DNA of 64,000 nt, taken from an uncultured Flavobacteriaceae bacterium. GTDB taxonomy: Bacteria > Bacteroidota > Bacteroidia > Flavobacteriales > Flavobacteriaceae. The position numbers and the translations under genes were made by a program. Positions 1-64,000 of this stretch are shown piece after piece (the first letter of the stretch is position 1; each line of letters opens with the position of its first letter). The notes under the pieces are model-generated. The model was given only the letters and a program-made list of their open reading frames with translations, was not told the origin of the DNA and ran no database searches. Location of the stretch: contig CALSTP010000001.1 in assembly GCA_943789305.1 (NCBI GenBank), positions 968,178 to 1,032,177 on the forward strand, in the 5' to 3' direction.

Positions 1-552
1 GATTCGCACATTGTCATTTCCTCGAAGCGAAATAACTCCTTCCACATCAACAGAAACTGACGGAACATTATCCAATACATCAGATACACTTCCTCCTCGT
101 ACCGTAATATCTTTGCCTACATTATAAATCCGTTTATCCAAACGAATTTCAACAGTAGTTTTTTCTGCCACTAATTCAACCTCATCTAAACTAGAGGTTT
201 CCATTTCCAAACGAATTGTTCCAAGATCAGTATTGGATCGAATAATTACCCCTTCATTTTTTGCGGCTTTAAATGAAATATATTCAGTTTTAATATCGTA
301 TTTTCCTGGGAAAACTTCAAGTGAAAAACGTCCGTTTACATCGGTTATACCCCCTTGAAGCATTTCTGGGCGGCGTTGGTTTTTTAAAGTAATAGTGGCG
401 TATTCAAGAGGTTGTTCCGTTTCTTGGTCGATGACTATTCCGGTAAGAATAAATTTCCTTATGTTTTGTGGTCGTTGTCCAAAAGTGCTGTTGGCAATCA
501 AAAGAAATAAACCAATTAAAGTGAGTTTATTTAAATAATAATTTTGATTCAT
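1..552 (-). CDS. TonB-dependent receptor-like outer membrane protein, N-terminal part
   Basis: The gene runs off the left edge of the window, so only about 184 N-terminal residues are visible. The ATG is at 552-550. A hydrophobic signal segment (residues about 8-22, ending near NSTFGQ) predicts export. Residues about 34-110 form a carboxypeptidase-regulatory-like beta-sandwich (TGIVIDQETEQPLEYATI, then GGITDVNGRFSLEV), the usual N-terminal extension of Bacteroidetes outer membrane receptors. Then comes a plug-like stretch (SVSDVLDNVPSVSVD, ISLRGNDNVRI). This layout fits the outer membrane beta-barrel/TonB-dependent receptor family; the barrel itself is outside the window, and the substrate cannot be told. 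Confidence 0.85.
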   Translation of the reverse strand, partial: MNQNYYLNKLTLIGLFLLIANSTFGQRPQNIRKFILTGIVIDQETEQPLEYATITLKNQRRPEMLQGGITDVNGRFSLEVFPGKYDIKTEYISFKAAKNEGVIIRSNTDLGTIRLEMETSSLDEVELVAEKTTVEIRLDKRIYNVGKDITVRGGSVSDVLDNVPSVSVDVEGVISLRGNDNVRI

Positions 553-597
553 TTATTATAATTTCCCTTTGGACTGTAGAAAAAGGATAAGGTTTAA

Positions 598-948
598 TTA
601 ACTTCCAAAAAAATGAATTAAATTCTCTAATGGCCTTCCAACAATTGCAGTTATTCCATTGGAAATTATAGGTCTTTCTATGAGTTTTGGATATTCAGCT
701 AGAATGTTAATAATTTCATCAGGAGCATAAGTTTTACCTTTAAAATTGTCTTTCCAAATAGCTTCATTGGTTCTGACCAAGCTTAAGGGTTCAACTCCTA
801 ATAATTCAATTAAATTTTCGAGTTGTGAAACAGTCAACGGGTTTTTTAGATATTCTGTAATTTCTATCTCTAATCCCTTGGATTTAATATAATCCAGTCC
901 TTCTCTAGATTTTCTGCAGCGTGGGTTATGGTAAATTGTATATTTCAT
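598..948 (-). CDS. arsC: ArsC-family (thioredoxin-fold) reductase
   Basis: A 116-residue protein of the ArsC/Spx/YfgD family. The N-terminal motif YHNPRCRKSREG places the redox cysteine at residue 11, and the C-terminal part RPIISNGITAIVGRP resembles the substrate-arginine loop of glutaredoxin-dependent arsenate reductases. Length matches the family (about 115 residues). It lies 9 bases downstream of the HAD phosphatase on the same strand and was probably co-transcribed with it. There is no arsenic resistance cluster around it, so true arsenate reduction is not shown; the YfgD-type housekeeping subfamily is the main alternative. Confidence 0.85.
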   Translation of the reverse strand: MKYTIYHNPRCRKSREGLDYIKSKGLEIEITEYLKNPLTVSQLENLIELLGVEPLSLVRTNEAIWKDNFKGKTYAPDEIINILAEYPKLIERPIISNGITAIVGRPLENLIHFFGS

Positions 949-957
949 TTGATGCGT

Positions 958-1581
958 TTAAAGCTTTGTGTATTGATTTAATTCATGAGCCAGTTGTTCC
1001 GGGCTTTGAAATTGAATGGAGTGAATTCCTAAAGCTCTTGCGGCTTCTACATTTCTCTTATTGTCATCAATAAATAATGATTCTTCGGCAACAAGGTCAA
1101 AGCGATTCAGGGTAAGTTCATAAATCTCAGGGAAGGGTTTTCTCATTTTTTCTATTCCCGAAACCAAAATCCCTTCAAACCATTGTAAAAACTCAAATTT
1201 TTTTAATGCTTTAGGGAAGGTTTCATGGCTCCAATTGGTAAGAGCAACAACTTTGTATTGAGGTGATTTTGAAAACTTCTCTAAGATATCTACAGTTCCT
1301 TGAATTTGATCTCCTAGCATTTCATCCCAACGATCATAGTACATTCGAATTTCTTTTTCAAACTCTGGAAATAATGCAACCCGCTCTTCGGTGGCTTGAG
1401 CTATAGGATATCCAGCATCTTGATTTTCATTCCAATCTTGAGTGCAAATTTCCGAGTAAAAATGTTCCATTTTCTTTTTATCACCTTCAAATACTTTAAT
1501 GAATACCTTATCAGGATTCCAATCGATTAGTACTCCTCCTAGATCAAAAATGATGTTTTTAATATTGATGTTTTTATTCAT
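958..1581 (-). CDS. HAD-superfamily phosphatase (YihX-like)
   Basis: A 207-residue HAD hydrolase. All four motifs are visible: motif I IFDLGGVLIDW (the second Asp of DxD is replaced by Gly, as is common in the YihX/epoxide-hydrolase-N-terminal-like branch), motif II VVALTNWS, motif III Lys in MRKPFPEIY, and motif IV LFIDDNKRNVEAA. The helical cap is of the C1 type between motifs I and II. Members dephosphorylate small sugar phosphates or nucleotides; substrate cannot be assigned. It sits between arsC and prfB on the same strand. Confidence 0.88.
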   Translation of the reverse strand: MNKNINIKNIIFDLGGVLIDWNPDKVFIKVFEGDKKKMEHFYSEICTQDWNENQDAGYPIAQATEERVALFPEFEKEIRMYYDRWDEMLGDQIQGTVDILEKFSKSPQYKVVALTNWSHETFPKALKKFEFLQWFEGILVSGIEKMRKPFPEIYELTLNRFDLVAEESLFIDDNKRNVEAARALGIHSIQFQSPEQLAHELNQYTKL

Positions 1582-1613
1582 TATATTTTGGTTTTAAGAT
1601 TAGGTTTATTTTT

Positions 1614-2712
1614 TTACTTGGTTTCATTTTGGCCCATCATCATCAAATAGGATTTTAAGAATGGGTCAATTTCTCCATTAAGAACATCATCTACATTTCC
1701 AGTTTCGTGTTGTGATCTTACATCCTTCACTAATTTGTAGGGGTGAAGCACATAGTTACGAATTTGAGAACCCCATTCTATTTTCTTTTTGGATGCCTCA
1801 ATTTCTTTTCGAGCTGAAAGTTTTTTTTGTAATTCGATCTCGTACAATTGAGATTTAAGAAGCTGCATGGCTTTGGTTTTATTGTCTAATTGCGAGCGTG
1901 TTTCAGAATTTTCAATTACGATACCCGAAGGCTCATGCCTCAATCGCACTGCAGTTTCGACCTTGTTGACGTTTTGTCCACCAGCTCCACTAGAGCGCAT
2001 GGTTTCCCATGAAATATGTGCTGGATTGATTTGAATTTCAATGCTTTCATCAACTAAGGGATACACATAGACCGATGCAAAAGAGGTGTGGCGTTTGGCA
2101 TTACTATCAAAAGGTGATATTCGAACCAAACGATGTACTCCATTTTCGCCTTTCAACCATCCAAAAGCAAAATCTCCTTCAATTTCGAGTGTCACAGTCT
2201 TAATCCCTGCAACATCTCCTGCTTGATTATTAAGTTCTATGATCTTATGGTTTTGCTTTTCAGCCCACATTAAATACATACGCATTAACATTTCGGCCCA
2301 ATCACAACTTTCGGTACCTCCAGCACCTGCAGTGATTTGAATCACAGCACTAAGTGAATCTCCTTCATCAGAGAGCATGTTCCGAAACTCTACATCTTCC
2401 AAATCGCAGGTTATGGAATGGTAAAGGCTCATAATCTCTTGTTCTGAAACATCATCTGATTTAAAAAATTCCATGAGAACTTCTAAATCTTCCGTTTTTT
2501 GAACGAGTTTATCGTAATCACTTACCCATTTTTTTAGGGTACGAAGGGTTTTCATGTGTGCTTCAGCTTCTATGGGCTTATTCCAAAATTTAGGATCAAG
2601 CGTTACTTCTTCTTGATTTCGAATTTCGATCAGTTTGGCATCAATGTCAAAGATACCTCCTTAATGCGCCGAGACGCTCTAAAAGACCTTTTTGTTGATC
2701 TTGTGTAATCAT
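1614..2712 (-). CDS. prfB: Peptide chain release factor 2, with programmed +1 frameshift
   Basis: Release factor 2 terminates translation at UGA and UAA. The gene is in two frames: codons from the ATG at 2712-2710 run to an in-frame TGA at 2649-2647; reading continues at 2648 after a +1 shift. Joined, it gives 365 residues starting MITQDQQKGLL, the usual RF2 length. The SPF anticodon-like tripeptide occurs in VRISPFDSNAKRH and the catalytic GGQ in SSGAGGQNVNKVE. An alternative ATG lies two codons upstream (2718). A naive gene call from 2555 would miss the first 52 residues. Confidence 0.96.
2645..2661 (-). promoter_or_regulatory. prfB programmed +1 frameshift site
   Basis: On the minus strand the codons are AGG AGG TAT CTT TGA C. 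This is the textbook RF2 recoding site: a Shine-Dalgarno-like AGGAGG upstream of the slippery CTT, then an in-frame TGA followed by C (weak terminator context). When RF2 is scarce, the ribosome slips from CTT to TTT and reads GAC. It is notable that an SD-like element is kept here although genes in this window otherwise lack SD sequences. Confidence 0.95.
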
Positions 2713-2795
2713 ATTCATTTTTCTGTAAAAGTAGAATTAAAGTCTCGGAATCCCTTTTTTTAACAATATTTTTTTAGCTTACATTAAAATTTTTA

Positions 2796-5264
2796 ATGAT
2801 GAAACAAATTATCAGTTTTTCTTTTATTTTAACTCTTTTATTTTCTTTTTCAACACAGGCTCAACGTTCCAAGAAAAAAGGAAATGCTTCGCAAAAAAGT
2901 CAATTGGAAAACCTCATTAACAACGCAAAATCCTTTAATGGGTTTTTTGATTTTTTCTATGAGGATAGTAGTGGAAAGGTTTTTTTAAAGGTGAATAAAA
3001 AAAATCAAATCAACACTGAGTTTTTATACATTAATAGTTTGAGTGCAGGTATTGGTAGTAATGACATTGGACTGGATCGCGGACAATTGGGTAACGAACG
3101 CGTAGTTTATTTTTCTAAAGCGGGAAATAAGCTTCTCTTAATTCAACCCAATCTAAAATATCGAACCAGCACGGTAAATATTTTAGAAAAACAATCTGTG
3201 AAAGAGGCCTTTGCTGAGTCCGTTTTGTATGGTTTTCCGATTATCGAAACAACAATTAATCATTATTTAGTTGATTTAACTCCATTTTTAATGCAAGATA
3301 CACATGGGGTTGCTCAACGATTGAAACAGTCTAAGCAAGGTATTTATAAAGTAGATAAATCTCGTTCTGCTATTTCTCTTCCTAGAACCAAGGCTTTTCC
3401 AGAAAACATTGAGTTAGATGTATTACTTACTTTTGGTGGGCAAGCATCGGGGAGATGGATTCAATCGGTTACTCCATCTCCTAATAGTGTTAGTGTAAAG
3501 CTACATCATTCGTTTGTGGCTTTACCTAAAATCCCCTTGGCACCAAGAAAATTTGATCCTAGAAGTGGGGCAATTCCATTTTCGTTTTATGATTATTCTA
3601 CCCCAGTTGAAGAATCAACGAGACAAGTTTACACCTTACGACACCGTTTGGAAAAAATAAACCCTTCTGAGCCTCTAAGTCAGGCTAAGGAACCCATTGT
3701 TTACTATTTAGATAACGGCACTCCAGAACCCGTAAGATCAGCACTCTTAGAAGGTGGGAGTTGGTGGGATCAAGCTTTTGAGGCAGCAGGCTTCAAGAAT
3801 GCTTTCCAAATCAGAATGTTACCCGATGAAGTAGATCCCTTGGATGTTCGATACAATGTAATCCAATGGGTTCATAGGTCAACTCGAGGTTGGAGTTATG
3901 GTGCAAGTGTTGTAGATCCAAGGTCAGGAGAAATTTTAAAAGGTCATGTTAGTTTGGGAAGTTTGCGGATTCGTCAAGATTTTTTGATTGCGCAGGGATT
4001 GACAAATGCACCTTACGCCAATGGAAATACTGATGAAAGTCAAATGTCTGAACTTGCAATTGCTAGAATTCGACAATTATCTGCTCACGAAATTGGGCAT
4101 ACCCTTGGTTTTGCGCATAATTTTGCAGCTAGTACTAATGGTAGAGCATCTGTAATGGATTATCCTCACCCGAAAATCGATATAGTAGATGGTAAAATTT
4201 CCTATTCAAATGCTTATGCTATGGGAATTGGTCCCTGGGACAAAACCTCAGTACAATATTCATACAGTGATTTTCCAGATGGAACTGATGTGACTAAAGC
4301 CTTAAATTCAATTTTAGAGAAGAGTATAAAAGAAGGAAATCGTTTTATTTCTGATCAAGATGCACGACCCATAGGTGGAGCACATCCATATGCTCACTTA
4401 TGGGATAATGGTGAAAGTGCTATTGAAGAGTATAAACATCTTTTGAATGTTAGGTCTATTGCATTGAAAAATTTTTCGGAAGATCAGTTGAGAGTTGGAG
4501 AACCCTATTCGGTTTTAAACGATCGACTCGTACCTCTTTATTTTTTACACCGATATCAAGCAGAGGCAATTGTTAAGTTGATAGGAGGAGTGGATTATTC
4601 CTATGGAGTTAAAGGAAATATTCCCTTTTCAATTGAAACCATCTCCTCAAAAATCCAAAAAGAGGCTTTAGCTACTATGATAAATTCTCTTTCTCCAAAA
4701 ACCCTAGCGATTCCTAAAACTCTTTTAAATCAACTTCCACCAACTGCTTTTGGATATTCATCAACTCGAGAAAGTTTTCGTTCTCAAACTGGAAGAGTTT
4801 TTGATGTTATGGGAGCACCTTCTTCCCTTGGAAAAGGAATCATTCAAATGATTTTGAATCCTCAAAGAATATCTCGAATAGTCCAACAAAAATCACTCGA
4901 TAGTAATCAATTGTCTCTGGAGCAACTAGCCGATCAATTAACTCAACAAATTTTTAAAAAGACATATGATGATGCTTATTTTAATGCAATACAATCTCAA
5001 CTAAAAGAAATCTATTTGAATTCTCTTTTTGAACTTCATGTAAACAATAAAACCACTCCATCAGTTAAAGCTATTAGTTTTGAAATTTTAAAGGACATTG
5101 AAGATGATCTTAAAAGAAGTAAACAACCTTACAAATCATATTATTTAAGTAAAATAAAACGATTCATAATTAATCCCGATGATTTTGAAGTACAAGAAAC
5201 TCCAGTTCTCCCTGACGGCTCACCTATAGGGATGGACACTTTTTGTAGTCAATTCAAAATATAA
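2796..5264 (+). CDS. Secreted zinc-dependent metalloprotease (DUF5117/DUF5118 type)
   Basis: An 822-residue exported protein. The signal peptide covers roughly residues 1-22 (MMKQIISFSFILTLLFSFS...TQA). A complete metzincin-type zinc site HEIGHTLGFAHN begins at His431 with His431, Glu432, His435 and His441; the following SVMDYPHP is the Met-turn region. The N-terminal part matches the DUF5118/DUF5117 pair seen in large Bacteroidetes zinc metalloproteases. Length agrees with that family (about 800-850). No C-terminal type IX secretion domain is obvious. The substrate is unknown; it probably acts in the periplasm or at the cell surface. Confidence 0.88.
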   Translation: MMKQIISFSFILTLLFSFSTQAQRSKKKGNASQKSQLENLINNAKSFNGFFDFFYEDSSGKVFLKVNKKNQINTEFLYINSLSAGIGSNDIGLDRGQLGNERVVYFSKAGNKLLLIQPNLKYRTSTVNILEKQSVKEAFAESVLYGFPIIETTINHYLVDLTPFLMQDTHGVAQRLKQSKQGIYKVDKSRSAISLPRTKAFPENIELDVLLTFGGQASGRWIQSVTPSPNSVSVKLHHSFVALPKIPLAPRKFDPRSGAIPFSFYDYSTPVEESTRQVYTLRHRLEKINPSEPLSQAKEPIVYYLDNGTPEPVRSALLEGGSWWDQAFEAAGFKNAFQIRMLPDEVDPLDVRYNVIQWVHRSTRGWSYGASVVDPRSGEILKGHVSLGSLRIRQDFLIAQGLTNAPYANGNTDESQMSELAIARIRQLSAHEIGHTLGFAHNFAASTNGRASVMDYPHPKIDIVDGKISYSNAYAMGIGPWDKTSVQYSYSDFPDGTDVTKALNSILEKSIKEGNRFISDQDARPIGGAHPYAHLWDNGESAIEEYKHLLNVRSIALKNFSEDQLRVGEPYSVLNDRLVPLYFLHRYQAEAIVKLIGGVDYSYGVKGNIPFSIETISSKIQKEALATMINSLSPKTLAIPKTLLNQLPPTAFGYSSTRESFRSQTGRVFDVMGAPSSLGKGIIQMILNPQRISRIVQQKSLDSNQLSLEQLADQLTQQIFKKTYDDAYFNAIQSQLKEIYLNSLFELHVNNKTTPSVKAISFEILKDIEDDLKRSKQPYKSYYLSKIKRFIINPDDFEVQETPVLPDGSPIGMDTFCSQFKI

Positions 5265-5315
5265 TTATTTAAATAAGTATTATATTTAAATTCAATATGC
5301 CGTATTTTTACTAAA

Positions 5316-6341
5316 ATGAAAGTAAATTTAATAAGTGATACCATAACCCTTCCATCCCCAGGCATGTTAGACGCGATGTATGCAGCAAAAGTCGGGGATG
5401 ATGTCTTTAAGGAAGATCCATCTGTAAATGCTTTGGAAGAGAAGGTTGCTAAATTATTTGGAAAAGAAAATGCTTTGTTTTTTCCATCCGGAACTATGGC
5501 AAATCAAACTGCTATAAAATTACACACCCAACCTGGAGAACAGCTGATTTGTGATCACTATTCTCATATTTTCAATTATGAGGGTGGAGGTATTAGCTTT
5601 AATAGTGGGGTTTCTTGTAATCTCATAGAAGGAGATCGAGGAAGAATAAATGCAGAACAAGTTGCCTCTAAAATAAATCCGCCAGATTTTTATCATTCCC
5701 CTTTGTCAACCTTAGTTTGTTTAGAAAATACAACCAACAAAGGAGGAGGGGCTTATTATGAAGTTTCGGAGATAGAAGCCATTCGATCTGTTTGTAATAA
5801 ACATAATTTGGGCTTGCATCTCGATGGAGCACGATTATGGAATGCAATGATTGCAACTGGTCAGAAACCTGAAATATTTGGAAGTTTGTTTGATACGATT
5901 TCAATTTGTTTTAGTAAGGGATTAGGAGCTCCTGTGGGCTCTGCCTTATTAGGAAGTAATGAGGATATTGAAAAAGCTATTCGAATACGAAAGATTTTTG
6001 GTGGTGGTATGAGACAAGCAGGATTTTTGGCAGAAGCTGCATCCTATGCTATAGACAATCATTGGGAACATTTGTCTGAAGATCACAGAAAAGCATCTGA
6101 ACTAAAGGATTGTTTAGAAACTTTAAATTACATCCAAAGAGTAGAGCCAGTAGACACTAATATAGTTATATTTAAACTTATTGATTCAATTGAAGAAAAT
6201 GATTTTATAAAAAAATTAGATGCATTGGGTATCCGATTTATTTCCATGGGTCAAGGTAAATTACGGATGGTTACACACAGAGATTACTCACAATTACAAC
6301 ACGAATATGTTCTTGATATAATTAAAGCCCTTAAATTTTAG
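5316..6341 (+). CDS. ltaE: Low-specificity threonine aldolase
   Basis: A 341-residue fold-type I PLP enzyme that cleaves threonine/allo-threonine to glycine and acetaldehyde. Typical signatures are the N-terminal NLISDTITLPSPGM, GDDVFKEDPSV, FFPSGTMANQ (PLP phosphate binding), HLDGARLWNA with Asp170 contacting the pyridine nitrogen, and SICFSKGLGAPVGS with the Schiff-base Lys201. Only 4 bases separate it from the downstream peptidase gene, suggesting a shared transcript. Confidence 0.94.
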   Translation: MKVNLISDTITLPSPGMLDAMYAAKVGDDVFKEDPSVNALEEKVAKLFGKENALFFPSGTMANQTAIKLHTQPGEQLICDHYSHIFNYEGGGISFNSGVSCNLIEGDRGRINAEQVASKINPPDFYHSPLSTLVCLENTTNKGGGAYYEVSEIEAIRSVCNKHNLGLHLDGARLWNAMIATGQKPEIFGSLFDTISICFSKGLGAPVGSALLGSNEDIEKAIRIRKIFGGGMRQAGFLAEAASYAIDNHWEHLSEDHRKASELKDCLETLNYIQRVEPVDTNIVIFKLIDSIEENDFIKKLDALGIRFISMGQGKLRMVTHRDYSQLQHEYVLDIIKALKF

Positions 6342-6345
6342 ACCT

Positions 6346-8499
6346 ATGAAACTTTATGTAAATTTTAATACCAACTTAATTCTTATCCTTATTTTTGGCG
6401 TAATTTTCCTTCAATCATGTAATTCTGATATGAAAGCTACTTCTATGAAAAACCTTCTTCCTCCCGTTGCAGAACAGAAATCGTATCAACATAAGATTCA
6501 TGATGATATTCGTGAGGATGAATATTATTGGTTGAAAGACCGAGATAATCCAGAGGTAATCGATTATTTAGAACGAGAAAACGACTATTACGCAAAGTCA
6601 ACTGATCATACTCTAGATTTACAAAACGATCTTTTCGAAGAAATGAAAGCTCGTATCAAAGAAGATGATTCATCAGTTCCTTATTTTTACAATGGTTATT
6701 GGTACATAAGTCGTTATGAAAAAGGGAAAGATTACCCCATTTACACTCGTAAGAAAGCGACCCTAGAAGCTGAGGAGGAAATTCTTTTTGATTGTAATAC
6801 AATGTCAGAAGGGCTTGAATATTTTCGCTTAGTTGGAATAAGTATTAGCCCAGACAATACCAAAGCTGCATTTGCAGTAGATACGGTATCCCGTCGGCAA
6901 TATACTTTAAAGGTTAAAGATTTGGTTACTGGAAATCTTCTAAGAACATCAATCAAAAACACTACAGGTGGTAGCGTATGGGCAAAGGATAGTGAAACAC
7001 TTTTTTACACCCAAAAAGACCCCATTACTTTGCGTTCTGAAGCAATTTATAGACATAATATTAATGCACCAAATAATGAAACAACCTTGGTTTATGAAGA
7101 AGAAGATGACACGTTTTCAGTTTATGTAATGGATTCTAAATCAGAGGACTACATCTTTATTTCGTCTTACAGCTCTCTTACCACTGAATTTCAATACATC
7201 AAGTCAGATGAACCTTTGAGTGATTTTAAATATTTTCAAAAAAGAATTCAAGGATTAGAATACAGTATTTCTCATTTTGAAGATAATTTTTATGTATTTA
7301 CAAATGCAGATTCTGCTGAGAATTATAAGGTTATGAAAACTCCAATTTCTCGAACAGAACGATCTAATTGGGTTAATTTTGTTGAACACCGACCGAATGT
7401 TCTTCTAGAAGATTTAGAGATTTTCAAAGAGTATTTTGCAATTACAGAAAGAGAAAATGGGCTCACCAAAATCCGAATTCAATCTTGGGATGGAAAAAAA
7501 GACTTCTATTTACCCATAGAAGGTGAAACTTACTCTCTTTATACTTCTACAAATGTTGATTTCAACACAACGAAATTGCGATATGTTTTTAATTCGATGA
7601 CCTCGCCCTCTTCAGTAATAGAATATGACATGGCAAGAGGAGAGCAGAATATACTTAAAGAGCAGGAAGTTTTGGGGGATTTTGATAAAAATAATTACAC
7701 CTCTGACCGTTTATGGGCTACTGCAGAAGATGGGGTTAAAATTCCAATTTCAATTGTGCATCACAAGGAAACTGAATTAAATTCAAATACTCCAATTTTA
7801 CTGTATGCTTATGGTTCTTATGGATCAACTATTGATCCAAACTTTTCGACAACACGATTAAGTTTACTGAATCGTGGTTTTGCTTTTGCTATTGCCCATA
7901 TAAGAGGCGGAGAATATATGGGACGAAATTGGTATGATGATGGTAAACTATTTAACAAAAAAAATACTTTTTATGATTTCATTAATTGTTCTAAATTCTT
8001 GATTGAAGAAGGAATGACTTCCTCAGATCATTTATATGCTTATGGAGGTTCAGCAGGAGGCTTGTTGATGGGTGTGATCTTGAATGATGCACCTAAAATA
8101 TATAATGGAGTAATATCTGCTGTTCCTTTTGTTGACGTAGTAACCACGATGCTTGACGATACGATACCCTTGACTACATCAGAATATGATGAATGGGGAA
8201 ACCCTAATGATAAGGATTATTATCATTACATTAAATCATACTCACCGTATGAAAATGTAAAGGTCCAAGATTATCCCAATATTTTAGTCACAACTGGATT
8301 GCACGATTCTCAGGTACAATATTGGGAACCTGCAAAATGGGTTGCTCGTTTAAGGAAATTAAAAACTGATAATAAACAACTATACCTTTACACCAACATG
8401 AATGCGGGACATAGTGGAGCTTCAGGGCGTTTTGATCCGCTGCATGAAACAGCAAAAAAGTACTCTTTTTTGCTTGAGTTAGAAAATAAGTTTATGTGA
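6346..8499 (+). CDS. Lipoprotein prolyl oligopeptidase, S9 family (oligopeptidase B-like)
   Basis: A 717-residue S9 peptidase. The N-terminus is a lipoprotein signal (hydrophobic run then FLQSCNSD, lipobox Cys at residue 25). Residues about 40-420 form the seven-bladed propeller, beginning with PPVAEQKSYQHKIH. The C-terminal alpha/beta hydrolase has the nucleophile in YGGSAGGLLMG, the acidic residue in TGLHDSQVQYWEP and the His in NAGHSGASGR, so the Ser-Asp-His triad is complete. The motif layout is closest to oligopeptidase B, which cleaves short peptides after basic residues; a membrane-anchored periplasmic role in peptide scavenging is inferred. Confidence 0.92.
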   Translation: MKLYVNFNTNLILILIFGVIFLQSCNSDMKATSMKNLLPPVAEQKSYQHKIHDDIREDEYYWLKDRDNPEVIDYLERENDYYAKSTDHTLDLQNDLFEEMKARIKEDDSSVPYFYNGYWYISRYEKGKDYPIYTRKKATLEAEEEILFDCNTMSEGLEYFRLVGISISPDNTKAAFAVDTVSRRQYTLKVKDLVTGNLLRTSIKNTTGGSVWAKDSETLFYTQKDPITLRSEAIYRHNINAPNNETTLVYEEEDDTFSVYVMDSKSEDYIFISSYSSLTTEFQYIKSDEPLSDFKYFQKRIQGLEYSISHFEDNFYVFTNADSAENYKVMKTPISRTERSNWVNFVEHRPNVLLEDLEIFKEYFAITERENGLTKIRIQSWDGKKDFYLPIEGETYSLYTSTNVDFNTTKLRYVFNSMTSPSSVIEYDMARGEQNILKEQEVLGDFDKNNYTSDRLWATAEDGVKIPISIVHHKETELNSNTPILLYAYGSYGSTIDPNFSTTRLSLLNRGFAFAIAHIRGGEYMGRNWYDDGKLFNKKNTFYDFINCSKFLIEEGMTSSDHLYAYGGSAGGLLMGVILNDAPKIYNGVISAVPFVDVVTTMLDDTIPLTTSEYDEWGNPNDKDYYHYIKSYSPYENVKVQDYPNILVTTGLHDSQVQYWEPAKWVARLRKLKTDNKQLYLYTNMNAGHSGASGRFDPLHETAKKYSFLLELENKFM

Positions 8500-8510
8500 T
8501 TTTTTTTAAT

Positions 8511-8518
8511 TAAATTTG
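8511..8518 (+). promoter_or_regulatory. Candidate -7 promoter box upstream of the sulfonolipid gene pair
   Basis: TAAATTTG matches the Bacteroidetes sigma-ABfr -7 consensus TAnnTTTG and lies 25 bases ahead of the ATG at 8544. A good -33 TTTG at the right spacing was not found, so this is tentative. Confidence 0.45.
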
Positions 8519-8543
8519 CACTGTTTTTATTCTAACCTATTGC

Positions 8544-9584
8544 ATGAAAAATAACATTCAATCTTCAAAAAATGTTCTTAGTTTAATTGGAAATACTCCT
8601 TTAGTTCAGCTTCAAAATGTTTCAAAAGGCCTCAAAGGTTCTTTTTATGCAAAATGGGAAGCGGCGAATCCAGGTCATTCAAACAAAGATAGAATCGCAC
8701 TTTTTATAATTGAAGAAGCTGAAAGAAAAGGGCTTCTTAAAAAAGGTAGTGTGATTATTGAAACTACCTCTGGTAATACCGGTTTTAGTCTTGCGATGGT
8801 TTCCTTAATCAAAGGTTATGAATGTATTTTGGCTGTGAGTTCCAAATCCTCTGAAGATAAGATTAACATGTTAAGCGCCATGGGAGCAAAGGTTTATGTT
8901 TGCCCAGCAAATGTAAAAGCCGATGATCCAAGATCTTATTATGAAGTTGCTAAACGCATTCATAAGGAAACAGCAAATTCTTTTTACATCAATCAATATT
9001 TTAATGATTTGAATACTGAAGCACATTATCAAACTACAGGGCCAGAAATTTGGGAACAAACTAACGGTCAAATTACACATTTAGTTGCTTGTAGTGGAAC
9101 CGGTGGGACAATATCGGGATGTGGTCGATTTTTGAAAGAACAAAACCCCAATATTAAAATTATTGGAGTTGATGCATATGGATCGGTACTAAAAAAATAC
9201 CATGAAACACAAGAATTAGATTTGAATGAAATTTATCCTTATCGAATAGAAGGTATAGGAAAAAACATGATTCCTACTGCTACTGATTTTGAGGTAATTG
9301 ATCATTTCGAAAAGGTGTCTGATGAAGAAAGTGCTCACAGTGCACGTGAAACCTCACTAAAAGAGGGTATGTTTGTAGGATATACATGTGGAGCTGCGGT
9401 ACAGGCAATTAAAAAGCTTAATGAAAAAAATATGTTTAACGATAGCAGTAAAGTTGTTTGTATATTCCCAGATCACGGATCTCGATACATGAGCAAAATA
9501 TATAACGATCAATGGATGCGAGAGCAAGGCTTTTTTGATAGTGCACATGCTCAAGATCCCAAAAAATTAGAATACATAAAATAA
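8544..9584 (+). CDS. Cysteine-synthase-like PLP enzyme, probable cysteate synthase (CapA-like)
   Basis: A 346-residue fold-type II PLP enzyme of the CysK/CysM/CBS family: NTPLVQL at the N-terminus, Schiff-base Lys48 in NPGHSNKDR, substrate loop TTSGNTG (74-80), PLP-phosphate loop CSGTGGT. The lysine motif differs from the usual PGGSVKDR (Gly to His, Val to Asn). It lies 21 bases before a serine-palmitoyltransferase-like gene on the same strand. In capnine-producing Bacteroidetes the equivalent pair is cysteate synthase (O-phosphoserine plus sulfite to cysteate) and cysteate fatty acyltransferase. That assignment here rests on family and neighbourhood; ordinary cysteine synthase is the alternative. 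Confidence 0.72.
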
Positions 9585-9605
9585 CGATATTATAGTCAAC
9601 CCTTT

Positions 9606-10862
9606 ATGATTAACGATTTATTTGACAGAATACTTGACAACAAAGGTCCTTTAGGTAAATGGGCATCAGTGGCAGAAGGCTATTTTATGTTTCCAAAACT
9701 AGAGGGGCCAATTTCTAATAGAATGAAATTTCAAGGAAAAGAAGTCATTACATGGAGCGTTAATGATTATTTGGGGCTTGCCAATCATCCTGAAGTACGA
9801 GAAGTAGATGCCAATGCTGCTGCTTTATATGGCTCTGCTCATCCAATGGGTGCCCGAATGATGTCTGGTCATACGGATTTACATGAACAACTTGAAGAAG
9901 AATTGGCTGATTTTGTTAATAAAGAAGCTGCTTATGTACTCAACTTTGGATATCAAGGAATATTGTCAACGATAGACACTTTGGTGTCAAAAAGCGATAT
10001 TATAGTTTATGATGTAGACGCTCATGCTTGTATAATTGATGGTGTTCGTTTGCACCCAGGAAAACGCTTTACTTTTATGCATAACGATATAGAGAGTTTA
10101 GAAAAAAACTTGGTCAGAGCTTCAAAAATCGCGGAAAAAACTGGAGGTGGGATATTAGTAATATCTGAAGGAGTTTTTGGAATGCGAGGAGAACAGGGTC
10201 GTTTAAAAGAAATTGCAGCACTTAAGTCGAAGTACAACTTTCGATTCCTTGTTGATGATGCACATGGATTTGGGACTCTAGGAGCTACTGGAGCAGGCGC
10301 AGGAGAAGAACAAGGTATTCAAGACGACATTGATGTTTATTTTGCAACTTTTGCCAAGTCTATGGCATCCACAGGTGCATTTATTGCAGGAGACAAACAG
10401 ATTATTGATTTCATGAAATACAATATGAGATCTCAAATGTTTGCCAAATCATTACAATCGGTTTTGGTTGAAGGAGCATTAAAGCGTTTAAATATGTTGC
10501 GCTCGCATCCAGAATTAAAAGCAAAATTATGGAAAAATGTAAATGCTTTACAATCTGGTTTAAAGGAAAGGGGTTTTGATATTGGAACTACTCAAAGCTG
10601 TGTAACCCCAGTATACCTTAAAGGAAGCATTCCAGAAGCAATGGTATTGGTTAAAGATTTACGTGAAAATCACAATATTTTTTGTTCTATTGTTGTTTAT
10701 CCAGTTATTCCAAAAGGAATTATTCTTTTAAGACTGATTCCAACTTCTACACATACTCAAGAGGATATTACACTAACATTGGATGCATTTTCTACAATAA
10801 GAGAGCGGTTAGAAGGGAATGTATATAAACGAATGTCTTCTGGTATCGAAGCAGCTTCCTAA
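9606..10862 (+). CDS. Alpha-oxoamine synthase, probable cysteate fatty acyltransferase (CapB/CFAT-like)
   Basis: A 418-residue fold-type I PLP enzyme of the alpha-oxoamine synthase group (serine palmitoyltransferase, BioF, Kbl). Visible residues: His140 in DVDAHACIIDG stacking on PLP, Asp218 and His220 in LVDDAHGFGTLG, Schiff-base Lys251 in ATFAKSMAST. The N-terminal 40 residues before the family core (WSVNDYLGLANHPEV) are longer than in BioF and like SPT-type enzymes. With a CysK-like gene directly upstream, condensation of cysteate with an acyl thioester to 3-ketocapnine is the best guess. SPT proper or Kbl remain possible; no tdh or bio gene is nearby. Confidence 0.75.
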   Translation: MINDLFDRILDNKGPLGKWASVAEGYFMFPKLEGPISNRMKFQGKEVITWSVNDYLGLANHPEVREVDANAAALYGSAHPMGARMMSGHTDLHEQLEEELADFVNKEAAYVLNFGYQGILSTIDTLVSKSDIIVYDVDAHACIIDGVRLHPGKRFTFMHNDIESLEKNLVRASKIAEKTGGGILVISEGVFGMRGEQGRLKEIAALKSKYNFRFLVDDAHGFGTLGATGAGAGEEQGIQDDIDVYFATFAKSMASTGAFIAGDKQIIDFMKYNMRSQMFAKSLQSVLVEGALKRLNMLRSHPELKAKLWKNVNALQSGLKERGFDIGTTQSCVTPVYLKGSIPEAMVLVKDLRENHNIFCSIVVYPVIPKGIILLRLIPTSTHTQEDITLTLDAFSTIRERLEGNVYKRMSSGIEAAS

Positions 10863-10879
10863 TCAAGCTAAACTAATTT

Positions 10880-10896
10880 AAAAAGATAATCTTTTT
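10880..10896. terminator. Weak bidirectional hairpin between convergent genes
   Basis: AAAAAGA-TAA-TCTTTTT forms a 7-bp AT-only stem flanked by A and T runs, located between the convergent ends of the acyltransferase gene and dnaN. It could act in both directions, but the stem is weak. Confidence 0.3.
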
Positions 10897-10899
10897 TAA

Positions 10900-12018
10900 T
10901 TATTCATTTAACATTACTGGCATAACGAGCATTGTCATGTTTTCTCCTTCTTCAGTACCATCGATAGGGGTGATTATTCCAGCTCTGTTTGGTAAAGACA
11001 TTGCCAGTGAAACTTCTTCAACTGATAAATTACTTAGCATTTCTATGATGAATCTAGAATTGAATCCAATTTGTAAATCATCTCCTTGATACTGGCAATT
11101 CAGACGTTCTTCAGCTTTGTTACTGAAGTCAAAATCTTCTGCAGAGATATTGAGTTCGGCACCAGCCATTTTTAGACGTATTTGATGGGTTGTTTTATTA
11201 GAAAAAATACTGACTCTTCTTAGTGAATTTAGGAAGGGTTCGCGAGAAATTGTCATCACGTTAGGGTTTTCTTTCGGAATTACAGCTTCGTAGTTTGGAT
11301 ATTTCCCCTCAATCAAACGACAACTAAGTGAGGTAGCTCCAAAAGTAAATTGCGCATTTGTTTCATTGTATTCAATACTTATTTCTTCCTCACTTCCTTG
11401 TAAAATCCCCTTTAAAATTTGAAGTGCCTTTTTGGGCATGATGAATTCAGCTGTAGCATCAGCTTTGAGGTCTGTTCGGGTATATTTTACGAGTTTATGG
11501 GCATCCGTTGCAACAAAAGTCAATGATTCTGTTGAGAATTGAAAAAACACACCACTCATAACAGGTCTTAAATCATCATTTCCAGAAGCAAACAAAGTTG
11601 AATTTATTGCCGTAGCTAAAATATCAGCAACGATTACTGTTTTGCTTGGATCTTTCAGATTTACTGCTTTTGGGAATTCATCTCCAGGGACATAGGCTAA
11701 TGCATATTTTCCATTGTTAGCACTGATTTCTACTGTATTGTTTTCCAATACCATAAATGTTAAGGGTTGCTCTGGAAAAGTTTTTAGGGTATCCAATAAT
11801 AAACGTGCAGGAAGGGCTATAGTACCACTGGAATCAGATTCTACAGTAATACTTGATGACATGCTTGTTTCAAGATCAGATGCTGTAAGCGTCAAACGAT
11901 CCGTTTGAAGTTCAAATAAAAAATTATCCAATATGGGGAGAGTGTTCGAGTTGTTGATTACTCCGCCTAGGGCTTGAAGTTGCTTTAGCAATTGATTACT
12001 TGATACGATAAATTTCAT
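10900..12018 (-). CDS. dnaN: DNA polymerase III sliding clamp, beta subunit
   Basis: A 372-residue beta clamp, the ring that tethers replicative polymerase to DNA. The three-domain topology is supported by the N-terminal MKFIVSSNQLLKQLQALGGVI, the middle domain opening GDEFPKA, the region RPVMSGVFFQF with ATDAHKLV, and the C-terminal PNRAGIITPI...MLVMPVMLNE, the hydrophobic cleft region that binds clamp-interacting peptides. Length is typical for Bacteroidetes. It is not next to dnaA here, which is usual for this phylum. A TATCTTTG box on the minus strand at 12046-12039 may be its promoter. Confidence 0.97.
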   Translation of the reverse strand: MKFIVSSNQLLKQLQALGGVINNSNTLPILDNFLFELQTDRLTLTASDLETSMSSSITVESDSSGTIALPARLLLDTLKTFPEQPLTFMVLENNTVEISANNGKYALAYVPGDEFPKAVNLKDPSKTVIVADILATAINSTLFASGNDDLRPVMSGVFFQFSTESLTFVATDAHKLVKYTRTDLKADATAEFIMPKKALQILKGILQGSEEEISIEYNETNAQFTFGATSLSCRLIEGKYPNYEAVIPKENPNVMTISREPFLNSLRRVSIFSNKTTHQIRLKMAGAELNISAEDFDFSNKAEERLNCQYQGDDLQIGFNSRFIIEMLSNLSVEEVSLAMSLPNRAGIITPIDGTEEGENMTMLVMPVMLNE

Positions 12019-12038
12019 GTACGGAATTTGATTTAATT

Positions 12039-12046
12039 CAAAGATA
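12039..12046 (-). promoter_or_regulatory. Candidate -7 promoter box of dnaN
   Basis: The minus strand reads TATCTTTG, matching TAnnTTTG, 20 bases ahead of the dnaN ATG at 12018. No clear -33 TTTG is visible upstream. Confidence 0.4.
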
Positions 12047-12085
12047 TTTGAAATGCTTCTAAATGCGAAAGAAACTTATTAACAG

Positions 12086-13747
12086 TTATTGACTATAACT
12101 TTTGTTCCTGAACCAATTGAAAAATAATCCAATTATAAATAAAAAAATCAATGGGCTAAAAACACTAAAATAGATCCAGAAGCTTCCTTTTGAATTCACT
12201 TTTTCAGAATCCAACATTGCGATTTTAATTTCTCTGGAGCGTAAACGGAGTAAATCATCCTCTCCAATTAGGTGATGAATTGTATTTTTAAAAAATTGTT
12301 TGTTGGAATAGAAATTATTGGTCCACTTATCATAACCCAATTCTAGAGGTTTTCCTTTATCAATTTGGTTTTCGATTAAATTTCCATCTCCAAAAACAGC
12401 AATTCGGGCTTTTTTTGATTCTTTGACATCCCATTCAAATGGATGTATTCGATTGGTGTATAAGGAATTGAATTCCCCTTCAAGAACAAGCCCAAGTATT
12501 TGTTCTTTATCGGTAAATACAGAAGGTTTTATTGGTTCTGTTGCGGTTTTTAATTTAATCATAGAGGGGATTCCTTCGATCAGAGAAAGAGGTGATGACT
12601 TAATGAGTATAGTTTTTTTTAAGCTGTTTTTTAAAGTATCAATTGGGCTTGCAAATTGAAAAAGTACATTTCCTATTGCTGAGCCAATGGAGTTACTTTG
12701 ATCTGGTGCAGCTAGAGGGTTATATGGCCATGGATAGGGTAGGTATTGAGAATTGTTTTCATTGCCTTGTGCCAATACTATAGGAGCACTGTATAGGTCC
12801 TTAACAAGCTCTTGACGCATCCGAAATCCAAATTTAAAAAACAAATCATCAAGTTCCGAGAAGTTACCATAACTAACTGTTGATCCAGATAAATTGTACA
12901 AGCTGTCTTTTTGAACATTTACAGGATCAATTAAAAACATACTGTTTCCTCCTTGTTGAGTGTACTGATCAAGAATAAACTTTTCTGTATTTGAAAATGA
13001 TTCTTTAGGATTGGAAACCAAAAGTAAATCAAACCGGTTTAAATTTTCTAATGTTTTTTGAGGGGTCATTGGAAATGCTTTTAGATCAAAGGAGGCTAAA
13101 TTGTAGTAGGGGAGTAAATCCTGCAAAAAACTAGTAATCAATATATCCTGGGAAGTATTGTGTGATTTCAAAACTGCAATTTTCTTTTTTTCATCTAATA
13201 AAATTTGATGAATACCATCCATAAGCGCAAATTCCAATTGTTGAATGGATTTTAAAATACGTTGCTCTGGTTGGTCTCCTAGATTTTTTTGAAGCAGTGA
13301 AACTCGAATGGTTCTATCTTCATAATTCAAAAGCATCCAAGGGAAAACATAGGATTGTTCAGTGGCTTGATTTGTATTTTCAACAACCATTTCGGGATAT
13401 AAACCGTATTGGCTCATTTCATTCATCAATTGTTCAGTGTTAGTTGAGCCCTTATACGGATCAATAAACTTATAATAAAAGCGATCATTTTGAGCAATGA
13501 CACTTTGCAGTAAAATTTCTGTTTCTGAACGCAAGCGCTGATATTCTTGTGGAAGTTTCCCTTTTAAAAATACATCAACTCGAATGGATTTTTTGATGGG
13601 TTTTATAAACGTTATGCTTTCATTGGATAAGGAATACCTTTTATCTACGGTTAGGTCCCATCGATAATTGAATCGTGAAGCTAAGATTTGAATTATTAGT
13701 ACGCCTAAAAAAACAAACAGAATTCTTAAAAAATTAGTTCTGAACAT
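12086..13747 (-). CDS. gldG: Gliding motility ABC transporter auxiliary protein GldG
   Basis: A 553-residue membrane-anchored protein with an N-terminal transmembrane helix (about residues 8-24, ILFVFLGVLIIQILA) and a C-terminal one (about 525-545, IYFSVFSPLIFLFIIGLFF). The periplasmic part is of the GldG/IFT52-like ABC-associated type: FNYRWDLTVDKRYSLSNES is the typical start after the helix. GldG acts with GldA (ATPase, not in this window) and GldF in an ABC complex required for gliding in Flavobacterium johnsoniae. Its start overlaps the gldF stop by one base, so the two are translationally coupled. Confidence 0.94.
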   Translation of the reverse strand: MFRTNFLRILFVFLGVLIIQILASRFNYRWDLTVDKRYSLSNESITFIKPIKKSIRVDVFLKGKLPQEYQRLRSETEILLQSVIAQNDRFYYKFIDPYKGSTNTEQLMNEMSQYGLYPEMVVENTNQATEQSYVFPWMLLNYEDRTIRVSLLQKNLGDQPEQRILKSIQQLEFALMDGIHQILLDEKKKIAVLKSHNTSQDILITSFLQDLLPYYNLASFDLKAFPMTPQKTLENLNRFDLLLVSNPKESFSNTEKFILDQYTQQGGNSMFLIDPVNVQKDSLYNLSGSTVSYGNFSELDDLFFKFGFRMRQELVKDLYSAPIVLAQGNENNSQYLPYPWPYNPLAAPDQSNSIGSAIGNVLFQFASPIDTLKNSLKKTILIKSSPLSLIEGIPSMIKLKTATEPIKPSVFTDKEQILGLVLEGEFNSLYTNRIHPFEWDVKESKKARIAVFGDGNLIENQIDKGKPLELGYDKWTNNFYSNKQFFKNTIHHLIGEDDLLRLRSREIKIAMLDSEKVNSKGSFWIYFSVFSPLIFLFIIGLFFNWFRNKSYSQ

Positions 13748-14478
13748 TATTGTTTAATTTTTTTAAGTCGAAAAACAGTGAGGTAATTGAATAGGAACAT
13801 CTGACCAAAAAAATAAATGACATCAGAGCTTGCAAGAATACCCTTACTCATTTTAATATAATGGGATTGAATGCCAATTGAATTAAAAAAATCATATGCA
13901 CGGTTATCAGAAAAATAGAGAGATAACTCTCCCCAACCATAAAAATGAAGGAGACAAAAAAGTGATGACAATAAAAAAGCAATAACTTGATTCTTGGCTA
14001 ATGAAGAACACCAAAGTGTAATGCTACAAAAAACACTTGCCAAAAATAATAAGCCAAAAAAAGACCCAATAAATGCGCCCCAATCAAACACATCCTTGTT
14101 CATCTTTAGCTGAAGAATTGCAAATGTGTATATAAAACTCAACAACAAACTTGAGAGAATTAGAAAAATAATCCCCAATAATTTCCCCAAAACCAGTTCC
14201 CATAGAGTAATAGGTTTAGTCATTAAAAGACCAATAGTCCCGGATTTTATTTCCTCTGCTAAACTTCTCATTCCAATGGCTGGAATAAGGAATAAAAATA
14301 ACCAAGGCATTAGTTCAAAATATAAGTTTAAATCTGCAAATCCAGATCCAATTAAATTAAAAGTATTTGAGAAAACCCAAAGAAACAAACCGTTTAGGGT
14401 AAAGAAAACAGCTAAGATAATATAGCCCATTGGGGTGGTAAAAAAGGATAGGATTTCTCTTTTGGCTATAGCAAGCAT
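13747..14478 (-). CDS. gldF: Gliding motility ABC transporter permease GldF
   Basis: A 243-residue ABC-2 type permease with about six hydrophobic helices. The N-terminus MLAIAKREILSFFTTPMGYI and the segment LIPAIGMRSLAEEIKSGTIG are characteristic of GldF and related ABC-2 permeases. It forms the membrane core of the GldAFG complex. It follows the SAM hydrolase family gene by one base and overlaps gldG by one base, so 14-15 kb is one minus-strand operon. Confidence 0.94.
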   Translation of the reverse strand: MLAIAKREILSFFTTPMGYIILAVFFTLNGLFLWVFSNTFNLIGSGFADLNLYFELMPWLFLFLIPAIGMRSLAEEIKSGTIGLLMTKPITLWELVLGKLLGIIFLILSSLLLSFIYTFAILQLKMNKDVFDWGAFIGSFFGLLFLASVFCSITLWCSSLAKNQVIAFLLSSLFCLLHFYGWGELSLYFSDNRAYDFFNSIGIQSHYIKMSKGILASSDVIYFFGQMFLFNYLTVFRLKKIKQ

Positions 14479-14479
14479 A

Positions 14480-15310
14480 TTATTTGAATTTAATGGTTAT
14501 GGTATCTCGAAACTCCAATCCAAATAAACTGTTAGCGCTTCCTACCGTTTGTGGATTGCTTTTGTAAACAGAAAGTTCAAGTTGTCCTGCTGCGTTAAAT
14601 AAAGCAATTTTTTTTCCATCTTCCTCTCTATTTTCTTTTGGGATCGAAAAATTTATTGCCTCCGTGTAGGAGTTATATATAGTATGCAGTTTTACACTTT
14701 TAGTGAAAATTGTATATGCCCTTCCTTTTTGATATTCCAAAAAAACTTTTTTGTTGATATTGGTAACTACGTTTCCAAAATTATCAATATAAATAACACT
14801 TCCAAGGATTTGATCTTCTGCAGTGTTGATAACTGGTTTAACATCAGTCACTTCTTTAATTTGGTTGATGTTCTTACCAATTACATCAAGGCTTCCTTTG
14901 CGTGCAATATGTCCAGCAACTTTGACAAAAACATCCAGAACTGGGAACGAAGAAACAATGTTTTTATGAATATTAATTTCAACAATTTTTTCTGGAATTC
15001 GCTCTTCTTTGATGAGTGAAAAAATACCGTTGTTTGCACCAATGAAATAATGCCCTTCTAAAAGCATAACAATATGTACGTTTTCTGGAGTGTATTCAGA
15101 ATCTACACCGATAATGTGAATACTGCCTTTTGGAAAAGCAGAATAAGCGTTTTTTAGAACATAAGCAGCTTCAGTATGATTGAATGGACTTATTTGATGA
15201 GAAACATCGACAACATTAACTCCTTCAATTTCTTGATACAATTCAGCTTTTATTGCTGCTACAAAATAGTCTTTAAGTCCAAAATCGGTTGTCAGGCTTA
15301 CTAAAGACAT
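14480..15310 (-). CDS. SAM hydroxide adenosyltransferase / SAM hydrolase family protein (DUF62)
   Basis: A 276-residue member of the family that contains the fluorinase/chlorinase and the S-adenosylmethionine hydroxide adenosyltransferases. SLVSLTTDFGLKDYFVAAIKA at the N-terminus holds the Asp and substrate-binding residues of the family, and NGIFSLI and YIDNFGNVVTNI are the other conserved parts. Known housekeeping members hydrolyse SAM to adenosine and methionine. It is the first gene of the gldF-gldG operon; the functional reason for this pairing is not known to me. Confidence 0.88.
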   Translation of the reverse strand: MSLVSLTTDFGLKDYFVAAIKAELYQEIEGVNVVDVSHQISPFNHTEAAYVLKNAYSAFPKGSIHIIGVDSEYTPENVHIVMLLEGHYFIGANNGIFSLIKEERIPEKIVEINIHKNIVSSFPVLDVFVKVAGHIARKGSLDVIGKNINQIKEVTDVKPVINTAEDQILGSVIYIDNFGNVVTNINKKVFLEYQKGRAYTIFTKSVKLHTIYNSYTEAINFSIPKENREEDGKKIALFNAAGQLELSVYKSNPQTVGSANSLFGLEFRDTITIKFK

Positions 15311-15411
15311 AAAGAAATCATATATTTTAAAAGTTATTTAAACTAAAAATGTAATTTTGAAATACAAACTTACAAATCCTTAAATTAAATAACCTTAAAA
15401 CAACAGGGCTT

Positions 15412-16365
15412 TTGAATGAGATAAAAATTGAGTTAAAGGAAGTGAACCCAAGAGAGTTTTTTGGAGATCGAAATACTAATATTGAGCTTTTAAGGAATTA
15501 TTTCCCAAAACTTAAAGTTGTTGCTAGGGGAAATACAGTAAAAGCTTTTGGTGAAGAAATAATTTTAGAGGAATTTGAGAAACGTATCGTTATGCTTGTT
15601 TCTCATTTTAAGAAATTCAACAAACTTGATCAAACCATTTTAGAACAAATCTTAACTGCAGATTCAGCTAAAGATTTTGAAGCTGTTGATGATAAAGAAT
15701 CATTTATTGTCCATGGAGTTGGTGGTAAGGTAATCAAAGCCAAAACCATTAACCAACAGCGTTTGGTTTTAACCAGTCAAAAAAATGATATGCTTTTTGC
15801 AGTTGGACCTGCTGGAACAGGAAAAACATATACCTCAGTAGCTCTTGCAGTTAAAGCTTTAAAAGAAAAACAGGTTAAACGTATTATTCTAACCCGACCA
15901 GCAGTTGAAGCTGGTGAGAATTTGGGATTTCTTCCTGGAGATATGAAAGAAAAATTAGATCCCTATATGCAACCTTTATACGATGCTCTAAGAGATATGA
16001 TTCCATCTGAGCGACTCAATTCATATTTAGAAAAGGGAACCATTCAAATTGCCCCTCTTGCCTTTATGAGGGGGAGAACACTGGATCATGCATTTGTAAT
16101 TTTAGATGAGGCTCAAAATACTACTCATGCACAAATGAAAATGTTTTTAACTCGAATGGGGGCTCATGCTAAGTTCATAATTACAGGTGATCCCGGTCAG
16201 ATTGATTTGCCTCGCAGAACGATTTCTGGATTGAAAGAAGCCTTGCTGGTATTGAAAGAAACCCCGGGAATTGGAATGATATATTTGGATGATAAAGATG
16301 TTATTCGACATCGATTAGTTAAGAAAGTCATAGAGGCCTACAAAAATATAGAGCATCAAAATTAA
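15412..16365 (+). CDS. PhoH-like P-loop ATPase
   Basis: A 317-residue PhoH family protein. The N-terminal KH-like region (about 1-90) is followed by the helicase-like ATPase with Walker A FAVGPAGTGKTYTSVALA, the conserved LTRPAVEAGENLGFLPGD and Walker B HAFVILDEAQNTT, plus ITGDPGQIDLP. Members are RNA-related ATPases. The only usable start in this frame is TTG at 15412; the frame is open upstream to a stop at 15358 but contains no ATG. It lies divergent from the gld operon and 9 bases before purC. Confidence 0.93.
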   Translation: MNEIKIELKEVNPREFFGDRNTNIELLRNYFPKLKVVARGNTVKAFGEEIILEEFEKRIVMLVSHFKKFNKLDQTILEQILTADSAKDFEAVDDKESFIVHGVGGKVIKAKTINQQRLVLTSQKNDMLFAVGPAGTGKTYTSVALAVKALKEKQVKRIILTRPAVEAGENLGFLPGDMKEKLDPYMQPLYDALRDMIPSERLNSYLEKGTIQIAPLAFMRGRTLDHAFVILDEAQNTTHAQMKMFLTRMGAHAKFIITGDPGQIDLPRRTISGLKEALLVLKETPGIGMIYLDDKDVIRHRLVKKVIEAYKNIEHQN

Positions 16366-16374
16366 TTAGAATAA

Positions 16375-17331
16375 ATGAATACACTACTAGCATCCTCCTT
16401 TTCACTACCAGGGCAGCAATCCAAATATATTGGTAAAGTTAGGGAGGTAATTAGCCTTGAAAACGATTTGATTGTAATGATAGCTACTGACAAGCTTTCA
16501 GCATTTGATGTGGTGATGCCAAAGGGGATTCCTTATAAAGGACAAATTTTGAATCAGATAGCTACCCATATGATGGAGGCTACAAAGGATATTGTTCCAA
16601 ATTGGCTTGAAGCAACCCCAGATCCATCGGTCGCAGTTGGAAAAAAATGCGAACCTTTTAAAATTGAAATGGTTATTCGTGGATATCTATCCGGTCATGC
16701 TGCCCGAGAGTATAAACTCGGAAAAAGAGTTATTTGTGGAGTACCAATGCCTGATGGAATGATAGAAAATGATCGTTTTTCATATGCAATCATTACTCCT
16801 GCAACCAAGGCAGAGGAAGGACATGATGAAGATATTTCCAGAGAGGAAATTATAAAGCAAGGAATTGTTTCGGAACACGATTATACTATCTTAGAAAAGT
16901 ACACTAAAGCTTTGTTTGAGCGAGGAACCCAACTTGCTAAAGAAAAAGGTCTAATTCTGGTTGATACCAAATATGAATTTGGGAAAACTTCAGATGGAAC
17001 GATTGTATTAATCGATGAAATTCATACCCCAGATTCTTCGAGATATTTCTATGATGAAGGATATGCGGAACGTCAAGCTAGAAGAGAACCACAAAAACAA
17101 CTTTCAAAAGAATTTGTTAGACAATGGCTGATATCAAAGGAGTTTCAAGGGCTTGAAGGGCAAAAAATACCTGAAATGAGTGAGGAATACATCAAGGAAA
17201 TTTCTGATCGATACATTGAATTGTATGAAAAAATTACCGGAAATGAATTTATAAAAGGGGATGTTTCTTCAATTGAAAATCGCATTGAACAAAACATTCT
17301 TTCTTATTTAAAGACAAAACAATTGAATTGA
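16375..17331 (+). CDS. purC: Phosphoribosylaminoimidazole-succinocarboxamide synthase
   Basis: A 318-residue SAICAR synthetase, which joins CAIR and aspartate with ATP in purine synthesis. Signatures: [37 protein letters not shown] split over the N-terminal lobe, VVIRGY-type motif [13 protein letters not shown], and [15 protein letters not shown] in the C-terminal lobe. The length is that of the longer, yeast-like/Bacteroidetes form rather than the 237-residue E. coli form. It sits 9 bases after phoH and 127 bases before parE. Confidence 0.96.
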
Positions 17332-17458
17332 ATTTCAAGTTTTTTTTTAAATCCATTAGAAGACAATCAATTAATAGTTTTAAACGGAATTTGTTAATTA
17401 CTTTCAAGGTTTTAGTTTACGCTTTTTACTTGGAACAACTAAATTAGCTGATTACATT

Positions 17459-19318
17459 ATGGCTCAAAACGCACAGTATACAGAAGATAACATTCGTTCC
17501 CTTGATTGGAAGGAACACATCCGTATGCGTCCTGGGATGTATATTGGAAAACTTGGTGACGGTTCCTCATCTGACGATGGCATTTATATTTTATTGAAAG
17601 AAGTACTTGACAATTGTATTGATGAATTTGTCATGGGAGCTGGTAAAACCATAGAAATCCAAATAAAAGATCAAGAAGTAAGTGTTCGTGATTACGGACG
17701 AGGAATACCCTTAGGTAAAGTTGTTGATGTGGTTTCTAAAATGAACACTGGGGGGAAATATGATTCCCGAGCTTTCAAAAAATCAGTTGGACTAAACGGA
17801 GTGGGTACAAAAGCTGTGAATGCTCTTTCCGCATATTTTAGAGTAGAGTCAAATCGTGAAAATAAAACCAAGTTTGCCACATTTGAAGCTGGGAATTTGA
17901 CAGAGGAAGCTGAGGCTGTTGAAAGTTCTAAAAGAAAAGGAACCAAAGTAAGTTTCACTCCTGATCATACCATTTTTAAAAATTTTCGTTACCGCAATGA
18001 ATACATTGTGAAAATGATTAAAAATTATGTCTATCTCAATCCCGGATTAACAATTGATTTTAATGGTCAAAAATATTTTTCTGAAAACGGTTTAAAGGAC
18101 TTGTTAGAAGACATTGTTAATGAATCTGATCTTTTATATCCCATTATTCATCTTAGAGGAGAAGATATTGAAGTTGCTTTAACGCATAGTAAAACTCAAT
18201 ATAGTGAAGAGTATCATTCTTTTGTCAATGGGCAAAACACTACTCAAGGAGGAACACATCTTGCAGCTTTTAGAGAGGCATTAGTAAAAACAATACGTGA
18301 ATATTTTGGAAAAAATTATGATGCTTCTGACATTCGAAAATCAGTTATTTCAGCAATAAGCATCAAAGTTATGGAGCCTGTTTTTGAATCTCAAACAAAA
18401 ACAAAATTGGGATCCACCGAAATGGGTGAAAAAATGCCCACAGTTCGTTCCTACATAAATGAGTTTTTGAAAAATCAACTGGATAATTACCTTCATAAAA
18501 ATCCTGAAACTGCTGAACGTTTTCAGCGTAAAATCTTACAAGCAGAAAAGGAACGAAAAGAATTATCTGGAATTAGAAAGCTAGCTCGTGATCGCGCAAA
18601 AAAAGCGAGTTTGCACAACAAAAAATTACGAGATTGTAGAATTCATTTGGGAGACCTCAAGAAAGATAGAAGACTGGATTCAACCATCTTTATTACCGAA
18701 GGAGACTCTGCGAGTGGTTCTATAACGAAATCAAGAGATGTTAATACACAAGCGGTTTTTAGTTTACGTGGAAAGCCCCTGAATACCTTCGGGATGAGTA
18801 AAAAAATTGTTTATGAAAACGAGGAATTTAATTTGTTGCAAGCAGCTCTAAACATTGAAGAAAGTTTAGCCGATTTGCGCTACAACAATATTGTAATTGC
18901 TACAGATGCTGATGTTGATGGTATGCACATACGTTTATTATTGATTACTTTTTTTCTTCAGTTTTTTCCAGAACTAATCAAAGAAGGGCATTTATATATT
19001 CTACAAACTCCTTTATTTAGGGTTCGAGACAAGCAACAAACCTTTTATTGCTATTCAGAACAAGAACGAATCGATGCGATTGAAAAGTTGAGAGGGAAAG
19101 CAGAAATAACACGATTTAAAGGTTTAGGAGAAATTTCTCCTGATGAATTCAAATATTTTATCGGAGAAGACATCCGGTTGGATCCAATCATGTTAGATAA
19201 AGCCACTACGATAGAAGAATTATTACAGTTTTACATGGGGAAAAATACCCAAGACCGCCAAGAATTTATTATCAATAATCTAAAAGTAGAATTAGATTTA
19301 GCAGAATCGACAAGCTAA
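17459..19318 (+). CDS. parE: DNA topoisomerase IV subunit B
   Basis: A 619-residue type IIA topoisomerase ATPase subunit. The GHKL nucleotide site is visible as [12 protein letters not shown] and DYGRGIPLG with [14 protein letters not shown]; the Toprim metal site is [11 protein letters not shown] and [13 protein letters not shown]. It lacks the long insert of many GyrB proteins and is followed two bases later by the A subunit gene; this pairing and the divergent Bacteroidetes sequence identify topoisomerase IV, which decatenates daughter chromosomes. Gyrase is the alternative but its genes are normally unlinked here. Confidence 0.93.
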
Positions 19319-19320
19319 GT

Positions 19321-21921
19321 ATGGAAGAAAAAGAATTCTACAACGAAAATAGTGGATTTGCTGACAACGTAGCTGATACCCTTGTCAAAGTTACTGGAAT
19401 GTACAAAGATTGGTTTTTGGATTACGCTTCTTACGTTATACTAGAAAGAGCTGTTCCTGCAATTTCTGATGGATTAAAACCAGTACAAAGAAGGATACTT
19501 CATTCTATGAAAGATTTAGATGATGGGCGGTACAATAAAGTAGCAAACATTGTTGGCCATACGATGCAATATCATCCACATGGAGATGCCAGTATTGCTG
19601 ATGCTATGGTTCAAATAGGTCAGAAAGATTTAATGATCGACATGCAAGGTAACTGGGGAAATATTCTTACCGGTGATCGTGCAGCGGCTTCAAGATATAT
19701 TGAAGCTCGGTTATCAAAATTTGCAAATGAAGTTGTTTTTAGTCCCAAAGTTACCAATTGGCAGCTCTCTTATGATGGAAGAAAAAAAGAACCTATAAAT
19801 TTACCGGTTAAATTTCCATTACTTCTAGCTCAGGGAGCAGAAGGAATTGCAGTCGGATTATCAACAAAAATACTACCGCATAACTTCAATGAACTAATAC
19901 AGGCAAGCATTTCCTATTTAAAAGGAAAAAAATTCACTTTAGTCCCTGATTTTCAAACGGGTGGGATTATTGATGTTCAAAATTATAATGATGGAGTTAG
20001 GGGAGGTAAGGTTAGGGTTCGGGCAAAAATAAGTGCAGTCGATAAAAACACTTTAGTCATAACCCAAATTCCTTTCAGTACATCTACTACGAGTTTGATC
20101 GAATCAATCCTAAAAGCAAATGAAAAAGGTAAAATTCGAATTCGTAAAATTGAAGACAATACAGCTGCCAATGTTGAAATATTAATTCATTTACCCAATG
20201 GAATATCACCCGATAAAACCATTGACGCATTATATGCTTTTACAGCATGTGAAACCTCAATATCACCTCTAGGATGTGTTATTATTGACCATAAACCTCA
20301 TTTTATTGGCGTTTCGGATATGCTTAGAATATCCACAGATACAACAGTTCAAATCTTAAAAAAAGAGCTAGAAGTAAAACTCCATGAACTTCAAAATCAA
20401 TGGCATTTTGCTTCTTTAGAAAGAATTTTCATTGAAAATAAGGTGTATCGTGAAATTGAAGAAGAAGATACATGGGAAGGCGTACTAAATGCAATTGATG
20501 AAGGCCTTAAACCATATAATAAACTTTTAAAAAGAGAGGTAGTTGAAGACGATATCATCCGTTTGACAGAAATTAAAATCAAACGAATTTCAAAATTTGA
20601 TATCGATAAAGCTCAACAACGAATCGATGCACTGGAAACTGAAATCTCAGAAGTTCAAGATCATTTGAATAACCTGATTGAATACGCCATTGATTATTTT
20701 GCAAAGCTCAAGAAAGATTATGGTAAAGGAAAAGAGCGCCTATCAGAAATACGTGTTTTTGACGATGTAGATGCTACCAAAGTAGTGGTAAGAAATTTAA
20801 AATTATTCGTAAATCGAGAAGAAGGTTTTATTGGAACTTCCCTTAAAAAAGATGAATATGTTTGCGATTGTGCAGACATTGATGATATCATTGTGTTTAC
20901 TCAAAGTGGAAAAATGCAAGTAGTTAAAGTCGACAGTAAGGTATTTATTGAAAAGAACATTATTTACGCCGCTGTTTTTAAGAAAAAAGATCTGCGAACA
21001 GTATATAATTTGATTTACAAAGACGGTAAAACGGGAAGTTCATTCATCAAGCGGTTTGCAGTTTCGGGTGTTACCCGAGATAAAGCGTATGATCTAACTC
21101 AGGGTAAGCCTGGAACTAAGATTTTATACTTTACTGCCAATCCCAATGGGGAAGCAGAAATAGTATCTATACTTCTTCGAAATTCAGGAAGTGCTAAGAA
21201 ATTGAAATGGGATATTGATTTTGCAGATCTTCAAATCAAAGGAAGAGGTGTAAAAGGGAATATTGTTTCAAAACACAATATTCTTCGAGTTGAATTAAAA
21301 GAAAAAGGTGTATCTACCTTAAAACCCCGAAAAATATGGTTTGATCCAACAGTTTTAAAATTAAATGTCGATGAAAGAGGGTATCTCCTAGGTGCTTTTA
21401 GAGGCGAGGATAAATTATTGATTATTAATGATAAAGGAGATTCCAAAACTGTAATCCCAGATTTGAGCTTGCATTTTGATCTTACACCAAAAATACTAGA
21501 ACGTTGGGTCGAAAACAGACCCATTACAGCTGTTTATTTTGACCCAGAAAAAGATCGGTATTTCATTAAACGTTTTTTAATTGAAAACGAAAATAGAGAA
21601 GATAATTTCTTGAAGGAAGATTCAAAACTACTGTTTGTTTCATCAGAATGGAGACCCGTTATTGATTTAGTCTTTGCTAAACCTCGTGGAGGTGTTGCAG
21701 CACCCAATAAGAAGATCAATGTTGAGGAATTCATAGCTGTTAAAGGGTTTAAAGCATTGGGTAATCAATTGACTAGTAACAAGCTGAAAGATGTGGTTTT
21801 GATTGATTCTCTTCCCTATGAAGCCGTATCCGAAGATCCTGTGGAAGAAGTTCAAGTAATTGATGCCAAGGAAGTTAAAAATTTAGATGAAGACGAATCT
21901 CAAATCAAATTAGAACTATAA
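19321..21921 (+). CDS. parC: DNA topoisomerase IV subunit A
   Basis: An 866-residue A subunit. The N-terminal part holds RAVPAISDGLKPVQRRIL, GHTMQYHPHGDASIADAM and the active-site tyrosine context RAAASRYIEARLS (Tyr about 125). A coiled-coil stretch near residues 425-460 precedes a degenerate beta-pinwheel DNA-wrapping domain. The C-terminal tail is acidic. It is translated just after parE and the two form a heterotetramer. Quinolone-type determinants cannot be judged from sequence alone. Confidence 0.94.
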   Translation: MEEKEFYNENSGFADNVADTLVKVTGMYKDWFLDYASYVILERAVPAISDGLKPVQRRILHSMKDLDDGRYNKVANIVGHTMQYHPHGDASIADAMVQIGQKDLMIDMQGNWGNILTGDRAAASRYIEARLSKFANEVVFSPKVTNWQLSYDGRKKEPINLPVKFPLLLAQGAEGIAVGLSTKILPHNFNELIQASISYLKGKKFTLVPDFQTGGIIDVQNYNDGVRGGKVRVRAKISAVDKNTLVITQIPFSTSTTSLIESILKANEKGKIRIRKIEDNTAANVEILIHLPNGISPDKTIDALYAFTACETSISPLGCVIIDHKPHFIGVSDMLRISTDTTVQILKKELEVKLHELQNQWHFASLERIFIENKVYREIEEEDTWEGVLNAIDEGLKPYNKLLKREVVEDDIIRLTEIKIKRISKFDIDKAQQRIDALETEISEVQDHLNNLIEYAIDYFAKLKKDYGKGKERLSEIRVFDDVDATKVVVRNLKLFVNREEGFIGTSLKKDEYVCDCADIDDIIVFTQSGKMQVVKVDSKVFIEKNIIYAAVFKKKDLRTVYNLIYKDGKTGSSFIKRFAVSGVTRDKAYDLTQGKPGTKILYFTANPNGEAEIVSILLRNSGSAKKLKWDIDFADLQIKGRGVKGNIVSKHNILRVELKEKGVSTLKPRKIWFDPTVLKLNVDERGYLLGAFRGEDKLLIINDKGDSKTVIPDLSLHFDLTPKILERWVENRPITAVYFDPEKDRYFIKRFLIENENREDNFLKEDSKLLFVSSEWRPVIDLVFAKPRGGVAAPNKKINVEEFIAVKGFKALGNQLTSNKLKDVVLIDSLPYEAVSEDPVEEVQVIDAKEVKNLDEDESQIKLEL

Positions 21922-21960
21922 AGATTGATTATTTTTCTCTCTGAGTTTTATGTTTAGAAA

Positions 21961-21986
21961 TTCAATTTTTAAAAAAAATAATTGAA
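21961..21986. terminator. Possible bidirectional hairpin after parC
   Basis: TTCAATT (21961-21967) and AATTGAA (21980-21986) are a perfect 7-bp inverted repeat with a 12-base A/T loop, located between convergent parC and the small lipoprotein gene. It is AT-rich and could end either transcript; there is no GC-rich stem. Confidence 0.3.
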
Positions 21987-22007
21987 AGTTGAGGAATTGT
22001 TGCGGGT

Positions 22008-22385
22008 TTAGTTATCTATTTTAGTAACTGTTCCTCTTTGAATGTTTTTTTTATCTCCAACAATAGCGTATTCAAAAGTATATTGATTTTTGTTTGTTGT
22101 CAAGATTTTGATAGATAGCGGACGTTTATCTTGGTTAGAAGTTGGGTTCAATTTAGTCAAAATACATTCACAAGGATTTACCCAGCGAATGCTGGCAGAA
22201 TCTATCTTTCCATTGAAGGTTTCAATTTCATAATTTTCATCTCTTACAAAGGTTGACTCTAATAGTTCATCTCCAACGATTGTTTTAAATTCGAAAGTAC
22301 CCTTATGAAACTGATTACAATTTCTTTGGGGGGAATAACAAGATAAACACATTAGAAGTAAAATAGTAGCAAAAGAAGGTTTCAT
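22008..22385 (-). CDS. Small putative lipoprotein of unknown function
   Basis: A 125-residue protein with an N-terminal hydrophobic run and a lipobox-like ATILLLMCLSC (Cys about 13 or 16), so probably membrane-anchored in the periplasm. The mature part has further cysteines (NC at 24, NPCEC near 90), which could form disulfides, and a beta-rich pattern. I do not recognise a domain. Small secreted proteins of this type are often found downstream of parC in flavobacteria, but no function follows from that. It is 21 bases downstream of the HTH regulator and may be in its transcript. Confidence 0.75.
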   Translation of the reverse strand: MKPSFATILLLMCLSCYSPQRNCNQFHKGTFEFKTIVGDELLESTFVRDENYEIETFNGKIDSASIRWVNPCECILTKLNPTSNQDKRPLSIKILTTNKNQYTFEYAIVGDKKNIQRGTVTKIDN

Positions 22386-22406
22386 GCGGAATTTTCAGTA
22401 AAAGTA

Positions 22407-22796
22407 CTAAGATTTTCTTTCAATTACCTTGAATGTATCGTCCACATAAATATAAATTATTTCTTTTAAATCTTTTGTGGGCTTTGATTTTTGAATGGTT
22501 TGATTTTTAGATACTAAACTTAGAGGTTCTTGTTCACCCTCATGTGAATCGAATAAATTACTTTGTGTAGGGGTGAAGTTTTTATCTTTACCCAAAAGCA
22601 ACCAATCGAACTCTACTTCATCGAATGTTGTTTGAATTTTTGATAAAAATTCAAGACTGGGTTTATTCCTTCCTGACAATATGTGTGAAATCCCAGAACG
22701 TTGTACTCCAATTTTTTCTGCAAAACTTGCAGCATTCAATTCATTTTCACTGATTAATTTCTTTATCCGAATAATAATTTCATCATAGTTTAACAT
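22407..22796 (-). CDS. Helix-turn-helix (XRE/Cro-type) transcriptional regulator
   Basis: A 129-residue protein with an N-terminal Cro/CI-type HTH domain: residues about 8-62, with ASFAEKIGVQRSGISHILSG as the two DNA-contacting helices and NKPSLEFL following. The rest is a short linker and a tail ending YIYVDDTFKVIERKS of unknown role. The layout is like flavobacterial XRE regulators that carry a C-terminal interaction tail. It is divergent from the M14 carboxypeptidase, and the shared intergenic region carries repeated TTGTA motifs that could be its operator. Confidence 0.88.
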   Translation of the reverse strand: MLNYDEIIIRIKKLISENELNAASFAEKIGVQRSGISHILSGRNKPSLEFLSKIQTTFDEVEFDWLLLGKDKNFTPTQSNLFDSHEGEQEPLSLVSKNQTIQKSKPTKDLKEIIYIYVDDTFKVIERKS

Positions 22797-22952
22797 TGTA
22801 ACTTATTGAGGATTATTCTGCAATATAATTATAAAATTTTAACTTTCAGCTGTCTTTTATTTCAATTTTTCTTAAACAATTACTTTATATAATACTATTA
22901 AGTAATTGATTATTAATAATTAATTATGGAAAATAATCTCAGAACCTCTACT

Positions 22953-23025
22953 TTGTAACAATTTGTAAACTTAGAGCATTTAATTTGTATACATCTGTAA
23001 CAAAATATTGTATAACGTTGTAAAC
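22953..23025. repeat. Three imperfect 18-bp direct repeats, candidate operator
   Basis: Three copies start at 22953, 22985 and 23008: TTGTAACAATTTGTAAAC, TTGTATACATCTGTAACA and TTGTATAACGTTGTAAAC. Each is itself a pair of YTGTA boxes exactly 10 bases apart, about one helical turn. They lie in the divergent region between the HTH regulator and the carboxypeptidase. They are regulator-binding candidates; no protein is shown to bind them. Confidence 0.55.
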
Positions 23026-23040
23026 ATGTTTGTGTTTACA
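23019..23040. promoter_or_regulatory. Inverted repeat TGTAAACA/TGTTTACA ahead of the M14 gene
   Basis: TGTAAACA at 23019-23026 and TGTTTACA at 23033-23040 form a perfect 8-bp inverted repeat with a 6-base spacer, ending 9 bases before the ATG at 23050. It shares the TGTAAAC core with the upstream direct repeats and would suit a dimeric regulator. Confidence 0.45.
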
Positions 23041-23049
23041 TTTGTACAC

Positions 23050-24153
23050 ATGAAAACAAGAAACCTCAATCACAACCGATTATTGACTCCATCAATGCTT
23101 TACGATTACATTGAGGACAAAGATCTAATGTCTTGTCTAAGAACCTTTGGAACCTCTGCAGAAAAGCGTCCCATTTATGGATATGTGGTCGGAGAGGGTA
23201 AAAATAGAATCCTTATGTGGTCTCAAATGCACGGAAATGAATCAACTACAACCAAATCTTTAGTAGATTTTTGGGGTTATTTGAATACAGGTCAGGCAGA
23301 ATTTATATTGAAAGAATGCACGTTTCTCATGATTCCTCAACTCAACCCAGATGGTTCTGAAGCTTATACTCGTTTGAATGCTAATAAGATTGATTTGAAT
23401 CGAGATTTTATTGATTTAAGTCAACCCGAAAGTAGGTTGCTCAAAGAGGTTTTTGATGATTTTAAGCCTGATTATTGTTTTAACCTCCACGGGCAAAGAA
23501 CAATTTTTTCAGCAGGCAATACTTCCATTCCAGCTACAATATCTTTTTTGGCACCTTCTGCCGATCCTGAAAGATCTCTTACACCAGCAAGAGAAATGGC
23601 AATGAAATTGATTGTAGCGGCAAAAAATAAACTTCAAAGTTATTTGTCCAATGCCATAGGGCGCTATGATGATGCTTTTAACATCAACTGTGCAGGGGAT
23701 TATTTTACTTATCAAGGAACCCCAACCGTGTTATTTGAAGCAGGGCACTACCCAGGGGATTACAAAAGAACAAAATCAAGAAAGGCAGTTTTTGATTCTA
23801 TAATTCAAATGTGTGAAATAATTTCTTTAAAAAAAATCCATTCTTTTTCTATTGCCGATTATTCCGAAATACCAAAAAATCATAAAAACCTCAGGGATAT
23901 TGAGATATTTAACCTTAAAGGCACCTCAAAGGGGATTTCGTCAAGTAAAAACAAGGTGTTTATTCAATACAAAGAAGAGAAAAAAGAAGGAAAGGTTCTA
24001 TGGTTGCCTTGTTTTGATAGCTTCAATGCGGAGCACGTGGGGTTAAATAAAATAAATGCTAAAAACCACCCATATCTAAAAGATATTTCAGTAAATTTTG
24101 ATGAAATTAAAAATATAACGAAAATGATTTCTTTGTTAAGTTTACATCAATAA
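23050..24153 (+). CDS. M14-family zinc carboxypeptidase
   Basis: A 367-residue protein from the ATG at 23050; a longer frame starting at a TTG (23008) would run through the repeat region and is unlikely. The zinc ligands are His61 and Glu64 in MHGNES, with a third His in CFNLHGQRT; the catalytic Glu lies in VLFEAGHYPGDY, so the M14 active site is complete. The substrate-carboxylate Arg is probably in LNRDF. There is no signal peptide, so it acts in the cytoplasm, perhaps in peptide or peptidoglycan-peptide turnover. The last 100 residues are a lineage-specific extension. Confidence 0.86.
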   Translation: MKTRNLNHNRLLTPSMLYDYIEDKDLMSCLRTFGTSAEKRPIYGYVVGEGKNRILMWSQMHGNESTTTKSLVDFWGYLNTGQAEFILKECTFLMIPQLNPDGSEAYTRLNANKIDLNRDFIDLSQPESRLLKEVFDDFKPDYCFNLHGQRTIFSAGNTSIPATISFLAPSADPERSLTPAREMAMKLIVAAKNKLQSYLSNAIGRYDDAFNINCAGDYFTYQGTPTVLFEAGHYPGDYKRTKSRKAVFDSIIQMCEIISLKKIHSFSIADYSEIPKNHKNLRDIEIFNLKGTSKGISSSKNKVFIQYKEEKKEGKVLWLPCFDSFNAEHVGLNKINAKNHPYLKDISVNFDEIKNITKMISLLSLHQ

Positions 24154-24187
24154 TGCCAATTCAGCGTCTACATGCCTTCTTTTTAAG

Positions 24188-24195
24188 TATTTTTG
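24188..24195 (+). promoter_or_regulatory. Candidate -7 promoter box of the Lrp-type gene
   Basis: TATTTTTG matches TAnnTTTG and is 24 bases upstream of the ATG at 24220. No TTTG element at the expected -33 position was seen. Confidence 0.4.
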
Positions 24196-24219
24196 TGTTT
24201 TAATTTATAAAAGTTAGTT

Positions 24220-24699
24220 ATGCCAAAATCTAAATTAGATGAAGTAGATCACCAAATCCTTGATATTCTAATTAATAATACCCGTGTTCCATTCACAGAT
24301 ATTTCCAAAAAACTATTAATATCTGCTGGAACAGTTCATGTTCGTGTTAAGAAAATGGAAGATGCAGGAATTATTAAAGGCTCCTCTTTAAATTTAGATT
24401 ATGAAAAATTGGGTTATTCTTTTATTGCTTACGTTGGTATTTTCCTAGAAAAAAACAGTGCGACACAGCAAGCACTTAAGGATATTGAAAAAATCCCTTA
24501 TGTAACTGTAGCACACATTACAACGGGTAAGTTTAATGTTTTTTGTAAAGTAAGAGCTAAGGATACTAAACATGCGAAAGACATTATTTTTATGATTGAT
24601 GACATTCCTGGAGTTTTGAGAACCGAAACTATGATTTCATTAGAAGAAAGTATCAATGATAAAAAACGTTTAATGCATAGTATTTTCAACGAACTTTAA
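24220..24699 (+). CDS. Lrp/AsnC-family transcriptional regulator
   Basis: A 159-residue regulator. The N-terminal winged HTH is KLDEVDHQILDILINNTRVPFTDISKKLLISAGTVHVRVKKMEDAGII (residues about 4-52, given here as landmarks KLDEVDHQ and GTVHVRVK); the C-terminal RAM/AsnC ligand domain follows from about residue 65. Such proteins form octamers that sense amino acids. It is 18 bases upstream of ppc and may be co-transcribed; whether it controls ppc, the anaplerotic entry to aspartate-family amino acids, cannot be told. Confidence 0.93.
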   Translation: MPKSKLDEVDHQILDILINNTRVPFTDISKKLLISAGTVHVRVKKMEDAGIIKGSSLNLDYEKLGYSFIAYVGIFLEKNSATQQALKDIEKIPYVTVAHITTGKFNVFCKVRAKDTKHAKDIIFMIDDIPGVLRTETMISLEESINDKKRLMHSIFNEL

Positions 24700-24717
24700 T
24701 ATAATCCTAAACCCATA

Positions 24718-27306
24718 ATGGCAAGAAAAACAAAGTCTGAACGATTTAATGATTATGTTGTCTCTAAATTCGAAATATACAATAGCCTCTTTCTAACACT
24801 TCCTTTTGATTCTATACCGCAAACATCACTCTTACTACCTTTGTTTAAGGATTTCTGTTCCAAGGGCTATGATTCCGATTTGTCACCAAAAAAGATTGTA
24901 GATCTTTTTTTTGAGAGTTTTGCTCGTGGAATGGATGCCGAAGATCAACATAATTTATTGTTTAGTTTTTTGAAATACATTGAACGTCAAATTGTATTGT
25001 TTGATGCGATCGAAGACGCAGGTTTTTCCTATGTAAATAATATGCATGGTAGAGGAACACTCCGCTATATTAAAGAAGCTACCAAGTCAAAAAATAATTT
25101 TACGGAACTTAAAGAATATTTAAATCGATTTAAGGTCAGAATTGTTCTAACTGCACATCCGACTCAATTTTATCCTGGTTCAGTCCTAGGGATTATTACA
25201 GATTTAGCTGAAGCACTTAAAAAAGATGATTTAGAACAAATTAAATTATTGTTGGCTCAGCTTGGAAAAACACGTTTTTTCAATAAGATAAAACCAACTC
25301 CTTTAGATGAGGCGATTAGCCTTACATGGTTTTTGGAGAATGTTTTTTATGAATCTGCTGCGGTCATATACAACTACATAGAACAGCACATTTTTGAAGG
25401 AGAATTTATAGATAATTCAATCTTTGATTTAGGCTTTTGGCCTGGAGGAGATCGTGATGGAAACCCATTTGTTACTCCTCAAATAACATTGAAAACTGCT
25501 GAAAAATTGAGGTTTACAATCCTGAGAAATTATTACAGAGATTTACGCAAACTTAAAAGAAAAATTACGTTTGATCTAGTTGATCAGAAAATAAATGATT
25601 TAGAATCAACTTTGTATCACACCTTATTTGAGTCAGAAAAAATTAAAGAAATTAGTTCAGAATTTGTAATTAATGAATTAATGCAAATAGAGGCAATCAT
25701 AAAGGAAAAGCACAACAGTCTTTATTTAAATGAAATAATTGACTTGAGAAATAAAGTTAAGCTTTTTGGTTTTCATTTTGCTTCCCTTGATATTCGCCAA
25801 GACTCTCGAGTTCATAATCATGTTTTTGAAACTATTGTTTCGCATCCAAAAATACAAGACTATGTTTCAGGTTTGCCCTCAAATTATTTAAATCTCGATT
25901 TAGATGAACGTCTAGCCATTTTACCTCAATTAACTGGAAAGGTACCTGAGTCGCTTTTTGATGATGATATTGTTAAACATACCTTGGGCTCTATTTACGC
26001 GATGAAAACCATTCAAAAGCGAAATGGGGAAAAAGGATGTAATCGATATATAATCAGCAATTGCCAAAGTATAGAGAATATGTTGCAGCTATTTGCTTTA
26101 CATCGCATTTGTGGCTGGGAAAAACCAACTGTTGATTTAATTCCCCTTTTTGAGACAGTTGATGATCTAAGAGCTTCTCAAGAAATCATGAATGCTTTAT
26201 ATTCAAATCTTGTGTACAAAAAGCACTTACAAAGTCGAAACATGAAGCAAACCATCATGCTAGGTTTTTCTGACGGTACAAAGGACGGAGGTTATTTTAT
26301 GGCGAATTGGAGTATTTACAAAGCCAAAGAGGAGTTATCTGATGTATCAAACGAATTTGGAGTTTCTGTTGCATTTTTTGATGGACGAGGAGGTCCACCA
26401 GCAAGAGGAGGGGGGAATACGCATCACTTCTACGCCTCGATGGGAGATCGTATTCAAGCTGACGACATTCAATTGACCCTTCAAGGACAAACCATTAGTT
26501 CAAATTTTGGAACTCTAGATTCAAGTCAATTTAATCTTGAACAGTTGTTGAGTTCTGGAATTTCAAATCAAGTATTTAAAAATGATGACAATCATTTAGC
26601 TGATGAAGATCGTAAAACGATGCAACAATTAGCAGAAATTAGCTATCAAGCCTACAGTGATTTTAAATCACATCCAAAATTTGTTCCCTATTTAGAAAAC
26701 ATGAGTACTCTTAAATACTACTCAAAAACCAACATAGGAAGCCGTCCTTCTAAAAGAGGAAGTTCAAAAGAGCTAAACTTTTCAGATTTAAGAGCAATCC
26801 CGTTTGTTGGAAGTTGGAGTCAATCAAAACAAAATGTTCCTGGATTTTTTGGTGTTGGTTCAGCAATTCAGTCATTTGAAATCAGGGGAGAGTTTAATAA
26901 AGTAGATTCCTTATACAAAAATTCAGCATTTTTTAGAACCTTGATAGCAAATAGTATGATGAGTTTAACAAAATCGTTTTTCAAACTTACTGCTCACATT
27001 GGGAAAGACAAGGAGTTTGGAGAGTTTTGGAACATCATTCACAACGAGTATATTTTATCTAAACAAATGCTTTTAAAACTTACAGGGTATTCTGAATTAA
27101 TGGAAGATCAACCAGCAGGAAAACATTCCATCGAAATGCGGGAGGCAATAGTTCAACCCTTGTTGACAATCCAACAATATGCTTTGAGTTCTATTCATGA
27201 GTTAAATGAATCCGGTAAGCATTCTGAAAAACAAAAAGAAGTTTTTGAAAAGTTGGTTACTCGGTCTTTATTCGGAAACATAAACGCAAGCAGAAATTCT
27301 TGTTAA
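24718..27306 (+). CDS. ppc: Phosphoenolpyruvate carboxylase
   Basis: An 862-residue PEP carboxylase, making oxaloacetate from PEP and bicarbonate. The catalytic His147 is in VLTAHPTQFYP; GFWPGGDRDGNPFV and the glycine-rich loop FDGRGGPPARGGG are clear. The glycine-loop wording differs from the enterobacterial GRGGTIGRGGGP, as is usual in Bacteroidetes, and the chain ends in NASRNSC rather than the classical RNTG. Length is slightly short of the 880-residue E. coli enzyme. It is convergent with aroB, with only two bases between the stops. Confidence 0.95.
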   Translation: MARKTKSERFNDYVVSKFEIYNSLFLTLPFDSIPQTSLLLPLFKDFCSKGYDSDLSPKKIVDLFFESFARGMDAEDQHNLLFSFLKYIERQIVLFDAIEDAGFSYVNNMHGRGTLRYIKEATKSKNNFTELKEYLNRFKVRIVLTAHPTQFYPGSVLGIITDLAEALKKDDLEQIKLLLAQLGKTRFFNKIKPTPLDEAISLTWFLENVFYESAAVIYNYIEQHIFEGEFIDNSIFDLGFWPGGDRDGNPFVTPQITLKTAEKLRFTILRNYYRDLRKLKRKITFDLVDQKINDLESTLYHTLFESEKIKEISSEFVINELMQIEAIIKEKHNSLYLNEIIDLRNKVKLFGFHFASLDIRQDSRVHNHVFETIVSHPKIQDYVSGLPSNYLNLDLDERLAILPQLTGKVPESLFDDDIVKHTLGSIYAMKTIQKRNGEKGCNRYIISNCQSIENMLQLFALHRICGWEKPTVDLIPLFETVDDLRASQEIMNALYSNLVYKKHLQSRNMKQTIMLGFSDGTKDGGYFMANWSIYKAKEELSDVSNEFGVSVAFFDGRGGPPARGGGNTHHFYASMGDRIQADDIQLTLQGQTISSNFGTLDSSQFNLEQLLSSGISNQVFKNDDNHLADEDRKTMQQLAEISYQAYSDFKSHPKFVPYLENMSTLKYYSKTNIGSRPSKRGSSKELNFSDLRAIPFVGSWSQSKQNVPGFFGVGSAIQSFEIRGEFNKVDSLYKNSAFFRTLIANSMMSLTKSFFKLTAHIGKDKEFGEFWNIIHNEYILSKQMLLKLTGYSELMEDQPAGKHSIEMREAIVQPLLTIQQYALSSIHELNESGKHSEKQKEVFEKLVTRSLFGNINASRNSC

Positions 27307-27308
27307 AA

Positions 27309-28382
27309 TTAACTTTCTGAATAATACTGAAATGCTTTTTTAAATAAACCTGAAGGCACTTCAACATCTACAATGGGCTTGCCAATTGCTTCTAAAAGCA
27401 CAAACTTTATTTTTCCGTGGCTATTCTTTTTGTCGTATTGCAAAAGCTGCAATATGGAATCAATTTTTTCTTCAGTAAAATCTACTTTAGGGTAAATTGA
27501 GTCAAAAACATCTTTAATATTGTCACATTCTTCAATGCTCAAATTAGTCAGTTGAGTTGATAGATAAGCTTCTAAAATCATTCCTACAGCAATAGCCTCA
27601 CCATGAAGCAAGGTGGTTGATTCCTTATGAGTCAAGCAAAAAGATTCAATGGCATGTCCAAGAGTATGTCCGAAATTAAGTGTTTTTCGAACTCCGTGTT
27701 CATAAGGATCTTCAGAAACAACTTGATTTTTTATGCTCACCGAATGATGAATCAATTCTTTAATTTCATCTGTGCTGATTTTTTTAAAATTGGAAAGTTT
27801 ATTCCAATACATTTTATCTTGAATTAATCCATGTTTTAACATTTCTGCGTATCCACTTCTATATTCTTCTGAAGGAAGAGTATTCAAATATCTTGGGTCA
27901 ATCAAAACCATTTTTGGGTTTACAATCACCCCGACCTGGTTCTTTAAAGCTCCCAAATCTACTCCAGTTTTTCCTCCAACAGAGGCATCAACCATAGAAA
28001 GTAGAGTAGTAGGAATGTTTATAAAATCTATTCCTCTTTTAAATGTTGATGCAACAAAGCCACCAAGATCTGTTACTACACCTCCTCCAAGGTTGATTAA
28101 TAAACTTTTGCGATCTGCTCCTAACTCGGACAGAGCTTCCCAAACTCCAGAGCAAGTTTCAATGTGTTTGTGCAATTCTCCTGCATCTATTGAAATAATT
28201 TCGACTGTGTTTTTAGAATTAAATTCACTTAAAAATTCTTGTAGACAAAGTTTCTCAGTATGGGTGTCAACTAGAATAAAAATGGAAGAATATTGATGGT
28301 TATCTACAAAATTGTTTAGTATAAGATATTGTTTTTCAGAGAATTCAATGTTGTATCTCTTTGCAGCAATGGGTTTCATCAA
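27309..28382 (-). CDS. aroB: 3-dehydroquinate synthase
   Basis: A 357-residue enzyme of the shikimate pathway, converting DAHP to 3-dehydroquinate with NAD and a divalent metal. The NAD loop LLINLGGGVVTDLGGFVAS, the IPTTLLSMVDASVGGKTGVD segment and the metal ligands in YAEMLKHGL, FGHTLGHAIES and LLHGEAIAVGM are all present. Chorismate synthase (aroC) is elsewhere in this window at 57.5 kb, so the pathway genes are scattered. Confidence 0.96.
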   Translation of the reverse strand: MMKPIAAKRYNIEFSEKQYLILNNFVDNHQYSSIFILVDTHTEKLCLQEFLSEFNSKNTVEIISIDAGELHKHIETCSGVWEALSELGADRKSLLINLGGGVVTDLGGFVASTFKRGIDFINIPTTLLSMVDASVGGKTGVDLGALKNQVGVIVNPKMVLIDPRYLNTLPSEEYRSGYAEMLKHGLIQDKMYWNKLSNFKKISTDEIKELIHHSVSIKNQVVSEDPYEHGVRKTLNFGHTLGHAIESFCLTHKESTTLLHGEAIAVGMILEAYLSTQLTNLSIEECDNIKDVFDSIYPKVDFTEEKIDSILQLLQYDKKNSHGKIKFVLLEAIGKPIVDVEVPSGLFKKAFQYYSES

Positions 28383-28429
28383 TATTATTTTTTTTTGTAA
28401 AAATAAGCATTTTATTTAAGTAAAAGCCC

Positions 28430-28437
28430 TATGTTTG
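28430..28437 (+). promoter_or_regulatory. Candidate -7 box ahead of the orphan terminator
   Basis: TATGTTTG matches TAnnTTTG on the plus strand in a region where no plus-strand gene exists. It would start a transcript near 28443. The -33 element is not convincing. Confidence 0.3.
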
Positions 28438-28442
28438 AAATG

Positions 28443-28511
28443 CCCTAGATTAATAAAACACTATTTTTATTTATGAAAGGGCAGTCCGTTTTTATGGGCT
28501 GCTTTTTTTTT
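28443..28511 (+). ncRNA. Possible small RNA in the aroB/28.5-kb intergenic region
   Basis: A -7 like box (28430-28437) and a strong rho-independent terminator (28476-28511) lie on the plus strand, 70 bases apart, between two minus-strand genes. No plausible coding sequence fits between them, apart from a five-codon ATG frame. The simplest reading is a short RNA of about 65-70 nucleotides. The start is a guess and no homolog is recognised. Confidence 0.28.
28476..28511 (+). terminator. Strong rho-independent terminator with no obvious gene
   Basis: AAAGGGCAGTCC pairs with GGGCTGCTTTTT around the loop GTTTTTAT, giving a 12-bp stem with some G-U pairs, followed by a run of at least eight T. Orientation is plus; the nearest plus-strand gene upstream is ppc, 1.2 kb away across aroB. 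Confidence 0.75.
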
Positions 28512-28529
28512 AATAAAAAGGGTAAGCGA

Positions 28530-28895
28530 TTAATCTAGAACCTCTATTTTTAAAATTGTAGCAGTTTTTGCACAATTCTCAATTCTCAAAACGTAATTAA
28601 TTAATTTCAATTCGGTTTCGATTTGATAAACCTTACAACTATCTTTTGATGTGTTACTGGATCTAAAATCTACATCTGAATATTTAACCAAAGAATGAAT
28701 GGAAACTGAGTCTAACTGAATTATGGATTTAATATCTGATGCAAATCTCCACTCTTTTTTAGAAAGATCATTGAGTACTCTTGCTTCTGGACTATAATTG
28801 CACTGTGTTCTTTTACCATTAAAAAAAAAGGCTAAAAAAATTAGACCAACTGAAAAGCCTCCCAAATAATACCCCAATCTTTTTAAAAAACTCAT
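28530..28895 (-). CDS. Small single-pass membrane protein of unknown function
   Basis: A 121-residue protein with one N-terminal transmembrane segment (about residues 8-25, YYLGGFSVGLIFLAFFF) and a periplasmic-facing remainder with NPXARVLND-like text (SPEARVLNDLSKKEW). It resembles small flavobacterial proteins annotated as DUF4258-containing and often placed near tsaE and porX, but I am not certain of that domain. It is 35 bases downstream of tsaE on the same strand. Confidence 0.7.
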   Translation of the reverse strand: MSFLKRLGYYLGGFSVGLIFLAFFFNGKRTQCNYSPEARVLNDLSKKEWRFASDIKSIIQLDSVSIHSLVKYSDVDFRSSNTSKDSCKVYQIETELKLINYVLRIENCAKTATILKIEVLD

Positions 28896-28930
28896 ATTTA
28901 AAATTTAGGTAAAAATAATGCTCTTTTAAA

Positions 28931-29338
28931 TTATATGAAGTTAATCTTTCGTGTATTTTGGTTTAAATACTCCAATTCAATACAGTGAACTTGATCAGGA
29001 AGTAAAGATTGTATTTTATCAGGCCATTCAATTAAACATATACAGCCTGAATCTATATATTCTTCAGCTCCGAAATCAAAAGCTTCTTCTTCTGATTCGA
29101 GTCGATAACAATCGAAATGAAAGATGCTTTCTTCAGAAGAAGTTTTATATTCATTTACAAGTGAAAACGTTGGACTACTGACCGTGTCAATAACCTCCAA
29201 ATGCTTGCAAAAAGAATTAATTAAAGTAGTTTTTCCTACTCCCATAGAGCCTTTAAATAAGAAAATATTGTGTTTAGAAAAGGCTATTATTTTTTGAACT
29301 ATGGCATCAACTTCCTTCAATTGATATGTTTGAGTCAT
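28931..29338 (-). CDS. tsaE: tRNA threonylcarbamoyladenosine biosynthesis ATPase TsaE
   Basis: A 135-residue P-loop protein, the ATPase partner of TsaB/TsaD in making t6A37 on ANN-decoding tRNAs. Walker A is GSMGVGKTTL (30-37 core); SSPTFSLVNEY is the switch region, FHFDCYRL follows, and CLIEWPDKI is the family signature with the Trp. It starts one base before the porX stop, so it is read from the porX transcript, an arrangement common in flavobacteria. Confidence 0.96.
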   Translation of the reverse strand: MTQTYQLKEVDAIVQKIIAFSKHNIFLFKGSMGVGKTTLINSFCKHLEVIDTVSSPTFSLVNEYKTSSEESIFHFDCYRLESEEEAFDFGAEEYIDSGCICLIEWPDKIQSLLPDQVHCIELEYLNQNTRKINFI

Positions 29339-30904
29339 TTAAATATTACTTTTTGGCTGCAAAACTACAAAAGGAATTATTATTTCTTCCATAGATATTC
29401 CTCCATGTTGGTAACTATTATTATATAGATCAGCATAATGATGGAAGTTCTTGGGGTAAACAAAGTAGCTGTAATCTAAAGCAAAAATGAATTTACTGTT
29501 AATACTGATTTTAGGTAAGCCGATATTTTTTGGCTCATTGACTTCAAAAACCTTGTTTGAGTTATAGGTCAAGCTCCTTCCCGTTTTATATCTCAAATTT
29601 AAACTGGATTCTTTGTCTCCAATTACCTCAATAGCTTGAGTAACGTTTATGGTACCATGATCTGTTGTCAGTATCAATTGATAATTATGTTCACTAGCAG
29701 CATTAATAATTTCTAACAAAGGGGAATTTTTAAACCAACTCCCAGTCAAAGAACGATATGCTTTATCATCGGAGGCTAATTCTTTGATAATCTCCATCTC
29801 TGATTTGGCATGAGAAATCATGTCTACGAAATTGTAAACTACGGTTGTTAATTTTTCATTCTTATGATCAGCAAGCGATTTGGCAAGAAATTTTCCATTT
29901 TTAATGTTGGTGATTTTGTGATAACTCATTTTGCCTTCTATATTCAGGCGTTTGAGCTGAGCTGCCAAAAGTTCGTTTTCAAATAAATTTTTTCCACCTT
30001 CTTCAGAATCATTTTTCCACCATTGGGGATGTTGTACAGATATTTCTAAAGGTGTAAAACCCGAAAACAAGGAATTTCTGGCATATTGAGTAGCTGTTGG
30101 AAGAATGCTGAAATAAGTATCTTCTTTTTCCTTTTGATAAAAATCAATTATAAAAGGCTCAATTGTTTTCCATTGATCCAATCTGAGGTTATCTATCACA
30201 AGTAAAAGGGTGGGTTGGTTGTCTTTTAGAAGTGGTTTTATTTTGTTTTTAAATAAATGATGAGATAATTCAGGAGCCTCTTCAGGATTGATCAACCAAT
30301 TTTCATAAGATTCTTTAATGAATTTTGAAAACAATTGATTTGCTTCTTTCATTTGGCTTTGAAAAATTTCGATCATGCCGTGATCAACTAAAGATTCTAA
30401 CTCAAGTTCCCAAAAGATCATTTTCTGATAAAATTCTTGCCATTCTTCCGCAGTATTTAGATCCATTAATTCCAAACTTATTTTTCTGAATTCTTGCTGA
30501 TAATTCCGGGTAGTCTTTTCAGCAATTAAATTCTTGTCTAATAAGTTTTTCTTTAACGAAAGTAAAATTTGATTCGGATTAACGGGCTTTATAAGATAAT
30601 CGGATATTTTAGAGCCAATAGCGTCTTCCATAATGTGTTCTTCTTCATTTTTAGTTACCATGATAACCGGAAGTTTGGGTTGCTTGTTTTTTAAACGAGA
30701 TAATGTTTCAAGTCCATTCAATCCAGGCATATTTTCATCTAATAATACTGCCTCGTATCGGTTCTTTTGAACAAGTTCAATTGCTTCAAGACCATTATTA
30801 CACGAAGTTACTTGATAGCCTTTATCGAGAAGAAAAAGAATGTGTGGTTTTAGTAAGTCAACTTCGTCGTCGACCCATAAGATTTCTATTGGCTGTAGAT
30901 TCAT
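29339..30904 (-). CDS. porX: PorX-type response regulator with PglZ phosphodiesterase domain
   Basis: A 521-residue protein. Residues 1-125 are a CheY-like receiver with acidic pocket VDDE (11-14), phosphoacceptor Asp56 in AVLLDENMPG, Thr84 and Lys106 in DYLIKPVNP. A helical linker leads to a PglZ/alkaline-phosphatase-like domain: LLVIDNLRLDQW, TTDHGTINVTQ and QHGGISMEEIIIPF carry the metal and nucleophile residues. PorX with the kinase PorY controls type IX secretion genes in Porphyromonas and gliding bacteria. Its promoter probably overlaps the divergent HD gene (TTTTTG, 18 bases, TATTTTTT on the minus strand near 30950-30915). Confidence 0.94.
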   Translation of the reverse strand: MNLQPIEILWVDDEVDLLKPHILFLLDKGYQVTSCNNGLEAIELVQKNRYEAVLLDENMPGLNGLETLSRLKNKQPKLPVIMVTKNEEEHIMEDAIGSKISDYLIKPVNPNQILLSLKKNLLDKNLIAEKTTRNYQQEFRKISLELMDLNTAEEWQEFYQKMIFWELELESLVDHGMIEIFQSQMKEANQLFSKFIKESYENWLINPEEAPELSHHLFKNKIKPLLKDNQPTLLLVIDNLRLDQWKTIEPFIIDFYQKEKEDTYFSILPTATQYARNSLFSGFTPLEISVQHPQWWKNDSEEGGKNLFENELLAAQLKRLNIEGKMSYHKITNIKNGKFLAKSLADHKNEKLTTVVYNFVDMISHAKSEMEIIKELASDDKAYRSLTGSWFKNSPLLEIINAASEHNYQLILTTDHGTINVTQAIEVIGDKESSLNLRYKTGRSLTYNSNKVFEVNEPKNIGLPKISINSKFIFALDYSYFVYPKNFHHYADLYNNSYQHGGISMEEIIIPFVVLQPKSNI

Positions 30905-30912
30905 TATATTTG
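30905..30912 (+). promoter_or_regulatory. -7 promoter box deciding the start of the HD-domain gene
   Basis: TATATTTG is an exact TAnnTTTG. Transcription from it would begin near 30917-30919, so the ATG at 30840 inside porX cannot be the start of the HD gene; the TTG at 30927 or 30945 must be used. Confidence 0.5.
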
Positions 30913-30926
30913 AAAAAATAAAAAGT

Positions 30927-32150
30927 TTGAAAATAAATCAAAAATTGACCCTTTTAAACGATCCAATTTACGGATTTATTCACATCAATGCTCCTATAAT
31001 TTTTAAATTATTGGAGCATCCGTTTTTTCAACGCCTGAGGAGAATTACTCAAATGGGACTTTCTTCTTTGGTTTATCCAGGAGCCAAGCACAGTCGTTTT
31101 GAGCATGCACTAGGATGTCTTCATTTGATGCAGAAAACCGTTACTGTTCTAAGAGAAAAAGGAGTTTTAATAAACGAAAATGAAGCTGTTGCTATGCAAA
31201 TCGCAATTTTACTTCATGATATTGGACACGGTCCCTTTTCACATGCAATGGAAAACTCTCTTGTTGAAGGAGTTCATCATGAATCCCTATCTCTAAAGTT
31301 CATGTCATCTTTAAATAAAGAATTTGACGGACAACTCACACTTGCCATTTCTATTTTTCAAAACCAATATTCTCGAAAGTTCATGCATCAGTTGGTTTCT
31401 GGTCAAATTGATTTAGATCGAATGGATTATCTTAAGCGAGACAGTTTCTACACTGCCGCAACAGAAGGAAACATTAATTCAGAACGAATTATAACAATGT
31501 TCAATGTAATCGACGATCAATTGGTAATTGAAGAAAAAGGAATTCATTCTGTTGAAAAGTTTCTTATCGCTCGTCGTTTAATGTATTGGCAAGTATATTT
31601 ACATAAAACCAGTTTGGTTGGTGAACTGCTGCTAGAACGTTTATTAATTCATGTTAGAGAACTTTACAAAGAAGGAATAGAGTTAAATACCTCGAAATCA
31701 TTAACTTATTTTTTAAATCATGATACTAGCTCAATAGATTCGGATGAACTCCTCAATCGATTCGCATTATTAGATGACTACGATATTATATCATCTCTAA
31801 AAGAATGGCAACATCATTCTGATTTTGTTTTGAAGGACTTATCTAGAAGAATATTGAATCGACATTTATTGAAAATTCGCATTCAGAACACCCCTTTTAC
31901 TGAAGCTCAAATTTTAGAAAAAAAAGCACTTCTTTCGTCATGGAATCTAAATCCCAAGCAATTAGACAATTATGTATTTTCGGGAAGTATTTCCAATCAA
32001 GCCTATGTACCTGATACTAAGACTATAAAAATTTTAACCAAATCAGGAATCGTGAGTTCTTTACAAGAGGAATCGGAGTTGTTTGTCGGGAATTCGTTTT
32101 CAAATATTGAATCAAAATTTTATCTGTGCTTTGCAAAGCCTAGTTTGTGA
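30927..32150 (+). CDS. HD-domain phosphohydrolase (dNTPase/HDIG type)
   Basis: About 407 residues from the TTG at 30927 (MKINQKLTLLNDPIYGFI). The frame is open further up to an ATG at 30840, but that would overlap porX by 65 bases and precede the likely promoter. Conserved metal residues: His in HSRFEHALG, the HD pair in LLHDIGHGPFSH, and the later Asp in DLDRMDYLKRD. The wording is that of the SAMHD1/dGTPase-like HD family; substrate unknown, nucleoside triphosphates likely. It is 24 bases upstream of lpxD. Confidence 0.88.
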   Translation: MKINQKLTLLNDPIYGFIHINAPIIFKLLEHPFFQRLRRITQMGLSSLVYPGAKHSRFEHALGCLHLMQKTVTVLREKGVLINENEAVAMQIAILLHDIGHGPFSHAMENSLVEGVHHESLSLKFMSSLNKEFDGQLTLAISIFQNQYSRKFMHQLVSGQIDLDRMDYLKRDSFYTAATEGNINSERIITMFNVIDDQLVIEEKGIHSVEKFLIARRLMYWQVYLHKTSLVGELLLERLLIHVRELYKEGIELNTSKSLTYFLNHDTSSIDSDELLNRFALLDDYDIISSLKEWQHHSDFVLKDLSRRILNRHLLKIRIQNTPFTEAQILEKKALLSSWNLNPKQLDNYVFSGSISNQAYVPDTKTIKILTKSGIVSSLQEESELFVGNSFSNIESKFYLCFAKPSL

Positions 32151-32161
32151 GGTTATTTTTA

Positions 32162-32169
32162 TATTTTTG
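32162..32169 (+). promoter_or_regulatory. Candidate -7 promoter box of lpxD
   Basis: TATTTTTG fits TAnnTTTG and lies 5 bases ahead of the lpxD ATG at 32175, so the mRNA would be nearly leaderless. The -33 TTTG at 32144-32147 is at a shorter spacing (14 bases) than usual. Confidence 0.4.
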
Positions 32170-32174
32170 CAGGA

Positions 32175-33200
32175 ATGAAATTTACCGCCAAACAAATTGC
32201 AGGTATATTGAACGGATATATCGAAGGGGATCCAGGTGTTGAAGTTAATAAACTTTCCAAGATTGAGGAGGGTACATCGGGGTCACTTACCTTTCTGGCT
32301 AACAAAAAATATAATTCTTTTTTATACGAAACCAATGCATCAATTGTCATCATTAACAAGGACTTTGTATTGGAAAAAGAAATCGTTACTACTTTAATTA
32401 GAGTTCAAGATGCATACCGTGCTTTTTCTACTTTACTAGAATACTACAATACTAAAGAATCCTCGGAGAAAGGAATTTTTGAGCCAGTATCCATACATGA
32501 AAGCGTTGTTTTGGATGAATCATGCTATGTAGGTGAGTTTACCGTCATAAAGAAAAATGCTCAATTTGGGAAAAATGTAAAGATTCATCCGCAGGTATAT
32601 ATAGGTGAAGATGTTACCATAGGAGCCGGTTCCGTTATTCTTAATGGAGCTCGAATATTATCTCGAACAGAAATAGGTGAAAATTGTGTTATTCATCCAG
32701 GATGTGTCATAGGATCTGAAGGTTTTGGATTTGCACCTCAAAAAGATGGGACCTTTAAAAAAGTACCCCAGACTGGGATTGTTCGTATTGGCAACAACGT
32801 AGATATTGGAGCAAATTCAACAATAGACAGGGCTACACTAGGAGCTACAATTATAAATGACGGTGTTAAATTAGATAATCATATCCAAATTGCACACAAT
32901 GTAGAAATTGGATCCAATACTGTGATAGCTGCTCAAACCGGAGTTGCGGGTTCTACTAAAATTGGAAAATCCTGTTTTATTGGTGGGCAAGTCGGAATAA
33001 CAGGTCATGTAAAAATTGGGGATGGAGTTCAAGTTCAGGGTCAAGCTGGAATTACAAAAAATATCAAAGACAATCAAGTACTCCAAGGAACACCAGCTAT
33101 TGATTTCAAAAGTTACAGTAAATCCTTCATTCACTTTAAAAATTTACCAAAAATCATAAAACGCCTCAATCAATTAGAAAAAGAAATCAATGGAAATTAA
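32175..33200 (+). CDS. lpxD: UDP-3-O-acylglucosamine N-acyltransferase
   Basis: A 341-residue left-handed beta-helix acyltransferase, third step of lipid A synthesis (transfers a hydroxyacyl chain from ACP to the glucosamine amine). The N-terminal uridine-binding domain (MKFTAKQIAGILNG) is followed by many hexapeptide repeats from about residue 105 to 300; the catalytic His is in HIQIAHNVEIG and GCVIGSEGFGFA is a family landmark. It overlaps the lpxC-fabZ gene by 11 bases. Confidence 0.96.
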   Translation: MKFTAKQIAGILNGYIEGDPGVEVNKLSKIEEGTSGSLTFLANKKYNSFLYETNASIVIINKDFVLEKEIVTTLIRVQDAYRAFSTLLEYYNTKESSEKGIFEPVSIHESVVLDESCYVGEFTVIKKNAQFGKNVKIHPQVYIGEDVTIGAGSVILNGARILSRTEIGENCVIHPGCVIGSEGFGFAPQKDGTFKKVPQTGIVRIGNNVDIGANSTIDRATLGATIINDGVKLDNHIQIAHNVEIGSNTVIAAQTGVAGSTKIGKSCFIGGQVGITGHVKIGDGVQVQGQAGITKNIKDNQVLQGTPAIDFKSYSKSFIHFKNLPKIIKRLNQLEKEINGN

Positions 33201-34596
33201 CCCTACCTTACAATCAACAATAGCTCAAGAAGTAACCCTCGAAGGAGTTGGTTTACACACTGGAGAAAATGTAATTCTAACCTTTAAACCTGCTCCTTCA
33301 AATACAGGATATGTTTTTGTTAGGACCGATCTCAAAGGCAAACCCTCAATAGAAGCTGATGTTCAGTATGTTACAGATACTCAAAGGGGAACAAATCTTG
33401 AAAAGGGTAATATTAAAATTCAAACATCTGAACATGTTCTATCGGCTCTAGTTGGACTTGAAATTGATAATTGCATCATCGAATTGAGTGCTCCAGAACC
33501 TCCAATTATGGATGGTTCTTCAAAATATTTTGTTGAAGCTTTACAAAAAGCAAAAAAGAAAACCCTAAAGGAGTATTGTGATGAATATGTAGTAAGAGAA
33601 GTTATTCATTATAGGGATGAAGAATCAGGAAGTGAAATGACTCTAATTCCATGGGATAACTATCAAATAACAACTATGGTAGATTTTGGAACTAAAGTTC
33701 TTGGTACTCAAAATGCAACTCTAGAGAATTTAAGTGATTACGTTGAAGAAATATCTTCTTCCCGAACGTTTAGCTTTCTTCATGAATTAGAAATGCTTTT
33801 AGAAAATGGTTTAATTCAAGGTGGGGATTTAAACAATGCTATTGTTTATGTTGATAAGGCATTGTCGGATGAGACCATGGCTCGCTTAAAAAAAGCATTT
33901 AATAAAACCAAAATATCTGTCCAGCCCAATGGAATTCTTGACAATTTATCCTTGCATTATCCCAATGAGGCTGCACGCCATAAGTTATTGGACGTTATTG
34001 GAGATTTAGCCTTGGTAGGTAAACGCATCAGAGGAAAAATAATAGCTCGCAAACCTGGCCACAAAGTTAATGTAGAATTTGCACGAAAGCTTTCAAAAAT
34101 AATTAAACAAGAGAAACGCTTAAATGCTCCTTCCATTGACATCAATCAATCCCCATTGATGAATGTCAATGACATAATGAAAATATTGCCACACAGACCT
34201 CCATTCTTATTAGTAGATAAGATTTTCGAACTTTCTGACTCCCATGTCATTGGATTAAAAAATGTAACCATGAATGAACCTTTTTTTGTTGGTCATTTTC
34301 CTGGTGCTCCAGTAATGCCGGGAGTTTTACAAGTTGAAGCAATGGCTCAAGTAGGAGGGGTATTGGTACTCAATACTGTACCTGATCCTGAAAATTATTT
34401 GACCCTTTTTATGAAAATTGACAATGTTAAGTTCAAGAATCCTGTGCACCCAGGCGACACTCTGATTTTTAAATTGGAACTAATTACCCCAATAAGAAGA
34501 GGGATTTGTCACATGAAAGGTTATATCTTTGCAAACGGGAAAATAACCACTGAAGGAGAATTAATGGCACAAATTATTAGAAAAGATAGTTTATGA
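33190..34596 (+). CDS. lpxC: Bifunctional LpxC deacetylase / FabZ dehydratase fusion
   Basis: A 468-residue fusion typical of Bacteroidetes. Residues about 1-305 are LpxC, the zinc deacetylase committing UDP-acyl-GlcNAc to lipid A: zinc ligand His82 in TSEHVLSALVG, then HKLLDVIGDLA with the second His and Asp. Residues about 320-465 are the hot-dog fold FabZ dehydratase: ILPHRPPFLLVDK, then HFPGAPVMPGVLQVEAMAQ with the catalytic His and Glu. Linking both activities tunes hydroxyacyl flow between lipid A and fatty acids. Its stop overlaps the lpxA start (ATGA). Confidence 0.97.
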   Translation: MEINPTLQSTIAQEVTLEGVGLHTGENVILTFKPAPSNTGYVFVRTDLKGKPSIEADVQYVTDTQRGTNLEKGNIKIQTSEHVLSALVGLEIDNCIIELSAPEPPIMDGSSKYFVEALQKAKKKTLKEYCDEYVVREVIHYRDEESGSEMTLIPWDNYQITTMVDFGTKVLGTQNATLENLSDYVEEISSSRTFSFLHELEMLLENGLIQGGDLNNAIVYVDKALSDETMARLKKAFNKTKISVQPNGILDNLSLHYPNEAARHKLLDVIGDLALVGKRIRGKIIARKPGHKVNVEFARKLSKIIKQEKRLNAPSIDINQSPLMNVNDIMKILPHRPPFLLVDKIFELSDSHVIGLKNVTMNEPFFVGHFPGAPVMPGVLQVEAMAQVGGVLVLNTVPDPENYLTLFMKIDNVKFKNPVHPGDTLIFKLELITPIRRGICHMKGYIFANGKITTEGELMAQIIRKDSL

Positions 34597-35378
34597 ATCA
34601 ACCCTTAGCTTACGTACATCCTGGAGCCAAGATTGCAAATAATGTAGTAATTGAACCTTTTGTTTCTATCAGTAACAATGTCATCATTGGCGAAGGAACC
34701 TGGATTGGTTCAAACGTAACTATAATGGAAGGTGCAAGAATTGGAAAAAACTGTAATATTTATTCTGGAGCAGTAATATCTGCACCACCACAAGATTTAA
34801 AATATTCAGGAGAAGAAACCCTAACCGTTATCGGAGACAACACTACAATCCGAGAATGTGTTACCATAAACAGAGGTACTATTGATCGCCAACAAACTAT
34901 AATAGGTTCAAATTGCTTAATCATGGCCTATTCACATATTGCCCATGACTGCATCGTTGGAAATCATTGTATTTTTTCTAACAACAGTACTTTAGCAGGA
35001 CACATCAACGTTGGTAATCATGTAATTCTAGCTGGAATGACAGCTGTTCACCAATTTTGTTCTATTGGAGACCATGCATTCATATCTGGTGGTTCATTGG
35101 TACGTAAAGATGTTCCTCCATATGTAAAAGCAGCTCGTGAACCTCTATCATATGTAGGGATCAATTCTGTTGGATTGAGACGCAGAGGATTTTCGGCTGA
35201 AAAAATCAGGGAAATTCAAGATATTTATAGAATACTTTACCAGAAAAACTACAATACAACTCAAGCAGCTGAAATCCTAGAAGCTGAAATGGAAGTTACC
35301 CGAGAACGAGATGAAATTTTACAATTTATCAAAGATTCTCAAAGAGGAATCATGAAAGGTTACTTTCAAAAAAATTAA
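34593..35378 (+). CDS. lpxA: UDP-N-acetylglucosamine acyltransferase
   Basis: A 261-residue beta-helix enzyme, first step of lipid A synthesis. Hexapeptide repeats fill residues about 1-190 (IEPFVSISNNVIIGEGTWIG as a sample); the catalytic His lies in AYSHIAHDCIVGN, and the C-terminal helical domain starts near FSAEKIREIQDIYR. The start codon overlaps the lpxC-fabZ stop, so the lpx genes are one translationally coupled set with lpxD. Confidence 0.97.
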   Translation: MNQPLAYVHPGAKIANNVVIEPFVSISNNVIIGEGTWIGSNVTIMEGARIGKNCNIYSGAVISAPPQDLKYSGEETLTVIGDNTTIRECVTINRGTIDRQQTIIGSNCLIMAYSHIAHDCIVGNHCIFSNNSTLAGHINVGNHVILAGMTAVHQFCSIGDHAFISGGSLVRKDVPPYVKAAREPLSYVGINSVGLRRRGFSAEKIREIQDIYRILYQKNYNTTQAAEILEAEMEVTRERDEILQFIKDSQRGIMKGYFQKN

Positions 35379-35387
35379 AAAATAAAT

Positions 35388-35954
35388 ATGGCATCTACAT
35401 CTGATATTAGAAAAGGTCTGTGTATCAAACACAACAACGATATTTTTAAAATAATTGAATTTCTTCATGTAAAGCCTGGAAAAGGTCCTGCGTTTGTAAG
35501 AACAAAACTTAAAAGTGTTACCTCTGGTAAAGTCCTAGAAAACACCTTTTCTGCAGGACATAAGATTGAAGATATTCGTGTTGAAACCAGTAAGTTTCAG
35601 TTTTTATACAGTGAGGGTGACACCTTCAATTTTATGAATACAGAGGATTACAATCAAATTACCATTGAAAGGAACACATTGGATGCACCCAACTTGCTCA
35701 AGGAGGGAGAGGTGGTTTCAATATCCATAAATACCGAAGATGGAATGCCTTTGTCAGTAGACATGCCAATAAGCGTGGTTTTGGAAGTTACTCATACCGA
35801 GCCAGGTGTAAAAGGGAACACTGCAACTAATGCTACAAAACCTGCAACTGTTGAGACTGGGGCACGTATCAATGTCCCTCTTTTTATAAACGAGGGAGAT
35901 AAAATAAAGATCGAAACTGAAAAAGGAACGTATCAAGAACGCATCAAAGAATAA
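35388..35954 (+). CDS. efp: Elongation factor P
   Basis: A 188-residue three-domain factor that rescues ribosomes stalled at polyproline. The KOW-like N-terminus ADTSDIRKG-type start is here MASTSDIRKGLCIK; the tip loop is HVKPGKGPAFV, where the Lys is the residue post-translationally modified in other bacteria. The OB-type domains follow (EGDTFNFMNTEDY; ATKPATVETGARINVP). Length matches the family. It is 9 bases after lpxA. Confidence 0.96.
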   Translation: MASTSDIRKGLCIKHNNDIFKIIEFLHVKPGKGPAFVRTKLKSVTSGKVLENTFSAGHKIEDIRVETSKFQFLYSEGDTFNFMNTEDYNQITIERNTLDAPNLLKEGEVVSISINTEDGMPLSVDMPISVVLEVTHTEPGVKGNTATNATKPATVETGARINVPLFINEGDKIKIETEKGTYQERIKE

Positions 35955-36012
35955 ATACATAAAGCTGAATAAAAAATCAGTAAATCATTAATTATAAATA
36001 TAATAAGCCAGA

Positions 36013-36885
36013 ATGAGTGTTTTAGTTAACAAAGATTCCAAAATAATAGTACAGGGTTTTACAGGAAGTGAGGGTACATTTCATGCAACACAGATGATTG
36101 AGTACGGTACCAATGTTGTTGGAGGTGTAACTCCAGGAAAAGGAGGGCAATCTCACTTAGATCGCCCGGTTTTTAATACCGTAGCAGAAGCCGTTACAAA
36201 AGTAGGTGCCAATACCACAATTATCTTTGTTCCTCCGGCATTTGCCGCTGATGCAATCATGGAAGCTGCCGATGCTGGAATTAAAGTTATTATCACCATA
36301 ACTGAGGGCATACCAGTAGCGGATATGGTTAAGGCAGCAAATTACATTGCGCACAAAGACTGCCGTTTGATAGGTCCCAATTGCCCTGGAGTAATTACTC
36401 CGGATGAAGCAAAGGTTGGTATTATGCCCGGGTTTGTTTTTAAAAAGGGAAATGTTGGAATCATATCCAAATCTGGAACACTTACTTACGAGGCTGCAGA
36501 TCAGGTTGTTCGAGAGGGATACGGAATTACAACTGCAATAGGAATTGGTGGAGATCCAATCATTGGAACGACAACTCGAGATGCTGTTGAACTCTTTTTA
36601 AATGATCCCGAGACCGAAGCAATTGTAATGATTGGCGAAATTGGAGGGCAATTAGAGGCAGAAGCTGCACGATACGTCAAAGAAACTGGAAATAAAAAGC
36701 CTGTGATCGGTTTTATTGCAGGAGAAACCGCTCCAGCTGGGAGAACTATGGGACATGCAGGAGCTATTGTAGGCGGTGCAGATGATACAGCGGAAGCCAA
36801 AAAACGCATAATGGCTGAATCTGGGATCCATGTAGTAGATTCTCCAGCAGCGATTGGAAAAAAAGTAGCAGAAGTACTCGCTTAA
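36013..36885 (+). CDS. sucD: Succinate-CoA ligase, alpha subunit
   Basis: A 290-residue TCA-cycle subunit that carries the phosphohistidine and CoA site. N-terminal CoA-binding Rossmann: [48 protein letters not shown]-like [14 protein letters not shown]; active-site His in [12 protein letters not shown]. The beta subunit gene (sucC) is not in this window, which is usual in flavobacteria. Confidence 0.97.
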
Positions 36886-36895
36886 AAAATACATT

Positions 36896-37642
36896 ATGAA
36901 ATTGTTAGAAGGAAAAACAGCAATTATTACTGGTGCTAGTAGAGGTATTGGTAAAGGAATTGCCTTAACTTTTGCTCAAAACGGCTGTAACGTAGCATTT
37001 ACTTACAGTAGTTCTGTTGAAGCCGCTAATTCTCTTGAAACAGAATTAAAAGCTTTGGGGATTAACGCTAAAGGGTATCAAAGTAATGCAGCAAGTTTTG
37101 ACCAAGCAGATCAACTGGTTGCAGATGTTCAAAAAGATTTTGAAAGTTTGGATATTCTGATTAACAACGCTGGAATAACAAAAGATAATCTATTGATGCG
37201 CATGAATGAAAAAGATTTTGATCAAGTAATCAATGTTAATCTTAAATCAGTGTTCAATATGACCAAAGCAGTTCAACGAACCTTCCTCAAACAACGAAAA
37301 GGATCTCTAATACATATGAGTTCGATTGTAGGGGTAAAGGGAAATGCTGGTCAGGCAAATTATGCAGCTTCAAAAGCAGGGATTATTGGATTTTCAAAAT
37401 CCATTGCTTTAGAATTAGGATCAAGAAACATCCGAAGTAATGTAATTGCTCCAGGATTTATAGAAACTGAAATGACTGCAAAACTCTCCGAAGAACTTGT
37501 AAAAGAATGGAGAGGTGCAATACCCCTTAAAAGAGGTGGATCACCAGAAGACATAGCGAATGCCTGTGTGTTTTTAGGATCAGATTTATCCAGCTACATT
37601 ACTGGACAAGTGTTGAATGTCGATGGTGGAATGTTAACTTAA
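36896..37642 (+). CDS. fabG: 3-oxoacyl-ACP reductase
   Basis: A 248-residue short-chain dehydrogenase. NADPH site TGASRGIGKGIA, NNAGITKDNLLMRM (the FabG signature), catalytic Ser in SSIVGVKGNAGQ and YxxxK in YAASKAGIIGF, and C-terminal DGGML. It reduces 3-ketoacyl-ACP in fatty acid elongation. Being near lpx/fabZ genes fits lipid metabolism; a role as 3-ketocapnine reductase was considered but the signature is that of FabG. Confidence 0.93.
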   Translation: MKLLEGKTAIITGASRGIGKGIALTFAQNGCNVAFTYSSSVEAANSLETELKALGINAKGYQSNAASFDQADQLVADVQKDFESLDILINNAGITKDNLLMRMNEKDFDQVINVNLKSVFNMTKAVQRTFLKQRKGSLIHMSSIVGVKGNAGQANYAASKAGIIGFSKSIALELGSRNIRSNVIAPGFIETEMTAKLSEELVKEWRGAIPLKRGGSPEDIANACVFLGSDLSSYITGQVLNVDGGMLT

Positions 37643-37660
37643 AATTTTAAATATAAAATT

Positions 37661-38479
37661 ATGCAAAAATTACCTAAAATTGGTCTTCCTGTAATTACAG
37701 GAATTTTTATCTTATTTATTTTCATTTCAAAATCTTCCATAAACATTGGTTATGGAGAAGCTGGAGTTTTATTTAAAACATTCGGAGGTGGTGTAGTAGT
37801 AGATGAACCCGTCCTTGGAGAAGGTTTTCATATCATCGCACCCTGGAATAAAGTTTATGTTTATAATGTTAAGCAACAAGAAGTATTTGAAAGTAAAATG
37901 CAGGTGCTATCATCAAATGGATTGGAAATCTCATTAGACATTTCAGTACTTTATCAACCGCTAATAGCCGAATTGGGATTACTTCACAAAACAAAAGGAG
38001 AGAACTACTTAAACATTATCATTATTCCTCAGATTAGAGCAGTAGCTCGATCTGTAGTAGGACGCTATACTCCAGAACAATTGTATTCTACTAAGCGAGA
38101 TGCTATTCAAAACGAAATATATGAAGAAACCAAAAAGGTTGTTGAAAATCAACACGTCCAACTTAACGCAGTTTTAGTTCGTGATGTAACACTACCTATT
38201 GCAATCCGTGAAGCTATTGAACGTAAGTTGAATCAAGAGCAAGAGGCTTTGGAATATGAGTTTAGAATTGAAAAAGCAAAGCAGGAAGCAGAACGTCAGC
38301 GAATTGATGCTGAAGGAAAAGCAACTGCAAACCGTATATTAAGTGCTTCTTTAACAGATAAAATCTTACAAGAGAAAGGAATAGAAGCTACAATGAAGCT
38401 TTCAGAATCTCCAAACTCTAAAGTAATTGTAATAGGAAGTGGAGAGTCTGGTTTACCAATTATACTCGGAAATCAGTAA
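37661..38479 (+). CDS. Prohibitin-like SPFH/band-7 membrane protein
   Basis: A 272-residue protein with a single N-terminal transmembrane helix (about residues 10-27, VITGIFILFIFISKS) and an SPFH domain: GYGEAGVLFKTFGG, FHIIAPWNKVYVYNVKQQEV, then ARSVVGRYTPEQLYSTKRD. A coiled coil follows (about 180-235, rich in Glu/Lys/Gln, EAERQRIDAEGKATANRI). Prohibitin-type proteins form membrane rings that organise proteases and lipids. It is the last gene before the his regulatory region. Confidence 0.93.
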   Translation: MQKLPKIGLPVITGIFILFIFISKSSINIGYGEAGVLFKTFGGGVVVDEPVLGEGFHIIAPWNKVYVYNVKQQEVFESKMQVLSSNGLEISLDISVLYQPLIAELGLLHKTKGENYLNIIIIPQIRAVARSVVGRYTPEQLYSTKRDAIQNEIYEETKKVVENQHVQLNAVLVRDVTLPIAIREAIERKLNQEQEALEYEFRIEKAKQEAERQRIDAEGKATANRILSASLTDKILQEKGIEATMKLSESPNSKVIVIGSGESGLPIILGNQ

Positions 38480-38497
38480 ATTTTTACGAATTCCTTA

Positions 38498-38528
38498 TTT
38501 GTAAAATTAGAATTAACACTTATATTTG
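38498..38528 (+). promoter_or_regulatory. Histidine operon promoter
   Basis: TTTG at 38498-38501, a 19-base spacer, and TATATTTG at 38521-38528 make an excellent match to the Bacteroidetes -33/-7 promoter (TTTG, 17-23 bases, TAnnTTTG). Transcription should begin near 38533-38535, almost at the ATG of the leader peptide, so the leader mRNA would be nearly leaderless. Confidence 0.7.
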
Positions 38529-38535
38529 CAGCCTA

Positions 38536-38592
38536 ATGCAACAAATATTAATACATAACCATCATCATTTTACGAACTCAAACGAGCTCTAA
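38536..38592 (+). CDS. Histidine operon leader peptide
   Basis: An 18-codon frame, MQQILIHNHHHFTNSNEL, with four CAT His codons within five codons (38554-38568). It begins just past the his promoter and ends 25 bases before the terminator hairpin ahead of hisG. Such a run of His codons, in this position, is the hallmark of his attenuation. Translation is expected to proceed freely when charged tRNA-His is plentiful and to stall at the His codons when it is scarce. The frame is too short for routine gene calling. Confidence 0.85.
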   Translation: MQQILIHNHHHFTNSNEL

Positions 38593-38650
38593 GATTGATG
38601 TATATACATTTTTCAAGAACCCGTTTGATTATTCAAGCGGGTTTTTTTTT
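38578..38650 (+). promoter_or_regulatory. Histidine attenuator: antiterminator/terminator switch
   Basis: TCAAACG at 38578-38584, inside the last leader codons, is complementary to CGTTTGA at 38622-38628, which is the 5' arm of the terminator. Pairing of these two would block the terminator. A ribosome that finishes the leader would cover the upstream element, leaving the terminator to form; a ribosome stalled further upstream would leave it open. That logic is inferred from the base pairing. Confidence 0.65.
38618..38650 (+). terminator. Attenuator terminator ahead of hisG
   Basis: AACCCGTTTGA pairs with TCAAGCGGGTT (one G-U) around the loop TTAT, an 11-bp stem followed by a run of T through 38650. 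It lies 12 bases before hisG, not after a gene, as expected for an attenuator. Confidence 0.85.
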
Positions 38651-38662
38651 ATTATAAAAAAT

Positions 38663-39514
38663 ATGATTCGGATAGCAATTCAAAAATCAGGGCGTTTAAA
38701 TCAAGATTCATTAGCTTTATTAAAAAGTTGTGGGATTTCAATTGATAACGGAAAGGATCAGCTCAAAGCTGCAGCTCGAAACTTCCCTATGGAGGTGTTT
38801 TTTCTCAGAAATGGTGACATTCCACAATATCTTCGAGATGGAGTAGTAGATCTAGCTATTGTAGGGAGTAATCTCTTGGTAGAAAAAGGTAATGATCTCG
38901 AAATAATTGAATCCCTTGGGTTTTCAAAATGCAAAGTATCTCTTGCTGTACCCAAGGGTGTTGCTTTTGAAAGTATACAGGACCTTGAAGGAAAAAACAT
39001 TGCAACCTCATATCCCAATACTATAAAACAGTTTCTAAAAGAAAAAGGAGTCAATGCAGACATTCATGTCATCAGCGGTTCTGTTGAAATTGCTCCTAAC
39101 ATCGGTTTGGCAGATGCAATTTGTGATATTGTTTCTAGTGGGAGCACTCTTTTCAAGAACAACCTGAAAGAAGTGATTGAGATAATAAAATCTGAAGCTG
39201 TTTTGGTTCAAGCACCAAACCTTAATAAGGATCAACAAGATTTGATTGAGAAATTGCAGTTTAGAATTCAGGCTGTGCTTCGTGCCAAACAATCTCGATA
39301 CATCCTACTCAATGCCCCTAACAATCAAATTGAAGCAATTACAGCCATACTTCCAGTCCTTAAAAGCCCAACCGTATTGCCTTTAGCACAAGCGGGTTGG
39401 AGTTCGATACACTCTGTAATAAATTCTGGGGATTTTTGGGAAGTCATCGATCAATTAAAAGGAGCAGGAGCAGAGGATATTTTGGTTTGCCCAATTGAAA
39501 AAATGGTTCGATAA
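38663..39514 (+). CDS. hisG: ATP phosphoribosyltransferase, long form
   Basis: A 283-residue enzyme for the first committed step of histidine synthesis (ATP plus PRPP). IRIAIQKSGRLNQDSLALLK starts the catalytic part; GLADAICDIVSSGSTL holds the PRPP loop; the C-terminal ACT-like domain (about 205-283, ending EDILVCPIEKMVR) is the histidine feedback module of the long form, so no HisZ partner is needed. Its stop and the hisD start share bases (TAATG). Confidence 0.96.
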   Translation: MIRIAIQKSGRLNQDSLALLKSCGISIDNGKDQLKAAARNFPMEVFFLRNGDIPQYLRDGVVDLAIVGSNLLVEKGNDLEIIESLGFSKCKVSLAVPKGVAFESIQDLEGKNIATSYPNTIKQFLKEKGVNADIHVISGSVEIAPNIGLADAICDIVSSGSTLFKNNLKEVIEIIKSEAVLVQAPNLNKDQQDLIEKLQFRIQAVLRAKQSRYILLNAPNNQIEAITAILPVLKSPTVLPLAQAGWSSIHSVINSGDFWEVIDQLKGAGAEDILVCPIEKMVR

Positions 39515-40800
39515 TGAGACAATACACCAATCCAAAACCCAAAGACTGGGATGCTTTAATGGAAAGACCAACAGCAGACTACAAAGACTTACAGCCTTTA
39601 GTTGAGCAAGTTTTTTTGGATGTTAAATCAAAAGGAAATCAAGCTTTGACTGATTATACGCTTGAGTTTGATAAACAAAAAATAACCTCTTTTACGATTG
39701 AATCTGAGGCCTTTGAGCGTGCAGAAAAATCTATTTCATCCGATTTAAAAAAAGCTATTCAACTCGCCAAAAAAAATATTGAATCTTTTCATAGGGCACA
39801 AAAAACAGATGTCGTTTCTGTTGAAACACAATCAGGAGTCGAATGTTGGCAAGAGAAAAGACCAATTGAAAAAGTTGGACTTTATATACCTGGGGGTTCA
39901 GCTCCTTTGTTTTCAACAATTCTGATGTTAGCAATTCCTGCAAAAATTGCTGGGTGTAAAGAAATTGTTCTCTGCACTCCTCCTAATGAAACGGGTAAAG
40001 TTTCCGATGTAATTTTATATACCGCTTATTTATGTGGTGTAACTCAAATTTTTAGAGTTGGAGGAATACAGGCAATTGCTGCAATGACCTTTGGTACAGA
40101 AACCATCCCCAAAGTATTTAAAATATTTGGCCCCGGAAATCAATTCGTAACGGTTGCAAAGCAAATGGCAACTCAACACCATGTTGCCATTGATATGCCT
40201 GCTGGACCCAGTGAACTTCTTGTAGTTGCAGATCAAAGTGCAAATCCAGTATATGTAGCATCAGATTTACTTTCTCAGGCAGAACACGGTGCAGACAGTC
40301 AGGTCATTTTGATAACTACCTACTATCCAATCCTTGAAAAGGTAAGTGGTGAAATAAAAAAACAGCTTCCGCTATTGCCAAGAAAAGAAATTGCGATGCA
40401 GGCAATCGAAAATTCCAAAATGATTGCTTTTGATTCCAATGAAGATGCAATAGCATTCATCAATCAATATGGGCCAGAGCATTATATTATATGTGTGGAA
40501 CAACAGGAGCTGTATGTCGGTCAAGTCATGAATGCAGGTTCTGTTTTTATTGGAAATTATACTCCCGAAAGTGCTGGTGATTATGCTTCTGGAACCAATC
40601 ACACTTTACCCACCAACGGTTATGCAAAACAATATAGTGGCGTAAATTTGGATAGTTTTCTAAAGCAAATGACTTTTCAAAAGATTTCAAAACAAGGAAT
40701 TCAAAATTTGGGACCATCTATAGAATTAATGGCTGAAGCTGAGGGGCTTCAGGCACACAAAAATGCTGTAACCTTAAGATTAAACGATTTGAATAAATGA
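39514..40800 (+). CDS. hisD: Histidinol dehydrogenase
   Basis: A 428-residue zinc enzyme that carries out the last two oxidations of the pathway with NAD. The signature IDMPAGPSELLVVADQSANPVYVASDLLSQAEHG is seen in pieces (MPAGPSELLVVAD; DLLSQAEHGADSQ with zinc ligands Gln/His), VGLYIPGGSAPLFS is the other landmark and QYGPEHYIICV and SAGDYASGTNHTLPT complete the site. The gene overlaps hisC by 4 bases (ATGA). Confidence 0.97.
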   Translation: MRQYTNPKPKDWDALMERPTADYKDLQPLVEQVFLDVKSKGNQALTDYTLEFDKQKITSFTIESEAFERAEKSISSDLKKAIQLAKKNIESFHRAQKTDVVSVETQSGVECWQEKRPIEKVGLYIPGGSAPLFSTILMLAIPAKIAGCKEIVLCTPPNETGKVSDVILYTAYLCGVTQIFRVGGIQAIAAMTFGTETIPKVFKIFGPGNQFVTVAKQMATQHHVAIDMPAGPSELLVVADQSANPVYVASDLLSQAEHGADSQVILITTYYPILEKVSGEIKKQLPLLPRKEIAMQAIENSKMIAFDSNEDAIAFINQYGPEHYIICVEQQELYVGQVMNAGSVFIGNYTPESAGDYASGTNHTLPTNGYAKQYSGVNLDSFLKQMTFQKISKQGIQNLGPSIELMAEAEGLQAHKNAVTLRLNDLNK

Positions 40801-41855
40801 AAAGAAGTATTGATATAAAAAAAATCACCAGACCGACCATTCAAAAACTGAATGCATATCGCTCAGCTCGAAAAGAATTTGTTGGATCAAGTCGAAAAAT
40901 GATTTTATTGGATGCAAACGAAAACCCTTTTGAAAATGGTTTAAATCGTTATCCAGATCCTTTGCAAAACAAGCTAAAACAGCGTTTAGGGAAAGTAAAG
41001 GGTGTCGATCCTATGAATATATTTTTAGGAAATGGAAGCGATGAATTGATTAATTTATTGATGGTTGCTTTTTGTGAACCCAAAACAGATGAAATCATGA
41101 TTGCACCTCCAACCTTCGGTATGTACAAGGTTTCAGCAGATCTCAACGCTGTTAATATCATGGAAGTACCTCTTTTAAAAGGTTTTCAGTTGGATGTAAA
41201 TCAAATTTTGAAACAAGCATCAACAAGGACAAAAATGATTTTCATCCCAACCCCCAACAATCCAAGTGCAAATCGATTTCCATTACAAGATTTGAAAAAA
41301 ATTGTTGAAAATTTTCCTGGTTTAGTTGTCATAGACGAGGCTTATGCCGAGTTTTCGCCAGGTGAAACCGCAATAGATTGGTTAAAAGAATATCAAAACG
41401 TGGTGGTTTTACAAACCTTTTCTAAGGCACAAGGCTTAGCAGGAGCTAGGGTAGGCATGGCTTTTGCAGATTCTGAAATAGTTGAAGTACTCAACAAAAT
41501 AAAAGCTCCCTACAACCTTAATATTTTATCCCAGAAAGCAGTTTTTGATCGCCTCGATAAAACCGATCAAGTAAAAAAAGAAGTTCAACTATTACTTGAA
41601 CAAAAAAAGGCTTTTATATTAAATATTAAAGACATTAAATTTATCAAAAAAATATTTCCATCAGATGCAAATTTTATTTTGATTCGTTTTGATGACAGTA
41701 AGTTGCGTTACGATCAATTAATCAAAAAAGGGATTGTAGTACGTAATCCTTCAAATCAATACTTGTGTGAAAACACATTGAGAATAACCCTGGGGACTAA
41801 AACCGAAAACCAAGCGCTAATAACTGCTTTCAAGGCAATGGATCAACAAAACTAA
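40797..41855 (+). CDS. hisC: Histidinol-phosphate aminotransferase
   Basis: A 352-residue fold-type I PLP enzyme. [18 protein letters not shown] is the substrate region, [14 protein letters not shown] the PLP-phosphate region, [11 protein letters not shown] the Asn contact, [11 protein letters not shown] the Asp, and [16 protein letters not shown] the Schiff-base Lys. It transfers the amino group from glutamate to imidazole-acetol phosphate. It is coupled by overlap to hisD and lies 4 bases before hisB. Confidence 0.96.
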
Positions 41856-41859
41856 TCCC

Positions 41860-42990
41860 ATGAAAAAAGTACTTTTTATAGACCGAGACGGAACATTAGC
41901 TCTTGAACCTCAAGATTATCAACTGGATGCATTAGATAAGCTTGAATTTTACCCAGAAGTATTTAAATATCTTGGTAAAATAGCACAAGAAATGGATTAT
42001 GAATTGGTTATGGTTACCAATCAGGATGGATTGGGAACATCATCTTTTCCAGAAGAAACCTTTTGGCCCACTCAAAATTTTTTGATAAAAACCTTCAAAA
42101 ACGAAGGCATAACTTTTTCAGAAGTATGTATTGACAATTCTTTTCCTGATGATATGACTGATACACGAAAACCCAGGACAGGAATGCTTACTCCATATTT
42201 AGATCGTTCAAAATACAACATGGATGAATCTTATGTCATAGGAGATCGAATGACAGACATGGAACTGGCAAAAAACATGGGGGCTAAAGGAATTTTTATT
42301 GCAAATGATGAGACTTTGGGGGTTGATGAAGTAAAAGCTGGCGACGCGAACGATTCCATAGCTCTTAAAACTATCCATTGGGAGGCAATATATAACTTTC
42401 TCAAACTGGATCAGCGAATTGTAGTTCAGAAACGAACTACACATGAAACAGACATTGATTTGATTTTGAATTTAGATGGAACAGGAAAAAGTGAAATTAA
42501 TACTGGAATTGCATTTTTTGATCACATGCTAGACCAGATTGCTCGTCACGGAGCTATGGATTTGGAATTAAATGTTAAAGGAGATTTGGAGGTTGATGAA
42601 CATCATACCATAGAGGATACAGCTATTGCTTTGGGAGAAGCTTTTGCTAAAGCATTGGGAAATAAATTAGGGATTGAGCGATACGGCTTTTGTTTGCCTA
42701 TGGACGATTCTTTAGCGCAGGCTTCGATTGATTTTGGGGGTAGAAATTGGTTGGTCTGGCAGGCGGATTTTAAACGGGAAATGATTGGTAAAATGCCCAC
42801 GGAAATGTTTTTCCACTTTTTCAAATCTTTTACAGATGGAGCTAAAGCCAATTTAAACATCAAAGCAGAAGGAGAAAATGAACACCATAAAATTGAAGCC
42901 ATATTTAAGGCTTTTGCTAAAGCCATAAAAGTAGCGATCAAACAAGACCCTAATAAAATGATTTTACCCAGTACAAAAGGAACCCTTTAA
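41860..42990 (+). CDS. hisB: Bifunctional histidinol-phosphatase / imidazoleglycerol-phosphate dehydratase
   Basis: A 376-residue fusion. Residues about 1-165 are a HAD-type histidinol phosphatase with motif [18 protein letters not shown] and [12 protein letters not shown]. Residues about 180-376 are the manganese IGP dehydratase: [31 protein letters not shown], and [14 protein letters not shown] with [13 protein letters not shown] as metal-ligand motifs. Both halves look intact. The fusion is the enterobacterial-type arrangement also seen across Bacteroidetes. Confidence 0.97.
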
Positions 42991-43008
42991 TTGAAAACGA
43001 TAAATCCA

Positions 43009-43596
43009 ATGAAAGTAGTCCTAATCGATTATGGAGCAGGAAATATTCAAAGCCTAAAATTTGCTCTTGAACGCCTGAATGTTAAAGCTACTTTGAGTGC
43101 TGATAAAAATGAAATTCTAGAAGCAGATAGAGTGATTTTCCCAGGAGTAGGTGAGGCTAGTAGCGCGATGAAAAAACTCAAAGATACTGGATTAAATCTT
43201 TTGATTCCTGAATTAAAACAACCCGTATTGGGTATTTGCTTGGGAATGCAACTCATGTGTTCACATTCAGAAGAAGGAGACATCCACGGTTTGGGTATTT
43301 TTGAAGTACCTGTAAAACGCTTCAATTCGGATGTAAAAGTACCGCAAATGGGTTGGAATATGCTGACCAACATCAAGTCTGCATTATTTCAAAACATAAG
43401 GGATAATGAATATATGTATCTGGTTCACAGTTATTACGCAGCTTTGTGCAAAGAAACTATTGCTCAAACTAAATACGGATTGAATTACAGTTGTGCTTTG
43501 CAAAAAGATAATTTTTATGGGGTACAATTCCACCCAGAAAAAAGCAGTAAAGCAGGGAGTCAATTACTTTTTAACTTTTTAAACATTAATTCATGA
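43009..43596 (+). CDS. hisH: Imidazole glycerol phosphate synthase, glutaminase subunit
   Basis: A 195-residue class I glutamine amidotransferase that feeds ammonia to HisF. The ATG at 43009 ([13 protein letters not shown]) is chosen over an in-frame TTG at 42991. The catalytic Cys is in [11 protein letters not shown], and the His/Glu pair in [12 protein letters not shown]. It overlaps hisA by four bases. Confidence 0.96.
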
Positions 43597-44321
43597 AAAT
43601 CATACCAGCCATTGATTTGATCGAAGGAAAATGCGTACGACTCTCCAAAGGAGACTACGCTACTCAAAAAACCTACAATGAAAATCCATTGGAAGTTGCA
43701 AAAGCATTTGAAGATCATGGGATTGAATATTTACATTTAGTTGATCTAGACGGAGCTAAATCTGAACACATAGTTAATCATAAGGTTTTGGAAACCATTG
43801 CTGCTAAAACAAGCCTTAAAATCGATTTTGGAGGTGGTTTGAAGTCAGATGAAGACTTAAGGATTGCATTTGAAAGCGGAGCTAATCAAATTACAGGAGG
43901 AAGCATTGCAGTTAAAAAGCCTAAGGTTTTTGAACAATGGATTACCCAATATGGTAACGAAAAAATAATTTTGGGGGCAGATGTTCAAAATAAACGAATT
44001 GCAATTAATGGATGGCTTGAAACTTCAGATTATCCCTTGTGTGATTTTATTCAAAATTATCAAAGCAAAGGAATTCAATATGTAATTTGCACCGACATTA
44101 GTAAAGATGGGATGCTAGAAGGGCCTGCATTTGAACTCTATGAAGATCTGTTACAGAAACAACCTCAAATAAAGCTAATTGCTTCAGGAGGAATTTCAAC
44201 ATTTGAGGAACTTCCAAAATTAGCAAATTTGGGGTGTGAAGGAACAATTATAGGAAAAGCCATCTATGAAAATAAAATTGCTTTAAAAGATCTTGAACAA
44301 TTCATACTTTCGAAATCATGA
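43593..44321 (+). CDS. hisA: ProFAR isomerase
   Basis: A 242-residue TIM barrel converting ProFAR to [25 protein letters not shown] has the first catalytic Asp (Asp8), and [13 protein letters not shown] the second; GGGLKSDED and [12 protein letters not shown] are phosphate loops. Its stop overlaps the DinB-like gene start (ATGA). Confidence 0.96.
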
Positions 44322-44827
44322 AAGACATTATTTTAGAAGAATTCAAAAAAAATGCACTTTTCCGATTGGATGAAAGTCTGCGAATGATTTGTATTGCTTT
44401 AAGTAAAATCGAAGAGGATGACCTTTGGAGACTCCCTGTTGAAAACGGAATGTCTTTAGGAAATCAAATCTTGCATAGTTGTGGTAATATGACCCAATAC
44501 ATCATTTCATCTCTGGGAATACAAGAAGATTTAAGAAAACGAGACCTTGAATTTGTTGTTGATAAATCCATTACTCTAGATGATTTATTACAAAAATTAA
44601 AAACAACAGTTGAAGATTCAAAAAGAACGATCGAAAAAACAACTCCTGAAAAATATAAAGAAATCAGACTAGTGCAGGGATTTGAACTATCAGGAGTTGG
44701 AGTAGTTATGCACGCTGTAGAGCATTTTTCATACCATACTGGACAAATTGCTTTTTGGGTAAAGCAACTCACACAGGAAGATTTAGGGTTTTATGATGGG
44801 ATTAATTTAAACACAAAAAACAATTGA
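44318..44827 (+). CDS. DinB/DUF1572-family protein embedded in the his operon
   Basis: A 169-residue four-helix bundle protein of the DinB superfamily. Three His typical of its metal site are visible: one in NQILHSCGN and two in [13 protein letters not shown]. It is translationally coupled on the left (overlap of four bases with hisA) and two bases ahead of hisF, so it is made with the pathway enzymes. DinB members include thiol S-transferases and hydrolases; nothing known links one to histidine synthesis, so its job here is open. The first 40 residues ([15 protein letters not shown]) match DUF1572. Confidence 0.85.
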
Positions 44828-44829
44828 TT

Positions 44830-45585
44830 ATGTTAACCAAACGCATCATTCCTTGTTTAGACATTAAAGATGGGCGAACCGTAAAAGGAGTCAATTTTGT
44901 GAACCTTAGAGATGCTGGAGATCCTGTAGAATTGGCCAGTCAGTACGCAGAACAAAATGCTGATGAATTGGTTTTTCTGGACATTTCAGCAACAGAACAA
45001 AAACGGAAAACCTTGGCAGATTTGGTACGTAAAGTTGCCCATGCAATCGACATCCCCTTTACTGTTGGTGGGGGCATTAGCTCCGTTGATGACGTTGAAG
45101 TTTTGCTCAAAAATGGTGCTGATAAAGTCTCCATAAATTCTGCAGCAGTAAAAGAACCTGAACTAATCAACAAATTAGCAGCCAAATTTGGTTCTCAGTG
45201 TATTGTTGTGGCTATTGATGCTAAGCAAATCAATGAACGTTGGATAGTACATTTAATAGGTGGGAAAGTCCCAACAAAACTTGATTTATTTGAATGGGCT
45301 AAAGAAGTAGCCGATCGAGGTGCCGGTGAAATACTCTTTACGTCAATGGATCATGACGGTACTAAAGCTGGTTTTGCTAATAAAGCCCTGGCTCGAATCT
45401 CAGAAGAAATTAACATTCCTGTGATAGCCTCAGGAGGGGGGGGGGAACCCAAACATTTTATAGATACTTTTACTCATGGAAAGGCTGATGCTGCTTTGGC
45501 TGCAAGTATTTTCCATTTTGGAGAAATATCCATACCTGACTTAAAAAAAGAACTTAAAAATCATCAAATTGCCATTCGAATTTAA
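44830..45585 (+). CDS. hisF: Imidazole glycerol phosphate synthase, cyclase subunit
   Basis: A 251-residue TIM barrel; the ATG at 44830 ([15 protein letters not shown]) is preferred to a TTG at 44824. Catalytic Asp11 in [14 protein letters not shown] and Asp about 131 in [10 protein letters not shown]; phosphate loops GGGISSVDD and [11 protein letters not shown]. The second of these has Gly where most HisF proteins have Ala (SGGAG), and its DNA is a run of ten G (45436-45445), striking in such AT-rich DNA. Reads in frame, so functional as sequenced. Confidence 0.96.
45436..45445. repeat. Ten-base G homopolymer inside hisF
   Basis: Ten consecutive G span three Gly codons and the first base of Glu. 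It is the longest G run I noticed in the window and a potential slippage site; one base gained or lost would truncate HisF after about residue 205. Confidence 0.9.
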
Positions 45586-45596
45586 CTTAGTATAAA

Positions 45597-46196
45597 ATGA
45601 AAATAAACTTTAACAAAAACTCCGATGGACTTGTTCCTGCGGTAGTTCAAGATGCTAAAACACTCAAAGTATTGATGCTAGGGTATATGAATGCAGATGC
45701 TATAGAGCAAACAAAATCCTCTGGAAAAGTTACTTTTTTTAGTCGCAGTAAAAATCGACTGTGGACTAAAGGAGAGGAGAGTGGTAACTTCCTTGAATTG
45801 GTTAGTCTTTCAAAAGATTGTGATCAGGATGCACTCTTGATAAAAGTAAACCCAGCCGGGCCGACTTGCCACAAAGGGACGGACACTTGTTGGAATGAAA
45901 GTAATACTCAGACCTACGGATTTTTGACTGAATTAGAAAAAACCATTACCGAAAGAAGGGTAGCAGCACAGGAAGACCAAAGCTATGTCGCTTCTTTATT
46001 TAAAAAAGGAATAAACAAAATAGCTCAGAAAGTGGGAGAGGAGGCTGTAGAAACCGTCATTGAAGCTCTAGACTCTAACGATGAACTCTTCGTTTCAGAA
46101 ACTGCTGATCTGTTGTTCCACTATTTGATTTTATTACAAGCAAAAGGATACACCCTTGACGATGTTGTTGTCGCTCTTGAAAACCGAAAGAAATAA
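45597..46196 (+). CDS. hisIE: Bifunctional phosphoribosyl-AMP cyclohydrolase / phosphoribosyl-ATP pyrophosphatase
   Basis: A 199-residue fusion that performs the second and third steps. Residues about 1-105 (HisI) carry VMLGYMNADA-type text LMLGYMNADAI, TFFSRSKNRLWTKGEESGN and the zinc site DCDQDALL with PTCHKGTDTCW. Residues about 110-199 (HisE) carry the all-alpha NTP-PPase KVGEEAVETVIEAL and ETADLLFHYLILL. It ends the his operon. Confidence 0.97.
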   Translation: MKINFNKNSDGLVPAVVQDAKTLKVLMLGYMNADAIEQTKSSGKVTFFSRSKNRLWTKGEESGNFLELVSLSKDCDQDALLIKVNPAGPTCHKGTDTCWNESNTQTYGFLTELEKTITERRVAAQEDQSYVASLFKKGINKIAQKVGEEAVETVIEALDSNDELFVSETADLLFHYLILLQAKGYTLDDVVVALENRKK

Positions 46197-46221
46197 TTTT
46201 TTATACATTTAAGAAAAAGTT

Positions 46222-46899
46222 ATGCTCAAACTACCTGAAGAACTTTTCCCTTTTTTTAAAAAATTAGAGAGAAATAATAACCGAGATTGGTTTGAAGTCA
46301 ACAAACCACAATTCAAAGAAATTGAATCCCAAGTAAAAATTTTTGGAGAACAGCTCAAAGAAACTCTTGCCTTGACAGAATATGTAGACCAGGTGAAATT
46401 GTTTCGGATTTACAGAGATGTGCGTTTTTCTAAAGATAAAACCCCCTACAAAACTCACTTTGGACTGAGTTTTCACAGAGAAAAACCTGTTCATCGTGGA
46501 GGCTATTACATTCATATAAAGCCCAAAGATTGTTTTATCGCCTGTGGATTTTGGGGGCCTAATAAGGAAGACCTTCTTAGAATACGAAAAGAAATGGAAC
46601 TTGCTCCTGACGAATTCAGAACCTTGATCAAACAACCAAATTTCAAATCAACATGGGGGGCGCTTCAGGGAGATGAAGTTAAAACAGCTCCCAAAGGATT
46701 TTCAAAAGATGATCCTAATATTGATTTAATACGAAAAAAAATGTATCTCTTCAGAAAAAATTTCACTGATGCGGAAGTTCTTCGTGCTGATTTTTTTGAA
46801 CGCATAATTGATGACTTTAAAGCTATACGCCCATTTTTAGACTATATGAGTAGCGTACTTACTACTGATTTAAATGGCGTTTCAATCCTAGAAAATTAA
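46222..46899 (+). CDS. DUF2461-family protein
   Basis: A 225-residue member of the DUF2461 (TIGR02453) family. Family landmarks are the N-terminal FFKKLERNNNRDWFEVNK, the middle FRIYRDVRFSKDKTPYKTHFG and GGYYIHIKP. The function is not established. It follows the his operon by 25 bases in the same direction and may be a late member of the transcript, or have its own promoter. Confidence 0.88.
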   Translation: MLKLPEELFPFFKKLERNNNRDWFEVNKPQFKEIESQVKIFGEQLKETLALTEYVDQVKLFRIYRDVRFSKDKTPYKTHFGLSFHREKPVHRGGYYIHIKPKDCFIACGFWGPNKEDLLRIRKEMELAPDEFRTLIKQPNFKSTWGALQGDEVKTAPKGFSKDDPNIDLIRKKMYLFRKNFTDAEVLRADFFERIIDDFKAIRPFLDYMSSVLTTDLNGVSILEN

Positions 46900-46904
46900 A
46901 AATT

Positions 46905-47354
46905 ATGACCTTACACCAACTAAAAACAGAACTAAAGCAACTAAAAAAATTAGCATTTGAATTGCCCGATGGCAGTCTTGTTCCCAATCATTTCCATATT
47001 ACAGAGGTTGGAAAAGTAACCAAAAATTTTATCGATTGCGGAGGAATTATTCGAAAAGAAGAAGTTGTGAGCCTCCAATTGTGGGAAGCCGATGACTACG
47101 ACCATCGTTTGCATCCAGAAAAGATGCTCCAAATAATCGAAATCGGTGAAAAGGCATTCAATCTAAAGGACGTAGATATTGAAGTAGAATATCAAGGAAA
47201 CACCATTCAAAAATTTGGGTTGGATCTAAAAGCGAATCATTTTGCCCTGATCAATAAACAAACGGCATGTTTGGCTTTGGATGCTTGTCAAATAATCCCT
47301 GAATCCAATGAGATAAAAACCGAAAAGTGCACGCCAGGGTCAGGCTGTTGCTAA
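46905..47354 (+). CDS. DUF6428-type conserved protein with Cys-rich tail
   Basis: A 149-residue protein five bases after the DUF2461 gene. It resembles the flavobacterial DUF6428 family: FELPDGSLVPNHFHITEVG, FIDCGGIIRKEE, and the C-terminal tail KCTPGSGCC, which could bind metal or be redox-active. Family members are often near arsR-type regulators and arsenic genes, but none is here. Function unknown. Confidence 0.75.
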   Translation: MTLHQLKTELKQLKKLAFELPDGSLVPNHFHITEVGKVTKNFIDCGGIIRKEEVVSLQLWEADDYDHRLHPEKMLQIIEIGEKAFNLKDVDIEVEYQGNTIQKFGLDLKANHFALINKQTACLALDACQIIPESNEIKTEKCTPGSGCC

Positions 47355-47357
47355 GCG

Positions 47358-47780
47358 TTATCGATTAACTACCAAAAGTTCCTTGGGCTTTTCAAAAAGC
47401 TGAACCTGATCTTTGATCCGTTCAATTGTCATATTCATCATTCGCTTATTTAAGGCTGAAGAATTGGAAGCATAGGTTTGGTATTCTTTTACAGTAAATT
47501 GCCCCAAAATCATTCCTTTTACAGAATTTCGGAATTTCTGGTCTTTTATCAACGCCATTTCGATGTACGCCAGCTTTTTAGGGACACTCAAATCATAGAA
47601 AACACCCTTTCTTTTTTCTATATAATTTCGGAAAACACTTATAAACAATGGGTTTTGGAGTTTAAGAATGGGGCGAAGGGTTTCGTTCTGAAAACGTTCC
47701 TCAGTACCCATTGATAAAAATTGTTTGGTTTTTTTTAGCTCTGGACGAATACGGAGCAAATCGTTGGGTCTATCGATCAT
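47358..47780 (-). CDS. Conserved flavobacterial protein of unknown function
   Basis: A 140-residue soluble, helix-rich, basic protein. The central LRPILKLQNPLFISVFRNYIEKRK and the later FRNSVKGMILGQFTVKEYQTYASNS are strongly conserved features I recognise from flavobacterial proteins often labelled glyoxalase; no glyoxalase metal motif is visible, so I do not adopt that name. It is convergent with the DUF6428 gene. Confidence 0.78.
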   Translation of the reverse strand: MIDRPNDLLRIRPELKKTKQFLSMGTEERFQNETLRPILKLQNPLFISVFRNYIEKRKGVFYDLSVPKKLAYIEMALIKDQKFRNSVKGMILGQFTVKEYQTYASNSSALNKRMMNMTIERIKDQVQLFEKPKELLVVNR

Positions 47781-48077
47781 GAAATGTTTGTTTTAATAAA
47801 TTTAGTATCTTTTGAAGTTGCAAAACCCTCAATCAAGAAGGAATTATCCAAAGTTTATTAACAGATTATGTGTTTTTAGAAGGGTTTTAAACTTTTAACA
47901 TCATGAAATAGCTTCTTGAATCAAAAACTACGACATTGTCACAATATTTTATTTATTTTATTGTAAAATAACAATCGATAAATAGTTACATTATTTCTGT
48001 AATTAAAAAACCAGAATTGTGCTGTTTTCTTATTAATTTTTATTCTTCAATTAATTAATGAATTAAAATAATTTAAA
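47781..48077. other. Intergenic region, AT-rich, with a short palindrome
   Basis: About 300 bases without a gene. It contains the perfect inverted repeat TTATTTTA-TTG-TAAAATAA (47953-47971), which could be a hairpin or operator for the downstream FMN reductase gene. I see no good promoter box, no riboswitch and no open frame. Confidence 0.5.
47953..47971. repeat. Short AT-only inverted repeat
   Basis: TTATTTTA and TAAAATAA flank a TTG spacer, an 8-bp perfect palindrome, 107 bases upstream of the FMN reductase start. In AT-rich sequence such repeats arise often by chance. Confidence 0.35.
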
Positions 48078-48620
48078 ATGCTAAAAATTGTCACATTAGG
48101 TGGAAGCGATAGTGCTAAGTCCATCAATAAAAAATTGGCAGTTTATGCTGCCAATAAAATCAAAAATGCAACCGTTACTGTTGTTGATTTAAAAGAACTG
48201 GGTTTGCCCATGTTTGGGATTGATGAAGAAACAGCCAACGGGATTCCTAAAAATGCTCATAAACTCAATCGTCAGATCCAAACTTGCGATGGGCTTGTTA
48301 TTTCTTTGGCCGAGCACAACGGTTGCTATTCTGTAGCTTTCAAAAGCGTTTTCGACTGGTTGTCAAGAATTGACGGAAAGGTTTGGCAAAACAAACCCAT
48401 GTTGCTTATGGGAACTTCTCCTGGAGCTCGTGGCGCTAAAACTGTAATTGGAATTGCCTTGGCCGGATTTCCGCGTTTGGGAGGGAATATTGTTGCTGAT
48501 TTTTCATTTCCATCTTTTGAGGATAATTTTTCGGATAATAAAATAACAAACGCTGAACTTGAAGCTGTTCTTGATTCCAAGATTAAACTATTTGAAAAAA
48601 AGCTCTTAAGCAGTGTTTAA
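48078..48620 (+). CDS. NAD(P)H-dependent FMN reductase-like flavoprotein
   Basis: A 180-residue flavodoxin-fold protein. The FMN phosphate loop region is LGGSDSAKSINKKLA, and the family motifs ISLAEHNGCYSVAFKSVFDWLSR and LLMGTSPGARGA sit around the isoalloxazine ring. Members are quinone/azo/FMN reductases used in redox protection. It is flanked by long intergenic stretches on both sides, so is monocistronic. Confidence 0.88.
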   Translation: MLKIVTLGGSDSAKSINKKLAVYAANKIKNATVTVVDLKELGLPMFGIDEETANGIPKNAHKLNRQIQTCDGLVISLAEHNGCYSVAFKSVFDWLSRIDGKVWQNKPMLLMGTSPGARGAKTVIGIALAGFPRLGGNIVADFSFPSFEDNFSDNKITNAELEAVLDSKIKLFEKKLLSSV

Positions 48621-48782
48621 TAACTGTTATACAGCTTATAAGTACACGGCATTCTTTGAACACAAGGTGCCTGTCTCACTATTAGTTCATAAAAAATCAA
48701 AATATTTAGCATTAACTATAATTAACATTATGTAAAATAGATTATTTTAGAAATTTACTCCACCACTGTAAGGGTCTTTTAT

Positions 48783-48790
48783 TATATTTG
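48783..48790 (+). promoter_or_regulatory. -7 promoter box of the DUF2911 gene
   Basis: TATATTTG is an exact TAnnTTTG and lies 15 bases ahead of the ATG at 48806, which supports that ATG over the in-frame TTG at 48788. Confidence 0.5.
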
Positions 48791-48805
48791 AAAAAAACAC
48801 ACACA

Positions 48806-49354
48806 ATGAAAAAATTAAAAATCTTTGGATTATTGCTTCTTGCATTGTTAGTCCTTGTATCTTCTTTTTTAATTTATGGGATTTATTTGAATCCTAAGAG
48901 CCCAAGAGATACCGTGACTCTGAATAAAGAAGAGCTTATGCTTGAGGTTGATTACAGTCGTCCTTACAAAAAAGACCGTCTTATTTTTGGCTCTAAAGAA
49001 GACGGTGCCTTAGTACCTTACTCCAATTACTGGCGTTTGGGGGCTAATTTTGCCACTACTTTCGAAACCAACCAAGAAATTAGTTTTGCAGGTCGTCCTC
49101 TTCAACCTGGTAAATACCGTGTTTATGCTGTTCCCGAGGAAGATCATTGGGTTGTAAGTTTGAATTCTGAATTTGGAAGTTTTGGTTATTCTGAGCCCGA
49201 TTATGAAAAAGATGTAATGAGTGTTAACATTGCTTCAGCAAAGTTGATGAACTCCATAGAACAGTTTACCATTGATTTTATTGAAACAGATGACAACAGC
49301 CTTTCTTTACGTTTTCGTTGGGATACAACCTCGGTTTCCTTACCCATTAATTGA
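48806..49354 (+). CDS. DUF2911-family membrane-anchored protein
   Basis: A 182-residue protein starting MKKLKIFG. A hydrophobic N-terminus (about residues 5-25, LLLLALLVLVSSFLIYGIY) is an uncleaved anchor or a signal. The beta-rich DUF2911 body follows: VDYSRPYKKDRLIFG, PYSNYWRLGAN, PLQPGKYRVYAVP, and the terminal LRWDTTSVSLPI-like RFRWDTTSVSLPI. Function is unknown in the family. The stop overlaps the start of the amidohydrolase by one base (TGATG). Confidence 0.88.
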   Translation: MKKLKIFGLLLLALLVLVSSFLIYGIYLNPKSPRDTVTLNKEELMLEVDYSRPYKKDRLIFGSKEDGALVPYSNYWRLGANFATTFETNQEISFAGRPLQPGKYRVYAVPEEDHWVVSLNSEFGSFGYSEPDYEKDVMSVNIASAKLMNSIEQFTIDFIETDDNSLSLRFRWDTTSVSLPIN

Positions 49355-50481
49355 TGACTTTTTCCTTTAAAAACCTTGTTAAGGGGATTCTTTTTGTCGC
49401 TGTTTTGGGTAGTTTCATCTATTACGTAGTTGATCAGGTCCAGTACAAAAATAATCTGATGGATGTTGAAGAATACAGTCCAGTTTCGACCCTAATATCC
49501 CCTGTGAATGAGGTTAAACGTTCCAAATATCCTTTTGTAGACATTCACAACCATCAATTCGATATGCCTGTAAAGGACTTGTCTAAATTGGTTGCAGAAA
49601 TGGATAGCCTTAACATGGGCTTTATGATAAATTTGAGCGGTTTTCGGGGAATTTACCTCAAAGAAACCCTTCAAAACGTCAAAGAAAACGCTCCTTCTCG
49701 CTTTGGAATCTTTGTGAATTTGGATTTTGAACAAATTAACGCACCTGATTTTATTGCCTCCAATCTTGAGCTTCTCAAAAATGCAAAACAAGACGGTGCT
49801 GTTGGTTTGAAGGTATATAAATCTTTAGGCCTAACAGATAAAGATGCTCAGGGCAATCGAATTGCAGTAAATGATCCAAGACTAAATCCTATTTGGAATC
49901 AATGTGGTAAATTGGGTTTCCCAGTTTTAATTCATTCTGCAGAACCGGCTTCTTTTTGGAAACCTAAAGACAAGTACAATGAGCGTTGGCTTGAATTAAA
50001 ACAAAAACCAAGTCGTTATCGAGATCCAGAAATAATCCCTTCTTTTGAGTCTATTATTGCAGAACAACATGATGTATTCAAAAAACACCCCAACACTACC
50101 TTCATCAATGCACATATGGGCTGGATGGCAAATGATTTGAAGCGTTTGGCAACTCATCTAGATACCTATCCAAATGTTGTAACTGAAATCGGAGCTGTCC
50201 TTGCCGAGTTAGGAAGGCAACCCCGACAAGCTCGTAAATTCATGATTGAATATCAAGATCGAATTTTGTTTGGAAAAGACAGTTACAAGGTTTCCGAATA
50301 CTACACTTATTTTAGAGTTTTAGAGACTGATGACGAGTACTTTGATTATTACCGTAAAAGGCATGCCCATTGGAAAATGTATGGGTTAGCCCTACCCGAT
50401 TCCGTACTTCAAAAGCTTTACTATAAAAATGCTTTACGCATACTTCCTGTTATTGATAAAAACTTATTCCCTAAACCATGA
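49354..50481 (+). CDS. Membrane-anchored amidohydrolase-family enzyme
   Basis: A 375-residue protein. An N-terminal transmembrane helix (about residues 9-25, ILFVAVLGSFIYYVVDQ) anchors a TIM-barrel hydrolase outside the cytoplasm. Metal and catalytic residues can be seen: HxH in VDIHNHQFDMP, His in VLIHSAEPASFW, His in INAHMGWMAND, and Asp in LFGKDSYK. The family is the amidohydrolase-2 type (decarboxylases and lactonases). It is coupled by one-base overlap to DUF2911 and by ATGA overlap to the YbjQ gene. Confidence 0.88.
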   Translation: MTFSFKNLVKGILFVAVLGSFIYYVVDQVQYKNNLMDVEEYSPVSTLISPVNEVKRSKYPFVDIHNHQFDMPVKDLSKLVAEMDSLNMGFMINLSGFRGIYLKETLQNVKENAPSRFGIFVNLDFEQINAPDFIASNLELLKNAKQDGAVGLKVYKSLGLTDKDAQGNRIAVNDPRLNPIWNQCGKLGFPVLIHSAEPASFWKPKDKYNERWLELKQKPSRYRDPEIIPSFESIIAEQHDVFKKHPNTTFINAHMGWMANDLKRLATHLDTYPNVVTEIGAVLAELGRQPRQARKFMIEYQDRILFGKDSYKVSEYYTYFRVLETDDEYFDYYRKRHAHWKMYGLALPDSVLQKLYYKNALRILPVIDKNLFPKP

Positions 50482-50792
50482 TTATTGTAAACACTCCCAC
50501 CGTACCCAACAAAGAAATTACAGAAGTCCATGGAATTGCACGTGGAAGTACCGTTAGAGCCAGAAATGTTGGCAGGGATATCTTTGCAGGTCTCAAGAAT
50601 ATTGTCGGGGGTGAAATTAGTGAATATACTAAATTACAAGCCGATTCACGCGATCAAGCGCTACAGCGCCTAGAACAAGACGCCTCTAGATTGGGTGCTA
50701 ACGCTGTGGTTAATCTACGTTTTACAACAACCATGGTTATGCAAGGCTGTTCAGAAATGCTTGCATATGGAACTGCTGTTACTATTAAATGA
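50478..50792 (+). CDS. YbjQ-family (DUF74) protein
   Basis: A 104-residue protein of the YbjQ/heavy-metal-binding-like family, which forms pentamers. Landmarks are IARGSTVRARNVGRDIFAGLK, GGEISEYTKLQADSRDQAL and GANAVVNLRF. Function is unproven. It overlaps the preceding amidohydrolase by four bases and ends the three-gene unit. Confidence 0.92.
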   Translation: MIIVNTPTVPNKEITEVHGIARGSTVRARNVGRDIFAGLKNIVGGEISEYTKLQADSRDQALQRLEQDASRLGANAVVNLRFTTTMVMQGCSEMLAYGTAVTIK

Positions 50793-50845
50793 AGAATGTT
50801 TCTGTTCTATTACCAATTTAATTCTGGTAACCATAGTGTAAATGA

Positions 50846-51373
50846 TTACTGAGTTCGCTCACAATAAACAATAAAATAACGAGGATAAAAATACCTTAAC
50901 AAAGGGCGTATTCCTATTTTGTTTGGATCTGGAGACGTCCACATTTCATAATCCATGATTTTCCAGCCCGTTTTTTCTAATAAAAATTGAAATTGTTTGG
51001 GTTCAAATTCATGATAATGTTTGTCCCAATCATCATTTTCATTCCAGTAAGCTTGAGCAAACCATAGCTTTAAGGGAACTGAAGCCACAAGCTTGTTTGA
51101 TTTGAATTCTTTTAAAATATTGTAGGGTGCAAATAAGTGCTCAAATATCTCAAAAGCAGTCACACAATCACATTCTGTTATGGCAATTTCTTTATAATCA
51201 TCATCAAGATTTTCACCCTGAGTATTTTGAACCTCATATCCAGCTTCTTTTAGAAAAGGTGTAAAAGGATTTTCTGTTCCTAAATCTAATAAACTTGACC
51301 CTTTTGGAAGGTGTTTGTCTAAAAAAGCGAGTGTTTTTTTGTATCTACGCTTGTGGGTTATTTTTATATTCAT
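50846..51373 (-). CDS. SAM-dependent methyltransferase-like protein
   Basis: A 175-residue protein of the class I methyltransferase type. The SAM-binding region is LLDLGTENPFTPFLKEAGYEVQNT (motif I DLGTEN, unusual for the usual ExGxG) and CDCVTAFEIFEHL replaces motif II/III. Substrate unknown; short length and a divergent motif I mean it could be a degenerate or specialised member. It shares four bases with the DinB gene that precedes it. Confidence 0.78.
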   Translation of the reverse strand: MNIKITHKRRYKKTLAFLDKHLPKGSSLLDLGTENPFTPFLKEAGYEVQNTQGENLDDDYKEIAITECDCVTAFEIFEHLFAPYNILKEFKSNKLVASVPLKLWFAQAYWNENDDWDKHYHEFEPKQFQFLLEKTGWKIMDYEMWTSPDPNKIGIRPLLRYFYPRYFIVYCERTQ

Positions 51374-51966
51374 TGTTCCTTAGTTCTTCCCATAAAAACA
51401 TTTACGCCCCTAGGAATTGGGTTTTTATTGGTACGTCTGAAGCTAACAATTTGACCCGTATGATAAATGAAGTCAGAAATGGGACCGTTAATTAAATTCC
51501 AAAGTGGAAATATTGACTGCTCCCCTCCTCTCTCAAAAATCACGTTGAAAGCATTAAGCTCTTCTGGAGACTTTTCTTTAAAAATATTTGCTGCAACTTC
51601 TAAATGAAATAATGTCTCTGATCGAAGTTTTAACCACTCTTTTGGGGTGTTTGCCTCAGTTCTAATAGTCGCCTTATTGGATGCAGTGTTTACAATCATT
51701 TTGGAAAGACCATAAAGATGTTCTAAAGTTTCCCAAGTTGATTTCCCGCTATCAGAAGGCTTAAAAGCTAAGTCGTTTTCAGTCAACATTTCTGTTGCCC
51801 AATAATATCGATAACCAGCTCCCTCAATCATACGAACAATGAGATTTCCTGCTTTATAGCTAGATGCTGCTTCTGGAATTGTTTTGAAGGGGATTTCATT
51901 GGTGTTGTTTTCTTGCGCCATAGCCAAAGTATTGATGAAAAGAAAAAGTAAAATTAGATTTTTCAT
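51370..51966 (-). CDS. Secreted DinB-family protein
   Basis: A 198-residue DinB superfamily protein with an N-terminal signal peptide (LILLFLFINTLAMAQ, cleavage after AMA). Helices carry WETLEHLYGLSKMI and DFIYHTGQIVSFR with metal-type His residues. This is the second DinB-type gene in the window; the one in the his operon has no signal peptide. Secreted DinB proteins of Bacteroidetes have no defined function. Confidence 0.85.
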   Translation of the reverse strand: MKNLILLFLFINTLAMAQENNTNEIPFKTIPEAASSYKAGNLIVRMIEGAGYRYYWATEMLTENDLAFKPSDSGKSTWETLEHLYGLSKMIVNTASNKATIRTEANTPKEWLKLRSETLFHLEVAANIFKEKSPEELNAFNVIFERGGEQSIFPLWNLINGPISDFIYHTGQIVSFRRTNKNPIPRGVNVFMGRTKEQ

Positions 51967-52019
51967 TTATTTATTTTATTCCTCTAAAATAGTATTTTAG
52001 CATCAATAAAGCTTTTCAG

Positions 52020-52361
52020 ATGTCAAAGAAATTAAACAGCCTTGCCGATTTAGCTAAGCTAAAATTTGATGATTTGGCACCAGACCCTCTGCCTCAAGAA
52101 AATGAAGAAATTTCATTTGTAAAGCAACAGCTCGAGGCTCACTTCAGCAATAAAGGTAGAGCTGGGAAAACAGTTACTATTATTAAGGGTTTTGAAGGGA
52201 ATGAAAGTGATCTAAAAAAACTTGGAAAAACTCTAAAACAAGCTTTAGGAGTTGGTGGGACCTTTAAACAGGGAGAAATCATCATCCAAGGAAACTACAG
52301 AGAGCAACTCATGAAAATTCTTTTGGATATGGGGCACAAGGTTAAGCGTGTTGGAGGGTAA
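52020..52361 (+). CDS. SUI1/eIF1-like translation initiation factor (YciH)
   Basis: A 113-residue protein of the SUI1 family. The core is residues about 45-113: KTVTIIKGFEGNESDLKKLGKTLKQALG, GGTFKQGEIIIQGNYREQ. Bacterial YciH-like proteins affect start-site selection fidelity. It is convergent with ung. Confidence 0.9.
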   Translation: MSKKLNSLADLAKLKFDDLAPDPLPQENEEISFVKQQLEAHFSNKGRAGKTVTIIKGFEGNESDLKKLGKTLKQALGVGGTFKQGEIIIQGNYREQLMKILLDMGHKVKRVGG

Positions 52362-52366
52362 AATTC

Positions 52367-53032
52367 CTACCATTCGATTACAGTTTTTTGCTTAATTTTA
52401 AGGTATTCATTACACTTGCTAAAGTGTTTGTTTCCGAACCAATAACCTCGATTTGCACTTAATGGAGAGGGGTGTCCTGTACTTAATATAAAATGTTTAG
52501 ACTCATCAATTAATTTGATTTTATTTTTTGCATATCCACCCCAAATCAAAAAAACAATGGATTCGCATTCGGTTGAGATTTGACTAATAACTTCATCGGT
52601 GAACTTTTCCCAACCTTGTTTTTGATGACTGCCTGCCTGCCCCTCCCTAACAGTAAGGACAGCATTGAGCAATAAAACTCCTTGTGTTGCCCATCGTTTT
52701 AAATTCCCATTTTTTGGGTAAGAGACCTTGAGATCAGCTTCTATTTCTTTAAAAATATTAATTAATGATGGAGGGTGTTTCACTCCTTCGGGTACAGAAA
52801 AACTAAGTCCATGTGCCTGCCCATCTCTGTGATAAGGATCTTGCCCCAATATAACAACTTTCAATTGTTCGAAAGTGCAACATTCAAATGCTGCAAAAAT
52901 CTTATTCATCTCTGGATAGCATCGGTTTTGTTCGTATTCACGGTTTACAAAACCCATTAATTCTTTAAAGTAAGTCTGTTGTTGGGATTTTCCCGTTATT
53001 TTTTCCCAACATGGAGGTATTCGTTCCTGCAT
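52367..53032 (-). CDS. ung: Uracil-DNA glycosylase
   Basis: A 221-residue family I enzyme that excises uracil from DNA. The ATG at 53032 is used (MQERIPPCWEKITG); an upstream in-frame ATG at 53083 would overlap the mutS2 promoter and coding region and add no conserved sequence. Motif A GQDPYHRDGQAHG contains the catalytic Asp and motif B GHPSPLSANRGYWF the His. Length is close to E. coli Ung (229). Confidence 0.96.
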   Translation of the reverse strand: MQERIPPCWEKITGKSQQQTYFKELMGFVNREYEQNRCYPEMNKIFAAFECCTFEQLKVVILGQDPYHRDGQAHGLSFSVPEGVKHPPSLINIFKEIEADLKVSYPKNGNLKRWATQGVLLLNAVLTVREGQAGSHQKQGWEKFTDEVISQISTECESIVFLIWGGYAKNKIKLIDESKHFILSTGHPSPLSANRGYWFGNKHFSKCNEYLKIKQKTVIEW

Positions 53033-53041
53033 GAAATTATG

Positions 53042-53049
53042 TATTTTTG
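53042..53049 (+). promoter_or_regulatory. Candidate -7 promoter box of mutS2
   Basis: TATTTTTG matches TAnnTTTG and sits 12 bases before the mutS2 ATG at 53062. No clear -33 TTTG. Confidence 0.4.
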
Positions 53050-53061
53050 TAAAGCTAAAAT

Positions 53062-55233
53062 ATGAAAATACCAAAGAAAGCATTTAGTGACCTAGAATTT
53101 ACTTCGGTACTCGAACAACTTTCCCAACTTGCAATTACTGATTTGGGGAAAGAATCGTGTACTAGCCTGCTCCCTATCGAAAACAAAGAAGATTTGATTC
53201 TTCAACTCCATTCAGTTTCAGAATTTGCATCTTCATTTGGAAATGAAAATCGTATTCCCAATCATGGATTTGATGACTTATCGACAGAAATTAATCTCTT
53301 AAAAATTGAAAATTCAGTTCTTGAAATTGAGGGTTTTAGGCGAATAGCAAGTGCTTCTGAAACCATCAATATTCTTCTAAAATTTTTTAAAAAATTTAGA
53401 GAATATTACCCAAATCTATATTCTCAAGGCTCAGAAATTGAAATTACTAAGGAACTCATTACCTCAATAAATAATGTCATTGATCGATTTGGAGAAGTTC
53501 GAAACGATGCTTCTCCTGAACTCTTTCAAATTCGAAAAAACATACAAAGTGTGCGTTCAAAAATTGGTCAAAGCTTTCAGAGGGCTTTGAGTCAGTACAG
53601 CACTGCTGATTTCTTGGATGATATTAAAGAATCTGTAGTTGAAAATCGTCGTGTTTTAGCTGTAAAAGCAATGCATAGGAGAAAAGTTAAAGGAGCGATT
53701 ATGGGAAGTTCCAAAACGGGGAGTATCGTTTATATAGAACCCGAAACCACTCTACAACACACTCGAGAGCTTAATAATCTTCAATTTGAAGAAACAGACG
53801 AAATTAAACGTATTTTATTACAACTAACCCAATATTTACAACCTTACCGCACATTACTGATAGTCTATCAGAATTATTTGATAAATATTGACAGCTACTA
53901 TGCACGGGCAAAATATGCGGAAAAAACGAAAAGTATTCTCCCAAAAATTAATTCCAACAGAGAGCTATCTTTGGTTAAAGCATATCACCCCCTACTCTAC
54001 AGATCCAATAAATTAGAAGGTAAAACAACTTACCCTCAAGACATCACTTTAAAAAAGCAACAGAGAATAATTGTTATTTCAGGACCAAATGCTGGAGGAA
54101 AAAGTATCACTTTAAAGACGGTTGGTTTATTACAGCTTATGATACAGTCGGGAATACTGATTCCAGTTCATGAGCAAAGTACTGTTTGTTTTTTTGATCA
54201 AATCATAACCGATATTGGTGATAATCAATCCATTGAAAATCATTTAAGTACCTACTCTTATCGATTAAAAAACATGAAGTACTTCATACGAAAGTGCAAT
54301 AAAAACACTCTCTTTTTGATTGATGAGTTTGGAACTGGGTCAGACCCTGAATTGGGAGGAGCTTTGGCCGAATCTTTTCTAGAAGAGTTTTATAACCGAG
54401 AAGCATACGGAATCATAACTACCCATTACTCTAACCTCAAAGTATTGGCGAATGAACTTCCGAATATGTCCAATGCAAATATGCAATTTGACAATAAAAC
54501 TCTCGAACCTATTTTTAATTTAATATTAGGAGAAGCAGGAAGTTCTTTTACTTTTGAAGTTGCTCAAAAAAATGGTATACCCTTCAGTCTCATCAACCGA
54601 GCTAAGAAAAAAATTGAGCATGGAAAAGTACGTTTTGATGCGACTATTGCAAAACTCCAAAAAGAGCGTTCTGAGATGACCAAAACTGGAAAATCTTTGA
54701 GAATACAAGAAAGTAAAGCCATTGAGGAGAATCAAAGATTGGAACTTTTGAATAAAAAAATTAAGGATAAACTCATTGGTTATCAAGAACTTTTTGACCA
54801 TAATCAACGCATGATTATTCTTGGGAATAAGGTTAATGATGTCGCTGATCGTTATTTTGAAAATGGGAAAAAGCGCCCTTTAATTACCGATTTACTTCGT
54901 TTAGTTGAATCCGAAAACTCTAAACGTAAAAAAAAATCCGCGGCTGTCAAGAAGAAAGAAAAAGCGGCCAAAGAAAAAGCGAATGAAGAAGCTACAAAAG
55001 CTATGATTGGAATTCGAAAAGAGAAAAAGAAAAAGAAAAAAGCAGACCCTGTGGCGGTTAAAATAAAAATAAATTTCAAAATAGGAGATCAAGTACGCTT
55101 ATTTGATGGCAAAGCTGTAGGTACGATCGATTCAATTGAAAAAGATAAAGCCATCGTAAATTATGGAATGTTTACAACTCAGGTTAGACTAGAAGCACTT
55201 GATTTAGTTCAAGCAATTAAGAACAAAAAATAA
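53062..55233 (+). CDS. mutS2: MutS2-like ATPase lacking the Smr nuclease domain
   Basis: A 723-residue MutS-family protein. N-terminal lever/core helices lead to the ATPase: Walker A ISGPNAGGKSITLKTVG, Walker B FLIDEFGTGSDPELGGALAESFL and THYSNLKVLA. Then comes a helical stretch and a lysine-rich linker (about 630-675) before a short SH3/KOW-like end (FKIGDQVRLFDGKAVG). Canonical MutS2 is about 780 residues with a C-terminal Smr endonuclease domain; that domain is not here, so nuclease activity is not expected. Role probably in ribosome rescue or suppression of recombination. Confidence 0.85.
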   Translation: MKIPKKAFSDLEFTSVLEQLSQLAITDLGKESCTSLLPIENKEDLILQLHSVSEFASSFGNENRIPNHGFDDLSTEINLLKIENSVLEIEGFRRIASASETINILLKFFKKFREYYPNLYSQGSEIEITKELITSINNVIDRFGEVRNDASPELFQIRKNIQSVRSKIGQSFQRALSQYSTADFLDDIKESVVENRRVLAVKAMHRRKVKGAIMGSSKTGSIVYIEPETTLQHTRELNNLQFEETDEIKRILLQLTQYLQPYRTLLIVYQNYLINIDSYYARAKYAEKTKSILPKINSNRELSLVKAYHPLLYRSNKLEGKTTYPQDITLKKQQRIIVISGPNAGGKSITLKTVGLLQLMIQSGILIPVHEQSTVCFFDQIITDIGDNQSIENHLSTYSYRLKNMKYFIRKCNKNTLFLIDEFGTGSDPELGGALAESFLEEFYNREAYGIITTHYSNLKVLANELPNMSNANMQFDNKTLEPIFNLILGEAGSSFTFEVAQKNGIPFSLINRAKKKIEHGKVRFDATIAKLQKERSEMTKTGKSLRIQESKAIEENQRLELLNKKIKDKLIGYQELFDHNQRMIILGNKVNDVADRYFENGKKRPLITDLLRLVESENSKRKKKSAAVKKKEKAAKEKANEEATKAMIGIRKEKKKKKKADPVAVKIKINFKIGDQVRLFDGKAVGTIDSIEKDKAIVNYGMFTTQVRLEALDLVQAIKNKK

Positions 55234-55243
55234 ATTTATTTTT

Positions 55244-55645
55244 ATGAAAAACGTTATTATTCTTTTCGATGGTTCTTGCTTATTATGTAATGCATGGGTT
55301 CGACGTTTGTGTAGCTGGGACAGCAAAGATGTTTTGCGTTTTGCAACTCTAGAAAGCAACACTGCGAAAATTTTTTTTGAAGAACATAACTTAAATCCGA
55401 ATTCAATGGAAACTGTAGTTTTTTGGAAGCCTAAGGAGATGTACGCTATCGAAGCTAAAGCTATATTCGAGATGTTCAAAACTCTTGGCGGCTTATGGGG
55501 TTTACTTACTGTTTTTAACTTTCTTCCTAACTTCATTACTCAAAAAACATATCGATTGATTGCAAGAAATCGATATAAATGGTTTGGAAAATCAAGCGAT
55601 TGTCACCTTCCTAATCCAAAATACAAACATAAATTCTTAGATTAA
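55244..55645 (+). CDS. DCC-family thiol-disulfide oxidoreductase (DUF393)
   Basis: A 133-residue protein of the DUF393/DCC family, named for its DxxCxxC motif, visible as LFDGSCLLCNAWVRR. Other conserved parts are RFATLESN and GGLWGLLTVFNFLP. Predicted thioredoxin-like. It is 10 bases downstream of mutS2 and may share its transcript. Confidence 0.92.
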   Translation: MKNVIILFDGSCLLCNAWVRRLCSWDSKDVLRFATLESNTAKIFFEEHNLNPNSMETVVFWKPKEMYAIEAKAIFEMFKTLGGLWGLLTVFNFLPNFITQKTYRLIARNRYKWFGKSSDCHLPNPKYKHKFLD

Positions 55646-55703
55646 CTTTTCTCAAACTTAAATAATTTAACAAAGTCTTCAAAAAACTGGTTTTATTTAT
55701 TTA

Positions 55704-55738
55704 AATTTATAAGGTATTTAAAATCAGACTTATAAATT
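55704..55738. repeat. Inverted repeat in the gap before the frameshifted gene
   Basis: AATTTATAAG (55704-55713) and CTTATAAATT (55729-55738) are a perfect 10-bp inverted repeat with a 15-base spacer. The 195-base gap 55646-55840 shows nothing else convincing. AT-only, so chance is possible. Confidence 0.4.
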
Positions 55739-55840
55739 ACATTTAATTTTACAAAACCATGTTGCGTAATTTTAACGTTGTGAATTTAGAGGTTTTATTT
55801 TTAATGATATTTACTTAGTTTTCAAACCAAAACTGTACTC

Positions 55841-56262
55841 ATGACAAAACACCTACACCCTCCTGCTTTGGTCAAACTCACCCTAATTTTGCTTTTAATT
55901 TGGAATATTATGGGTGTGTTGCTTTTTTGATAGATCAAATTGTTGATCCTTCAACTTTAGATGCTATCAATCAAGAATTTAAATCACGATTTCCTTTCTG
56001 GACAAAAATAGTTTACGGGTTAGCTGTCAGCCTAGGAACAATTGGAACTTTAGGCTTGTTAAAAAGGAAAATATGGGCGAAAAATATTTTAATAGGCTCT
56101 TTGCTATGCGTAATAGTTCAAATGTATCATAGTTTATTTATTGCAGGGGCAATCGAAACTTTTGGAGTTACAAAGATAATATTTCCAGGAATCATTATTT
56201 TTCTTGCTTTATTTTCTGTTTGGATAGCAGATCTTCACAGAATAAAGGGTTGGTTTATTTAA
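55841..56262 (+). pseudogene. Small four-helix membrane protein gene with a one-base frameshift
   Basis: An ATG at 55841 starts a frame (MTKHLHPPALVKLTLILLLI then WNIMGVLLF) that stops at 55928-55930; the rest of the protein continues in another frame from there (LIDQIVDPSTLDAINQEFK onward) to 56262. One extra T in the six-T run at 55923-55928 would join them into a 140-residue protein with about four hydrophobic helices, a plan I recognise in small uncharacterised flavobacterial membrane proteins. Either a real loss, a sequencing error at the homopolymer, or slippage. If only the second frame is used, it lacks the first helix. Confidence 0.7.
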
Positions 56263-57517
56263 GCTTCCCTATTGATTTGCCAACGAGCATTGAAACTGCT
56301 GCATCACCAGTAACGTTGACTACTGTTCTGCACATATCCAATGGACGATCAATAGCAAAAATCAGCGCTAATCCAGCTTCAGGAATCCCTGCTTGAGCCA
56401 AAACAATTACTAGCATTACAATTCCAGCACTCGGAACAGCTGCGGTTCCGATTGATGCTAGAGTCGCTGTGAAAACAATTCCAAGCTGTGCACTCAGACT
56501 CAAATCGAGACCAAATGCTTGTGCAATAAAAACTGCTGCTACTCCTTGATATACTGAGGTTCCATCCATATTGATTGTTGCTCCAATTGGAAGAACAAAA
56601 CTAGCTACTTCTTCATCTACCTTAAGATTGTCTTCAACACATTCCATAGTAACTGGAAGTGTTGCAGCACTTGAGCTGGTAGAAAATGCTAGCAATTGAG
56701 CGGGAGCAATACCTTTCATAAAAAAAGAAGTTGAGCGTTTGGTAAAAACATTTACGATAATGATGTAAACCAAAATCATAAATGCTAAGCCAAGAATCAA
56801 GGTTATAGCATACATCCCTAGGGCTTTAAACAATTCCAAACTAGGGGCTTCCACTACCAAAGCAGCTAAAAGTGCAAATACTCCATAAGGAGCTATTTTC
56901 ATAATCATATCAATCATTTTGAGAATTACGTCATTGAAAGAATCAAAAAATTTCTTTACGGGTTTGGACTTTTTTTTGGGTAATAAAATCATCCCGATAC
57001 CAAAGAACAAAGCGAAGAATATAATCTGTAGCATGTTTTTGTTGCTTGACGCTGCAGCAAAAATGTTTGAGGGAACTAATTCTATCAAGGGTTGTAATGG
57101 TCCTTCTTCTTTTCTTTTAGCCGCAACCTCTTGTTTGGCTTGAGTATCGGTAGCATATGCCTCAACAAGCTCTTTCCGTGTCTCTATACTTAAGGATTTA
57201 CCGGGTTGTATGATGTTAACTAGTACCAAACCAATGGTAACAGCGGTCAAGGTTGTTAACAAATAAATTAATATGGTTCTTCCTCCCATTAAGGAAAGTT
57301 TTGAAATATCTTTTAAATCAGAAACTCCTTTGATTAAAGATGCAAGAATCAAAGGAATAGCTATTAATTTTAATAAATTAATGAAAATGGTTCCGAATGG
57401 CTTGATATAATCTGCCACAAATTGTGAACCACCATTAATATAAGACATTATTAATCCAAAAATAATACCGAGTAGCATTCCGATTAAAATTTTCCAATGC
57501 AGGGCAAGTTTTTTCAT
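56255..57517 (-). CDS. Dicarboxylate/amino-acid:cation symporter (DAACS)
   Basis: A 420-residue transporter of the GltP/DctA/glutamate transporter family with about eight helices and two re-entrant hairpins. Diagnostic parts are the serine-rich loop AFSTSSSAATLPVT, NMDGTSVYQGVAAVFIAQ, and DRPLDMCRTVVNVTGDA with the substrate- and sodium-binding residues. It imports glutamate, aspartate or C4-dicarboxylates with sodium or protons. It starts two bases after aroC ends. Confidence 0.95.
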   Translation of the reverse strand: MKKLALHWKILIGMLLGIIFGLIMSYINGGSQFVADYIKPFGTIFINLLKLIAIPLILASLIKGVSDLKDISKLSLMGGRTILIYLLTTLTAVTIGLVLVNIIQPGKSLSIETRKELVEAYATDTQAKQEVAAKRKEEGPLQPLIELVPSNIFAAASSNKNMLQIIFFALFFGIGMILLPKKKSKPVKKFFDSFNDVILKMIDMIMKIAPYGVFALLAALVVEAPSLELFKALGMYAITLILGLAFMILVYIIIVNVFTKRSTSFFMKGIAPAQLLAFSTSSSAATLPVTMECVEDNLKVDEEVASFVLPIGATINMDGTSVYQGVAAVFIAQAFGLDLSLSAQLGIVFTATLASIGTAAVPSAGIVMLVIVLAQAGIPEAGLALIFAIDRPLDMCRTVVNVTGDAAVSMLVGKSIGKLK

Positions 57518-57519
57518 AT

Positions 57520-58584
57520 TTATATTTTATTTGTTGAAGAAACTAATTTAAAATCTGCAATAACCAAAGCTGCCATAGCTTCTACAATAGGCACAGCTCT
57601 TGGCACTACACATGGGTCATGTCTTCCTTTACCTTCCATAACAACTTTTTTGCCTTTATTATCTATTGTTTGCTGAGCCTGCATAACAGTTGCTACGGGT
57701 TTAAAGGCGACATTAAAATAAATATCCATTCCATTAGATATTCCGCCTTGAATACCTCCTGAACGATTTGATTGAGTAGTCCCGTCTGTATTAAAAGGGT
57801 CGTTGTGTTGACTTCCCTTCATTTGAGACCCTGCAAAACCACTACCATACTCAAAGCCTTTAACGGCATTAATGGACAGCATAGCCTTTCCAAGCTCTGC
57901 ATGAAGCTTATCAAATGCTGGTTCACCAAGTCCAACGGGAACATTTTGAATAACACAAGTAATTACTCCTCCAACAGTGTCTCCTTCTTTCCTAATTTGA
58001 CGGATATATTCCTCCATTTTTTTTGCCGTAGTAGAATCTGCACAGCGCACTGGATTTTTCTCAATAGTCTTAAAATCAAGTTCTTGATAAGGTTTTTCTA
58101 TTTTGATAGGCCCAACAGCAGAAACAAATGCTGTAAACTTAATGTTAGATAAGTATTGTTTTGCAATAGCACCAGCTACAACTCTACTTGCCGTCTCTCG
58201 TGCAGAACTTCTTCCTCCCCCCCGATAATCACGGAAACCATATTTTTTATCGTAAACAAAATCAGCGTGAGAAGGACGATAACTGTCTTTAATATGGCCG
58301 TAATCTTTAGACTTTTGATTCGTGTTGTATATGGCAAAACCAATTGGAGTTCCAGTAGTCTTACCTTCAAAAATTCCTGAATAAAAAACAACTTCATCCG
58401 CTTCTTTGCGCTGAGTTACAATTGCAGACTGGCCTGGTTTACGCCTATTGAGTTCATGTTGTATGATATCCATATCCAACTCAATTCCCGCTGGACAACC
58501 ATCGAGTACTCCTCCCAAAGCTGGACCATGAGATTCTCCAAAAGTGGTAACATTAAAAATTTTTCCAAAACTATTTCCTGCCAT
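57520..58584 (-). CDS. aroC: Chorismate synthase
   Basis: A 354-residue FMN-dependent enzyme that makes chorismate from EPSP. The ATG at 58584 ([10 protein letters not shown]) is chosen over an in-frame TTG at 58590. Signatures: [45 protein letters not shown]-type ([14 protein letters not shown]), and [16 protein letters not shown] with conserved His and Arg. A TATATTTG box at 58612-58605 on the minus strand is a candidate promoter. Operon with the downstream symporter. Confidence 0.97.
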
Positions 58585-58604
58585 ATTCAATCAAATAAGA
58601 TTTA

Positions 58605-58612
58605 CAAATATA
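58605..58612 (-). promoter_or_regulatory. Candidate -7 promoter box of aroC
   Basis: The minus strand reads TATATTTG, an exact TAnnTTTG, 20 bases ahead of the aroC ATG. No good -33 element seen. Confidence 0.45.
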
Positions 58613-58691
58613 CTATATTAAATACCACTTGAAATCATAAGTAAACTCTATTTTTATTATTATTGTAGAAATGAATTAATCCCTTAATTCT

Positions 58692-58699
58692 TATATTTG
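58692..58699 (+). promoter_or_regulatory. -7-like box at the start of the TlpA-like gene
   Basis: TATATTTG lies only 3 bases ahead of the ATG at 58703. If used, the mRNA would be leaderless. The spacing to the nearest TTG (26 bases) is too long for a standard -33. Confidence 0.35.
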
Positions 58700-58702
58700 C
58701 AT

Positions 58703-59821
58703 ATGAGAAAAATCTTATTCCTTACTTCATGTCTTGTATTTTTCCTTGTGAGTTCATGTACCACAATTGAATCCAATAATTTTGTATTAAAAGGTACTAC
58801 TGATCATGCTGATGGAAAAAGTATTTATCGTATAAAAGCAGGGCCAAATGGACAACCTATAACTATTGATTCTACAAAAGTAGTTAACGGCAGCTTTGAA
58901 CTAAAAGGACTTGTGGATCAAGTTGATATTAATTTTATTTTTTTAGAAGAAATCAATGGAAATATTCCCTTTGTCATTGAAGAAGGTTTGATTGAAACTC
59001 AAATTTTTAAAGACAGTATAAATGTCTCTGTAGTTGGTGGAACTCCATCGAATGACGACTTATCAACTTATCGAGCTTCTACTCAAAGTTTTGCCAATAC
59101 AATGAAAACTTTAGTCAAAGAGATAAATCAAGCTAATTCATTAGGAGACAATATTTTATCGGATGACTTAACCTCTGAATACAGAACTGTAGAAAAAAAT
59201 CTAAGAGTTTATGAAAAGGATTTTATGAATTCAAATCCAAAGTCCTACATTGCTGCTCTTATTTTGGAGCGACTGATAAGTACAAAAGCATTACCATCAT
59301 CTGAAGCTAAACCTGTTTACAATAGCTTTGACCCAAAAATTAAAAACAGTGTTTCTGGTAAAAAAATAGCTTCTATCCTCAACAGGCCTAAAAATCCAAC
59401 TGCAATAGGTGAAAAAGCTCCTGTTTTTGAAGGGCCATCACCAAATGGAGATTTAATTAATTTGGAAGCTGTCAAAGGAAAAGTAACCATAATCGATTTT
59501 TGGGCTTCGTGGTGCCGTCCTTGTCGCATAGAAAACCCTAATTTAGTTCGACTTTACAAGCGAATGCATGATAAGGGTCTTGAGATTGTTGGAGTTTCTT
59601 TAGATAAAAGTAAAGCAAGTTGGGAAAGAGCCATCAAAGACGATGGGCTTAATTGGAATCACGTTTCAAACCTTCAGTACTGGAAAGATCCCATTGCAAT
59701 ATTATATGGGGTGCGAAGTATCCCAGCTGCATTTGTTCTAAATAAAGATGGGGTTATTGTTGCAAAAAATCTTAGAGGAACACAACTCGATGCTAAAATC
59801 GAAGAGCTTTTAAAACAATAG
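58703..59821 (+). CDS. TlpA-like thioredoxin lipoprotein with DUF4369 domain
   Basis: A 372-residue lipoprotein (ATG at 58703; lipobox in FFLVSSCTT, Cys at about residue 19). Residues about 25-120 are a DUF4369-type beta domain (FVLKGTTDHADGKSIYRI). Residues about 235-372 are a thioredoxin fold with the redox site FWASWCRPCRIEN. Such two-domain lipoproteins are typical of Bacteroidetes and may reduce disulfides in periplasmic or outer membrane proteins. Monocistronic. Confidence 0.92.
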   Translation: MRKILFLTSCLVFFLVSSCTTIESNNFVLKGTTDHADGKSIYRIKAGPNGQPITIDSTKVVNGSFELKGLVDQVDINFIFLEEINGNIPFVIEEGLIETQIFKDSINVSVVGGTPSNDDLSTYRASTQSFANTMKTLVKEINQANSLGDNILSDDLTSEYRTVEKNLRVYEKDFMNSNPKSYIAALILERLISTKALPSSEAKPVYNSFDPKIKNSVSGKKIASILNRPKNPTAIGEKAPVFEGPSPNGDLINLEAVKGKVTIIDFWASWCRPCRIENPNLVRLYKRMHDKGLEIVGVSLDKSKASWERAIKDDGLNWNHVSNLQYWKDPIAILYGVRSIPAAFVLNKDGVIVAKNLRGTQLDAKIEELLKQ

Positions 59822-59864
59822 ATTACTACTGACTATATTTTATTTTAACTCAATTTTAAAGAAT

Positions 59865-60515
59865 TTAATTACTTTTTTTGAACAGTATCATACCTGTTAA
59901 AAGTGTAACAACTATCAGAAGAACTAGGGTTGTAAATGATTTTTGAATAACCCAAGGTGATAGAATTAAAGTAGCAACTATTCCACCAATAGCCCCTCCG
60001 AAATGAGCAGTGTGACCTATGTTGTCTTGTTTTTTTTTCATGCCAATGAGGGTGTAAACCAAATACCCTACACCAAATACATATCCTGGTAATGGAACAG
60101 GAAAAAAAATAAAGCTTAATCTCATTTCTGGAACCATTAATATGGTTGCGTATAAAATTCCCATAATTGCTCCACTTGCACCTACTGCACTGTAATATAA
60201 ATTTTCTCTGTGGAAATAAAAAGCATAAAGATTACCTGCAGTTAAGCACGAAAAGTATAAAATAATAAAGTTAAAAAATCCGAGGCCTGCTAACGCTTGA
60301 GGCCCAAAAAGATATAAAGTAAACATGTTGAATCCCAGATGCGACCAATCAACATGTAAAAATGCAGAGGTAAAAATCCTATACGATTGTCTACTTTTAA
60401 TTGCAGCAATATTAAATTTAAATTTATTGAAGAATAAAGGATCATTAAAACCTTTTAAAGAAACTATTAGGTTTATTAAAATTATTCCTGAAATTATTGG
60501 TGAAAGTGATTGCAT
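59865..60515 (-). CDS. Rhomboid-family intramembrane serine protease
   Basis: A 216-residue membrane protein with about six helices. The Ser nucleophile is in VGASGAIMGILY and the His in GHTAHFGGAIGGI; the L1 loop has FTSAFLHVDWSHLGFNM. So the catalytic dyad is present. Substrates unknown. It is divergent from the acyltransferase gene, separated by about 50 bases. Confidence 0.93.
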   Translation of the reverse strand: MQSLSPIISGIILINLIVSLKGFNDPLFFNKFKFNIAAIKSRQSYRIFTSAFLHVDWSHLGFNMFTLYLFGPQALAGLGFFNFIILYFSCLTAGNLYAFYFHRENLYYSAVGASGAIMGILYATILMVPEMRLSFIFFPVPLPGYVFGVGYLVYTLIGMKKKQDNIGHTAHFGGAIGGIVATLILSPWVIQKSFTTLVLLIVVTLLTGMILFKKSN

Positions 60516-60564
60516 TTTGAATATAAAATTGGGCTTAAATATACTTATATTTACAAAAAAAATT

Positions 60565-61446
60565 GTGCAGTTAATTGTTTTCCTAATAAGCTACCCCATT
60601 TTAATTGGGATTTCCATCTTACCCCATTTCATGCTTTATGGTTTATCCGATTTTCTTTATCTAACTCTTTACAAAACATTTGGTTACAGAAGAAAAGTGG
60701 TTCGTAAAAATTTAAACTTATGTTTTCCTGACAAAAACGCAAAAGAAATCAAGAATATTGAACAAGCTTTTTACAAACATCTTTGTGACATTTTTGTTGA
60801 GATGATAAAGGCTCTTACGGTTTCAAAAAAGCAGGTTTTGAAACGTTTTAAATTCAAAAACACAGAATTAGTCAATAAGTACCTAAGAAATAATAAAGGG
60901 GTTGTTTTGGTTTGTGGACATTATTCAAGCTGGGAAGGAATGCTTTCAATAGGATATCATATTGAAGGAAAAGGGTACGCTGTTTATACTCCCCTAACCA
61001 ATAAATACTATGAACGACTAATTGTAAAGTCTAGGGAGAAGCATCTTATTCACTTAGGTTCTCGATACAAAGTATTGAGTGATGTTCACCATAATCAAAA
61101 AAACAACATTACTTATGTATACGGTTTGGCTGCAGATCAATCTCCCCAACCAAAACCCAAAATCTATTGGAGAACATTCCTGGGTGTTGAAGTTCCCGTT
61201 TTTAATGGGGCAGAACAAATGGCGGTAAAATTTGATTTACCAGTAGTGTTTGCAGATATTAACAGAATAAAACGAGGGCATTATGAAATCAACATTGACA
61301 TGATTTCAGAAAACCCAACAGAAACTAAAAAAAATGAAATTACTGATCTCTTTACAGAAAGATTAGAAGAGCAAATTCGAAAAGATCCTACTCAATACTT
61401 TTGGACCCATAATCGTTTTAAACATATGGGTAAAAAACCACTCTAA
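60565..61446 (+). CDS. LpxL/HtrB-type lysophospholipid acyltransferase
   Basis: About 293 residues from the GTG at 60565 (MQLIVFLISYPILIG). The frame is open up to 60325, but that would run through the rhomboid gene on the other strand, so the GTG is chosen; the start matches family members. Landmarks: YGLSDFLYLTLYK, VVLVCGHYSSWEGM (the HX4D/E-type catalytic His) and AADQSPQP. It probably adds a secondary acyl chain to lipid A, complementing the lpx genes at 32-35 kb. It overlaps glmM by four bases at the 3' end. Confidence 0.9.
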   Translation: MQLIVFLISYPILIGISILPHFMLYGLSDFLYLTLYKTFGYRRKVVRKNLNLCFPDKNAKEIKNIEQAFYKHLCDIFVEMIKALTVSKKQVLKRFKFKNTELVNKYLRNNKGVVLVCGHYSSWEGMLSIGYHIEGKGYAVYTPLTNKYYERLIVKSREKHLIHLGSRYKVLSDVHHNQKNNITYVYGLAADQSPQPKPKIYWRTFLGVEVPVFNGAEQMAVKFDLPVVFADINRIKRGHYEINIDMISENPTETKKNEITDLFTERLEEQIRKDPTQYFWTHNRFKHMGKKPL

Positions 61447-62828
61447 GAATTTAAAGACAGTAACTTATCTTTGAATCCATTCATCAATTCGTCAGCTAAT
61501 TTCTGTGTTGGAGCTTCGGTATAAACTCGAATGATAGGTTCTGTATTTGATTTTCTCAAATGAACCCAGGAATCTTTAAAATCAATTTTAAGTCCATCCA
61601 CAGTATTGGGCTTTTGGGCTTTGTATTGTTCTTTTATTTTTTCAAGTAAATCATCGACCTTCATTGCCTGCTCTAATTCCATTTTCCCTTTACTCATATA
61701 ATATTCAGGATAGGTTTTTTTTAGTTCAGATACTGAAAGTTTACATTCACTGATCAAGGAAAGAAAAAAAGCAGTTCCAATTAATGAATCTCTACCATAA
61801 TGTAAATATGGATCAATGATTCCTCCATTACCCTCACCTCCAATTACGGCATTACAAGTTTTCATTTGTTGAACTACATTAACCTCTCCAACAGCACTGG
61901 TAAAATATTTTCCTTTATGTTTTTCTGTAACATCTCTTAAAGCTCTGGTTGAAGACATATTTGAAACAGTATTTCCTTTTTTCTTAGAAAGTACATAATC
62001 TGCACAGGCAACTAAGGTATATTCTTCTCCAAACATTTCACCTTTTTCATCAATAAAAGCTAAACGATCTACATCTGGATCAACTACAATCCCAAAATCT
62101 GAGCTTGTTTCAATTACTTTTGTTGAAAGATCTCCTAGGTGTTCTTTCAAAGGCTCTGGATTATGTGGAAAATTTCCGTTTGGTGTACAATAAAGTTCAA
62201 CAACTTCCACATCAAGAGCTCTAAGAAGTTCTGGAATCGCTATTCCTCCAATTGAATTAACGCCATCTACAACAACTTTAAGCTGTGCTGCCTTTATCTT
62301 CTGTACTTCTACAAAAGGATGCTCCAAAATAGCTTTTATGTGTATATCCAAACTGGTTTTATCTTGTTTAATGCTTCCCAAATCATCTACAGCTGCAAAA
62401 TTAAATTTCTCTTCTTCGGCAATTGCAAGAATTTGCTCCCCAGCTTTAGCATTCAAAAACTCACCATTTGAATCCAATAGTTTAAGTGCATTCCACTGTT
62501 TAGGGTTGTGACTTGCGGTTAAAATAATCCCCCCTTGAGCCTTTAATTTTGGAACCATCATTTCTACTGTAGGTGTAGTTGCCATATTTAAATCAACAAC
62601 ATCAATCCCTAATCCAACTAAGGTATTTGACACCAGAGCTTGAACCATTTCACCAGAAATACGAGCGTCACGTCCTATTACAACCGTACATTTTTCAAAT
62701 TTAGCTTGAGATTTAATGTATTCACCGTAGGCAGCTGAAAATCGAACAACATCAAGTGGAGTCAGATTACTTGAGGGTTTTCCTCCTATTGTTCCTCGAA
62801 TTCCGGAAATAGATTTAATCAATGTCAT
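61443..62828 (-). CDS. glmM: Phosphoglucosamine mutase
   Basis: A 461-residue alpha-D-phosphohexomutase that turns glucosamine-6-P into glucosamine-1-P for UDP-GlcNAc, the precursor of peptidoglycan and lipid A. Active-site Ser106 in ILTASHNPKQW, metal loop DPDVDRLAFID, sugar loop GGEGNGGI, and phosphate loop KSNTEPIIRVYTEA. A phosphomannomutase/phosphoglucomutase is the alternative, since substrate is not certain from motifs. Confidence 0.9.
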   Translation of the reverse strand: MTLIKSISGIRGTIGGKPSSNLTPLDVVRFSAAYGEYIKSQAKFEKCTVVIGRDARISGEMVQALVSNTLVGLGIDVVDLNMATTPTVEMMVPKLKAQGGIILTASHNPKQWNALKLLDSNGEFLNAKAGEQILAIAEEEKFNFAAVDDLGSIKQDKTSLDIHIKAILEHPFVEVQKIKAAQLKVVVDGVNSIGGIAIPELLRALDVEVVELYCTPNGNFPHNPEPLKEHLGDLSTKVIETSSDFGIVVDPDVDRLAFIDEKGEMFGEEYTLVACADYVLSKKKGNTVSNMSSTRALRDVTEKHKGKYFTSAVGEVNVVQQMKTCNAVIGGEGNGGIIDPYLHYGRDSLIGTAFFLSLISECKLSVSELKKTYPEYYMSKGKMELEQAMKVDDLLEKIKEQYKAQKPNTVDGLKIDFKDSWVHLRKSNTEPIIRVYTEAPTQKLADELMNGFKDKLLSLNS

Positions 62829-62842
62829 GAAGTTATTTTTTT

Positions 62843-62850
62843 CAAAGATA
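62843..62850 (-). promoter_or_regulatory. Candidate -7 promoter box of glmM
   Basis: The minus strand reads TATCTTTG (TAnnTTTG), 14 bases ahead of the glmM ATG at 62828. No convincing -33 element. Confidence 0.4.
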
Positions 62851-62925
62851 ATCTAGTTCTAAAAATTTTTTCTTGTTTTTGAATTAAATAAAGTGTGTTT
62901 GAAAAAAGAAAACTAGTTTTAGCAA

Positions 62926-63510
62926 ATGAATTATTTAGCACATATCTATTTATCTGGTGTAAATCGTGAATTGAAGTTTGGTAATTTTATTGCTGATTCA
63001 GTAGCTGGAAAGCAATATAAAAACTACTCGGAAACAATTCAAAAGGGAATTTTATTGCACCGAGCGATTGATGATTTCACAGATAACCATAACATATTTA
63101 GAAAACACACCAAATTGTTGTTTAAAGACTATCGGCACTACAGCAGGGTAATTGTTGATTTGTATTACGATCATTTTTTAGCTTCCCTGTGGTCTCAGTA
63201 TAATTCCCAAAAACTTGAAGACTTTACCAAAGAATTTTATGATCAAATTGAGGAAGAATTCGAACTACTTCCTGACAAAATGAAAAGAGCTTTTCCGTAT
63301 ATGAAATCCCAGAATTGGTTATTACAGTACCGAACAATCAGTGGTTTAGAACTTATTTTAGAGCAGATGGAGAACCGTACAAAATTTGATTCAAACCTAA
63401 AAAAATCAATCTCAAATCTAGTGGAAAATTACGATGTTTTCAAAAATGGATTCGTTGTATTTTTTCAGGACTTACAAATATTTGTATCTTCCAAAATTCA
63501 ATCCATTTAA
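62926..63510 (+). CDS. acpH: Acyl carrier protein phosphodiesterase
   Basis: A 194-residue HD-like ACP phosphodiesterase (DUF479) that removes the phosphopantetheine arm. Landmarks are NYLAHIYLSG, FGNFIADSVAG, KGILLHRAIDDFTDNH with the His and Asp metal ligands and DLYYDHFLASLW. Length fits the family. It is 97 bases from glmM (divergent) and 13 bases before the next gene. Confidence 0.93.
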   Translation: MNYLAHIYLSGVNRELKFGNFIADSVAGKQYKNYSETIQKGILLHRAIDDFTDNHNIFRKHTKLLFKDYRHYSRVIVDLYYDHFLASLWSQYNSQKLEDFTKEFYDQIEEEFELLPDKMKRAFPYMKSQNWLLQYRTISGLELILEQMENRTKFDSNLKKSISNLVENYDVFKNGFVVFFQDLQIFVSSKIQSI

Positions 63511-63523
63511 CCTAATCATACTT

Positions 63524-64000
63524 ATGAAAAACATCCAAAATTTAATAAAAACATCCTTCTTTGTTTTATCCTTTGTCTTTATTGGTTGTAAACCTTCAAC
63601 CAAAATAAAAGGTGGAGTTGTATCTGCAATGCCGTATGCCTCAGAAGTAGGTGTTAAAATTCTAAAAGCTGGTGGAAATGCATATGATGCGATGGTAGCG
63701 ACAAATTTTGCTCTTGCTGTTGTTTATCCCGTTGCAGGAAACATTACGGGAGGTGGTTTTTTTGTCTATCGAAATGCTGATGGTAGTTCTGGAACACTGG
63801 ATTATAGAGAGCAAGCTCCAGAAAAAGCCTTCAAAGACTTGTATTTAGATGAAGCAGGAAATGTTATTCCAAAAAAAAGCACAGTGGGAGGCTTGGCTGT
63901 TGGTGTTCCCGGAACGGTAGCAGGGACCTTAGAAATTCATAAAAAATTAGGAACCCTCCCCCTTAGTATGTTAATTCAACCCGCTATTGATTTAGCAGAA
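63524..64000 (+). CDS. ggt: Gamma-glutamyltransferase, N-terminal part
   Basis: The gene continues past the right edge; 159 codons are visible. An N-terminal lipoprotein signal (FVFIGCKPS, Cys about 22) precedes the Ntn-hydrolase large-subunit start: GGVVSAMPYASEVGVKILKAGGNAYDA, NITGGGFFVYR, TLDYREQAPEKA and VPGTVAGTLEIHKKLG. These are diagnostic of GGT, which cleaves glutathione and other gamma-glutamyl compounds outside the cytoplasm. The autoprocessing Thr is beyond the window. Confidence 0.94.
   Translation, partial: MKNIQNLIKTSFFVLSFVFIGCKPSTKIKGGVVSAMPYASEVGVKILKAGGNAYDAMVATNFALAVVYPVAGNITGGGFFVYRNADGSSGTLDYREQAPEKAFKDLYLDEAGNVIPKKSTVGGLAVGVPGTVAGTLEIHKKLGTLPLSMLIQPAIDLAE

Follow-up and report, generated by a model that had tools for sequence, protein, structure and literature searches.

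The histidine operon of an uncultured Flavobacteriaceae bacterium is very probably controlled by a ribosome-mediated transcription attenuator for histidine, in which a short His-rich leader frame, a protector hairpin, an antiterminator strand and an intrinsic terminator lie between the promoter and hisG (Table 1). The anatomy of this his attenuator, its conservation and its covariation are observed directly, while ribosome stalling, its kinetics and the response to histidine are proposed by analogy with established attenuation biology.

Table 1. Features of the his leader and operon in the window, i.e. the whole analyzed DNA stretch of 64,000 nt
Feature	Position	Strand	Evidence and details
Promoter of the Bacteroidota type: TTTG, 19-nt spacer, TATATTTG	38498..38528	+	Read on sequence; TTTG at 38498-38501, TATATTTG at 38521-38528
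Leader frame MQQILIHNHHHFTNSNEL*, predicted near-leaderless	38536..38592	+	Sequence; His-cluster leaders before hisG in relatives; ATG at 38536, 18 codons, TAA at 38590-38592
Sensor (predicted ribosome stall) positions, His codons 7, 9, 10, 11	38554..38568	+	
Protector hairpin, 38560-38579 (His-codon region) with 38584-38600, antiterminator strand at the tip	38560..38600	+	MFE -10.0 kcal/mol
Antiterminator strand TCAAACG(A)G, inside the last leader codons	38578..38586	+	TCAAACG at 38578-38584
Intrinsic terminator AACCCGTTTGA / TTAT / TCAAGCGGGTT with U-tract	38618..38650	+	-17.1 kcal/mol; hairpin 38618-38643, U-tract 38642-38650
hisG, first gene of the operon	38663..39514	+	TIGR00070, E 1.2e-55
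Remaining operon: hisD, hisC, hisB, hisH, hisA, DinB/DUF1572-type gene, hisF, hisIE	39514..46196	+	Spacing close or overlapping

Organization of the leader region

An earlier note on this DNA had proposed a promoter with a TTTG box and a 19-nt spacer, an 18-codon frame holding four His codons within five, an 11-bp terminator with a T run 12 bases before hisG, and a TCAAACG segment complementary to the 5' arm of the terminator. All these elements are found on the sequence at the positions listed in Table 1. The 11 bp of the terminator hairpin include one G-U pair and enclose the loop TTAT, and the last T of the U-tract is 12 nt from the hisG start codon. The strand shared by the terminator and the antiterminator is the segment CGTTTGA of the terminator 5' arm (38622-38628). 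Its pairing with TCAAACG extends slightly beyond the proposed segment, as G38586 adds to the complementarity if A38585 is bulged or mismatched.

Of the 1044 short ATG frames that the 64-kb window contains on its two strands, the leader alone has four His within five codons, and the leader region folds far better than shuffled sequences (z = -5.4). As a separate observation, the his operon contains a DinB/DUF1572-type gene (44318-44827), located between hisA and hisF and overlapping its neighbours by a few bases.

Conservation in Flavobacteriaceae

The window locus was compared with 80 further GTDB hisG loci from one scan of named genomes, yielding 81 loci in total; the closest named relative among the scanned loci is Candidatus Arcticimaribacter forsetii (L004), with 87% HisG identity, and hence the window most likely comes from a marine species of the family. 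At least two His in six codons are present upstream of hisG in 81 of 81 loci (10 in antisense), and at least three in 71 of 81 (one in antisense). In loci aligned by the terminator, the elements follow a common order: the start codon, the His codons, TCAARYGAG or its close variant, the stop codon, and, after approximately 20-30 nt, the CCCGTTTGA hairpin with the U-tract. The distances are also preserved, the first His codon being located 21-29 nt upstream of the antiterminator TCA in 79 of 81 loci, and the leader stop codon 10-12 nt past TCA in 74 of 81. Hence the His codons and the complementary segments, whose lack of conservation in relatives had been named as grounds against attenuation, persist in virtually all of the related loci.

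The reading phase of TCAARYGAG varies: 55 loci have it in phase 2, 24 in phase 0 and two in phase 1. In the clade of the window this motif encodes Ser-Asn-Glu; Maribacter, Muricauda, Zobellia, Kordia and others have Gln-Ala-Arg/Ser instead. As TCAARYGAG is kept despite different leader frames, selection acts at the RNA level, and the conserved element at the leader end is the RNA, not the peptide. This bears on the possibility that control is exerted by the nascent leader peptide, acting as an arrest peptide that senses histidine or some other molecule, rather than by the supply of His-tRNA. The leader end is indeed conserved within clades (SNE, QAR), as could be expected of an arrest peptide, but the conserved C-terminal letters represent one RNA motif in different frames, and phylum-wide the His clusters alone are shared, which makes such a peptide very unlikely.

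The exact cassette is present in 29 of 30 genomes of the family (f1), in none of six genomes of another family of the same order (f2), and in two genomes elsewhere in the same draw; thus, it is a mark of the family. A pattern search of the genome for further copies of the cassette, at other operons, yielded the his site only. The further covariance-model hits that were inspected were rejected: L085 combines a protein end with an ordinary terminator, L086 is just such a terminator, and L087 is coding sequence. No obvious attenuators were found upstream of ilvD and two aspartate kinases.

The same genome (C1) carries a trp attenuator upstream of trpE (L119, 1335-1450), with the leader MKFFISTIAWWNE containing tandem Trp and the terminator AAAAAAAGGCTTGTC-ATCAC-GACAAGCCTTTTTT. 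The start codon of MKFFISTIAWWNE is located 5 nt past TATATTTG. Relatives from the genus have similar AWWNE/NWWNE trp leaders, and four trp leaders in these relatives likewise start 5 nt after the -7 box.

Covariation of the terminator and the antiterminator

Over 50 distinct loci, pairing of the seven antiterminator positions with CGTTTGA is retained in 348 of 350 cells (99.4%), while in the slid control, with the partner shifted by 1-3 bases, only 11-56% of cells are paired. In the terminator, 99.3% of cells are paired, and three pairs (six cells) are changed on both sides. Substitutions in the antiterminator pairs are mostly G-U for A-U swaps, as expected of a strand constrained by two pairing partners, and few are two-sided, since the partner strand is nearly invariant within the family. 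A two-sided change, from T-A to A-T, is observed in L030, at the cost of one terminator pair. In three Maribacter/Kriegella loci (L037, L047, L068) the motif is TTAGGCG; here, the in-leader TAG stop shortens the peptide, and wobble pairing is retained. Moreover, two more distant loci, L110 and L116, have CGTCTRA (middle TCT) as the shared arm, together with the matching G in the antiterminator.

A38585 (A8 of TCAAACGAG) and the following G are nearly invariant, though this A is unpaired, forming a bulge or an A-C mismatch. Perhaps the invariant unpaired A after the seven pairs keeps the antiterminator weaker than the terminator.

Candidate protector hairpin and the proposed mechanism

The earlier note did not contain the protector hairpin, which by analogy appears to be the counterpart of the 1:2 hairpin and would complete the three alternative structures of classical attenuators. 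RNAalifold did not find a single consensus for this hairpin, and hence it was tested in each sequence separately; its helix seems to shift register between clades. The same topology, with the His-codon region paired to the RNA immediately after the leader stop and the antiterminator strand located at or close to the tip, is observed in 79 of 81 loci. When the leaders are folded up to the terminator, the mean z-score of the protector fold is -3.05 relative to dinucleotide shuffles, and the energy of the protector duplex is better than the shuffle mean in 99% of loci.

Under the attenuation model, transcription would begin a few bases upstream of the leader ATG, and the ribosome would load almost immediately; the model assumes that transcription and translation are coupled in this organism. 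Given ample His-tRNA, the ribosome would reach the stop codon at 38590 and mask TCAAACG, so that the terminator would form and the operon would be switched off. Given scarce His-tRNA, the ribosome would stall at His codons 7-11 and the protector hairpin would stay open, so that TCAAACG could capture CGTTTGA ahead of synthesis of the terminator 3' arm; RNA polymerase would then continue into hisG-hisIE. If the ribosome is absent, the protector hairpin would tend to hold TCAAACG in its tip, and the terminator would form.

The geometry of the window locus is consistent with these steps. A ribosome reaches approximately 12 nt downstream of the A-site codon. The last His codon starts 12 nt upstream of TCAAACG, and, as this spacing is about the ribosome reach, a stall on any of the four His codons should free TCAAACG. 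Similarly, a stop codon 10-12 nt after TCA implies that the ribosome positioned there would cover the antiterminator strand.

We also simulated transcripts extending to the last base of CGTTTGA, using equilibrium folding that ignores kinetics. The mean simulated occupancy of the antiterminator over 81 loci is 0.94 with the ribosome on the His codons and 0.27 without it, and the ribosome at the leader stop leads to the terminator in 81 of 81 loci. The protector of the window itself is weak, with the simulated antiterminator occupancy of 0.78 without the ribosome, and hence untranslated transcripts may read through at this locus.

Predicted near-leaderless start of the leader frame

A TAnnTTT[AG] box ends 3-9 nt upstream of the leader start in 72 of 81 loci, the most frequent distance being 7 nt, while further upstream such boxes are found in 0-8 loci per 7-nt interval. 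Since the -7 element is centred at -7, the predicted 5' UTR of the leaders is approximately 0-6 nt. Hence the suggestion that the leader ATG almost coincides with the predicted transcription start agrees with the sequence, and this geometry is retained in the same 72 loci. Among 14 other large ORFs of the window with an upstream TAnnTTTG box, just two have the box so close.

In F. psychrophilum, leaderless mRNAs are rare (5.5%; PMC9723704). Attenuator leaders of the Flavobacteriaceae probably, though by no means surely, form a conserved class of near-leaderless mRNAs, in which initiation at the 5' end would replace the missing Shine-Dalgarno sequence and load the lead ribosome once the RNA emerges. 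Early loading would matter here, since attenuation needs the lead ribosome as the RNA emerges.

Spread across the Bacteroidota

A search of 296 genomes of the phylum found HisG in 252, and 80 additional regions upstream of hisG were considered, of which 78 come from other families. Frames with His clusters (at least three in six codons) are found in 71 of 80 regions; on the antisense strand the count is 2 of 80, and among shuffled sequences 19 of 800.

This difference between the strands is relevant to the simplest alternative, under which the hairpin merely terminates transcription of the upstream Band 7/SPFH gene, constitutively, and the occurrence of a His-rich frame is due to chance. That gene ends at 38479, on the strand of the his operon and of the hairpin, and thus could have its terminator here; but the promoter intervenes between the gene and the hairpin, the cassette accompanies hisG also in loci where the upstream sequence differs, and the His clusters are largely confined to sense regions. 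A constitutive terminator is therefore extremely improbable.

Clear terminators are present in 43 regions, and their sequences are unrelated (e.g. GGCTTACC, CCCGGC, CCGTCTG, CTACCTG). In 29 of these 43 divergent leaders, the strand after the His codons fits the terminator 5' arm better than shuffles do (p < 0.05), with the mean z-score of 2.8, while in the swap control the mean z-score is 1.5. Thus, to judge from the sequences, the antiterminator partner appears to have changed along with the divergent terminators.

The strict search found no terminator in 28 regions with His leaders, and at least for G152 and G257 this is explained by an interrupted stem; some lineages may therefore rely on control at the level of translation. 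Very His-rich leaders (VHHFHHSS, and longer ones with up to approximately eight His) precede hisG in other families, with no terminator found by the search used (L165, L166, L181, L187, L217, L219, L220, L221, L222, L225). Leaders of this kind may have terminators of a different shape or be controlled at translation.

Comparison with known systems

The Rfam covariance model of His_leader (RF00514) does not match the window at the gathering score, nor at E up to 10. Hence the description of the element as enterobacterial-type attenuation in the earlier note holds for the mechanism, but not for homology. Below-threshold matches to PyrG_leader, PyrR and Thr_leader were discarded, being far under the cut-offs of these families.

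Another possibility is binding of a protein or a small molecule to the stem-loop region, in the manner of a riboswitch or a T-box, with the leader frame just aiding coupling; structured 5' elements lacking Rfam hits are common in the family (PMC9723704). Still, no Rfam family reaches the gathering score, no conserved aptamer-like core was found beyond the shared pairing strands, and the most widely conserved feature is the His codons, so that such ligand control has very little likelihood compared with attenuation by a translating ribosome.

The window his switch is basically a classical control element, and a hisG 5' element in this family, along with the suggestion of attenuation, was already published in 2021. 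In that study, leader-peptide attenuation was considered likely upstream of amino-acid operons of F. psychrophilum, in general terms (Guerin et al. 2021, PMC9723704). The same paper describes a structured 5' element upstream of hisG that is present in other Flavobacteriaceae genera; it comes from the same family and precedes the same gene, but its anatomy is not described in the main text. Our analysis goes further in showing frame independence and covariation, in describing the protector hairpin and the start-site geometry, and in tracing such elements over the phylum. Our literature search for a published his attenuator in the Bacteroidota found this remark on F. psychrophilum alone (PMC9723704), and a 2021 survey of his genes in the superphylum does not mention leader peptides (PMC8305728).

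The comparison provides nucleotide-level proof of classical amino-acid attenuation in the his operon across a phylum whose translation initiation does not depend on Shine-Dalgarno sequences and for which Rfam has no his model; the parts worth keeping are the predicted near-leaderless start and how deeply the element is conserved. As the ribosome must follow RNA polymerase closely for attenuation to work, these leaders would be natural reporters in the Bacteroidota, and his leaders could report on ribosome loading at very short 5' ends and on transcription-translation coupling.

Another system of the same phylum is the Bacteroid-trp RNA motif (RF01692), a trp leader with Trp codons. It is listed among cis-regulatory RNA motifs of Bacteroidetes (PMC2864571), and differs in both the amino acid and the sequence, the window having no match to it. 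His-leader attenuators of some Firmicutes are likewise His-rich, with three to five His codons, have a terminator and an antiterminator, and do not match RF00514, but they belong to another phylum and their sequences are unrelated to that of the window (PMC9413887).

A close parallel is the his operon attenuator hisL of Enterobacteriaceae, represented by RF00514, which is a proteobacterial model (PMC9413887). Both have a leader with His codons, alternative structures and an intrinsic terminator before hisG, and the full his operon lies downstream. Unlike hisL, the element described here lacks an RF00514 match, a Shine-Dalgarno sequence is unexpected in the phylum, and the leader is predicted to be near-leaderless. 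It is also simpler than hisL, comprising one protector hairpin with the antiterminator strand at its tip, one antiterminator and one terminator.
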